Positions 1 through 31,776 of a stretch of 31,776 nt of DNA are shown here, piece by piece. The stretch lies in the IMG/VR virus record IMGVR_UViG_3300028829_005800, positions 1 to 31,776 of that record. One strand, 5' to 3'. Positions within the stretch are counted from its first letter, which is position 1. Every line of letters begins with the position of its first letter. Origin of the DNA: a virus. The notes below the pieces were generated by a model. It ran no database searches, was not told where the DNA came from, and saw only the letters and a program-made list of their open reading frames with translations. The position numbers and the translations under genes are program-made.

Positions 1-29
1 AGGCCGGCGGCCTCGGTTGTTGTTTTCAT
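1..29 (-). CDS. 5' end of the small DNA-binding protein gene (duplicate of the 31455-31661 start)
   Basis: Bases 1-29 read on the minus strand give ATG followed by codons for MKTTTEAAGL, the same N-terminus as the gene ending at 31455. It is not a separate gene. On the circle the gene runs from base 29 across the junction and down to 31455 of the linear numbering. Confidence 0.9.
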
Positions 30-64
30 GTTCCACCATTTGATTAAGTAACTTCAATGATGAA

Positions 65-93
65 TATTTACCCGGGGTTCCCGGCGTGGTCAA
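65..93 (-). promoter_or_regulatory. Candidate early promoter
   Basis: On the minus strand a TTGACC hexamer (88-93, 5 of 6 matches to the sigma70 -35) is followed by a 17-base spacer and TAAATA (65-70, a weak -10). The spacer contains the inverted repeat CCGGG-AACC-CCGGG, which could be an operator. Transcription would start near base 58 and enter the gene whose ATG is at 27-29, the first gene of the early operon. The same promoter appears again at 31697-31725 in the terminal copy. The -10 is poor, so the call rests on spacing, position and the -35. Confidence 0.5.
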
Positions 94-104
94 TGCGTTT
101 TGGG

Positions 105-243
105 CGGATCGTGTACCGCGGCCCTGGGGCCCAAAATTGAATGTATGGGAATTGTCGGGGGATTGTTGGGGGATTGTTTGGGAATTGTTGGGGGGTTGTT
201 TTTTGGCGGTTTTTTATAATATTTTCGGATCGTGTACCGCGGC
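105..243. repeat. 18-bp direct repeat pair in the control region
   Basis: CGGATCGTGTACCGCGGC occurs exactly at 105-122 and again at 226-243, bracketing the G-rich iterons and the AT-rich stretch. Such flanking repeats can be initiator or repressor sites. Nothing further can be assigned from sequence. Confidence 0.7.
147..226. other. Candidate replication origin: five G-rich iterons plus AT-rich stretch
   Basis: Five tandem 10-12 base units lie at 147-156, 157-167, 168-179, 180-189 and 190-200, with consensus G3-5 then (A)ATTGTT. They are followed by T-rich DNA including TTTTTTATAATATTTTC (209-225). Tandem iterons beside an AT-rich unwinding element are the hallmark of initiator-dependent origins, and the genome encodes a winged-helix replication-type protein (28482-29657). 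The four or more G-runs with 6-7 base loops also satisfy a G-quadruplex pattern on the plus strand. No gene is present. The function is inferred, not demonstrated. Confidence 0.5.
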
Positions 244-257
244 GGGATCCGGGCCCC

Positions 258-513
258 GAATGTTACCGGGTTTATTGTTACCCCTCCCCCATATAGGGGC
301 CCTGGTCACCTTATTTGATAGGTGACCAAATCGCGGGCCAGGTAAATATCGGGTTTTCCAACTGATAAACCGATGAAATGTATTTTATTATTTTTGGGTG
401 ACCGGTCACCCCGGGGCCAGGTGACCGGGCCCCGAATGTTACCGAGCTTGTTACCAGGTTCAGTAATGTTACTGGAATGTTACCGGGGCGGCGGTGGCGT
501 GGGAATGTTACCG
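258..513. repeat. GAATGTTACCG repeats (candidate integrase arm sites, left side)
   Basis: The 11-mer GAATGTTACCG occurs at 258-268, 434-444, 475-485 and 503-513, all in the same orientation. Degenerate GTTAC copies lie between them, and the 20-mer ending in the first two copies is exact at 249-268 and 425-444. A fifth copy lies at 742-752 on the other side of the attP core. Repeats in the same orientation on both sides of a tRNA-derived core match the arm-type binding sites of lambda-family integrases. An origin-iteron role is the alternative. Confidence 0.55.
304..426. promoter_or_regulatory. Cluster of GGTGACC/GGTCACC heptamers
   Basis: The heptamer GGTGACC or its complement occurs at 304-310, 321-327, 397-403, 404-410 and 420-426. 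The first pair forms an inverted repeat with a 10-base spacer. The 397-410 pair forms the perfect 16-base palindrome GGGTGACCGGTCACCC at 396-411. Five copies in about 120 bases of non-coding DNA look like multimeric operator sites for a dimeric regulator or partition protein. The cognate protein is not known. The ParB-like protein and the small HTH proteins are candidates. Confidence 0.5.
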
Positions 514-587
514 GGGGCGTTACTAAATCCGGTAATGGCGGCTATTTTCAAGGGGTAAAACCATTAAAACGGCCTTAAACCGGTACA

Positions 588-603
588 CGGGGTGGCCACC
601 CCG
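588..603. promoter_or_regulatory. Perfect 16-bp palindrome
   Basis: CGGGGTGGCCACCCCG reads identically on both strands and lies 25 bases from the tRNA-derived attP core. It could bind a dimeric accessory factor of recombination or form a hairpin. There is no further evidence. Confidence 0.5.
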
Positions 604-628
604 GGGACGCGATAAAACCACACAATAG

Positions 629-673
629 GCATTCGTAATGCGTAGGCCCCCGGTTCAAATCCGGGCGGCGGCT
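629..673 (+). other. attP: attP core: 3' half of a tRNA-Thr(CGU) gene
   Basis: Read on the plus strand this is the 3' half of a tRNA. The anticodon loop TTCGTAA is at 632-638 with anticodon CGT at 634-636. The 3' anticodon stem TGCGT is 639-643 and the variable loop is 644-648. The T-arm CCCGG-TTCAAAT-CCGGG is 649-665, the acceptor strand CGGCGGC is 666-672 and the discriminator T is 673. There is no 5' half, so it is not a functional tRNA gene here. It lies next to the integrase stop codon at 680. This is the classic arrangement in which integration into a tRNA gene restores its 3' end from the phage copy. The anticodon stem has one mismatch at 628, suggesting identity with the host begins near 629. 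The predicted attB is the host tRNA-Thr(CGU) gene with 5' acceptor GCCGCCG. Confidence 0.88.
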
Positions 674-679
674 CTCTTT

Positions 680-1912
680 TTATCCCTGTTTTTTAGGGGT
701 TTTCTTGCGTCTTCTCTTTTTCTTCCCGCTTGTGTTTTTGGGAATGTTACCGCTTTTGTGACTAGGTTCAGTATTGCTACCCACGGCGGCCCATAATGTG
801 GCGCTGGTTTCTCGGGCATTTCCTACCAGGTAATATTTTTCGGTCGTCTGGATGGAGGCGTGGCGCATCATTTCCATCAATAGGCGGCTGTTAACGCGCG
901 GGGCCCATCGGGTACCAAACGCGCGGCGTAAATCATGGGCGGCCGCGAATATCTTTTTTTCCTCCTGGCGGCCCTTCTTATTGAGTACCATTTTTACATC
1001 GGTAATAATGCCGGCCTCGGATCCGATTTTACAAATCACCTTACTGATACTATCCAGGCGCGGCGGCGTTACCCGGATCCCCTCAAACCGCGGGCGGAAT
1101 ACCAGGCCGGTGGCCGGTGGTTCCTCGGGTAACATCATTTCGAATTCAGGGGCCACCGCCATAAATCTATCGGTGTTTCCTTTCTCGGCTTCCTGCTCGA
1201 TTTTAAAATAATAATGGCCCTGGTCTTTCACTAAACAGAACGGGCCATATTGCCAGGTTAGTTTCAGGGCTTCCCCCAGGCGCAAACCACCCCACCAGAG
1301 GCCCCGCAAAAAATACCGGAAACTCTCGGCGCATTCCTCCCCCACCACCTCGGGGGTTACTTTTATCATGCGGTCGAATTCTTCCCCGGTAATGGGCCGG
1401 CCCTTCATCACGCGGGCCCCTTTCGCGCGCTTGGGTAAATTGATCGCGGGAACGGCCTTGATTAAATCCTGAGAATGGGCCCATTTCAGGGCGGCCCGGA
1501 TATATGCCAGGTTTCCTTTGATGGTTTGTTCCGAACGGCCCTGGGCCCGCTTGTGGGCCTGGTATGCGGTTAACTGAGGGGCCCGTAATGTGGCCAGGCT
1601 TTTGATATTGATTACCTGGGCCAAATCATCCAAGACATAATTATATTTTCGGCGGGTGGTCTCGGCCAGGCTTGGTAAATGCTCTTGTTCCAATCGATAC
1701 CGGAATTGTGACCAGGTAACCCCCCGGGTGGGGGTATGGTTTCCATGGTTTAATTTTTCTTCCAGTTTACCGGCGTAAATATCGGCGGCCCGTTCGTTGG
1801 CGGTTCCCGTGGTTTCGGTTTTGGTTTTCCCGGTAATGGGATCCACCCACCGGCATTGGTAATGCGGTAATTTTTTCTGTTTGATTACTTTTACATTGTA
1901 TTCATTATCCAT
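680..1912 (-). CDS. int: Tyrosine site-specific recombinase (integrase)
   Basis: This 410-residue protein has the full tyrosine recombinase signature. Arm/core-binding regions occupy roughly residues 1-165 and the catalytic domain roughly 170-365. Arg211 lies in GGLRLGEAL, a probable Lys244 on the beta turn, His326-x-x-Arg329 in HDLRR, His351 in MMRHAS, and the nucleophilic Tyr360 in TTEKYYL. It would cut and rejoin attP (629-673) with a host tRNA-Thr gene. The stop codon lies seven bases from the attP core. The C-terminal tail after about residue 375 is lysine- and arginine-rich and its DNA carries one GAATGTTACCG repeat (742-752), so coding and recombination-site functions overlap. The start is ATG at 1912, overlapping the upstream excisionase-like gene by eight bases, so the two are probably co-translated. 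Confidence 0.95.
   Translation of the reverse strand: MDNEYNVKVIKQKKLPHYQCRWVDPITGKTKTETTGTANERAADIYAGKLEEKLNHGNHTPTRGVTWSQFRYRLEQEHLPSLAETTRRKYNYVLDDLAQVINIKSLATLRAPQLTAYQAHKRAQGRSEQTIKGNLAYIRAALKWAHSQDLIKAVPAINLPKRAKGARVMKGRPITGEEFDRMIKVTPEVVGEECAESFRYFLRGLWWGGLRLGEALKLTWQYGPFCLVKDQGHYYFKIEQEAEKGNTDRFMAVAPEFEMMLPEEPPATGLVFRPRFEGIRVTPPRLDSISKVICKIGSEAGIITDVKMVLNKKGRQEEKKIFAAAHDLRRAFGTRWAPRVNSRLLMEMMRHASIQTTEKYYLVGNARETSATLWAAVGSNTEPSHKSGNIPKNTSGKKKRRRKKTPKKQG
742..782. repeat. Right-side copy of the 41-bp attP arm element, inside int
   Basis: Bases 742-782 align without gaps to 434-474. GAATGTTACCG is exact at the start, a second exact block AGGTTCAGTA follows, and about 32 of 41 positions match by eye. 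One copy lies to the left of the tRNA core and one to the right, within the codons for the integrase C-terminal tail. This supports arm-site function for the integrase and shows selection on DNA as well as protein in this stretch. Confidence 0.6.
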
Positions 1913-2171
1913 TTCGAGCGCTTTCTTCCTGGATGATTCGGATTATTTCGGATCCGTGGCAAAAATAACTGTAACCCAGTTTTTCAATTCCCTTATTGGT
2001 GTAATTCTTCTTGATATGATCGGCCCATGTGGCCGGCATCCCCAAATCTGATACGGCCTGTTCAAATGGGTAATAAATGCCTGGGGATATCCCCGAGGGT
2101 ATTAAAAGTGAATTTTCTCTATTTCCTATTGACGTATCGCCACTAGAATGGCTATTGTGTTGGTTATCCAT
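1905..2171 (-). CDS. Small DNA-binding protein, probable excisionase/recombination directionality factor
   Basis: This 88-residue protein lies directly upstream of the integrase and overlaps it by eight bases, the usual place for an excisionase. Its second half, with WADHIKKNYTNKGIEKLGY followed by a C-terminal helix SEIIRIIQEE, resembles the winged-helix/MerR-like small adaptor or excisionase fold, in which a helix-turn-helix reads DNA and the C-terminus contacts integrase. The first 30 residues look disordered and are rich in Ser, Asn and His. The ATG at 2171 is preceded by AGGA with eight bases of spacing. Family membership is judged from size, context and pattern only. A transcriptional repressor is the alternative. 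Confidence 0.55.
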   Translation of the reverse strand: MDNQHNSHSSGDTSIGNRENSLLIPSGISPGIYYPFEQAVSDLGMPATWADHIKKNYTNKGIEKLGYSYFCHGSEIIRIIQEESARNG

Positions 2172-2223
2172 TTAATAAATCCTGTACGGGGATTTGATTT
2201 GATTGTGATTAAACCAATAACGG

Positions 2224-2258
2224 CCCGGGTTGAATGTCAGTTCTTCCCGGGTTTTTTT
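2224..2258 (+). terminator. Possible plus-strand terminator or operator pair
   Basis: CCCGGG at 2224-2229 can pair with CCCGGG at 2246-2251, followed by seven T residues (2252-2258) on the plus strand. The 16-base loop is large for a terminator. Read on the minus strand the same bases are two direct AACCCGGG copies 22 bases apart upstream of the excisionase-like gene, which would equally suit an operator. Confidence 0.3.
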
Positions 2259-2324
2259 GGTCAATCAGGTAAACGCAATTTATCCGTAATGCGTTTGGGG
2301 AAGGGGCGGCCCGCGGCCACTTTG

Positions 2325-2355
2325 AAAAAATACCGGTTTTGTTGGATTTACCGGT
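2325..2355 (-). terminator. Weak minus-strand terminator
   Basis: On the minus strand ACCGGT (2350-2355) pairs with ACCGGT (2332-2337) across a 12-base loop and is followed by a T-rich run (2325-2330). It would end transcripts coming from the tail operon before the integration genes. The six-base stem and long loop make it weak. Confidence 0.3.
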
Positions 2356-2499
2356 GGGGGTGGCGGGGCAGAATATAGAACACGGCATTGTGAGAAATGC
2401 CGATGGAGCTTAATAGCGGCCATCCTGGTTCCTAGCTTCAATAGGAATCGATGGGCGTTAGAAACACTGTGATAGTTGACGCTATCACCTTGAATCGGG

Positions 2500-2526
2500 G
2501 GGAGGTCTTCGGGCCTCCCTTTTTTT
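2500..2526 (+). terminator. Intrinsic terminator with UUCG tetraloop
   Basis: On the plus strand GGGAGGTC (2500-2507), the tetraloop TTCG (2508-2511) and GGCCTCCC (2512-2519) form an eight-pair stem, one pair a G-U wobble. Seven T residues follow (2520-2526). The T tract is only on the plus strand, so it terminates plus-strand transcription, opposite to all protein genes. It marks the 3' end of the candidate RNA. Confidence 0.85.
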
Positions 2527-2535
2527 ATGCGCCCG

Positions 2536-2732
2536 TCAATGTGTAAACCGTAACTTGTTTTTCTTTGGGGGGAAATACAAATACTGACCATATGGGGCAA
2601 TTTCTTTTAAATAACCCCGCGGCCACTGTTTTGGTTTCAGGCGGTCATCGGCCCAAATATCAAAAATAACAATGTAAAACCGGTGGGGGTGTCTAATAGT
2701 TCGGCCACTTTAAACATGTAATAAATCATCAT
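2536..2732 (-). pseudogene. Small gene interrupted by a frameshift
   Basis: From ATG at 2732, preceded by GAGG ten bases upstream, the frame encodes MMIYYMFKVAELLDTPTGF and then runs into a stop at 2637-2639. The minus-one frame is open from about 2711 and encodes FDIWADDRLKPKQWPRGYLK and further charged and aromatic sequence to a TGA at 2536-2538. Neither half looks complete. Joined in the homopolymer stretch CCCCCACCGGTTTT (about 2678-2691) they give one protein of about 65 residues. This could be a sequencing or assembly indel, a real mutation, or a programmed -1 shift (CCC-CCC or TTT-TTT slippage is possible). The function is unknown. It is the last minus-strand gene before the plus-strand RNA. 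Confidence 0.5.
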
Positions 2733-2861
2733 ATTTTTCGATCCTCATTTAATATTTCAATGTATAGTTATACTAATGTGGCCACCGGATCGGTTTTGGT
2801 AACCGGGCGGTGGCAAATCCTTCCCACTCCCCTCATTTATTCGATATTCGGTGGGGCGTAG

Positions 2862-3593
2862 TTAAAAAAACATCTCATTATCAATGCGTTCTATTTCGGC
2901 TTGTAACCGCATCCCATCTTCCAGGCCGGCGGCCCTCGAATCGGCCATAATCATATCACACAAATGATTATAGGAATCTTCCGTGGGGTATCGGTGGCCC
3001 CCGTGGATCCCCTGGGCATCCAGGGCGGCTTTAATCTCGGCGTATTGTTCCCGACTCATACCCCAATCAATATTCCAATACATCATCCGGGACGATGGGA
3101 GGCCCATTTTTTCCCACCACTGGCGGCATTGGGGTTGATAAAATATAAATTTCAGTTTTGGGAATCGGTTTAATAATTTCAATATTACTTTATTCCGCTT
3201 TTCGGCCCATCGTTCCACCGCGCGGGGGTTCCATTTGCTATCGAATAAAAAATACCACCCGGCCGATACTTTTCTAAAATCATCCCCCTGTATGCTGGCC
3301 ACATCAATATCGATAATTTGGGTGGCGAATACGCAATACATCAATTGACATTCATTTTCATACAATTCCAAAAGGGCCGGCAAATTATCGGCGCGGGTTT
3401 CGATGGATGAATGGTGGCCGTGGAAGTCTGTAAAACAAAACCGGGCGGCTATATCTTCCCGAAAAAATAAAACATTCTCGGCGTTAAAATCCGGGTGTAC
3501 CCGCTTGATATAGGAATGGCTGTTTTTGCTGTACCGTTCCTCCAATAACCGGTGAATATAACATACCCCCGTTAATAATATTTTATCCCCCAC
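2862..3593 (-). CDS. Hypothetical protein downstream of the glycosyltransferase
   Basis: This 243-residue protein matches no family I can name firmly. It starts at GTG (3591-3593), with AAGGGG nine bases upstream and four bases after the glycosyltransferase stop, so it is translated as the next cistron. The opening KILLTGVCYIHRLLEERY has the beta strand-turn-helix look of SGNH hydrolases or the WcbI-type polysaccharide enzymes, but the expected catalytic blocks are not clear. Tryptophan and aromatic content is high between residues 90 and 180, with a basic FPKLKFIFYQPQCRQWW block. By position it may act on the glycan made or transferred by the neighbour, or be a tail-tip accessory. No signal peptide or membrane segment is present. 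Confidence 0.7.
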   Translation of the reverse strand: MGDKILLTGVCYIHRLLEERYSKNSHSYIKRVHPDFNAENVLFFREDIAARFCFTDFHGHHSSIETRADNLPALLELYENECQLMYCVFATQIIDIDVASIQGDDFRKVSAGWYFLFDSKWNPRAVERWAEKRNKVILKLLNRFPKLKFIFYQPQCRQWWEKMGLPSSRMMYWNIDWGMSREQYAEIKAALDAQGIHGGHRYPTEDSYNHLCDMIMADSRAAGLEDGMRLQAEIERIDNEMFF

Positions 3594-3597
3594 GGTT

Positions 3598-5427
3598 TCA
3601 TCCCCTTATTATTACCAGTTCTTTATCATTCCGGTGGCGGGCCAGGCCCCCGATATCATGGTTAAAACCATTCCCCACCTGGGCGGCTTTGAGCTTGCGT
3701 TTTATTTCGTCCCGCATTTCTGAACCATGGCCGGTGGTAACCTGATCGTTAGATAATGAGGGGCCATGTAAACGGCGGTGGGCCAGTATTTCATCGATGG
3801 CGGCCGCGCGGGCCCCGGATCTAATGGCCCGTTCATAATATTCGGAATCGGCACCGGCCACCCATGGGGCCATCCCGTTTGTTTTTTCATAGATTGATTT
3901 ACTTATCAAGGCGGTGGAATTAACAATGTTACCACTTGGGCTTCCAAATCGTTTAATACCCGAATAATGATAGGGTTTAGCGCTGAGCGCTTTTCTCATG
4001 CGCGGGTTTTTATCGCTGTACGTGGTAAACTGCTCCATGGCCCCACCCACAATATCAAACCCGCGGGCCATCACTTCAAATGATTTATATAATCGCATTG
4101 GGGTACTTAAATCGTCGGAATCCTGGTTGGCAAAATGATCGTATTTCAAATGATCGAATACCCGGTTTAATGAGACGTAAGGCCCCACGGGCCCATCGAT
4201 ATTCCGATAAAGCAATACATTATCCAGGCGGTTAAATTCTTCCCCCACCGGATCCGGGCCGGCCATCCCATCATTGATTAAATGAACCAATACCCCGACA
4301 AAATTCTGATTCAATACCGATTTAATCGAATCGGCCAGGTATTCATAATTCGGGCCGTTGTAAGGTATCACCACATCGGCCCAATATTGGCGGCGGTGGG
4401 CCGATGGATGTACCGGGGCGGTTACCTTGACCACCTGCAATCCAGGGGCGGGGGGATCCACCAGGGCGGGGGCGGCGGTATTTTTCAGGGTGGCGCTTAT
4501 CCCCGGCCGCGGGCCCCTCGGGCGGCGGGTGCGGGCCTGGAAATATTCTTTAATGGCGGCGTGTAATTCGGGTTTGGCGGTGGCCCATGCACATAACCCG
4601 GCGGGATCCGTTTTTATGTCGGTATCTTTATCGAATTGGTGGCGGGTTAATATGGCTTCCCTGGTTGACCACTGGCGGGCCTTTAAGGGGCCATGGTCCA
4701 AATGGGTTACCGCACCACTTACATGGCCCACCCGGGAATCCTTGGGCCAGGAATTGATTAAACCCCAATCACCACCCCCCACAATGTATCCACCTGGGAA
4801 TCCCCCCGCGGGCATATCTTCCAGGCGGGCGGCCCATGCTCCACCGGGCATCCCTCGGTTTTTCGATACGGCCCACCCGGGGCGGGTTTCTTCAATTAAA
4901 CCGGTGGGGCCCTGGTATTCCACCGCGTCAAACAATTGAACAAAATAATATTGTTCCAGGGCCTTGGCGGCTTCCTGGTACCACCGCGGATTTTTAAAGA
5001 GTAAATCCGCATCAATCCAGGCCACCGCATCCACTGAGGCCCCCAGGGCCTTTAATGCAATATTGAGTAAATATTCTTTTTGCCACATCAAATGGTGGGC
5101 CGGATCCCCTTTTACCTGGATGGCCGCGGGGTTATGGAATTCCCCATTAAAAGACAATTCCACCACCTGGGCGGGCTGGCCCAAATCGGCCAGGAATCGG
5201 CGGTAATTCTCAAATAACCGCGGATCATTCAGGGGGTTAAAATAACAGGATATCACGGCCATGTTTTTTACCGGGGTGGCGTTGGGTGGTTTCTCGTTAC
5301 CCCATCCCGGGCAAGTGGCGCGCGTTCTGATTACTTTCTGGTATTCCTCGGCGTGGGCCTGGCAATAATAATTACGGCGGCGGGGGCATACCTGGCATTT
5401 TTGGCGCTTGGTTTTGTGGTCCATCAT
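3598..5427 (-). CDS. Two-domain glycosyltransferase with N-terminal cysteine cluster
   Basis: This 609-residue protein has three parts. Residues 1-45 carry C11xxC14, C22 and C39, a likely zinc-binding or structural cysteine cluster. Residues about 53-300 form a glycosyltransferase-like domain with WIDADLLF (DxD at 139-141) for metal-sugar nucleotide binding. Residues about 348-600 form a second, GT2/GT-A-like domain, opening with DVVIPYNGPNYEYLADSIKS and carrying NQDSDD at 434-439. The protein would transfer sugars onto a protein or glycan acceptor. It overlaps the upstream gene by ATGA and lies at the distal end of the tail module, so modification of the virion adhesins or of the host surface is likely. 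Phage glycosyltransferases usually modify DNA or host O-antigen. Two transferase folds in one tail-operon protein is less usual. Confidence 0.8.
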   Translation of the reverse strand: MMDHKTKRQKCQVCPRRRNYYCQAHAEEYQKVIRTRATCPGWGNEKPPNATPVKNMAVISCYFNPLNDPRLFENYRRFLADLGQPAQVVELSFNGEFHNPAAIQVKGDPAHHLMWQKEYLLNIALKALGASVDAVAWIDADLLFKNPRWYQEAAKALEQYYFVQLFDAVEYQGPTGLIEETRPGWAVSKNRGMPGGAWAARLEDMPAGGFPGGYIVGGGDWGLINSWPKDSRVGHVSGAVTHLDHGPLKARQWSTREAILTRHQFDKDTDIKTDPAGLCAWATAKPELHAAIKEYFQARTRRPRGPRPGISATLKNTAAPALVDPPAPGLQVVKVTAPVHPSAHRRQYWADVVIPYNGPNYEYLADSIKSVLNQNFVGVLVHLINDGMAGPDPVGEEFNRLDNVLLYRNIDGPVGPYVSLNRVFDHLKYDHFANQDSDDLSTPMRLYKSFEVMARGFDIVGGAMEQFTTYSDKNPRMRKALSAKPYHYSGIKRFGSPSGNIVNSTALISKSIYEKTNGMAPWVAGADSEYYERAIRSGARAAAIDEILAHRRLHGPSLSNDQVTTGHGSEMRDEIKRKLKAAQVGNGFNHDIGGLARHRNDKELVIIRG

Positions 5428-6368
5428 TTTTTTACGTGGCGCATATCTATATAGGGCGGGGCAAAATAAATATTATCGTTTTCGGCAAATCCCTCGGGGT
5501 AAAACGGGCCACCATAGGGAAATATGGCCCCCCCTATTTCATCGGGATAATGCGTGGGAATAGCGGCCGGCCATTGGTAACCGGCGGGCAAGGTATCTAC
5601 GGTGTATGATGTATTCACAATTTTTGGCAATGTGGGTACCGCGCGTTCCCACCGTTGGGATTCATCCTCTTTTATCACACAATCCGCGCCCTCGGGCCGG
5701 TAATAACGGGCTTTTATCTGTGACATACTGCCCAATAATCCGGCGGTGGGGGGCCCGCCACCCAATGGGTTAAACTTATTACCGCCGGGGGCGTAATTGA
5801 TATGGAACGGGTTACCGTCCCCATCATGGGCATAGGTCATAATTACTTGATTGATGGTTAAATCTGCAAACCACCGGCCGGGGGTTACCAGTTCCGTTTC
5901 GGTTTCCTCATCCAGTACCGCGGCTTCAAACCCAATAGCCACCCAATGGGAACGGCCTAAATAATTCCACCCGTACCCCTCCATGGTTGGGGCCGGTATG
6001 CCAAACCGTTCCCACCCCGAATCGGCCACCCAATCAAAAGGAAAATCCGCGGGGGTTTGATATGCTCCCGGGGCGGTTAATACCATTTCCACCCAATCGG
6101 TAATGGGCGGGCCCTCGAATCGGCATGGGGCCGGGCGGCCTTCAATCGTGAACGGGTACCGATCCATATAAACCACCCGCGTGGAATCGGCGGCCGCGGG
6201 GTTAACCGTTAAATCGGGATCCATGAAATACCATTTAAAATATTTTGGTACCGTAGCTTCCCACTGTAACCCCGCGTTTACGATTTTATCCCCGCATCGA
6301 TTACAGGGGAACGGGTACCGGCGGCAAGGCTTCTTTATCAATGCCATGGTACAATCATTTTGGGCCAT
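5424..6368 (-). CDS. Hypothetical tail-module protein with cysteine motif
   Basis: This 314-residue protein is unrecognised. Its N-terminus has CRRYPFPCNRCG, a CxxC-containing cluster that may bind zinc, followed by mixed sequence rich in Pro, Tyr, Trp and Gly, typical of beta-rich receptor-binding or baseplate proteins. The ATG at 6368 has an excellent AAGGA seven bases upstream. The stop overlaps the glycosyltransferase start as ATGA, so the two are translationally coupled. It follows two repeat-rich adhesin-like genes, so a structural role at the tail tip, or as the acceptor of glycosylation, is plausible but unproven. No membrane segment or signal peptide is present. Confidence 0.75.
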   Translation of the reverse strand: MAQNDCTMALIKKPCRRYPFPCNRCGDKIVNAGLQWEATVPKYFKWYFMDPDLTVNPAAADSTRVVYMDRYPFTIEGRPAPCRFEGPPITDWVEMVLTAPGAYQTPADFPFDWVADSGWERFGIPAPTMEGYGWNYLGRSHWVAIGFEAAVLDEETETELVTPGRWFADLTINQVIMTYAHDGDGNPFHINYAPGGNKFNPLGGGPPTAGLLGSMSQIKARYYRPEGADCVIKEDESQRWERAVPTLPKIVNTSYTVDTLPAGYQWPAAIPTHYPDEIGGAIFPYGGPFYPEGFAENDNIYFAPPYIDMRHVKK

Positions 6369-6377
6369 CGGGGTTCC

Positions 6378-7184
6378 TTATAAATCGGGGGTTAAATATC
6401 CGTTGAATTCGCGGCATTCGTTCGCATCCACCACCCATCCGGGATCCCCTGGAATCCATTTGGCGGTGCCAAACGATCCCGCGGCCACCGCATCATTTAC
6501 CACCGAATCATCAGAATCGATTTCCCCCTCTAATGGAATCGGGTAAACCACCTGGGCGGCCCGGCGGCTATCGGCCCACTTTGTTTCCATTACGTGTACT
6601 TCAAAAGTGGAATCCTCGGGAATGTCCAAAGTAAAATTACTGAATGATTCCCCGGCCAGGCGGCCCGCAAATTCCACCAGTAAACGGCCAGGCCATACGG
6701 TTACTTTTAAATTACCGCGGCCCATCCCGGGCAAGGTTTCCAGGGCGGCTATCAATTCGGTTTCGGTTAACGTGTTTAATTCCAGTTCGGGGGTTTCTTC
6801 CCCGTCTAAAATCAGCTTGAAAACCGCGTTAATTGAATCCCCCACAAATGATATTAACTGTTTATGGTTCCCGGCGGCCTCATAATGTGTAATGGCCACA
6901 TCCACCGGATTATCCCCATCGATTAAAACGGTGTATTCCTGGCCCGTTCTATCATCCCCATCGATATCCAAATGAGAATAGTCTGTATAATTACGGGTGT
7001 ATTGTTTTATGGCATACGTGGAATACGGTTCCAGGGTAATAAACCGAATAGGCGGCCGGCCATCTTCAGAAACGGGCTCGGGTTCCTGGGCCGGCGGATC
7101 CGGCGCACCGGTAAACGCGGCCACCATTTTTGCTACGGTTTCCCAAAATGATTCCCCGGCTTCTAGTGTGAATCCTTCACTCAT
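6378..7184 (-). CDS. Tail-associated protein with one adhesin-type repeat
   Basis: This 268-residue protein is acidic. After a proline-rich spacer (about residues 27-45) it carries a stretch LNTLTETELIAALETLPGMG followed by NLKVTVWPGRLLVEFAGRLAGE. That stretch has the same order of elements (helix AALEAL, GxGN, V-strand, VEFxGxLA) as the tandem repeats of the gene just upstream. The two proteins therefore share a domain, probably by duplication. It overlaps the upstream gene by ATGA at 7181-7184 and is followed by a nine-base gap. A role in the tail fibre or tip complex is inferred. An RGD-like or enzymatic motif is not seen. Confidence 0.7.
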   Translation of the reverse strand: MSEGFTLEAGESFWETVAKMVAAFTGAPDPPAQEPEPVSEDGRPPIRFITLEPYSTYAIKQYTRNYTDYSHLDIDGDDRTGQEYTVLIDGDNPVDVAITHYEAAGNHKQLISFVGDSINAVFKLILDGEETPELELNTLTETELIAALETLPGMGRGNLKVTVWPGRLLVEFAGRLAGESFSNFTLDIPEDSTFEVHVMETKWADSRRAAQVVYPIPLEGEIDSDDSVVNDAVAAGSFGTAKWIPGDPGWVVDANECREFNGYLTPDL

Positions 7185-9709
7185 AACGATATCGGCCCAT
7201 CCAATGTACTGCGGTTACTGGTTAACTCACCACCAGATTTAATCAATTCCTCATACGTTAAACCGGCCCCGAAATGTACCTCCCCTTCCCGTATTGTAAT
7301 TTTCTTAAAGTAGGCCTCCTCTTTTGGCATGGGTACCAATGCCACTTCCCCACCTAATACCAGGATTTCGGCGGTATTCGGCGTGGCATCCCCTTTTATT
7401 TGTATGGCGGCTTCCCCATCCTGGCCCGTACCGCTATCGCGTACCTCGATAATTGGTGAACTCGTTTCAATATCCAGTTTAATCATATTGGATCCGGGGC
7501 CCGCATCCCCGATCCCGATAATAATATCGGTGGCGGTAATCTTTAAATGGGTGGGCCGGTACTCGTAATAATTGGCATTCCGGCGGGGTAATCCCATTTC
7601 CACCCCATAATTATGGATTTCCAGGCGGGTTAATGTCACCAGGCTATCGGGGCCGTACCATAGGGAATCCCCATCCAGAATAAATACATTATCCCCATTT
7701 ACGGGCACGGTGTTCGTGTCCCAATTGGCGGCGGTTTTCCAATCGTTGGGGCCCTCGGCGGCCGTTGTCGTGGTATGGGTTAACGGGGCTTGTGTCGTGG
7801 TTACTTCAATTTCAGGGCCATCGGTGGCGGCCTGGGTTTCGGCGGTGGTTCCCCCGATCACCGCCACCATATTCAAATCAGTACCCCCCAGGGCATTTTG
7901 AAAAGTCATTACCACGGCGGTTCCCGGCAAATCCCCACCCGTACAAACCACGTTCCCGGTACCCACGGTGGTTAATCCTTCCAGGGCGGTTTGCACGGTG
8001 GCCGCGCTCGCGTTATATGCCAGGGCGGCCGTTTCTTCCCCCTCGTATGATAAACCGAACGTACCCGCGCCGGGGCTTCCGGTAATGGTTAGGGTTTGTA
8101 CTTCTGAGGTACCCGCGGCCCCCGAATGGATTAAATGGGATTTTGAATCCGGGGAAACGGTGGCGGTATTGGTGCCGATGGTTACCGATAACCCGGTGGC
8201 CTGGTTGGCCAGATCCCCGATAAACTCCAGGCGGCGCATCGGGTACGATCCCTGGCCAGTGTCACCGGTTACCGTTACATTACCGGCCCCCACGGTGGTT
8301 AATGCTTCAATGGCGGCCTGTACGGTGGCATTCGTGGCGGTTACTGAAATATCGTCGGTGCTTTCTCCATCCACGGTAATAAAAAATGAGGTTAAATCGG
8401 AATCCATAGAATCATATTGAGGATTTGAGGGGGATGCTTTGGTATAGGTTCCCCCGGTTAGGGAATTGGTTAGCGTTACGGCCGCGGCCATGGTGGCGGC
8501 CGTTTTCCCGGCCTCGGGGGTAATGTTAAAATAAACCGTATCCCCGTCTGATAATTGGCCCGTACCGGTGCTGGATCCCTCCCGGACATAAACCGCGTAT
8601 TGATAATTCCCACCGGTAGCCAGGCGGGGGGCGGCATCCAGGGCGGCTTGTACTTCGGATAATGTGGCATCGTAGGCAATGGCCGCGGTGGTAAAAATCA
8701 CATCCGAATCGATGGATAATGATAAAATAAACGTACCGGCGCTCACTGAATTATCCCCGGTAATGGTGAATGCTCCATCTGAGTTCCCGGCCGAATTAAT
8801 CCGCACCTGCCATAATTCACTTACCCCGCCACCCCCTGGCGTGGTTTCGGCCACTGAGGCGGCCAGGCCCCCGGTTAAATTGGCCCCATCAAATACCAGG
8901 GCGGCTTGGTCCACCTTGGCCAGTGTGCCGATAAATTCCACGGCATAAGGGCCCCCCGCGGATCCTGTAACATCGACGTTACCCACCCCGATATTACTGA
9001 GGGCTTCCAGGGCGGCTTCTACGGCGGCGGCGCTGGCGTTGTATGCCAGGGCGCTGGTTTCTTCCCCCTCGAATGTTAATGTAAACGTACCACCGGTGGC
9101 GGTATTCAGGGTAACCGTTTGAATTTCGTTTACCCCTTCCAGGGCGGTGGTATCGGCGGTAATTTTTGCCACATCGGTATCGGCCAGGGCCCCGGTAAAC
9201 TCGACGGTATACGGGCCCCCCGCGGATCCGGTAACATCGACGTTACCCACCCCGATATTACTGAGGGCTTCCAGGGCGGCTTCTACGGTGGCGGCGCTTG
9301 CGTTGTATGCAATGCTCCCGGTGGTTTCCCCGTCGAATGTTAATGTAAACGTACCACCCGTGGCGGTGCCCACAATGGTAATAACCTGGATTTCATTGGT
9401 ATCGGATCCCAATAAAAACACTACAGTAAATGGCTTTCCCTCGGTGTCGGCCGTTAATGTAATGGTACCATCTCCATTATCGGTGGCGGTAACCTCCTGG
9501 AATTCGGGGATTTCTGAGGCGTTCCACAAATCCACAAAATTGGCGGCCACTGATAAAACCAATGGCCCGGCCGGTAATGTGTATTCAATCGATTTATTAT
9601 TAATGGTGGCGGTTATCACCTGATCGGTTTCCACATCCGTGGGGAATGTTAATAAATCCACCTGGGCCACCGCGGGGGCTCCACCGATTAAAATATGATC
9701 CGTTGGCAT
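7181..9709 (-). CDS. Large tandem-repeat tail fibre/adhesin protein
   Basis: This 842-residue protein is dominated by repeats of about 88 residues with the pattern EIQ-x-T(I/V)-GGTFTLTF-GE-T-x-x-(I/L)AYNASAA-x-V-AALEAL-x-x-(I/V)G-GNV-V-G-x-PY-VEF-G-LA. Clear copies start near residues 105, 193 and 540, with more diverged copies between. The family is common in secreted proteins and phage tail fibres and forms beta-sandwich modules. Residues about 650-842 differ. They start with a Thr-rich linker and contain NDWKTAANWDTNTVPVNGD, a motif seen at the start of beta-helix adhesins. The protein probably forms the receptor-binding fibre. The ATG at 9709 has AGGTG five bases upstream. Two repeats are nearly identical at the DNA level, showing recent duplication or gene conversion. 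Confidence 0.8.
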   Translation of the reverse strand: MPTDHILIGGAPAVAQVDLLTFPTDVETDQVITATINNKSIEYTLPAGPLVLSVAANFVDLWNASEIPEFQEVTATDNGDGTITLTADTEGKPFTVVFLLGSDTNEIQVITIVGTATGGTFTLTFDGETTGSIAYNASAATVEAALEALSNIGVGNVDVTGSAGGPYTVEFTGALADTDVAKITADTTALEGVNEIQTVTLNTATGGTFTLTFEGEETSALAYNASAAAVEAALEALSNIGVGNVDVTGSAGGPYAVEFIGTLAKVDQAALVFDGANLTGGLAASVAETTPGGGGVSELWQVRINSAGNSDGAFTITGDNSVSAGTFILSLSIDSDVIFTTAAIAYDATLSEVQAALDAAPRLATGGNYQYAVYVREGSSTGTGQLSDGDTVYFNITPEAGKTAATMAAAVTLTNSLTGGTYTKASPSNPQYDSMDSDLTSFFITVDGESTDDISVTATNATVQAAIEALTTVGAGNVTVTGDTGQGSYPMRRLEFIGDLANQATGLSVTIGTNTATVSPDSKSHLIHSGAAGTSEVQTLTITGSPGAGTFGLSYEGEETAALAYNASAATVQTALEGLTTVGTGNVVCTGGDLPGTAVVMTFQNALGGTDLNMVAVIGGTTAETQAATDGPEIEVTTTQAPLTHTTTTAAEGPNDWKTAANWDTNTVPVNGDNVFILDGDSLWYGPDSLVTLTRLEIHNYGVEMGLPRRNANYYEYRPTHLKITATDIIIGIGDAGPGSNMIKLDIETSSPIIEVRDSGTGQDGEAAIQIKGDATPNTAEILVLGGEVALVPMPKEEAYFKKITIREGEVHFGAGLTYEELIKSGGELTSNRSTLDGPISL
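8949..9357. repeat. Near-identical 264-bp-period repeat within the fibre gene
   Basis: Bases 8949 to about 9093 and 9213 to about 9357 are almost identical at the DNA level, offset by 264 bases (88 codons). Long exact blocks cover the GCGGATCC, GTAACATCGACGTTACCCA and ATATTACTGAGGGCTTCCAG segments. Third-position identity implies a recent duplication or conversion rather than protein-level constraint. Confidence 0.85.
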
Positions 9710-9720
9710 GGTTTCACCTG

Positions 9721-10632
9721 TTATTTATATGGTAATTTGGTTAAATCGGTTTCCCGCAAATCTCTTTTGTATTGAATGACGATTTTTGATAGATCGATAC
9801 CGCCATTTTTTTTATCTTCGGTTAACGTAATGGCCCGGCCGAATTTATCCAGGTATTGCATATCCTTGGGATACTCGGGCGGCGTGCCCACGGTGATTCG
9901 GCGTTTTACCAGGCGGGGTACCGGCCCGTTTTTTGTGGTCACCGTCCCATCTTCAATAATTTCATGAAAACCGCGGGCCACCTCTACCGTATCCCAGGTA
10001 TCCCGATCATGTTCTAAATTGAATTCCAGGGGATAAAACCATACCCCGTTTTCCAGTACCTTGTCGGGGCGGTTTGGCCCCAATAGTTTCAGGGTACGCG
10101 GGGCGAATCGTTTTTTTTCTATTTTCACCGATATTTTATTAACCGATCCGGGGGCATCCCAGAACCACCGCGGAATTTTGGCCACGTTTTTTTGTACCCG
10201 TATGTTTTCAATCGGCTTTAATGTTTTTCCCACCTGTAAATCCCCGGCCGGGTTAATGCGGGGTTTCCCCTGGCTATCCAATAGCGTGGGTACCTCTTTT
10301 AATGTCCCGGTGATATCGATTACCGCGCGGCGGTTTAACGGGTTTGGTTCGTTGTCTGGATCATCTATGGCGGTGGTCCACTCGGTAGCCACTTTGTACG
10401 TTGTGGATGTCTTTATCTGACTAATTCTTACGCGGGTACAATAGGCGGCCTTGTCTTCGGCGTGGCGTTCCCCCACCTTGGGGCAATCCTTGTATTGAAA
10501 TATATAGAATGGATCGATTTTTATATTCGATACGGTGGCATAATAAATGCGCGTATAATTACGGGTGGGGCCCTCGGCCATTTCCGCGGCCCCTTCGTAT
10601 CCCTCCACCCATTTTATTACATCCCTGGCCAT
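9721..10632 (-). CDS. Tail protein downstream of the tape measure
   Basis: This 303-residue protein is unrecognised by family. It lies three bases after the tape measure gene, where lambda-like phages place the minor tail proteins that form the tail tip (M, L, K, I, J positions), so a distal-tail or tail-tip role is likely. The sequence is basic, beta-rich and free of membrane segments. It contains paired-looking charged segments such as KVEIKKKRFAPRTLKLLGPN-type text near residues 170-200. The ATG at 10632 is preceded only by a weak GAAAG, so translation may depend on reinitiation after the tape measure stop. The downstream fibre gene begins 12 bases after its stop. Confidence 0.7.
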   Translation of the reverse strand: MARDVIKWVEGYEGAAEMAEGPTRNYTRIYYATVSNIKIDPFYIFQYKDCPKVGERHAEDKAAYCTRVRISQIKTSTTYKVATEWTTAIDDPDNEPNPLNRRAVIDITGTLKEVPTLLDSQGKPRINPAGDLQVGKTLKPIENIRVQKNVAKIPRWFWDAPGSVNKISVKIEKKRFAPRTLKLLGPNRPDKVLENGVWFYPLEFNLEHDRDTWDTVEVARGFHEIIEDGTVTTKNGPVPRLVKRRITVGTPPEYPKDMQYLDKFGRAITLTEDKKNGGIDLSKIVIQYKRDLRETDLTKLPYK

Positions 10633-10635
10633 TGG

Positions 10636-12603
10636 TTATACTTTCAATTTCTTGGGCCGGTTTGTTTCGATGGCCCCATGAATGGCGGCCAATATACCAT
10701 TGCCTGTTTTTATTTCTTCCAGGGTTTTATCTTCCCCGGCTTGATTAAATAAATCGGCCAGGCTTTGTAATCCGGCGGCCGTTTTTAAATCCCCTGATCG
10801 GCTTCCCAGGGCCCGGCGGGCCTGGGCGGATCCCGCGGGGCCGGTATTGTTTTTGGCGGCGGTTACCAGGGCGGATTTATCGGCATCGGGGCCGGCCGTA
10901 ATCGTTACCTGGGCGGCCAGGGTTTTTAATTCCGCGCGGGCATCTGCCACCGCGGTTTTTGCTTTTTCTTTGGCGGCATCCAGGCGGGCGGCGCGGGCCT
11001 TGTCTCTTTTGGCGGCTTCCTCATCGATTACCGCGGTGGCCCCCTCTTTTGTACTGGTAATATTGGCCAGTTCTTTTTGTGTTTCCTTTTCGCGGTTCAA
11101 TATGCTCTGATTTCGTTTGTTGCTGCGGTCTTTATTTTCCTGGGTTTGCATCGACGATAATTCAGCGCGGGCGGCTTCCTTATCAATATTCGGATCAATG
11201 GTGGCCATAATTTCCAGGGCATAACCCGCAATGGTGTTTTGTGCGGCCTTCCAGGTATCGACAATTCCCCCCACGGTGATATCCCAGGCATCCCCAAAAA
11301 ATCGGGTAATGTTAACCCATGCCGATTGTAGGGTGGCCCATTTATCGATAAAGAAACGGGCCGCGGTATCGATGGCACCATTCCAGGTTTCCAGGAATAA
11401 ATGTTTCCAATCCTGTACGGCCACCGATAACGTGGCGGTGCCCTCATACCAGGCCACCTTAATTCCGGCCCACAATAATTCCGCGGCTAATTTATAATCC
11501 CCCGCGTTTAATGCGGCTTTGATTATCCCGAATACCTCCTGGGCATACTCCCCCAGGCCCCCGAATCGATCCGATAACCAATCAAGGGCGGCGGCCCCCG
11601 CGCCTGAGTAATACACCAGGGCGGCTATAGCGCCCACCACCAGGCCCACCGGGGATAAAACCGCGGATACCACGGCCGCAAATACTCCCACCCCTACGGC
11701 GGCAATTTTAAAGGCCAGGGCGGCGGCCAGGGCCCCGGCCCCGATGGTTATTAAACCGGCCCCCGTGGCGGTAAACGCAAACACAAGGCCCGCATTCTGT
11801 TCTATAAATTCCCCTGCCACGTTTACCCCGTTTTTAAACTGAGATAATAGCGGGGTTACAATTGGCAATAATTTACCCCCAATGGCACCGGCCACATTTT
11901 CGATAGTGGCGGCCAGGGCTTTTTTTTGGTTGGCCCAACTTCCGGCGGATCTCTTGGCGTCCCCCTGGGCGGCCGTTGTTCCCCTTAGAATGATATTAAA
12001 TCTGGCCTGGGCCTTTTCGGCCTCGGTGGCCGTTTTGGGGTTTATGGCCATGGTTAGTAATTCTTGATTTACCGCGGCCTGGGATACGATTACCCCGTAT
12101 TTTTTCATTACCTCACCGGATCCGGTTAACGCGGCTTGTAAATCTCGTAATACATCCCCATCGGCTTTATTATTAAAACTGGCCAAATCCACGGCCAGGC
12201 CGGTTATTTCTTTACTCATTTTTGTGGCCGCGCCGGCCTCAAATCCCATGGGCACCAATAAATCCTGATTGGCCCCCATAAAATCGGCTATTTGTCGTTT
12301 AGAACGGCCCACCTCGGCCCCGTATGTATCCCCCCACTTTTTAACCGCGGCCGCATTTTCCCCGAATACCACGTTAAATTTATTCATGGTTTCCTCTAAA
12401 TCGGATCCCGCGGAAATGGCCATATAAACGGGGGTTAACATGGCGGCCCCGGCACCGATCGCGCGGGCCCCCATGCTGGCCATATTGGCGGCGTAGCTAT
12501 TCAAAGCGCGGTTGGCGCGTTTCAGTCCCTTGATTAATGGGCCGGTGTCCGCGCCGATTTCCACAAATGCTTTACCTGCTCTGATCGCGCCGGTATTAGA
12601 CAA
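10636..12603 (-). CDS. Tail tape measure protein
   Basis: This 655-residue protein has the hallmarks of a tape measure. The N-terminus GKAFVEIGADTGPLIKGLKR is typical of the family. A long alpha-helical, Ala-rich body follows, with a central hydrophobic segment (about residues 275-345) that enters the host membrane in related phages and a charged coiled-coil region near 470-570. By the usual 1.5 angstrom per residue rule it would specify a tail of about 100 nm. Translation starts at TTG (12601-12603), inside the stop region of the chaperone ORF. A GGTGG sits upstream and the conserved N-terminus supports this start. The peptide AQVTITAG near residue 570 is encoded by a 29-bp sequence repeated exactly at 19641-19669. 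Confidence 0.9.
   Translation of the reverse strand: MSNTGAIRAGKAFVEIGADTGPLIKGLKRANRALNSYAANMASMGARAIGAGAAMLTPVYMAISAGSDLEETMNKFNVVFGENAAAVKKWGDTYGAEVGRSKRQIADFMGANQDLLVPMGFEAGAATKMSKEITGLAVDLASFNNKADGDVLRDLQAALTGSGEVMKKYGVIVSQAAVNQELLTMAINPKTATEAEKAQARFNIILRGTTAAQGDAKRSAGSWANQKKALAATIENVAGAIGGKLLPIVTPLLSQFKNGVNVAGEFIEQNAGLVFAFTATGAGLITIGAGALAAALAFKIAAVGVGVFAAVVSAVLSPVGLVVGAIAALVYYSGAGAAALDWLSDRFGGLGEYAQEVFGIIKAALNAGDYKLAAELLWAGIKVAWYEGTATLSVAVQDWKHLFLETWNGAIDTAARFFIDKWATLQSAWVNITRFFGDAWDITVGGIVDTWKAAQNTIAGYALEIMATIDPNIDKEAARAELSSMQTQENKDRSNKRNQSILNREKETQKELANITSTKEGATAVIDEEAAKRDKARAARLDAAKEKAKTAVADARAELKTLAAQVTITAGPDADKSALVTAAKNNTGPAGSAQARRALGSRSGDLKTAAGLQSLADLFNQAGEDKTLEEIKTGNGILAAIHGAIETNRPKKLKV
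10888..10916. repeat. 29-bp exact repeat shared with 19641-19669
   Basis: Twenty-nine bases, encoding AQVTITAG(P) on the minus strand, are identical here in the tape measure gene and at 19641-19669 in the zinc-ribbon protein gene, in the same orientation and frame. Confidence 0.85.
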
Positions 12604-12859
12604 TTTGAACCACCCCCATTATTTCGGCCAGGCTGATCACTTGGGCCTCGGTCATTTCCTCTTGATTATTCGATTCGGGAACGCGCTTTAAATCGCTTGG
12701 TTTTATCTGTACCGATGAAACGGTATTAATAATGGCGGCCACCACGGTTCGTAAATTCATATCATGAAAATCATCATGGCCATCATTCATCCAGTGTAAT
12801 TCTCGATAGGAATACCCCACCGGATCCACCCCCAGGCGGCCGGCCATCCGGTAAACCAC
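12596..12859 (-). CDS. Second tail assembly chaperone ORF (T-like)
   Basis: This ORF of up to 87 residues lies between the first chaperone and the tape measure, where lambda-like phages encode the T part of the G/GT chaperone pair. It contains AGRLGVDPVGYSYRELHWMN, resembling the aromatic motif of these C-terminal extensions. The apparent start GTG (12859) has no clear ribosome binding site. The frame is -1 relative to the upstream gene and stays open back across that gene's end for well over 100 bases, so it may be expressed only as a frameshift fusion. Its stop TAA overlaps the TTG start of the tape measure. It would bind and solubilise the tape measure during tail assembly. Confidence 0.6.
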   Translation of the reverse strand: MVYRMAGRLGVDPVGYSYRELHWMNDGHDDFHDMNLRTVVAAIINTVSSVQIKPSDLKRVPESNNQEEMTEAQVISLAEIMGVVQIV

Positions 12860-12873
12860 TTCCCATCCATTTA

Positions 12874-13317
12874 TTATTTCAGGCCCGCCACTTTCCGCAT
12901 GTGGCCCCGCATTTCCGTTTTCACCTTGGCGTTTATCTCGGGCATCAGGTTCGTTTGTTCGTTCTCCATTCCCGCCTGCATTTCCGTTTTTAACCGGGCT
13001 ATCCGTTCTCTCGGTCCACCCGGGGGGTAAAAATCCGTAAAGGCTTGGTCCAATGCTTCAAATGCGGCGGCCACTTCCGGCCCCCCCATGTAATCCATGA
13101 ACTCATCCAGGGGGATTTCGATTTTTGCGGCGGCATGAATTAACCCACAAAATATATCGAGTTCCTTATATAATTCCCCGATGATTTTATAAGCGCTTTG
13201 CACATCGTAAAGCGCGGCCACAAAATCAAGGCCAAAATCTTTTTTCAATCGGGCGGCCAGTCCTATTTTTAAATCGATCTCATATTCATGGCCGCGGCTA
13301 TCTTGGAATTTTGCCAC
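12874..13317 (-). CDS. Tail assembly chaperone (G-like)
   Basis: This 147-residue protein lies between the tail tube and tape measure genes. It starts MAKFQDSRGHEYEIDLKIGL, resembling small phage chaperones that begin with a beta hairpin and continue in helices. The middle (about 30-110) is helical with FGLDFVAALYD and PLDEFMDYMGG, and the C-terminus is highly charged. The start is GTG at 13317, supported by AAAAGGA eight bases upstream. It is expected to coat the tape measure protein and be absent from virions. The end of the gene may contain a -1 slippage site leading into the 12596-12859 frame. No canonical heptamer is obvious there, although TTAAAAACG and GTGAAAACG both allow A-site slippage. 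Confidence 0.7.
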   Translation of the reverse strand: MAKFQDSRGHEYEIDLKIGLAARLKKDFGLDFVAALYDVQSAYKIIGELYKELDIFCGLIHAAAKIEIPLDEFMDYMGGPEVAAAFEALDQAFTDFYPPGGPRERIARLKTEMQAGMENEQTNLMPEINAKVKTEMRGHMRKVAGLK

Positions 13318-13375
13318 TGGTTATCCTTTTGAATTGTCGGCGGTGTGAAGTGTACCGGGCGGCGGGCCCGTTTTA

Positions 13376-13525
13376 TTACTTGGGTAATTGATCTTTGGGA
13401 ATCTTTTTGGGGCTCCCCGGTTTACCGGTTACCTTGCTGGTAATTGTTTTTTGGGATCCATCGGGCATGTTTACTTTTTGCTCGGCGGTATCACCCACGT
13501 TTTTTAATCGCTTTTTTTCTGTCAT
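13376..13525 (-). CDS. Small basic tail-module protein, 49 residues
   Basis: This 49-residue frame starts at ATG 13525, with AAAAGGA twelve bases upstream, and ends at TAA 13376-13378. It fills the space between the tail tube gene and the chaperone gene. The product begins MTEKKRLKNVGDTAEQKVN, is rich in lysine, and ends KIPKDQLPK. No family is recognised. Regular codon use, the ribosome binding site and its place in the operon support it being real. It may be a small tail assembly factor. Confidence 0.6.
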   Translation of the reverse strand: MTEKKRLKNVGDTAEQKVNMPDGSQKTITSKVTGKPGSPKKIPKDQLPK

Positions 13526-13578
13526 GGTTTCGGTTTCCTTTTTGAACGTCGTTCATTTTTACGGGTGGGGGTTTCTTC

Positions 13579-13599
13579 CCCCTGGGCATCCCCCAGGGG
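13579..13599 (-). other. Perfect hairpin between tail tube gene and next cistron
   Basis: CCCCTGGG and CCCAGGGG, eight bases each, flank a five-base loop. No T tract follows on either strand, so it is not a terminator. It may stabilise or mark processing of the tail tube mRNA, which normally must be abundant. Confidence 0.5.
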
Positions 13600-13620
13600 C
13601 TTAATAGCGCGGCCCGCGGT

Positions 13621-14055
13621 TTATGCGGTTTCGGCCCAAACTGGCTCGAATGTCGATTCATAGGCGGGTTCCAGTTTGATATCGCAATTCACCTGTGAAC
13701 CATACGGAATCTTTTTGGGCATTTCGGTGATGAGGCAATCCATTTGTATTCCCTGGGCCCCGGTTGTAAGAATATCACCGATGTAATTTGCAATGCCGAT
13801 TACTGTACCCGCGTTGAAAGCATCGCGCAGGGCCTCAAAAACGGCGTTACCGTTTTTCACTTTGAGGTTAAACGAAATGGAAATATCACGGGCCCCCAAT
13901 ACCGCTTTTTTAAACGGGCTTTCCCTGGTGGCGAATTTATCTGAATCCCAGGAATCGGCCATATCCACATCGGCCACCGCGGTAATTTCGGTCCACCCGG
14001 AATCCCCGGCCCCGCCGGCGTCCAGATATGTTTTACTTTTTGCTCCCGTGGTCAT
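13621..14055 (-). CDS. Major tail tube protein
   Basis: This 144-residue protein has the size, position and pattern of a siphovirus tail tube subunit. It shows KTYLDAGGAGDSGWTEITAVADVDM near the N-terminus and DISISFNLKVKNGNAVFEALRDAF in the middle, where tube proteins have a beta strand then a helix that packs in the ring. It lies downstream of the head-tail connector genes and upstream of the tail chaperones. The ATG at 14055 has a strong TAGGAG nine bases upstream, and the gene is followed by an unusual stable hairpin (13579-13599), consistent with high expression. It polymerises into the hollow tail tube around the tape measure. Confidence 0.85.
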   Translation of the reverse strand: MTTGAKSKTYLDAGGAGDSGWTEITAVADVDMADSWDSDKFATRESPFKKAVLGARDISISFNLKVKNGNAVFEALRDAFNAGTVIGIANYIGDILTTGAQGIQMDCLITEMPKKIPYGSQVNCDIKLEPAYESTFEPVWAETA

Positions 14056-14067
14056 GGTTCGGTACTC

Positions 14068-14538
14068 CTATTTTGTTATTAAGTTTTTCCAATAGTTGGG
14101 TAATTGGGGTTTAACGATATCCAGGGCGGGGCCCATGAATGGATGCGTTTTTTCCAGTTTCTCGGCTATGCGGGCCCCGTGGGCCTGGGGGCCGATTACC
14201 GCGTTATCGTTTTTCAATTCAAGGCCGAAATATAAAAGGTATTTCAGGGGGCTGCGCTTGTCGTGTAATTTCGGGGGGTTACCAGGGGCCGCGGATACTT
14301 CAGGCCGGCGCGGTTTGGGTAACCCGTTTTTTTTGGCCCACTCCACCCGCTTGGCATAGGCGGCCGTTTCTTCCTCGGTCATATCAATAATTTTTTTTTG
14401 TGCGGCCGGCCGTAATGATCGGCGGGCCACCTTGCGGGTTAATCCACCGGACCACCCCAAATATTTACGCATGGCCGGATCCAGGCGGCTTGTAACCGCT
14501 TTGGTGTCAAAAAATGCAAATGATTTTGTATTGATCAT
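14068..14538 (-). CDS. Tail completion / minor tail protein (gp10 or Z-like)
   Basis: This 156-residue basic protein lies in the connector cluster between the capsid and tail tube genes. Its N-terminal part RLDPAMRKYLGWSGGLTRKVARRSL and later HGARIAEKLEKTHPFMGPALD match the general pattern of HK97 gp10/lambda Z-type tail completion proteins, which often end in a segment with RPFL- or HPFM-like text followed by an amphipathic helix. I chose ATG 14538 because it overlaps the upstream stop as ATGA. An upstream in-frame start at 14553 would lengthen it by five residues. It probably caps the tail or joins it to the head. Confidence 0.65.
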   Translation of the reverse strand: MINTKSFAFFDTKAVTSRLDPAMRKYLGWSGGLTRKVARRSLRPAAQKKIIDMTEEETAAYAKRVEWAKKNGLPKPRRPEVSAAPGNPPKLHDKRSPLKYLLYFGLELKNDNAVIGPQAHGARIAEKLEKTHPFMGPALDIVKPQLPNYWKNLITK

Positions 14539-14984
14539 TCCTGTATAACCCAATATTCAGTATTTATTATCGATACCAGGGTGGCATCATTTTTTAATTC
14601 ATCGTGCCCATACAATATTTCAAACGTGGTATTTTTCCACTCGGCCCCGGCCATGGTTCTATATTCGGGCTTCTTTAAAAAATCCCGGATGGATCGGGGC
14701 AGGGTTAATAATGGTTGTATTGTTTCCTTTTCGGTGTCGGCCACTTTTCTGATAACCGCAATACCGCATCCCAGGGTATATCTATTGTCGGCGCGGTCTT
14801 CTGGTTCATTTTCTTCTATCCGCGGAATTACTAATACCTCGGGGGCGGTGGTGTACTCGGTGTAATCCCTTACCCTCACGTAATCCCATGTGGCGGTAAA
14901 TTCCTCGGTAAATTCGGCATCATTGGCGGCATCATTTAAGGCGGCCACCAGGGCGGCCGCTATGGCTTCCACCGTAATTCCCAC
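14535..14984 (-). CDS. Head-tail connector / tail terminator-like protein
   Basis: This 149-residue acidic protein starts at GTG (14984), with AGAGGA ten bases upstream. The N-terminal helix GITVEAIAAALVAALNDA followed by beta-rich sequence (DYTEYTTAPEVLVIPRIEENE) is the typical layout of tail terminator proteins such as lambda U and its structural relatives. It is one of three consecutive small connector genes. The stop overlaps the next gene by ATGA. Family assignment is by position and secondary-structure pattern, with no decisive motif. Confidence 0.6.
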   Translation of the reverse strand: MGITVEAIAAALVAALNDAANDAEFTEEFTATWDYVRVRDYTEYTTAPEVLVIPRIEENEPEDRADNRYTLGCGIAVIRKVADTEKETIQPLLTLPRSIRDFLKKPEYRTMAGAEWKNTTFEILYGHDELKNDATLVSIINTEYWVIQE

Positions 14985-14987
14985 GGT

Positions 14988-15377
14988 TTATACATCCTCT
15001 ATTCTGTCGTATTTCGTATGGATCCGGTAAACGGTGTGGCCGGTGTCCAGATAATCAAAAATGGGAATCCCTTTACCCATCGGCAATACTTTGTAAATGC
15101 GTTTTTTTGTTCCAAATACCCGGGTAATTTCGTCGTATACCGCGGGTTCGGTGGCGGTTTCATCTATTAACAAATCTGCCACCTTAATTAAAAAATCCAC
15201 CGATTGAACAATAACCACGGGCTTTCCGGGCTCTTGAATTTTGAATAGTTTTTTCCCCTGGGTGGCGTTCATGGGTACGGCATCGAATCCGGCGCGCGTG
15301 TATGTAATGGCGGCCTGGTTTACTTTCAGGCCACCATTACATCCCACCGCCACCGCCGTTTCAAATGCGCTACCCAT
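14988..15377 (-). CDS. Head-tail joining protein
   Basis: This 129-residue protein follows the capsid gene by four bases. I place the start at ATG 15377 (MGSAFETAVAVGCNGG) rather than at an upstream in-frame ATG within the capsid gene, because it avoids a long overlap. Its beta-rich body includes KKRIYKVLPMGKGIPIFDYLD and ends HTKYDRIEDV. Proteins of this size directly after the capsid gene commonly form the stopper or adaptor ring between portal and tail. No family is recognised with confidence. Confidence 0.6.
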   Translation of the reverse strand: MGSAFETAVAVGCNGGLKVNQAAITYTRAGFDAVPMNATQGKKLFKIQEPGKPVVIVQSVDFLIKVADLLIDETATEPAVYDEITRVFGTKKRIYKVLPMGKGIPIFDYLDTGHTVYRIHTKYDRIEDV

Positions 15378-15381
15378 AAAA

Positions 15382-16323
15382 TCACACCAAAATCGATTCG
15401 GTATTCGTGATGGCATCCGTACTAATTAACGGGATACCATCCACATCCACGGGCCGCGGGGCGGGGGCCCCGGTGCTATTGGTGGCCGTTCTGGATGCTC
15501 GCAATTGTTTAATGCTGCGCCGATTCGCCACAATCAAATTAGGCTGGCGGCTGCTCGGGAACGCGGCCAGGGCTTCATAAATCAAATCGTCGGTTAACCC
15601 TTTTCCCGAATCCTCGGTTAAATTCACAATACGGCCCGCGCTGTATGCGGATCCGATTTGCAAACCTAGCCAGGCCATAATCGGGGTAACATATGCGTGG
15701 TAATGTTTACCGGTTGCGTCCTGTACTTCCTGGGTGGTTGTATCACCCATTTCAATATTACCGTCCTGGCCCAATACCAGATTAACATCGGTACCATCGT
15801 TATTCGTTCGAATCAAATATATCGAACTTCCTGTACTGGCGGTGGTACCGCCGGCATTGATCACCATGGCATCGGCTATCGCGTCCAGGGTGCTGGCATC
15901 GGCCAGGCCCACGAATCCATCGGCTTTATTACCAGTCCCGTAAATTAACTGGGCTTCGGCCTGGGCAAATGCGGCCTTGATACTGCGCCGGTTTTTACGG
16001 GCCACAAATTCGGCGGGCCCTTTCTTCCAAATCCCGGCCGCGGCCATGTCCACCCGCGTGGATGCGTCCAGGATTTTCAGAGCAATGGTTACCAGTGTAT
16101 CCCCTGATACATCATGTTCGATTCCCGCGTTAACATCACGGAAACCAACTACAGGGGCGGATGTCTCTTTTGTGTATTTATGCTTGTCCCCATCGCTGGC
16201 AAATTCGGCGGCCAGGGCCTTTAAAAATGGGGCATCGTCCAGTAAATCGGTTACCTCGATATCTGCCAAATTTTGATCGTTAATTACGGCAATATCTACT
16301 AATGATTCGTATGTATCGGCCAT
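15382..16323 (-). CDS. Major capsid protein
   Basis: This 313-residue protein has a plausible HK97-like fold. An N-terminal arm is followed by GFRDVNAGIEHDVSGDTLVTIALKILDASTRVD, then a helix RKNRRSIKAAFAQAEAQLIYGT (spine helix region), a beta-rich A-domain and a C-terminal PSSRQPNLIVANRRSIKQLRAS typical of coat proteins. It lies directly after the protease-scaffold gene. The ATG at 16323 has AGGAGA nine bases upstream, one of the strongest ribosome binding sites in the window, and a GC-rich hairpin precedes it, consistent with high expression. It forms the icosahedral shell. Confidence 0.85.
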   Translation of the reverse strand: MADTYESLVDIAVINDQNLADIEVTDLLDDAPFLKALAAEFASDGDKHKYTKETSAPVVGFRDVNAGIEHDVSGDTLVTIALKILDASTRVDMAAAGIWKKGPAEFVARKNRRSIKAAFAQAEAQLIYGTGNKADGFVGLADASTLDAIADAMVINAGGTTASTGSSIYLIRTNNDGTDVNLVLGQDGNIEMGDTTTQEVQDATGKHYHAYVTPIMAWLGLQIGSAYSAGRIVNLTEDSGKGLTDDLIYEALAAFPSSRQPNLIVANRRSIKQLRASRTATNSTGAPAPRPVDVDGIPLISTDAITNTESILV

Positions 16324-16373
16324 GGCCGTTATCTCCTAAAAAAATGGTTTGAATGTTTCTGTTTTGGTTTGTA

Positions 16374-16400
16374 CCAGGGCGGCCACCGGGGCGGCCCTGG
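16374..16400 (-). other. GC-rich hairpin upstream of the capsid gene
   Basis: CCAGGGC (16374-16380) pairs with GCCCTGG (16394-16400), with more GC pairing possible inside. It lies about 50 bases before the capsid start and has no T tract. A role in mRNA stability or processing is possible. Confidence 0.45.
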
Positions 16401-16414
16401 GCTGGCTGCGTGGC

Positions 16415-16756
16415 TTACTTGATGTTTACCAGGTCGGAAAATTTCTTACTCTTGTTACCTTCCCCGCTTTCGGATCCAAACGGTTCGGATTCCCCGGTAT
16501 TCAGCGCGGCCAGTTTTTCATTAGCGGCGGCCAATTCTTCCCCCTGGGCGGTTAACTGTTTATTCAGTAAATCCACCTGGGCGGTTAATGATTCTTCCAT
16601 GGTTTTACCCTCGGAAAACCATTTACCCCCATTTTCGGCCCCGAATTTTTCCACATATGTGGCCAATTCGGCGGCAAAATCGGCGCGGCTTGGCTGAGGG
16701 GCGGCGCTGGTTTCGGTGCTGGTTTCGGTGCTGGTTTTGTTGGTTTCTTTTGGCAT
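16415..16756 (-). CDS. Nested scaffold protein (internal in-frame start)
   Basis: Within the protease-scaffold gene an in-frame ATG (codon 268, bases 16754-16756) is preceded by AAAAGGA ten bases upstream and opens MPKETNKTSTETS, exactly at the start of the scaffold part. It would give a 113-residue scaffold-only product, mirroring lambda Nu3, which is translated from inside gene C. This allows many scaffolds per protease. It is inferred from the ribosome binding site, domain boundary and the lambda precedent. Confidence 0.55.
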   Translation of the reverse strand: MPKETNKTSTETSTETSAAPQPSRADFAAELATYVEKFGAENGGKWFSEGKTMEESLTAQVDLLNKQLTAQGEELAAANEKLAALNTGESEPFGSESGEGNKSKKFSDLVNIK

Positions 16757-17557
16757 CGTTTCAGGTTCCTTTTCAATCGTGGTTAACTTTAAACCGCGGT
16801 CATACATGAAACGGTTTAAAAATGATTTCATTCTCTCGGGATCTACATCAAACGCGGCCAGGGCGGGTATCTCGGCCCCATCTAGGCCCAATGCGTATTC
16901 CATTAAACCGGTTGCCTCCTGGGCTATTTCCTGGCCCCGATGGAATAACCCCGCGGGGTTGGCGGCCGGATCGTCCACCAAATCGGCGGCATACAATTTT
17001 TTTAATCGGCAATGGTCCAAATTTTGGGTATTGCCATCATCGGGGCTGATAAAATCCCCGGTTTCATCGTTGGTATTTTCCAGGCGGAATATTTCGGCGG
17101 CCTTTTGGTCATGCTGAAATACAATTGATGATCCGAATTTATCGGGATCCTCGGCGGCCATCGCCATTACATATTCGGCCAGGTCTCCATCGGGGGTTTT
17201 ATGGGCCGATTCGGAAAAATGTAAATCCGCGGTTACCTGGGTGGATGTTAACTTCGGGTTTTTAATCGATCCCAATAATTTCCCCATGCCATCGGCGCTT
17301 AATCCCGGGTGGGTAAAACGGCATTTTACCCCGGATTCCCCGGCGGCCTCGATAGCGGCGTGGGTTTGTTTCAAAAACTCGGCATCACACCACATACCGT
17401 GGCCCAATGCCTCCCCCAATGTGATAACGGAAAACCCCTCGATTAAACCGGCCCCGCGGTCCCCACCTTCGGGGGTTACCTGGCCAGTAAAACCGCGGTG
17501 GGTTTTGGATCGGTCGCGGGCCAGGGGCTTTTTAATAACTTCTGAGGCGGTGGGCAT
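16415..17557 (-). CDS. Prohead maturation protease fused to scaffold
   Basis: This 380-residue protein combines two head-assembly functions. Residues about 1-235 resemble a phage prohead serine protease. RGAGLIEGFSVITLGEALGHG opens the domain, CRFTHPGLS carries a candidate catalytic His83, and FGSSIVFQHD carries a candidate Ser143/144. LYAADLVDDPAANPAGLF is a typical closing block. Residues about 265-380 are low-complexity Thr/Ser then charged coiled coil (ELATYVEKFGAENGG, LTAQVDLLNKQLTAQGEEL), as in scaffolding proteins. It would template the procapsid and then cleave itself and the scaffold. The start overlaps the portal stop as TAATG, with AAAAGGA ten bases upstream. A likely internal start for the scaffold alone is annotated separately. 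Confidence 0.85.
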   Translation of the reverse strand: MPTASEVIKKPLARDRSKTHRGFTGQVTPEGGDRGAGLIEGFSVITLGEALGHGMWCDAEFLKQTHAAIEAAGESGVKCRFTHPGLSADGMGKLLGSIKNPKLTSTQVTADLHFSESAHKTPDGDLAEYVMAMAAEDPDKFGSSIVFQHDQKAAEIFRLENTNDETGDFISPDDGNTQNLDHCRLKKLYAADLVDDPAANPAGLFHRGQEIAQEATGLMEYALGLDGAEIPALAAFDVDPERMKSFLNRFMYDRGLKLTTIEKEPETMPKETNKTSTETSTETSAAPQPSRADFAAELATYVEKFGAENGGKWFSEGKTMEESLTAQVDLLNKQLTAQGEELAAANEKLAALNTGESEPFGSESGEGNKSKKFSDLVNIK

Positions 17558-18996
17558 TATTCATCATCCTTTTCTTGTACTTCCACGGGCGGGGCCCAGT
17601 TTGACCATTCCAGGGGCGCTTTACCCTCGGCGTATTTCAAGGCCTCTTGTATCTGGTCGATATTGTCGTAAAAATCACCACCCCCGCGGGCCTTCACCAC
17701 TTTTTGAGGCGTGGTAAATCCGGCCTTGATGGCCAGAATATCCCCGTTAATTTCTTTAATGGGATCCCACCAGGGCATCCCATCGGGCACCCATTCCCAC
17801 CACTGATCGGCCATTGTGGTTCCGGCGGGTAATTTCAGGCGGCCATCGATAACGGCCCGTTGAATGGCCCACGTACTCCACCATTCCAGTAATTCCACCA
17901 GGCGGGCGCGTTTGTCTTTACATGATCTTTCGTAATGCTGCCAGGCGGCCCGGGATCCGAAAAAATTCGTGAATGATTCATCGTAAAACGAATACGGTAT
18001 ATCCAGACTTTTTAATGCAATGGCAATTACGGCCTGCAAAAAGTCCACGGTATTGGATCCGGGGGCATCCGATTTTAAAAACTCGGCCCTATCGCCGGGA
18101 TCCATATCTAAAACCATACTGGATCCGTCTAGCTTCACCTCATACCCCCCCACCTCGGGGGCCGGGTTATCGGGATCGATAATGGGCGGCGCGGCCGCGG
18201 ATTCACGAAAAAAGGCCAGGGCAAACATCTGTTCCACTTTGATTTTAGCCAGGCCAAAATCGATCCCCTCGTATACATCCCGCATCGAATTAATGGCGGA
18301 TACCACGGGGGATATTCCGCGGAATTGATCGAATCGATCAAATACCCCATGTAACCAAAAGTTTCTGGCGGGTACGGTGCGGCCATACTCAAACGATTTC
18401 CCACCGCGGCCCCGGTTATAAATACCATAGGCCAGGGCGGCCCCCTGGGGGTTTGTTCGTACCCCTTGCGTCCAGTTTTCCTTATCCGATATTTTGGGCG
18501 GGTTTTGGATCCGGTCGGATTCAATGGCCTGTAGATGGCCCGTTCTGAGTTTAATAACCCCCACATCATGATCGCAAATAGAACGGCATTCGGCCAGGCG
18601 GATAAAACGGGGTAATGCGTGGCGGCGGGCAATATCAAAATTATTTCTATTCCCCATCTGTGCCACTATTTTTTCGGCCTGGCGGTTGAACTCTTTATCT
18701 TTTGTGCGGGCCTGGAATGTGAATTGGGTGGTATAATCCAGGTGTTTTCTTACTGCCCATGATGCTATTGCAAAATTTCTAAACATATCGCGGGAGCTTG
18801 CAATAGTTTTTTTGCGTTTGTTTTTATCCAGTACCGCATCTTCCCCCATTAAACGGGATGAAACGGCCCGGCGCTTTCCGTGGGGATCGGTGGCGGCATC
18901 GTATCCAAACGATGAAATATGTATTTCAGTACATCCGGCGGCCATCGTATTGGCCTGGGGCGGGGTTGCGGGGGCTGAGGTAATCATATTACCCAT
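17557..18996 (-). CDS. Portal protein (lambda B-like)
   Basis: This 479-residue protein is a lambda-family portal. DYTTQFTFQARTKDKEFNRQAEKI is followed by a DRFDQFRGISPVVSAINSMRDVYEG core, DIPYSFYDESFTNFFGSRAAWQHYE, and a C-terminal wing. These blocks are characteristic of portals paired with GpA-type terminases. It forms the dodecameric ring at the unique vertex through which DNA is packaged and leaves. The start is ATG 18996, overlapping the upstream small gene by eight bases. A second in-frame ATG at 18987 (MITSAPATPP) is also possible. The stop overlaps the protease start. The length is close to that of lambda B (about 530). Confidence 0.92.
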   Translation of the reverse strand: MGNMITSAPATPPQANTMAAGCTEIHISSFGYDAATDPHGKRRAVSSRLMGEDAVLDKNKRKKTIASSRDMFRNFAIASWAVRKHLDYTTQFTFQARTKDKEFNRQAEKIVAQMGNRNNFDIARRHALPRFIRLAECRSICDHDVGVIKLRTGHLQAIESDRIQNPPKISDKENWTQGVRTNPQGAALAYGIYNRGRGGKSFEYGRTVPARNFWLHGVFDRFDQFRGISPVVSAINSMRDVYEGIDFGLAKIKVEQMFALAFFRESAAAPPIIDPDNPAPEVGGYEVKLDGSSMVLDMDPGDRAEFLKSDAPGSNTVDFLQAVIAIALKSLDIPYSFYDESFTNFFGSRAAWQHYERSCKDKRARLVELLEWWSTWAIQRAVIDGRLKLPAGTTMADQWWEWVPDGMPWWDPIKEINGDILAIKAGFTTPQKVVKARGGGDFYDNIDQIQEALKYAEGKAPLEWSNWAPPVEVQEKDDE

Positions 18997-19189
18997 GAAT
19001 CCGCAAACGTGACATTAACGGCCGGTTAACGCGGGTTCCCGGTACCGCGGCCGCGGCGGCCTCGTCCAGATCCCGGGCGCGTTTACGTAATTCCGCCGGG
19101 GATACAAACGTGGCTTGTTGGCCATCGGTGGCGCTGGATTGTACCCCCGCGTTTAATACTTCGTTTATGTGGTCTTGTTCTTCAGTCAT
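18989..19189 (-). CDS. Small protein in the head-joining (gpW) position
   Basis: This 66-residue protein begins MTEEQDHINEVLNAGVQSS and has a helical middle SPAELRKRARDLDEAAAAAV. Lambda-like genomes encode gpW, about 68 residues, between terminase and portal, and this gene has that size and place. I see no clear sequence similarity to gpW, so the assignment is positional. The ATG at 19189 follows the 26-residue ORF by nine bases. The stop TAA overlaps the portal start. Confidence 0.55.
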   Translation of the reverse strand: MTEEQDHINEVLNAGVQSSATDGQQATFVSPAELRKRARDLDEAAAAAVPGTRVNRPLMSRLRIHG

Positions 19190-19198
19190 GGCCCGATT

Positions 19199-19279
19199 TT
19201 AAAACGCGCGGGCGGGGATCCCACCCCGTTTAATCTCGTTGCGCTTTTTACTTTGCCATTTTTCAAAATAGCGGCCCAT
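19199..19279 (-). CDS. 26-residue basic ORF with a ribosome binding site inside a palindrome
   Basis: ATG at 19277-19279 opens MGRYFEKWQSKKRNEIKRGG, and the frame ends six residues later (IPARAF) at a TAA (19199-19201). The product is strongly basic. The AGGA ribosome binding site, six bases before the ATG, is the right arm of the palindrome at 19280-19299, so folding of the mRNA would mask it. It lies between the zinc-ribbon gene and the gpW-position gene with no other gene in the space. A conserved regulatory leader without a product is the alternative. Confidence 0.45.
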   Translation of the reverse strand: MGRYFEKWQSKKRNEIKRGGIPARAF

Positions 19280-19299
19280 AATATTTCCTGGGAAATATT
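19280..19299 (-). promoter_or_regulatory. Palindromic leader element, copy 1
   Basis: AATATTTCC-TG-GGAAATATT on the plus strand, with perfect nine-base arms, starts two bases after a gene stop. On the minus-strand mRNA its right arm contains the AGGA ribosome binding site of the 26-residue ORF. Related copies occur at 26553-26570 and 29881-29900. Confidence 0.75.
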
Positions 19300-19301
19300 C
19301 T

Positions 19302-19760
19302 TTATTCGTTTTCAGGGTTCCAGGAATAATATTTATCATTCCGGGCCTGGCCACATGTTTTACATTTTGTACGCTTCCAAGATATTTCGTTATAAGGCTT
19401 CCCGGTTACCGGATCGGCACCGCGGTATTTACCCGTTTTCACATTACCGTATTTTTCCCGGGCGGTGGAATCGCATTTGGGGCACCTTGTAAGAACTCCC
19501 ACCACCTCGGGTTTTTTCTCGGCGGGGCCTGGCGGGCGGCCGGGCCGCGGGGTTTCTTCCACCAGGGCGGCGGGATCCGCGGTGGCGGGGGTTTCTTCCA
19601 CCGTTGGCGGGGCTTCCACCGGGGCGGGTTTCGGTTTGGCGGGGCCGGCCGTAATCGTTACCTGGGCGGATCCCTTGGCCCGGCCGCGCTTCTTACGTTT
19701 AGCGGGGGCTTTCTTGGCGGTTTTCTTTACCGGGGCGGTGGTTTCGTTGGTTTCATTCAT
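19302..19760 (-). CDS. Lys/Ala/Pro-rich protein with C-terminal zinc ribbon
   Basis: This 152-residue protein has a histone-tail-like N-terminus (KKTAKKAPAKRKKRGRAKG, about 12-31), a Pro/Thr-rich linker (about 40-85) and a C-terminal zinc ribbon. The ribbon has CPKC near residue 94 and CKTC near 133, with TAREKYGNVKTGKYRG between. It would bind DNA through the basic tail. Placed directly after the terminase large subunit and coupled to it by ATGA, it may be a packaging accessory, possibly standing in for the missing small terminase, or a head-completion protein. The linker contains AQVTITAGP, also found in the tape measure, and DPAALVE-x-TP, also found in the replication protein linker. Confidence 0.75.
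   Translation of the reverse strand: MNETNETTAPVKKTAKKAPAKRKKRGRAKGSAQVTITAGPAKPKPAPVEAPPTVEETPATADPAALVEETPRPGRPPGPAEKKPEVVGVLTRCPKCDSTAREKYGNVKTGKYRGADPVTGKPYNEISWKRTKCKTCGQARNDKYYSWNPENE
19641..19669. repeat. 29-bp exact repeat shared with 10888-10916
   Basis: This is identical to the tape measure segment at 10888-10916, same strand and reading frame, encoding AQVTITAG(P). Confidence 0.85.
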
Positions 19761-21877
19761 CCCTGGGTTACTCGCTTTCTTTTTGCTCGGGCCTGGCGGC
19801 GTTCCTGTTTTGGGTTCTGGGCTGGTTTATTCAAAATCGATAAACCGGCCATGGATCCGGCGGCTATTGCCATATTGGTACAATCAAACCAGTGGTTATC
19901 GGGTTTAGCGCTGGGTAGTTTCCATTCGTTGGCCTTGCGTTTTTTGCCATCGATTAAATGGCATTCCTCGGCCAGTAAATGTTCGGCGTATAACGTATGG
20001 GGGCGGTCGGCTTTGTAAAACGACATAGAACCAGGGGCCCCGCGGGGGGTTTTCAGCCGGTTATGCAAAAATGATTTAACGGTATTGGTGTCCCACTGAA
20101 CGTGGCGTTCCCCCGGGTTTTTACTTGGTAGAATCCGCCATGGTATGGAGGCATCCGGGGGCCTGAATTCGCCATCTTTTTGGGTGTATGATAACAGGGG
20201 GTTTTCATTGGCCCCGATCCCGCGGCCGAATGCGGGATAAACCCGGGTGGCGTATTTGCTCAAATTGATGGCGGCCCGTACCGCGGCCGATGATTCCCCC
20301 CAGGCCCCATCCACCAGGCCCATTTTAATATTAAATTTTTCCCCGGCCGCGTTGTAAAAATCCCGGGCCATGTGGTTATCCATGCAATCAAATACGGCCC
20401 GTTTTATTTGCTCATCTTCCCCGAATTCGGGGTATTCGGTTTGTATCGTGGGTTTGGCTGTTCTTAATAGAAATGAGCGCCGGCGCTGTTCGGGCCAGGT
20501 ACCATAATCGATTATGTAAATATCAAACGAATCCGATATAGCGCAAATGGTGTAATATAATAGGGCCTTGTGAACGTCCACCCCGATGGTAATGGTGCGG
20601 CAATTGGGGGGCATCATGTACCGCGGGTAATCGTTCATTAACCGGGCCACCGTGGCCACCGGTAACAAATCCAGGGCGCTATCGTCGGCCCGGTTTGGTT
20701 GGTTTTGGCATTCCGCGGCAAATGCGTCTTCCCCATCATCAATTAAGGAATTGTAGGCGTGCTGAATTGCTGATATTTCGCAATCGGGATCAAAGCAATA
20801 TTCCCAGGATATTTCGGCCCCGGCATCCATTTTTTTTCTGCGGCGTTTGTAATACGCGGTGGCGTCTTCGATCGCGCGGCCCCGGGCTCCTGGGATCGAT
20901 GGATCATAGGTTTGGCGGATCCGTTTATAATCATCCAGCCACATATCGTCGTGTCGGCTTGACCACTTTTTGACCATGGGCACCCGTAACCCTTCCCATT
21001 CGGGGTGCTTTTCATGGTCTAGTAATTGGTCAATTACATCATCGCATTCCAAAACCGTGGCATTGATCACCGCGGCCATCGTCGTGGTATGGCCGGCCAG
21101 TTTCATAATAGCGCGGGTAATTAGTTTAATTCTCTTTTGGGTTTGGGGGCCACTGGCGGCGCTTTCGTCGGTTTGGGCATCGTCGATAATGGCAAAATCG
21201 GGGCGCTGGTTTACTCCATCGGTGCGGGTATGTTTTAACCCGCGCACCTGGCCAGTTAATCCCACCGCATCGATTACGGCCTCTGATGAATCGGCCGGTT
21301 TCCCGTTCTGCATTACCCGGGCGTATGCTATTTTTCCGGCGGTCATTTCAATGGCCGTTAATTCCCCGTTGACGCTTTGGGTTTTGCATCGTTGGTGCTT
21401 ATTGTCCAGGGCTTTTATCGGGTGGCATACCTCGGGAAAATCCTCATAAAGTAAATTGTTATTTACCAGGGTGTTTTGAATGGCTTGTACGTTATTGGTG
21501 GCGGCGTCCGAAGTGGCCCCGACAATAACCACGTAACGGCGGTGCCCGTAAACGGTGGCCCATATGGCGGCGTGCTCTGAAATGGTCGTTTTTGCAAACC
21601 CCCGATAAACCGCGTTAATGTATCGGCCCCCCTTTAATATCGCATATTCAATAGATTTAATGGCGCGTTCGTGGTCTTCTGAAAATGGGTTTTTTCCAGT
21701 CGATCCCGGGAAATAAACCACCAGGAATTCCAATAAATTAAATCTGCATTTTTCTTTTCTCTCGGGATCCACCACCGGCGGCGGCGGCCCAATATCGGCG
21801 GCCTCTTTTGAGCGCTCCCGGGATCGCTCGGCGGCCTGGGCTCGGTGTTGATCGCCGGCGGCTTTTAATTTCCCCAT
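19757..21877 (-). CDS. terL: Terminase large subunit (GpA family)
   Basis: This protein is 706 residues from ATG 21877. The ATPase domain has a Walker A-like loop YRGFAKTT (91-98) and Walker B FAIIDDAQ with DD near 232-233. The nuclease domain opens with ITIGVDVHKALLYY and ends with a DNHWFDCTNMA block near residue 670, as in GpA-type terminases. It cuts concatemers and drives DNA into the procapsid through the portal. An in-frame TTG at 21949 would add 24 residues but lacks a ribosome binding site and would overlap a candidate promoter, so I prefer 21877. No helix-turn-helix small subunit was recognised nearby. The gene opens the head module and overlaps the next gene by ATGA. Confidence 0.92.
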   Translation of the reverse strand: MGKLKAAGDQHRAQAAERSRERSKEAADIGPPPPVVDPERKEKCRFNLLEFLVVYFPGSTGKNPFSEDHERAIKSIEYAILKGGRYINAVYRGFAKTTISEHAAIWATVYGHRRYVVIVGATSDAATNNVQAIQNTLVNNNLLYEDFPEVCHPIKALDNKHQRCKTQSVNGELTAIEMTAGKIAYARVMQNGKPADSSEAVIDAVGLTGQVRGLKHTRTDGVNQRPDFAIIDDAQTDESAASGPQTQKRIKLITRAIMKLAGHTTTMAAVINATVLECDDVIDQLLDHEKHPEWEGLRVPMVKKWSSRHDDMWLDDYKRIRQTYDPSIPGARGRAIEDATAYYKRRRKKMDAGAEISWEYCFDPDCEISAIQHAYNSLIDDGEDAFAAECQNQPNRADDSALDLLPVATVARLMNDYPRYMMPPNCRTITIGVDVHKALLYYTICAISDSFDIYIIDYGTWPEQRRRSFLLRTAKPTIQTEYPEFGEDEQIKRAVFDCMDNHMARDFYNAAGEKFNIKMGLVDGAWGESSAAVRAAINLSKYATRVYPAFGRGIGANENPLLSYTQKDGEFRPPDASIPWRILPSKNPGERHVQWDTNTVKSFLHNRLKTPRGAPGSMSFYKADRPHTLYAEHLLAEECHLIDGKKRKANEWKLPSAKPDNHWFDCTNMAIAAGSMAGLSILNKPAQNPKQERRQARAKRKRVTQG

Positions 21878-21934
21878 CCAAATTCCCGGCCTCGGTTTCA
21901 GGAAGGAAGGAAAGTCATATTCTTTGACACTTCC

Positions 21935-21963
21935 CTTATAACACGACAAAAAAACATTCCCAA
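21935..21963 (-). promoter_or_regulatory. Candidate promoter for the packaging and head genes
   Basis: On the minus strand TTGGGA (21958-21963) is separated by 17 bases from TATAAG (21935-21940), matching 4 of 6 and 5 of 6 sigma70 positions. It lies in the 169-base gap (21878-22046) between the nuclease and terminase genes, which otherwise holds no gene. The gap would also suit a packaging site, but no cos-like feature could be recognised. Confidence 0.4.
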
Positions 21964-22046
21964 AAAGGACCCGTGGCCCATTCGGGGTGGCTATTGTGGG
22001 GCCTGGCTGGCCCGTGGGGGCGGCCCCGGTGTTTACTGGCTTGGTA

Positions 22047-22466
22047 TCACTTTTGCTTGTCCTTGGTGGCGTGGCCGGCCTCTATCATGGTTTTACTTAC
22101 ATCATCCCCACCGGCATAAATGCGGCCCAATACGCGCGAAAAGGTAAACGATTTACCTATATCCCCATTACTGGCGGTGGGTATTTCCAGGGTCACTTCC
22201 TGGCCTGGTTTGATGATCCCGCGCAAATAATCCCGGGCGGCTATCCCTCGGCGTTTGGCTTCCAGGTCTCTGGTTCTTATTTCAGGGGCCCACGTATCAA
22301 TTAACCGCACCCGTAACCGTTTTGTTACTTCCACCACCACGGTATCCCCATCGTATACGCTCACCACCCGGGCGGTGGTTACCCATCCGGGCCGGGGTGC
22401 GGTGGCCATCATCAATACGGGGGCGGCCAGGACAAATAAAACGGCAATTAATAAAAGGCGTTTCAT
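22047..22466 (-). CDS. Secreted or membrane-anchored thermonuclease-like protein (SNase family)
   Basis: This 139-residue protein has an N-terminal hydrophobic signal or anchor (RLLLIAVLFVLAAPVLMM, residues 3-20), then a staphylococcal nuclease fold. ARVVSVYDGDTVVVEV supplies the calcium-site Asp (D41), RVRLIDTWAPE supplies R54, D57 and E62, and FSRVLGRIY supplies a likely R111. All main catalytic positions appear present. It would degrade DNA or RNA outside the cytoplasm, for example during lysis, entry or competition. The start at 22466 is fixed by an ATGA overlap with the upstream gene. A longer upstream start would add a 49-residue basic extension without support. It lies at the end of the lysis module, just before the terminase. 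Confidence 0.85.
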   Translation of the reverse strand: MKRLLLIAVLFVLAAPVLMMATAPRPGWVTTARVVSVYDGDTVVVEVTKRLRVRLIDTWAPEIRTRDLEAKRRGIAARDYLRGIIKPGQEVTLEIPTASNGDIGKSFTFSRVLGRIYAGGDDVSKTMIEAGHATKDKQK

Positions 22467-22777
22467 TCTTCCCCCCGAATTACCACCGGTGGAATATTCA
22501 TGGCCTTTAATGTCTCGGCTTGTAACTCGGCCAGGAATTCCCCGAATGTGTTTTGCTCGGGCCCCTCGTCTATCGTGTACCCTATTTCGTTTTGTCCCGT
22601 TATCTCCAGCCAATCTTTATAAAGGCCCATCAATTGTACGGCCTGGGTTATTTTCTCGGCGGGATCCGGGCCCGATTCCCCGGCCTTTAAATACTGGTTA
22701 AAATCATCGAATACCGCTTGGGCTTCCCGGGGTATTTCCTCGGGCATCTTCGGCGGCGGTGGTCCTGGCGCTGGCAT
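22463..22777 (-). CDS. Hypothetical acidic protein
   Basis: This 104-residue protein begins MPAPGPPPPKMPEEIPREAQ and continues as an acidic helical protein (FDDFNQYLKAGESG, EKITQAVQLMGLYKDWLEIT). No family, signal peptide or membrane segment is recognised. The ATG at 22777 directly abuts the stop of the 18-residue ORF, and GGAGG lies six bases upstream inside that ORF. It is coupled to the nuclease gene by ATGA. By order it belongs to the lysis/exit module, or could be an unrecognised small terminase, although no DNA-binding motif is visible. Confidence 0.7.
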   Translation of the reverse strand: MPAPGPPPPKMPEEIPREAQAVFDDFNQYLKAGESGPDPAEKITQAVQLMGLYKDWLEITGQNEIGYTIDEGPEQNTFGEFLAELQAETLKAMNIPPVVIRGEE

Positions 22778-22834
22778 TCAATCCTCCATCATCATTAAAA
22801 ATATGATGTATTCGTTATATTCTTCCTCGGTCAT
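22778..22834 (-). CDS. 18-residue ORF coupling two genes
   Basis: An ATG overlaps the stop of the upstream fusion gene as ATGA (22831-22834) and reads MTEEEYNEYIIFLMMMED, then TGA, immediately followed by the ATG of the next gene. The ribosome binding site of that gene (GGAGG) lies within its last codons. It may encode a microprotein or simply keep ribosomes loaded on the message between the two genes. Confidence 0.4.
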   Translation of the reverse strand: MTEEEYNEYIIFLMMMED

Positions 22835-24462
22835 TTGCTGGCCCCCGGTGCGGTTTCATCTTCTCGGCGGCGGGCCAGTAACCGGCCGGCCAGGTATAAA
22901 CCCAATCCCACGGGCCCCCCGGTAAATAGCGAATTGATAGCGCCGGGAATCGCGGCCGCGGGGCCGGTGTCGGGTAATTTATCTTGCATTACCTCCAGTA
23001 CCCTGGCGGCTATCGTTCCTTTAATGGTTTTGGTTTCCTCTTTTGTTTCTTCCACGGTTTTGGCCAGGGCGGCCGTTTGCTCCCCCTGGGCGGCCACCTG
23101 GGCGGCGGTCTGTTTTTTAAACTCATTTTCCCCCGCGGCCACCTGATCGATTTTGGCCTGCAATCCATCCAGGGCGGCTTTTTGTGCGGCGGTGGCATTT
23201 AACAGGGTTTTTTGTTCGGGCGTTAAATCGGCCCGAATCTTGAGTACCGCGGCCGATATGCGCGCATCAATTACGGCCTGCAAATTATCCATATTCGCAG
23301 AAATGGCCTGGTTAATCTTCACCTGGGCCCGGTCATCGATGGCGGCGTTAATCGTCTGTAATTGGCCCGGGTTTAAATCGCGGTGGGGGTTCGGTCTGTT
23401 CTGGGCTCCCCCTCCCACCTGGCCAAAATAACCAATACCCACCCCCTGGGCCACTTGTACGGCCTGGGGTTTTGTTTTCTGGTATTCGGCAATTACCTCG
23501 GCGGCGGTACGGTATCCATCCAGGCGGCCCACCCGCTTTCCGTTACGATACAATAGAAATACCGGAATTCCATTTACGGCCACCGGGCTATCGGTTCGGG
23601 AAATGATTTTTACTTTTATCCCCTTCCGTTTCAGAATGGGAACGGTTTTAATCTTGGCGTTTATGCAATGCGGGCAATCGGGGCCGGTTACCAGTCTGAT
23701 TTCCAGGCTATCGGTTAAAACCCGATGGGCGTTATATGCGGCGGTATAGGCGGCCTCCTGATCTTTAAAACCATAGTGGGTTTTAAATGCGGTGTCCCAA
23801 TCCCGGCCGTTTTTAAAATAGGTTTCCAGGAATGCAATAAATTCGCGTTTCCCTTTTTGGTCCACCAGGTATTCCACCAGGTAAAACCCCTGGGCATACA
23901 TCACGGCCACCGCGCGGCCCTCGGTGGGGTACTCGGTCATTTTCAATAATTGGCGGATGGGTATTTGCTCGGTGGTTCCCACCACCTGGGCGGCCGTTAA
24001 TCGAATGCGTTTTTTTTCGGCCGCATCTTCCACATATGTGGCGGCCCCCTCATCGGCCCATCGGGGAATTGATCGGCGGTAATGGCTGGCAAAAATCGTA
24101 TGTAATACCTCATGTGGTAAAACCGTGGTTACCACCTTTTCGGGGGTTCCCTGGATGATCATTCCCCAATCATAAACGTGGCCATTTTTAAAATTGAATG
24201 AAGTAATACCGCCGGCCCCCAGGGCCCCGGTTTTTACCTGTATGGGGCATGGCGCGGCCCACTTGGGTAATTCGGCCCCGATCCATTCCCGGGCATGTTG
24301 GGCCCGGTGGTACTCGGCCGCATCCCCCACGGTTTGGGCCAGGGCCGCGGTTTCGGCGTTTACGGTAAAATTCGGGGTGGCATACTCGGCGGCATCCCCG
24401 GCCGCGCATAACAAAAGGGGCATCATTAATAATAAATATTTCATGGGCGGCGGCCTTTTCAT
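22831..24462 (-). CDS. Secreted metallopeptidase-thioredoxin fusion with C-terminal membrane anchor
   Basis: This 543-residue protein has four parts. A signal peptide (MKYLLLMMPLLLCAAG, within residues 7-22) directs export. A peptidase_MA-like metallopeptidase follows, with HEVLH at 117-121 and the third ligand Glu138 in RWADEGAA. A thioredoxin-like domain (about 254-330) has CPHC at 263-266 and the cis-proline loop GIP at 298-300. A long Ala/Gln/Lys coiled coil (about 370-500) precedes a hydrophobic segment (GAINSLFTGGPVGLGLYLAG, about 507-526) ending in RRRED. It would sit in the envelope with catalytic domains outside the cytoplasm. ATG 24462 overlaps the lipase stop by ATGA. ATG 24444, with AAAGG upstream, would also give the signal peptide. 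The role is probably envelope disruption, with the coiled coil and anchor acting like a spanin, or virion egress. Confidence 0.8.
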   Translation of the reverse strand: MKRPPPMKYLLLMMPLLLCAAGDAAEYATPNFTVNAETAALAQTVGDAAEYHRAQHAREWIGAELPKWAAPCPIQVKTGALGAGGITSFNFKNGHVYDWGMIIQGTPEKVVTTVLPHEVLHTIFASHYRRSIPRWADEGAATYVEDAAEKKRIRLTAAQVVGTTEQIPIRQLLKMTEYPTEGRAVAVMYAQGFYLVEYLVDQKGKREFIAFLETYFKNGRDWDTAFKTHYGFKDQEAAYTAAYNAHRVLTDSLEIRLVTGPDCPHCINAKIKTVPILKRKGIKVKIISRTDSPVAVNGIPVFLLYRNGKRVGRLDGYRTAAEVIAEYQKTKPQAVQVAQGVGIGYFGQVGGGAQNRPNPHRDLNPGQLQTINAAIDDRAQVKINQAISANMDNLQAVIDARISAAVLKIRADLTPEQKTLLNATAAQKAALDGLQAKIDQVAAGENEFKKQTAAQVAAQGEQTAALAKTVEETKEETKTIKGTIAARVLEVMQDKLPDTGPAAAIPGAINSLFTGGPVGLGLYLAGRLLARRREDETAPGASK

Positions 24463-25202
24463 AAATTGCGCTGGCAAGCGCTGAGGTAAAGAAAAACGGC
24501 ATGATCAATGCGTTTTGATTGTGCCCACTTCCATGGGCGCAGAAACAAAAGGGGCAAGCGCTCGATAATTACCTGGTAAGGCGTCATTTTTGCGGATCGG
24601 CGTTGGCCCCTTGTACTAAAATAAACCAGGTTTCCCGAATGGCGATAACCGGCCAGGAATGGCGGCAATAGCGGGATCCCATCGTGGCCGTTTACGTGGC
24701 GGAAATAGCGGGCCCCGAATGCGGCCAGTGTGTATTTTTGGAATTCGGCATTACCAATACGGGGGGATCCGAACGTATAAACGGCCTGGATACCGTGGCC
24801 CGTGGCGTACAATTCGGCGGCCGCAATCACCGCGGCGGCGGCCCCCAGGCTATGGCCCGTTAATACCAGGGGTTTATTACCCCATAATTGTATCTTGTTA
24901 ATAATCTTGGGAAGGGCGGCCCGGGTATACTCCAAAAATCCCCGGTGGATGGATCCATGGCCGGCCCATTCCATACGGGCTTTTAAATCGGTGGGAATGT
25001 CCTCGTATTGAGTACCACGAAAAACGATCATTATTGAATCGGGCCGGTTTAATAAAACGGCCTGGGTGTTCTCCACATCGATAAAATAGGCGTGGCTATC
25101 CAGGCCGGCCAGGGCCGCGGCGTTTGGGCTGTATACTTTGGCGGAATATTCGGCGCATTCCAGGGCCAGGGCGGCATCGTAGGCGGCGGGTACCTCATTC
25201 AT
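24459..25202 (-). CDS. Class 3 lipase (alpha/beta hydrolase)
   Basis: This 247-residue protein is a class 3 (fungal-type) lipase. It has FRGT (61-64) for the oxyanion region, the nucleophile elbow GHSLG with Ser118, Asp174 in HVNGHDGIPLLPP, and His188 in GYRHSG, so the catalytic triad is complete. It hydrolyses acyl esters of lipids. No signal peptide is visible, so it would act from the cytoplasmic face, reach the envelope after membrane failure, or be carried in the virion. It is coupled by ATGA to an N-terminal-anchored membrane protein upstream and to the metallopeptidase fusion downstream. This strongly suggests a lysis or envelope-disruption cassette. Phage lipases or esterases are known but usually accompany an endolysin, which I do not find here. 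Confidence 0.9.
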   Translation of the reverse strand: MNEVPAAYDAALALECAEYSAKVYSPNAAALAGLDSHAYFIDVENTQAVLLNRPDSIMIVFRGTQYEDIPTDLKARMEWAGHGSIHRGFLEYTRAALPKIINKIQLWGNKPLVLTGHSLGAAAAVIAAAELYATGHGIQAVYTFGSPRIGNAEFQKYTLAAFGARYFRHVNGHDGIPLLPPFLAGYRHSGNLVYFSTRGQRRSAKMTPYQVIIERLPLLFLRPWKWAQSKRIDHAVFLYLSACQRNL

Positions 25203-25486
25203 GGGCGGCCCTTTTTAATGGTCTGTATTGCGTGGCTATGATCATCCAGGCGGCGGGCGTGGTCATTTAATCGGGTGGCATTCTGGAACCCGATGGTTTG
25301 ATTATCTTTTACATCGATTTTCATTTCTTCGTATGATCGACGTATAAACTCGGTGGCGGTGGCGGTGCGGGCGGTATTGTCCTGCACCGCAAACATCCAG
25401 GCCAGTAAACCGCCGGTGGTTCCCAGGCCCGCGGTAATCAATGCCACAATAATTCCGGCCAGGGTTAATCGGTTTTGTACTTTCAT
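25199..25486 (-). CDS. Small single-span membrane protein, holin candidate
   Basis: This 95-residue protein has one long hydrophobic segment near the N-terminus (LTLAGIIVALITAGLGTTGGLLAWMFAV, roughly residues 7-34), followed by a charged, partly helical tail with two RL-NDHARRLDDH-like blocks. It is the first gene after the late promoter and terminator and is coupled to the lipase by ATGA, the usual place for a holin or membrane lysis factor. The ATG at 25486 is preceded by GAGGA, with 12 bases of spacing. Those 12 bases, AATAGATAACCC, are the arm of a long inverted repeat that could mask initiation. A Rz-like or signal-anchor protein is the alternative. Confidence 0.6.
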   Translation of the reverse strand: MKVQNRLTLAGIIVALITAGLGTTGGLLAWMFAVQDNTARTATATEFIRRSYEEMKIDVKDNQTIGFQNATRLNDHARRLDDHSHAIQTIKKGRP

Positions 25487-25597
25487 GGGTTATCTATTTC
25501 CTCGGGGTTTTCACCCGCGCATAAAAAAATCCGGTGGTATTCCTCGGGGCCGGTGGGGCCTCTTGAAATACCGCCGGATTTATCCAATAGATAACCC
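25487..25597 (-). promoter_or_regulatory. Inverted 12-base arms enclosing the late terminator
   Basis: GGGTTATCTATT (25487-25498) and its perfect complement AATAGATAACCC (25586-25597) bracket the intrinsic terminator. In the mRNA the downstream arm ends exactly at the start codon of the first lysis gene, so pairing of the arms would occlude the initiation site if polymerase reads through the terminator. This is an attenuator-like layout. Confidence 0.65.
25523..25581 (-). terminator. Intrinsic terminator before the lysis genes
   Basis: On the minus strand AAATCCGGCGGTATT (25567-25581) pairs with AATACCACCGGATTT (25527-25541), 14 of 15 positions, around a GC-rich 25-base apical region, and is followed by seven U residues (25523-25529). 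It lies about 50 bases downstream of the predicted late transcription start and just before the first late gene, so read-through must be controlled. Confidence 0.8.
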
Positions 25598-25638
25598 TGA
25601 TTTACAATTAAGCAAACCGCGTGCGGTTGGTCGGGTTT

Positions 25639-25666
25639 ATTTTAGTTTATTGTATTCATTCGTCAA
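25639..25666 (-). promoter_or_regulatory. Strong late promoter candidate
   Basis: On the minus strand TTGACG (25661-25666, 5 of 6) is followed by a 16-base AT-rich spacer and TAAAAT (25639-25644, 5 of 6). The predicted start is near 25632. The leader begins with the hairpin AACCGC-AC-GCGGTT and then enters the terminator. This is the best sigma70-like promoter seen in the window and would drive the lysis, head and tail genes. Confidence 0.7.
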
Positions 25667-25939
25667 TAGTGCTTGATGGCCTGGCGGGCGGCCGGGATCC
25701 TGGCCAATTGATTTTTTGCTTTATCAATTGCGGCCCTGTATCGCTAGTGTTCCACCAGGCGGGGGCCGATTCCCCCGCCGGCATCCTGATTACATAGGAT
25801 CGTTCCACCTCCCAAACATCCCGGCGCGTGGCGCTCGTACCCTCTTTTTAAAATAGGTGTTTAATGGTTTCACCCCACGGGGCCCGTTCCACTTCCCGGT
25901 TTTATCGGCTTGTGGCGCTCGGGCCCTCCTATCGGGGTT
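25667..25939 (-). other. Gene-free structured region upstream of the late promoter
   Basis: No convincing gene lies in these 273 bases. Hairpins include CAATTGAT/ATCAATTG (25705-25730) and GGCGGGGG/CCCCCGCC (25758-25779). An AGGAT/ATCCT stem lies near 25783-25799. Two imperfect copies of a 48-base element occupy 25797-25844 and 25880-25928, 84 bases apart. Each copy has CGAGCGCCAC then GTGGAACG, so CCAC can pair with GTGG. The outer GGGCCC/GGGCCC of one copy is replaced by GGGT/ATCC in the other, as expected for a conserved RNA stem. One frame through the repeats is open for about 40 codons but lacks a credible start. Confidence 0.5.
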
Positions 25940-26329
25940 TTACGTTGTAATATGCTCGGTGGTTAATAGTTCAACCATTGCGGGCTTCAATTTTGAATCG
26001 TCGGTTAAATGATCATTAAAAAAATCGGCTACTAATTCCCTACTTGATTTTATAATCTTTTCCACAAAATCGGAATAATTCATACCTTTGATTTTTATCG
26101 GTTTTTTACCTTCTAGGCCCTTTCTAAAATTGTTTTCCAAATTGGCGGTTATTGAATTGATATCAATAGAACCACCCCAGGTATTACCGTGTTTAATCAA
26201 ATATTTTAGTATCTGCGGTAAAATATATCTGTACGATGGATGGCCATTTATTATGGGCCAGGTGTATTGAAAATCGTATTCATCGAATGAAAATACTTTT
26301 AATTCGTACACATCGGCGGGGCTTGTCAT
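25940..26329 (-). CDS. Hypothetical protein, last early gene
   Basis: This 129-residue protein matches no family I know. Its DNA is more AT-rich than its neighbours, with many AAA, ATT and AAT codons, suggesting a different origin. It opens MTSPADVYELKVFSFDEYDF, has a lysine-rich middle (NNFRKGLEGKKPIKIKGMNY) and an acidic, helical C-terminus. The ATG at 26329 overlaps the upstream stop as ATGA. It is the last gene before the late promoter. In lambda that position is held by the antiterminator Q, so a late-gene activator or antiterminator is a positional guess. No DNA-binding motif is clear. Confidence 0.65.
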   Translation of the reverse strand: MTSPADVYELKVFSFDEYDFQYTWPIINGHPSYRYILPQILKYLIKHGNTWGGSIDINSITANLENNFRKGLEGKKPIKIKGMNYSDFVEKIIKSSRELVADFFNDHLTDDSKLKPAMVELLTTEHITT

Positions 26330-26535
26330 TGGTTCCCATCCTGATTATCTAAGGGCCGGCGGGATATATTCACCTTGCGGCCATTATAAAAGGCTTCCAG
26401 GCGGCGGCGCTTGCGGCCCTTGTGTTTTATTTTCTTCCATTTTAATAATACTTCCACCTCTTTATCAATGGCCTCGTAGGGTACGTCGATAAATACCCCC
26501 TGGCCAGGCTGTACCACAAATGATGGGTTACCCAT
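26326..26535 (-). CDS. Small basic protein, possibly a diverged CsrA-like fold
   Basis: This 69-residue protein begins MGNPSFVVQPGQGVFIDVPY and ends in a strongly basic half (KWKKIKHKGRKRRRLEAFYN and GRKVNISRRPL). The order of strands, G-x-G-VFID, then EVEVLLKW, then RRRLEAFY, then KVNISRRP, recalls the five-strand plan of CsrA (IxIGDD, IxVTVL, VRLGI, VSVHREEI) with a basic insertion, but similarity is weak. A nucleic-acid-binding role is likely from charge. The ATG at 26535 has AAAGGA seven bases upstream, and the leader contains a copy of the repeated palindrome. It is coupled by ATGA to the next gene. Confidence 0.6.
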   Translation of the reverse strand: MGNPSFVVQPGQGVFIDVPYEAIDKEVEVLLKWKKIKHKGRKRRRLEAFYNGRKVNISRRPLDNQDGNQ

Positions 26536-26552
26536 TTAATAATCCTTTATCG

Positions 26553-26571
26553 AATATTTCCTAGGAAATAA
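26553..26571 (-). promoter_or_regulatory. Palindromic leader element, copy 2
   Basis: AATATTTCC-TA-GGAAATA, with perfect seven-base inner arms, overlaps the stop codon of the HAD gene and lies just before the AAAGGA ribosome binding site of the 69-residue gene. It is related to the elements at 19280 and 29881. Confidence 0.7.
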
Positions 26572-27127
26572 CCCCAATGGTTTTTAATTCATGTTTTACG
26601 TGGTTCAGTGGTTCCAGGGCCCACCCGCTTTGGCTGTTCCAATCCTGGGGAAATACAATGGCGGATCCCCCGGCCTCAATAAATGCCTGGCATTTTTCGT
26701 CGCTATCATCGATCAATAAACGGCCAGGGCCGGCCAGCAAATGTTTATCCCGCGCCATGGTGGCCCCCGGTAACAAATGGGGGGCATGGTTGCGGATCCA
26801 TTGGGCCTTCCCACTGTGGACATATTCGGCCGGCCCTGGGGTGGTCAAAATCGATACGGTGGCGGCGGTATCGGATAACATGGCCCATAATGCCAGGTTT
26901 GTTTTAAGGGGCTCCAAATGGGCCCACCATTCCACCCCCTGGCGGTTTACCAGGCCCCATAATCGATCCGTATGAATCCCCAGGGCGGTTTCGATGTCAT
27001 ATTCCCCGGGCGGCCATACTACGCGGCGGCGGCGGGCCTGGGGGCCGATTAAATCACATACACCCCCCACCCAATCGACCATTACCCCATCCATATCTAA
27101 GAAAATGTGTTCTATTTTTTCGCTCAT
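26561..27127 (-). CDS. HAD-superfamily phosphatase, probable 5'(3')-deoxyribonucleotidase
   Basis: This 188-residue protein carries the HAD motifs in order. FLDMDGVMVDW (nucleophile Asp11, acid Asp13) comes first, then SILTTPG for motif II, a Lys in SGKAQWIRNH for motif III, and LLIDDSDEKCQAF for motif IV. The pattern and length match the 5' nucleotidase, deoxy (NT5C) type, which dephosphorylates deoxynucleoside monophosphates. In a phage it would adjust nucleotide pools during replication. I chose ATG 27127, which overlaps the ParB-like stop by ATGA. An in-frame GTG at 27136 would add three residues. The stop lies within a copy of the repeated palindrome. Confidence 0.8.
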   Translation of the reverse strand: MSEKIEHIFLDMDGVMVDWVGGVCDLIGPQARRRRVVWPPGEYDIETALGIHTDRLWGLVNRQGVEWWAHLEPLKTNLALWAMLSDTAATVSILTTPGPAEYVHSGKAQWIRNHAPHLLPGATMARDKHLLAGPGRLLIDDSDEKCQAFIEAGGSAIVFPQDWNSQSGWALEPLNHVKHELKTIGVIS

Positions 27128-28485
27128 ACTGGCCACCCCGCGTTTAATAGCGGCGTGGGTATCTCGGCCGGCGGTGGGGCGGTTTCATCTGCAAATGCAA
27201 TCCATAATTGACGATCCATAATCAATAATTCATCGATTAAATTTTGGCCCTGGTATCCTTCCAGGCGGGCCATATCAAATCCCCATAACCGGGCCAGTTC
27301 CATTAACTGGCCATCGGTGTGCAATGTTAAAAACACCTCATCCAATCTCCATTCCGAATCCATGGGGATGGCGTATTCAGATAAACCCATGATAAAATCA
27401 TCATCATCCAGGCGGCGGGTAACCTGGCCCCGGATCCAGGCCAGTTTGTATTCCCGATAATCCACCTGGGGCCATTGCTTGGCGGCGTTGGCCTTGTTGC
27501 GGTCGGCCACTTCCTGGGCGTGGTCAATGTTGGCCTGTATTTCCTCGGGGCTTTTCTCGGGTATGCTTTCATCCTGGGCGGGATCCGGGCCCATTTCCTC
27601 GGGATCAAATAGCGGGGCCGCGTCCAATTGGTGGGGGCTGGCTATATCCATTTCCTGGGGGGTGGTTTCTTCCTGGGCTTCCACCTCTTTTAATAATGCG
27701 GCCAGGCGTTTGGTATTGAATATTCGGCGGCGGCTGGCGGGTAAAATTGATTCGGATATAGAAACAAGATTTAATTCCCGTTCCAGGGCCGGGGTTAAAC
27801 TGAGGGGGGCGGCCGCGGCGTAATCCGCGGATACTTCCATAATGGAATCGGCCAGGGCCATTCGATAATCGAATAATTCCCATTTATAACCCGGATCGAA
27901 ACCGCGGGCCATTCGATCTATGGCGCGTTCCAGTTCTTTAAACACCTGGGGGAGTTCAATAAATGCGGCCAGGTCTCGGCCGAATGTGGGCGGGGCTTCC
28001 CCGGCAATAATTTTATTCTGCCATACCTTGGGTAAATTTAACAATCTTAACAGGTTCGATATTCGGCCTTGGGAAGTGTTGTATTTTTCGGCCAGGGTTT
28101 TTTGTGTTTTCCCCGTCAAATCAATTAGGCTTTGCCAGGCGGTGGCCTGTTCCATGACGTTCAATTCCACCCGCGCCAAGTTCTCGGCCACCTGCATTTC
28201 CAGGGCGGCAATATCATCGGCATAAAATAACCGGCATGGTACCGCGTTTATTTTGGATTTCAGGGCGGCCCGGTAACGGCGCTCCCCTCCAATGATTTCA
28301 TATTTCCCGGATTCGGTGGGGTGGTTCCTGATCATAATGGGTTGTAAAATCCCCTGGGCTTTAATCGATATCACCAGGGTTTTCAATTCGGTGGCGTTAA
28401 AATCTTTGCGGGCATTGGTTTCCGATGGTATTAAATCTTCCAGTAATACGTCGATGTTTTCCGGGGGTTTGGTGGCGGTGGTCAT
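27124..28485 (-). CDS. ParB-like DNA-binding protein
   Basis: This 453-residue protein has the ParB/Spo0J N-terminal fold. LIPSETNARKDF opens it, then a motif GGERRYRAAL (the CTP-binding GERRxRA box, near residues 65-74), then ENLARVELNVMEQATAW, and a helix-turn-helix TQKTLAEKYNTSQGRISNLLRLL (about 125-150). The C-terminal 250 residues are long, charged and not recognised. ParB proteins bind parS palindromes and slide as CTP clamps. No ParA gene is present, so partition in the classic sense is doubtful. It may instead load replication proteins, regulate transcription or act as a nuclease-like ParB. It overlaps both neighbours by ATGA and lies between the replication-type gene and the nucleotidase. 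Confidence 0.85.
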   Translation of the reverse strand: MTTATKPPENIDVLLEDLIPSETNARKDFNATELKTLVISIKAQGILQPIMIRNHPTESGKYEIIGGERRYRAALKSKINAVPCRLFYADDIAALEMQVAENLARVELNVMEQATAWQSLIDLTGKTQKTLAEKYNTSQGRISNLLRLLNLPKVWQNKIIAGEAPPTFGRDLAAFIELPQVFKELERAIDRMARGFDPGYKWELFDYRMALADSIMEVSADYAAAAPLSLTPALERELNLVSISESILPASRRRIFNTKRLAALLKEVEAQEETTPQEMDIASPHQLDAAPLFDPEEMGPDPAQDESIPEKSPEEIQANIDHAQEVADRNKANAAKQWPQVDYREYKLAWIRGQVTRRLDDDDFIMGLSEYAIPMDSEWRLDEVFLTLHTDGQLMELARLWGFDMARLEGYQGQNLIDELLIMDRQLWIAFADETAPPPAEIPTPLLNAGWPV

Positions 28486-29657
28486 ACCTGGGCGGCCCTT
28501 TCTTCTCGGGTTCTGAGGGGTGGAAAATCTAAATGCTTAATAGCCAGGCGGGCCCATTCCTCATCGGCCTGGGTTATCTTCTGCTCGAATGGCTGGTTAA
28601 ATTTATCCTTGATGGTTCTATCTAACAGGCTGGAAAATAGGCCCGTTTTATTGGTCGATTTTTTGGCCCGGGAACAATAGTGGGCCAGGGCGAAAAGATT
28701 AAGGCGGCCGAATTCGTTACCCTCTAAAATGAATCCCTGATCAATGGCCACCAGGTATAATTCTTGAATGGCCACCGGGTTTCTTAAATCCTCATCTCTG
28801 ATACTACGGCCCCATCGTATTTTTCTGATCCCAGGGGGCGGGTTTGTTTCCTGATCACCGGGCCCCACCTCCAATAATTCAAAATCATTTTCTAAATCTA
28901 CATGTACATGTTTTTGTAGGGTGTAATTTTTTAAATGGTTGGGGTTCCTATGTTTTGTAGTATGTATATGTAGGGCCGAATTGGCGGGGGTTTGGCGGGG
29001 GTTTGGCGGGGGGTTCGTCAATGATGGCGCGGGTTTGGCGGGGGTTTCGGAAATAGTGGCGGGGGTTTCGGTTGGCGGTGGCGTGGGTTTGGCGGGGGTT
29101 GGTTCCACCAGGGCGGCCGGATCCACGGTGGCCGCGGTATACGGGCGCTTTGTAAATTTGGAAAGTAACCACCGGCCGGCCCTCTCAATTAAATGGAGTT
29201 TACCGCATTCATTACGCGGGTGGGCTTCAATAGCCAGGGCGGCCGGTGGTTGGTCGAATAACGGCAATGGATCCGGGGCCACCTGGGCGGCCTCGGGGGT
29301 GGGGTCCGGTTTGGATCCCTCTTTATAAATATCATGGGTTAAACCCGGGGCATCGAATACCATAATAATATCGATGGCGTAAATATTGGGCCGGCCGGTG
29401 GCCCGCTTTATATTTAATACCCCATACCGTGACAAATATTTTAAACGGCGTTCAATCGTGCGGGGCTTCAATCCTGACAAACTGGCTATTTCGTTTTTAC
29501 CCACCCCATGGGCGGGGGTATATGATCCGGTACCGGCGCATAATACGGCCAGGGCATACGCTATCCGTTTATCTGGATCCCGTAATGGGAGCGCAAAGCA
29601 TAGGGCCCGTAATTTATCATCATCTATTTTAAATAAGTGTTGTTGGCGCTTTCTCAT
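28482..29657 (-). CDS. Winged-helix replication initiator-type protein
   Basis: This 391-residue protein has an N-terminal winged helix (about residues 12-105: KRIAYALAVLCAGTG, VGKNEIASLSGLKPRTIERR, LKYLSRYGVLNIKR) of the kind used by phage and plasmid replication initiators such as lambda O. A Pro/Thr-rich linker (about 165-235) follows, rich in TPAKP-type repeats, and then a helical C-terminal domain (about 285-391). No helicase or polymerase is encoded, so it probably recruits host enzymes to the iteron origin at 147-226. The linker DNA is G-rich on the plus strand and repetitive. ATG 29657 overlaps the CsrA stop as ATGA. A general transcription regulator is the alternative. Confidence 0.65.
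   Translation of the reverse strand: MRKRQQHLFKIDDDKLRALCFALPLRDPDKRIAYALAVLCAGTGSYTPAHGVGKNEIASLSGLKPRTIERRLKYLSRYGVLNIKRATGRPNIYAIDIIMVFDAPGLTHDIYKEGSKPDPTPEAAQVAPDPLPLFDQPPAALAIEAHPRNECGKLHLIERAGRWLLSKFTKRPYTAATVDPAALVEPTPAKPTPPPTETPATISETPAKPAPSLTNPPPNPRQTPANSALHIHTTKHRNPNHLKNYTLQKHVHVDLENDFELLEVGPGDQETNPPPGIRKIRWGRSIRDEDLRNPVAIQELYLVAIDQGFILEGNEFGRLNLFALAHYCSRAKKSTNKTGLFSSLLDRTIKDKFNQPFEQKITQADEEWARLAIKHLDFPPLRTREERAAQV
28981..29062 (+). repeat. G-rich microsatellite in the replication protein linker
   Basis: On the plus strand GGCGGGGGTTT recurs several times between about 28983 and 29047, giving at least four G-runs with short loops, a G-quadruplex pattern opposite the coding strand. 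It encodes the Pro-rich linker and is prone to expansion or contraction. Confidence 0.6.
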
Positions 29658-29839
29658 TTGGTAGATTCCCCCAGGGCGGCTTCTTTTTGGGCCCGTTCGG
29701 TAATCTCCCGGCGGTTAATCTCCACCCCGGGCATATCAAACGAAATTCGTACCCGGCCATCCCTTACCCTTACAATGGTTAATGATCCCGCGCCCTCAAT
29801 ATCAATGGTTTCATTAATGCCTCTGGTTAAAACTAGCAT
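29654..29839 (-). CDS. csrA: Carbon storage regulator CsrA/RsmA homologue
   Basis: This 61-residue protein aligns across its length with CsrA. It starts MLVLTRGINETIDI (family MLxLTRxxGExIxI), continues SLTIVRVRDGRVRISFDMPG (family VTVLxxxGxQVRxGIxAP) and ends VEINRREI (family VSVHREEI). It keeps the Leu4 and the Arg corresponding to Arg44, which contact RNA. CsrA dimers bind GGA motifs in mRNA leaders and usually block translation. In the phage it may reprogramme host carbon metabolism or order phage gene expression. Its own leader has a palindrome with GGGA and a ribosome binding site CAAGGA, 12 bases before the ATG, both CsrA-type sites, so autoregulation is plausible. It is coupled by ATGA to the replication-type gene. 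Confidence 0.92.
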   Translation of the reverse strand: MLVLTRGINETIDIEGAGSLTIVRVRDGRVRISFDMPGVEINRREITERAQKEAALGESTK

Positions 29840-29880
29840 GATTTTTAATCTTCCTTGAAATGGGTAATAAAATGGGCCCC

Positions 29881-29900
29881 GATATTTCCCAGGAAATATT
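29881..29900 (-). promoter_or_regulatory. Palindromic leader element, copy 3 (csrA leader)
   Basis: GATATTTCC-CA-GGAAATATT, with eight matching bases per arm, touches the stop codon of the upstream gene and lies in the 60-base leader of csrA, about 30 bases before its CAAGGA site. Outer GGGCCC copies at 29874-29879 and 29906-29911 can extend the stem with internal loops. Confidence 0.7.
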
Positions 29901-30394
29901 CAAACGGGCCCGGGGGTTTTTACTTTTTGTGTTTTGTCGATGATTTTTGAGAATCGTTTTCTGATCGCGCTTTTTTTGTGGGCCTCGATACCCTGGGCTT
30001 GAGAAAATAACCATTCCAATATGGTGTATGCCTCGTTTTTTAGTTCCTGTACCGTTGGGCGGGGCTCAAATGCGGGGGCCTGCCGGTGGTCACTCGATAA
30101 CAGGCCGAATATTTCAAAAAGGGCGGCGCGGTGCCTATACCACCACCCGGAATCCACCCCCTGGCGTTGTAGATCACTGGCCAGGTATTCCATCCATTCG
30201 GTAAACGGGCGGCATTCGGGATCAGTAACCCCCCGGCCGGTTATCATCATGGTTTTATAATTTGTGTTTATCTTGAGAGAATAGGGGCCCAATTCGATAT
30301 CCATAATGGCCGCGGCCCCATCCCAATGGGTGGCGTATGATCCCACTTCGTGGCGGTGTAATACCTGTGATATTTCCCCATCAATCATACGCAT
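29900..30394 (-). CDS. Early hypothetical protein, paralogue A
   Basis: This 164-residue protein is unrecognised but similar in layout to its upstream neighbour. Both have an N-terminal beta-rich half and then SGWWYRHRAALFEIFGLL (here) or GAWWLNHRRALVKIAAAL (neighbour), followed by a helix around NEAYTILEWLFS or NDVAEVFQMAF. The pair probably arose by tandem duplication. I place the start at ATG 30394, four bases after the upstream stop and with AGGA ten bases before it. A TTG start at 30427 inside the neighbour is less likely. The C-terminus is basic (AIRKRFSKIIDKTQKVK), suggesting nucleic-acid contact. The stop is followed at once by the csrA leader palindrome. Confidence 0.65.
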   Translation of the reverse strand: MRMIDGEISQVLHRHEVGSYATHWDGAAAIMDIELGPYSLKINTNYKTMMITGRGVTDPECRPFTEWMEYLASDLQRQGVDSGWWYRHRAALFEIFGLLSSDHRQAPAFEPRPTVQELKNEAYTILEWLFSQAQGIEAHKKSAIRKRFSKIIDKTQKVKTPGPV

Positions 30395-30398
30395 AATT

Positions 30399-30878
30399 TC
30401 AATTCCTATCCGGGGCGCGGTGCCCAATGGCTTTAAGTAATGCGGCCCGGGTGCGGTTGATTAAATCGTAATCCATCGGTACCGGCGGTTTATCAAAGGC
30501 CATCTGGAATACCTCGGCCACATCGTTTAATAAATCGATATCCGGGCTTAGTTCGGCCTGGCATGGGGTATGGTTTAACGCGGCCGCAATTTTCACCAGG
30601 GCCCGGCGGTGGTTCAGCCACCAGGCCCCATCGATCCCCATTCGTTGGATTTTCCCCAGGGAATATAAAAACCAGTTATCAAAGGTTTGAATTAACGGGT
30701 TTTTTAATGACTCCCCGCGGATTTCAAAAATAAGATTTTCCGAATCGATTTGTATTTCATAATCTATAAACTCGATAACCACCTGGCGGCCGGTTCGATC
30801 ATCCCGCAACGAATAAACCACGGCCGGGCTATCGGCCAGGGCGGCCCGTATTTTTGCGCGTATGGGGTATAGGTTCAT
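30399..30878 (-). CDS. Early hypothetical protein, paralogue B
   Basis: This 159-residue protein is not assigned to a family. It starts at ATG 30878, overlapping the upstream stop as ATGA. The N-terminal half (LYPIRAKIRAALADSPAVVY, then alternating beta segments such as RQVVIEFIDYEIQIDSENLI) is followed by DGAWWLNHRRALVKIAAALN and a helical C-terminus. The shared WW-x-x-HR-AL block and overall plan mark it as a paralogue of the next gene. A longer start at 30926 would run into the upstream gene and is not supported. It is part of the early operon ahead of csrA. Confidence 0.65.
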   Translation of the reverse strand: MNLYPIRAKIRAALADSPAVVYSLRDDRTGRQVVIEFIDYEIQIDSENLIFEIRGESLKNPLIQTFDNWFLYSLGKIQRMGIDGAWWLNHRRALVKIAAALNHTPCQAELSPDIDLLNDVAEVFQMAFDKPPVPMDYDLINRTRAALLKAIGHRAPDRN

Positions 30879-31210
30879 AATGTGGCCCCCTTTAAAAATG
30901 ACGGGGCCGGCCGGTACGGTTGGCAATACCGGCCGCGGGCCCTCATCCCTGGCCCCGTCTGGATAAGAAATGGCGGGGGCCAGTTATAACCCCACTTCAC
31001 ACAAGGCCTGCCGGTACAATCCGGCACCCCCGCCATATTTAAGGCCAGGCGGCCGCGCGGGTGGCGCTCGAATTCCCCCGCGCGGTTTCGGGGGCATCCA
31101 TCCCCCCGGCCTGGCTCACTGGTTAAAACGGCCCGGCGCTGAGGTTCAATAGCCACCTCTGGCGCTTCGGGTGGTGTCTCGTTTTGGGTTCCCTCGGGCC
31201 GATGTCTCAT
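30875..31210 (-). CDS. Early hypothetical protein, basic and proline-rich
   Basis: This 111-residue protein has no recognised family. Both ends overlap neighbours by ATGA (31207-31210 and 30875-30878), which strongly supports the frame and this start over longer upstream alternatives. It is rich in Arg, Pro and Gly, with a possibly folded middle DGCPRNRAGEFERHPRGRLALNMAGV and four cysteines (near residues 39, 65, 70 and 93) that might bind metal. The role is unknown. Confidence 0.6.
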   Translation of the reverse strand: MRHRPEGTQNETPPEAPEVAIEPQRRAVLTSEPGRGDGCPRNRAGEFERHPRGRLALNMAGVPDCTGRPCVKWGYNWPPPFLIQTGPGMRARGRYCQPYRPAPSFLKGATL

Positions 31211-31401
31211 AATGTTTTGCTCGCAATTTTTACGCGGGTGGATTGATGTAATTCCACTTCGGTTCCATTGGGTCTCCATACCCAAATCCACCCCCCAGGG
31301 CTTTTCGATTTTCTGAGGTATCGAACGGGCCCTTGCTCGGTCATTACCGTATCCTCGGGCTGGCAATCCCCCAGGGTACGGGGGTTATATTCCTGGCTCA
31401 T
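31207..31401 (-). CDS. Small early hypothetical protein
   Basis: This 64-residue protein begins MSQEYNPRTLGDCQPEDTVM and continues as a beta-rich domain (GPVRYLRKSKSPGGWIWVWR, VELHQSTRVKI), resembling a small SH3-like or Hfq-like barrel without a family match. ATG 31401 has AAAGG ten bases upstream. A GTG at 31419 is in frame but lacks a ribosome binding site. It ends in an ATGA overlap with the next gene. Confidence 0.6.
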   Translation of the reverse strand: MSQEYNPRTLGDCQPEDTVMTEQGPVRYLRKSKSPGGWIWVWRPNGTEVELHQSTRVKIASKTL

Positions 31402-31454
31402 AGTGCGCGTACCTTTCACGCGGAAATCGTTATGGTGATTTTTTTAAGCGGCGT

Positions 31455-31661
31455 TTACCTGGCGTTCTTCCTGGTCATGGCTTCCCAAATGTCATTCGAT
31501 AAAACGTATTCCTTTTGGGCCAGGATTCTAATATGGTCGTTTAACCCCTCGCGTTTTAATTTATCAATGGCCTTTCGGCCCACCCCTAATTTTTTCTGGG
31601 CGGTGGCCACCTCGTAAATTTTATCCATCTCCAGGCCGGCGGCCTCGGTTGTTGTTTTCAT
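31455..31661 (-). CDS. Small helix-turn-helix protein, first early gene
   Basis: This 68-residue protein carries a helix-turn-helix of the excisionase/MerR-like small-protein type. YEVATAQKKLGVGRKAIDKLKREGLND-like text spans residues 16-42, then a wing (IRILAQKEYVLSNDIWEAMTRKN). It is the first gene after the early promoter and could repress that promoter or the GGTSACC cluster, acting as a lysogeny switch or as a second excisionase. The ATG at 31661 is preceded by GGTGG at close spacing. The gene starts in the terminal repeat and so crosses the circular junction. Confidence 0.65.
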   Translation of the reverse strand: MKTTTEAAGLEMDKIYEVATAQKKLGVGRKAIDKLKREGLNDHIRILAQKEYVLSNDIWEAMTRKNAR

Positions 31662-31776
31662 GTTCCACCATTTGATTAAGTAACTTCAATGATGAATATT
31701 TACCCGGGGTTCCCGGCGTGGTCAATGCGTTTTGGGCGGATCGTGTACCGCGGCCCTGGGGCCCAAAATTGAATGT
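31633..31776. repeat. Terminal direct repeat, right copy
   Basis: This is identical to bases 1-144 (see that entry). It contains the second copy of the early promoter at 31697-31725. Confidence 0.95.

Follow-up and report, generated by a model that had tools for sequence, protein, structure and literature searches.

To our knowledge, almost all phage small RNAs described so far come from Proteobacteria and Firmicutes, and a literature search for Planctomycetota prophages carrying small RNAs returned nothing on point. By position, the nearest analogue of the RNA described in this report is the int-alpA RNA, which Weinberg et al. reportedly found in 2017 to be associated with phage integrase and excision-regulator genes. 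Lambda OOP-type antisense RNAs are short, terminated, and convergent to phage genes, and OOP itself overlaps its target gene. The CI RNA of P4 is a structured prophage RNA that resides in the control region of its element and is tied to the lysogenic state, and IsrK of Gifsy-1 and other prophage small RNAs have their own promoter and terminator (PMC4825925).

We analyzed a virus record of 31,776 bases (hereafter, the window), which is placed among the phages of Planctomycetota by its structural proteins and the relatives of its terminase. The structural proteins recognized include terminase, portal, major head protein, and tape measure. Adjacent to an integrase gene and an excisionase-like (xis-like) gene lies a segment that is almost certainly a genuine structured RNA gene (Table 1). 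We propose that its plus strand encodes the first described member of an RNA family carried by certain prophages and integrated elements of Planctomycetota within their lysogeny module. As judged from five members, this is a new family, outside Rfam, of an already known kind, namely the phage small RNAs.

The likeness to the int-alpA RNA (RF02996) is one of context only, in that all five members of the new family lie near an integrase gene and a gene in the position of an alpA/xis-type HTH gene. The int-alpA RNA is about 70 nt long with two short hairpins, whereas the window RNA has three hairpins and a terminator within about 144 nt, and the int-alpA model matched none of the five RNAs at its cut-off of 35.8 bits. 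With CI RNA, the window RNA shares a structured fold and a location in a prophage control region. However, CI RNA arises by processing of the leader of an operon that it terminates and pairs with the flanking seqA and seqC sequences, whereas the window RNA is followed by no same-strand operon, and no complementary targets in cis rose above shuffled controls near the RNA at any of the five loci. Similarly, the window RNA resembles IsrK in being prophage-encoded with a terminator and a candidate promoter, but read-through of IsrK yields mRNA for downstream genes, and no convincing same-strand gene follows the RNA in the window. This includes any toxin gene of the kind expected for a type III toxin-antitoxin RNA arrangement. 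Finally, the window RNA is short, terminator-ended, and convergent to phage genes as is OOP, from which it differs by carrying several covarying hairpins and by not overlapping any gene for which homology or a coding signal gives support.

Table 1. Features of the window and homologous RNA loci. Positions refer to the window unless a locus is named.
Feature	Position	Strand	Evidence or remark
Tyrosine integrase gene	680-1912	-	PHROG integrase, E 1e-32
Excisionase-like small gene (xis-like)	1905-2171	-	Assigned by position; no Pfam match in the window
Separate terminator-like hairpin upstream of xis	2224-2258	+	Similar hairpins precede xis-int genes at many Planctomycetota loci
Inverted repeat AAACGCA-N12-TGCGTTT, possible operator of divergent control region	2271-2296		Counterparts in L152, L237
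Inverted repeat ACCGGT-N12-ACCGGT, possible operator	2332-2355		Counterparts in L152, L188, L234 with CGGC/GCCG-type stem
TATA-like box AATATAGA, possible -10 element	2372-2379	+	Just before H1
Small RNA gene, ~144 nt	2383-2526	+	Fold z -5.28; homologs; covariation at 30/44 pairs
Hairpin H1	2383-2402	+	5/7 pairs with double-sided changes in some member
Hairpin H2, outer and apical helices, ~7-nt loop	2414-2460	+	13/18 pairs with double-sided changes in some member
Hairpin H3	2469-2488	+	6/8 pairs with double-sided changes in some member; also recovered on sequence-only alignment
Intrinsic terminator, UUCG loop and seven T	2497-2526	+	Top terminator-like site; all cells paired in 5 members
RNA homolog	L152:4218-4359		Model R1, E 1e-13; beside best integrase match
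RNA homolog	L188:1501-1642		Model R2, E 8e-7 per genome
RNA homolog	L234:7251-7106		Covariance model, E 1e-4; locus reached via the integrase of L188
RNA homolog	L237:4393-4246		Model R3, E 1e-4; upstream of integrase from earlier neighborhood set

A sequence-only reading of the window had described a run of perfect hairpins on the plus strand that ends in an eight-pair, UUCG-capped stem and seven T residues. The hairpins are present, except that H2 is imperfect, with one internal mismatch and one bulge. The terminator is as described, with eight core pairs (up to 11 when G-U and A-U pairs are included) before the T-run. The window contains no fewer terminator-like sites than chance would give (17 found, 12.3 +/- 4.0 expected), but this one, which is conserved in relatives, ranks above all the others. 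The predicted folding energy of the RNA is -62.0 kcal/mol, compared to a mean of -41.5 (SD 3.9) for 200 shuffled sequences, none of which reached the native value. For the window and three of its homologs, z-scores against their own shuffles range from -5.1 to -6.9. The lowest-energy fold of L188 taken alone exchanges H1 and H3 for other pairing, and its centroid structure retains H1.

The same reading had held that the RNA belongs to no known family, and this is borne out by Rfam 15. The window gave no match at the gathering score, the region 2100-2620 gave chance-level matches only at E values up to 10, and no family matches the RNA of the four homologs. These homologs were found by searching Planctomycetota genomes for integrase genes and then scanning the integrase neighborhoods with covariance models built from the window alone (R1), from two sequences (R2), or from four sequences (R3). 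They are diverged and represent prophages or integrated elements in four genomes, all within a single bacterial family covered here by 170 genomes. Phage tail-type genes surround the RNA in L188 and L237. In L152, few phage genes were recognized nearby, and thus this locus may be a degraded prophage or integrated element.

No additional members came from other integrase loci in this bacterial family, and the RNA is missing from most of the other Planctomycetota integrase loci examined (roughly 60), from which it follows that it is optional for lysogeny. The phage most similar to the window overall (G002, L091), whose terminase is 55% identical and whose late-gene order is shared, carries a different integrase and no RNA homolog; the closest phage records likewise have other integrases and no RNA. 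No relatives emerged when viral contigs were scanned for the integrase and the glycosyltransferase, or from blastn searches against phages and plasmids. DNA patterns derived from the conserved blocks matched only coding sequence, by chance. Weak R3 matches elsewhere in genomes (24 to 35 bits) were rejected as homologs after the five best proved to be ordinary gene terminators, and none of the loci L248 to L265 among these matches lies near an integrase gene.

Conserved structure with compensatory changes, a general criterion for a bacterial small RNA gene, is found at 30 of the 44 pairs; on the model-fitted alignment, both bases of each such pair are altered in one or more of the five members. 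Stems that break without compensation in relatives, which had been named in advance as an outcome that would count against the RNA, were looked for, and the stems proved to be compensated. On this alignment, 93% of cells pair, compared to 37-52% (and 4 to 11 double-changed pairs) when the partners are slid by one to three columns. Because fitting an alignment to the structure biases it in favor of that structure, four members were also aligned by sequence only and then folded; this fold still contained portions of H1, of H3, and of the terminator, including eight double-changed pairs. These patterns indicate that the stems are maintained by compensatory change and that the structure is under selection. 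The loop of H2, in contrast to this conserved scaffold, varies in sequence among members. A pseudoknot between TTCAA and TTGAA, suggested from the window, does not hold up, since the five pairs possible there fall to 2, 1, 0, and 3 in the four relatives.

An open reading frame on the opposite strand is open in both the window and L152 (36% identity over 72 amino acids), and opposite-strand coding was considered for this reason. It was rejected as a coding gene, given that its differences are spread evenly over codon positions (33/27/35) compared to those of the integrase gene (177/140/271).

The RNA had originally been drawn as beginning at position 2260. However, the region 2260-2382 contains two inverted repeats and a TATA-like box ahead of H1, and is more likely promoter or control DNA than part of the RNA. 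Each of the five members has an ATATA sequence no more than about 12 nt before H1, on the strand that also carries the terminator. No good -35 hexamer was seen, and the TATA box lies closer to H1 than would be expected if transcription began precisely there. From these conserved elements, transcription probably starts near 2383, driven by a TATA-box promoter directed away from the xis-int genes, and would stop at the terminator, giving an RNA predicted to fold into the three covariation-supported hairpins and the terminator stem. The half-sites of the repeat at 2271-2296 are the same in L152 and recur in L237 with a 5-nt spacer. We read both repeats as candidate operators of a divergent control region shared by xis-int and the RNA, where bound regulators would govern production of the RNA.

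The order integrase, xis, and then the RNA directed away from them is found in all five members, with the RNA directly upstream of and divergent from the xis-like gene. The genes in the xis position of the relatives give weak HTH_17/MerR matches. In the window, the genes flanking the RNA on both sides lie on the opposite strand, and the gene facing it is the end of the late operon. At the other loci, the facing genes are of tail type (L237) or encode LexA-type DNA-binding proteins (L188 and L234). Because both the facing genes and the integrases differ between members, the stable association of the RNA is with the xis-int control region.

Given this constant location, the RNA most likely serves lysogeny or excision. 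Standing alone, with loops that vary on a conserved scaffold, it also fits a trans-acting regulator. With a little better than even confidence, we regard it as a stand-alone small RNA of the lysogeny module, likely trans-acting, in some Planctomycetota prophages and integrated elements, where it would most likely tune the lysogenic state or excision, either by base pairing or by binding a protein. Among the three functions originally suggested, a trans-acting RNA linked to lysogeny fits best because the RNA always lies next to xis-int, and its support is this constant placement. If the RNA gene is real, its location makes a role in lysogeny or excision reasonably probable, rather than one directed at the host. 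Supported by covariation and fixed at the xis-int junction, the RNA offers a concrete candidate through which RNA control of lysogeny can be tested in Planctomycetota, and its five members and predicted structure are available for probing. One further, rather improbable elaboration is that Planctomycetota prophages have an RNA-based switch for lysogeny or immunity whose specificity is determined by this RNA, and in which a fixed scaffold with freely varying loops is exchanged between phages with different integrases and the loops set mutual recognition among phages.

A less probable but still serious explanation is that the RNA is a moron that regulates bacterial mRNAs or a host protein, and that it sits at xis-int merely where insulated extra genes gather. 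Its presence in a minority of loci beside different integrases is cargo-like, it has its own terminator, and no phage target was found in cis. However, cargo genes usually vary in place, whereas the place and orientation of this RNA are constant in five elements. It is quite unlikely that the RNA is instead a cis-antisense or convergent-transcription device that reduces read-through of a late or tail operon running toward it. In the window, the RNA does face the downstream side of the late operon, which runs leftward. The antisense role against tail-operon read-through that was first suggested is not general, because the facing neighbor differs between members and is a LexA-type regulator gene in two of them. 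Moreover, the RNA overlaps no supported gene, and such a device would not need a multihairpin structure kept by compensation.

Still less probable is a DNA element whose inverted repeats act as recombination, replication, or packaging sites and only resemble hairpins. Inverted repeats are equally palindromic as DNA and the likely attachment site is close by, but the T-runs and TATA boxes always occupy the same strand, the G-U pairs, bulges, and loops obey RNA rules, and the stems differ widely in sequence, which protein-binding sites do not. The least credible explanation is chance, with hairpins that merely happen to accompany an ordinary terminator, for although shuffles of the window have about as many terminator-like sites and weak model matches elsewhere are ordinary gene terminators, the fold z-scores of four members and the covariation of H1, H2, and H3 independent of the terminator refute it unless the homologs are wrong.

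Several other features surround these loci. Beside the integrase gene, positions 629-673 (plus strand) of the window have exactly the form of a tRNA 3′ half, with an anticodon loop TTCGTAA that appears Thr-like by eye. This stretch is the likely core of the attachment site. It is flanked by AATGTTACCGGG-like units repeated within 257-755 (at 262, 438, 468, 479, 507, and 746), which are possibly integrase arm sites.

The separate hairpin upstream of xis in the window would insulate the RNA from antisense transcription leaving int-xis. Terminator-like hairpins with T-runs, antisense to the integrase gene and just upstream of xis, occur at roughly 20 Planctomycetota integrase loci, including the window, L271, L293, L270, L268, and L150, and sequences such as GTTGCA or CTGCAA recur in their loops. 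They may block transcription that would otherwise run into the prophage from the side of the attachment-site tRNA.

A stem-loop motif, CGGCTGTAGCGATTNTGCCG, is identical upstream of the RNA in L152 (about 4169-4188) and L188 (about 1434-1453). In the 170 genomes of the host family it is about three times more common than its reversed control, a ratio estimated from a table, and there is no RNA homolog at these host loci. It is possibly the site of a host regulator. In L237, a borderline int-alpA match (3076-3142, minus strand; 36.1 bits versus the cut-off of 35.8) lies upstream of a primase-like open reading frame, about 1.1 kb from the RNA homolog in the same element. Lastly, a large hairpin followed by a terminator lies between xis and the RNA in two related prophages (L244, about 2100-2375; L234, about 7370-7490), and could represent a second small RNA.

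Follow-up and report, generated by a model that had tools for sequence, protein, structure and literature searches.

The window (the whole stretch of DNA that was analysed) is the 31,776-base virus record IMGVR_UViG_3300028829_005800, from an uncultured phage. Because an exact 144-bp direct repeat occupies its two ends (positions 1-144 and 31633-31776), the record is probably a complete genome of approximately 31.6 kb, either circular or terminally redundant. The minus strand carries the identified genes, among them an integrase, a ParB-like protein, a lambda-type portal, a GpA-like terminase, and tail proteins. The closest relatives found for the terminase, at 54-55% identity, come from a single virus record (L004) and from two genomes that belong to the same family and were reached via the phylum of a Gemmatales genome, Planctomycetota; relatives at 34-44% identity occur in Planctomycetota, Verrucomicrobia, Victivallaceae, and Fibrobacter. 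The late operon begins with a small membrane protein (25199-25486) and a class 3 lipase, followed by the terminase, head, and tail genes, and its leader sits immediately upstream in a 453-nt noncoding gap (25487-25939). The features of the leader and of the first two genes are as follows:

25705-25730, minus strand: dyad CAATTGAT-N10-ATCAATTG, located ahead of the promoter; perfect stem of 8 bp (z -1.4)
25639-25666, minus strand: sigma70-like promoter TTGACG-N16-TAAAAT, predicted start ~25632; weight-matrix rank 3; sigma70 may not be the host's
25586-25597, minus strand: 5' arm GGGTTATCTATT, perfect complement of 25487-25498, with no second exact copy in the window
25521-25582, minus strand: predicted intrinsic terminator, a long hairpin with an inner GGCC stem, then a run of seven U; -30.9 kcal/mol
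25499-25520, minus strand: small hairpin GCGCGGGUGAAAACCCCG and Shine-Dalgarno-like GAGGA (25503-25499), between the terminator and the 3' arm
25487-25498, minus strand: 3' arm AATAGATAACCC, immediately preceding the AUG at 25486
25483-25587, minus strand: 34-codon ORF that opens with TTG where the 5' arm ends, spans the terminator, and closes with an AUGA overlapping the next start codon
25199-25486, minus strand: first gene; its 95-aa product has a hydrophobic (membrane) segment at the N terminus and no family match
24459-25202, minus strand: second gene, a class 3 lipase (PF01764, E 7.7e-22), with an ATGA overlap with the first gene

By weight-matrix score, the promoter-like site at 25666-25639, which falls inside the noncoding gap, ranks third of all window positions on both strands; its score is 8.35, and the next best sites nearby reach at most 4.5. 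Simple counting of sigma70 consensus matches over 3 kb is at chance level (6 found vs. 5.7 expected). Approximately 50 nt past the predicted start begins a terminator-like hairpin, AAATCCGGCGGTATTTC...GAATACCACCGGATTT with a U-tract (stem ~25582-25527), which is the strongest terminator-like structure in the window on either strand. If transcription starts and stops as predicted, the terminated RNA would be approximately 108 nt long. Forbidding the terminator stem costs 31 kcal/mol (best leader fold -10.5 vs. -41.7 kcal/mol), and constrained folding recovered no competing antiterminator fold in the leader. An earlier note on this DNA had described a promoter, a terminator within about 50 bases of it, and complementary arms at 25487-25666; all of these elements are present, on the minus strand. 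The dyad upstream of the promoter may be a regulator site, a possible role that we infer from the sequence alone.

The two arms pair at 12 of 12 positions and enclose the terminator hairpin. Of the shuffles of the 453-nt gap, 0.74% contain perfect arms of 12 nt or more within 150 nt, and three such pairs are observed in the whole window vs. 0.5 expected; the window's other perfect 12-nt arms sit inside genes, and none of those is at a start codon. Arms of at least 12 nt ending no more than 5 nt from a start codon are observed once, vs. 0.005 expected per window in shuffles. Extension of the helix beyond 12 bp into the coding region is not beyond chance, as 14% of shuffles reach it. A transposon-like element was also considered and rejected, the 12-bp inverted ends having no flanking target duplication by eye.

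The read-through RNA is predicted to fold with the outer helix closed (z = -6.5 to -6.6), and a scan over transcript lengths places this closure at the point where the 3' arm has been transcribed; forbidding the outer helix costs 18.5 kcal/mol. When the 5' arm is present, the 12 nt before the AUG and the U and G of the AUG itself are predicted to be paired, and when it is absent the start region is predicted to be mostly open. The distal sequence (over 70 nt upstream, and including the 5' arm) raises the opening cost of this start site by 9.1 kcal/mol, the largest distal contribution among 37 start sites (the next is 5.7), although the total opening cost of 16.1 kcal/mol is only the seventh among 37 genes. 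The AGGA of the Shine-Dalgarno-like sequence, whose GAGGA lies 12 nt from the AUG, is predicted to be open in the same RNA. The earlier note had the second arm ending at the AUG and the start codon left paired after read-through; the arm does adjoin the AUG but stops at 25487, directly before it, and the pairing takes in only part of the codon and leaves the Shine-Dalgarno exposed. As a whole, that interpretation is partly supported, with the promoter, the terminator, and the start-masking arms backed by sequence statistics and thermodynamics. Its description of the first downstream gene as a lysis gene is not supported, since family profile searches returned no lysis-family match for the product. 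For the lipase that follows, the best phage matches are at 38% and lie in phages of Cylindrospermopsis.

Searches of phage records, viral contigs, and fetched loci recovered no relative of the leader. Neither tblastn nor blastn identified a similar leader in relatives across 120 loci, and the same arms were found nowhere else in viral contigs. One apparent match with 11-nt arms, in locus L092, reflected tandem hairpins after a gene together with a spurious ORF start; the scan that produced it passed over the window's own leader owing to crude gene calls and is not a fair survey. Downstream of a gene at 854-3136, the L092 region itself (3130-3320) contains three long hairpins in tandem, with arms of the GATTAGTTTTGTTTT type (z -7.6); these could be stacked terminators or a repeat element.

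Because the leader offers no alternative antiterminator fold, switching by RNA alone is unlikely, and a protein (a processive antiterminator) or a translating ribosome would therefore be required. This agrees with the earlier note insofar as it called for an outside factor, given the 31 kcal/mol lost with the terminator stem; its other option, an RNA or ligand acting on the leader, finds no counterpart as a ligand riboswitch, with neither an alternative leader fold nor an Rfam match to a riboswitch or other known RNA family. Searches of Pfam, PHROGs, and NCBIfam with 36 proteins, not all of which were compared with every library, identified no antitermination family, Q and N included, though a phage antiterminator could be too diverged for detection by family searches. 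The product of 25940-26329, which had been put forward as the antiterminator, has no family match in these libraries and no sequence match in the PDB, has a pI of 6.1, and yields a structure model too poor to judge (pLDDT 51). For a basic 69-aa protein at 26326-26535 the model is fair (pLDDT 77), but the fold search with it returned nothing significant.

In overall logic, the closest system is Gifsy-1 IsrK, in which an intrinsic terminator ends a short RNA and the read-through mRNA is silenced when its leader pairs with a segment beyond that terminator (PMC4825925). The phage leader resembles it in the promoter, the predicted terminated short RNA, the predicted leader pairing past the terminator, and an ORF that ends in AUGA on the next start codon, as does the short Gifsy-1 ORF that is coupled to the next start codon in orf45-anrP (PMC4825925). 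However, IsrK relies on two folds of similar energy (PMC4825925), whereas the phage leader forms a simple 12-bp helix with no second fold near it in energy, as the 18.5 kcal/mol lost on forbidding the outer arms indicates. Other differences are that the downstream arm here lies right next to the main start codon, that the ORF begins ahead of the terminator, and that the short RNA, through the same pairing, would be able only to re-mask and not to activate. The leader has no match to IsrK or to any other family in Rfam.

In spacing, the leader matches Pseudomonas alpBCDE more closely than lambda. There, according to excerpts of PMC7969949 and PMC9371919, AlpA bypasses a terminator beginning 54 nt after the alpB start site, comparable with the approximately 50 nt seen here, likewise upstream of an operon. 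No AlpA-type antiterminator or -10-like pause element is established in the phage, however, and the same excerpts report no start-masking arms at alpB. At lambdoid late promoters, Q acts through a binding element, located between -35 and -10, and a pause element to bypass the terminator of the pR'-tR' arrangement (PMC6606751); neither element is established in the phage. The earlier note's comparison with that arrangement is apt in that a promoter and an intrinsic terminator, as read from sequence, precede the late operon, but the analogy is loose: the first 15 transcribed bases (GACCAACCGCACGCG), counted from the predicted start, show no -10-like pause element by eye (TTAATTG lies at ~+21), no Q-family protein was found, and the masking arms are additional. 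Masked starts are known for T4 genes e, soc, and 49, in which the initiation region of the late gene is paired in longer read-through mRNA, much as predicted here; in gene e, masking affects the long early transcripts, and mRNA from late promoters lying within the helix's 5' strand is unmasked (excerpts of PMC3014915). The gene e late promoter thus removes the 5' strand, whereas the phage promoter lies upstream of it, and the T4 excerpts describe no terminator inside the helix. The phage leader would work like parts of the IsrK, AlpA, Q, and T4 systems, with membership in any of them not established.

Taken together, these observations are best explained by a regulated 5' leader of the late operon, in which a promoter-terminator unit needing antitermination is combined with a translational lock on the read-through RNA; we hold this reading tentatively, at slightly less than an even chance. 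Polymerase would start at ~25632, make the ~108-nt leader, and stop at the intrinsic terminator, leaving the operon off by default. In any read-through mRNA, the 5' arm would pair with the 12 nt just before the AUG, and the outer helix, closing around the terminator hairpin, would hinder ribosome loading in vivo and keep leaky read-through silent. For full expression, some factor would then have to block termination and at the same time hold the arms apart; the candidates are a processive antiterminator or a ribosome translating across the leader.

Other arrangements could produce the same anatomy. The hairpin could instead be a boundary terminator that ends the upstream (ParB/25940) operon, with the arms silencing read-through and a phage-specific promoter, starting downstream of the 5' arm, driving the late operon. 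Such insulation has a precedent in the masked T4 genes e, soc, and 49 and in the unmasked mRNA from the gene e late promoters (excerpts of PMC3014915), and it accords with the predicted opening of the start site in the absence of the 5' arm. However, the weight-matrix scan identified no sigma70-like site between the 5' arm and the AUG, where nearby sites score no higher than 4.5 against 8.35, although a promoter of a phage-specific type may still lie there; nor would a plain boundary need a top-ranked promoter-like site just upstream of its terminator. We consider this reading unlikely, though worth keeping in view. A lower probability attaches to coupling through a leader peptide, in which a ribosome loaded at UUG 25587, with an AGGG Shine-Dalgarno at the 5' arm, would trail the polymerase, block the terminator, open the 3' arm, and reinitiate at the AUGA; the outer helix would then mask both starts. 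The 34-codon ORF does span the terminator, and its terminal AUGA overlaps the start codon; genes in this genome are often joined by such a 4-bp ATGA overlap, and Gifsy-1 orf45-anrP shows the same AUGA coupling (PMC4825925). Yet the codon signal of the ORF is no better than that of the neighbouring frame (0.205 vs. 0.203), its UUG lies just a few bases ahead of the terminator stem, and it has no homologue.

It is also improbable, somewhat more so than peptide coupling, that the outer arms are an inert chance pairing around a real promoter-terminator, with antitermination as the sole control. Perfect 12-nt arms do occur elsewhere in the window, inside genes, and both the helix extension past 12 bp and the total opening cost are unexceptional, but the shuffles place arms exactly at a start codon just 0.005 times per window. 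The phage genome also includes a gene for a CsrA homologue (29654-29839, minus strand, 61 aa; PF02599, E 7.7e-10), and this protein could in principle be the switch factor, binding the exposed GAGGA and other GGA motifs of the leader and so blocking or opening translation. CsrA sites can overlap a Shine-Dalgarno, and the AGGA is predicted to be single-stranded in the read-through RNA. Against this, the GGA density of the gap is ordinary for the strand (14 in 453 nt, a count reached by 12% of windows), and the gap contains no ANGGA site. We regard a CsrA switch as very improbable, and the same counts led us to reject a CsrB-like sponge in the gap.

The two-lock leader is favoured over these readings because the strongest terminator-like hairpin lies just after a top-ranked promoter-like site in the gap; because the arms abut the start codon, at 0.005 expected per window; because the distal opening contribution is the largest and the predicted pairing of the spacer and the UG depends on the arm; because forbidding the outer helix is costly (18.5 kcal/mol); and because each part has a tested precedent in AlpA, T4 gene e, or IsrK. 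It is weakened by the lack of a leader relative in the collections searched, by the lack of an antiterminator family among the 36 proteins scanned, and by an opening cost only seventh of 37 with an unpaired Shine-Dalgarno. A more speculative extension, which we offer as a long shot, is that one arm pair couples the two locks: the start-masking arm would also hold the ribosome site of the leader ORF, and one event, ribosome entry on the leader, would block termination, separate the paired arms, and pass the ribosome on to the first late gene, while the terminated RNA could also act in trans on stray read-through mRNA.

To our knowledge, late-gene control in Planctomycetota and related bacteria has been little studied. 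If the two-lock reading is true, this phage, whose terminase relatives lie in those groups, would be a compact case of a late operon locked in both transcription and translation by one leader, and would carry IsrK-like logic over to the front of a structural operon.

Upstream of the promoter, the gap also contains a tandem 44-nt repeat (25801-25844 and 25885-25928, minus strand) with copies 73% identical. CGAGCGCCAC and GTGGAACG are conserved within its 37-nt core, and the stems flanking the core differ between the copies yet are still able to pair; its appearance suggests that an RNA hairpin or binding site has been duplicated. The idea that it is a recurrent RNA motif was rejected: the pattern gave 49 matches in viral contigs, 0 of them with the window's 37-nt spacing, and most of the dominant class, with 39-nt spacing, is accounted for by one near-identical sequence that has no relation to the repeat. 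Elsewhere in the genome, downstream of the tail genes, a 609-aa protein (3598-5427, minus strand) contains a family 2 glycosyltransferase domain.
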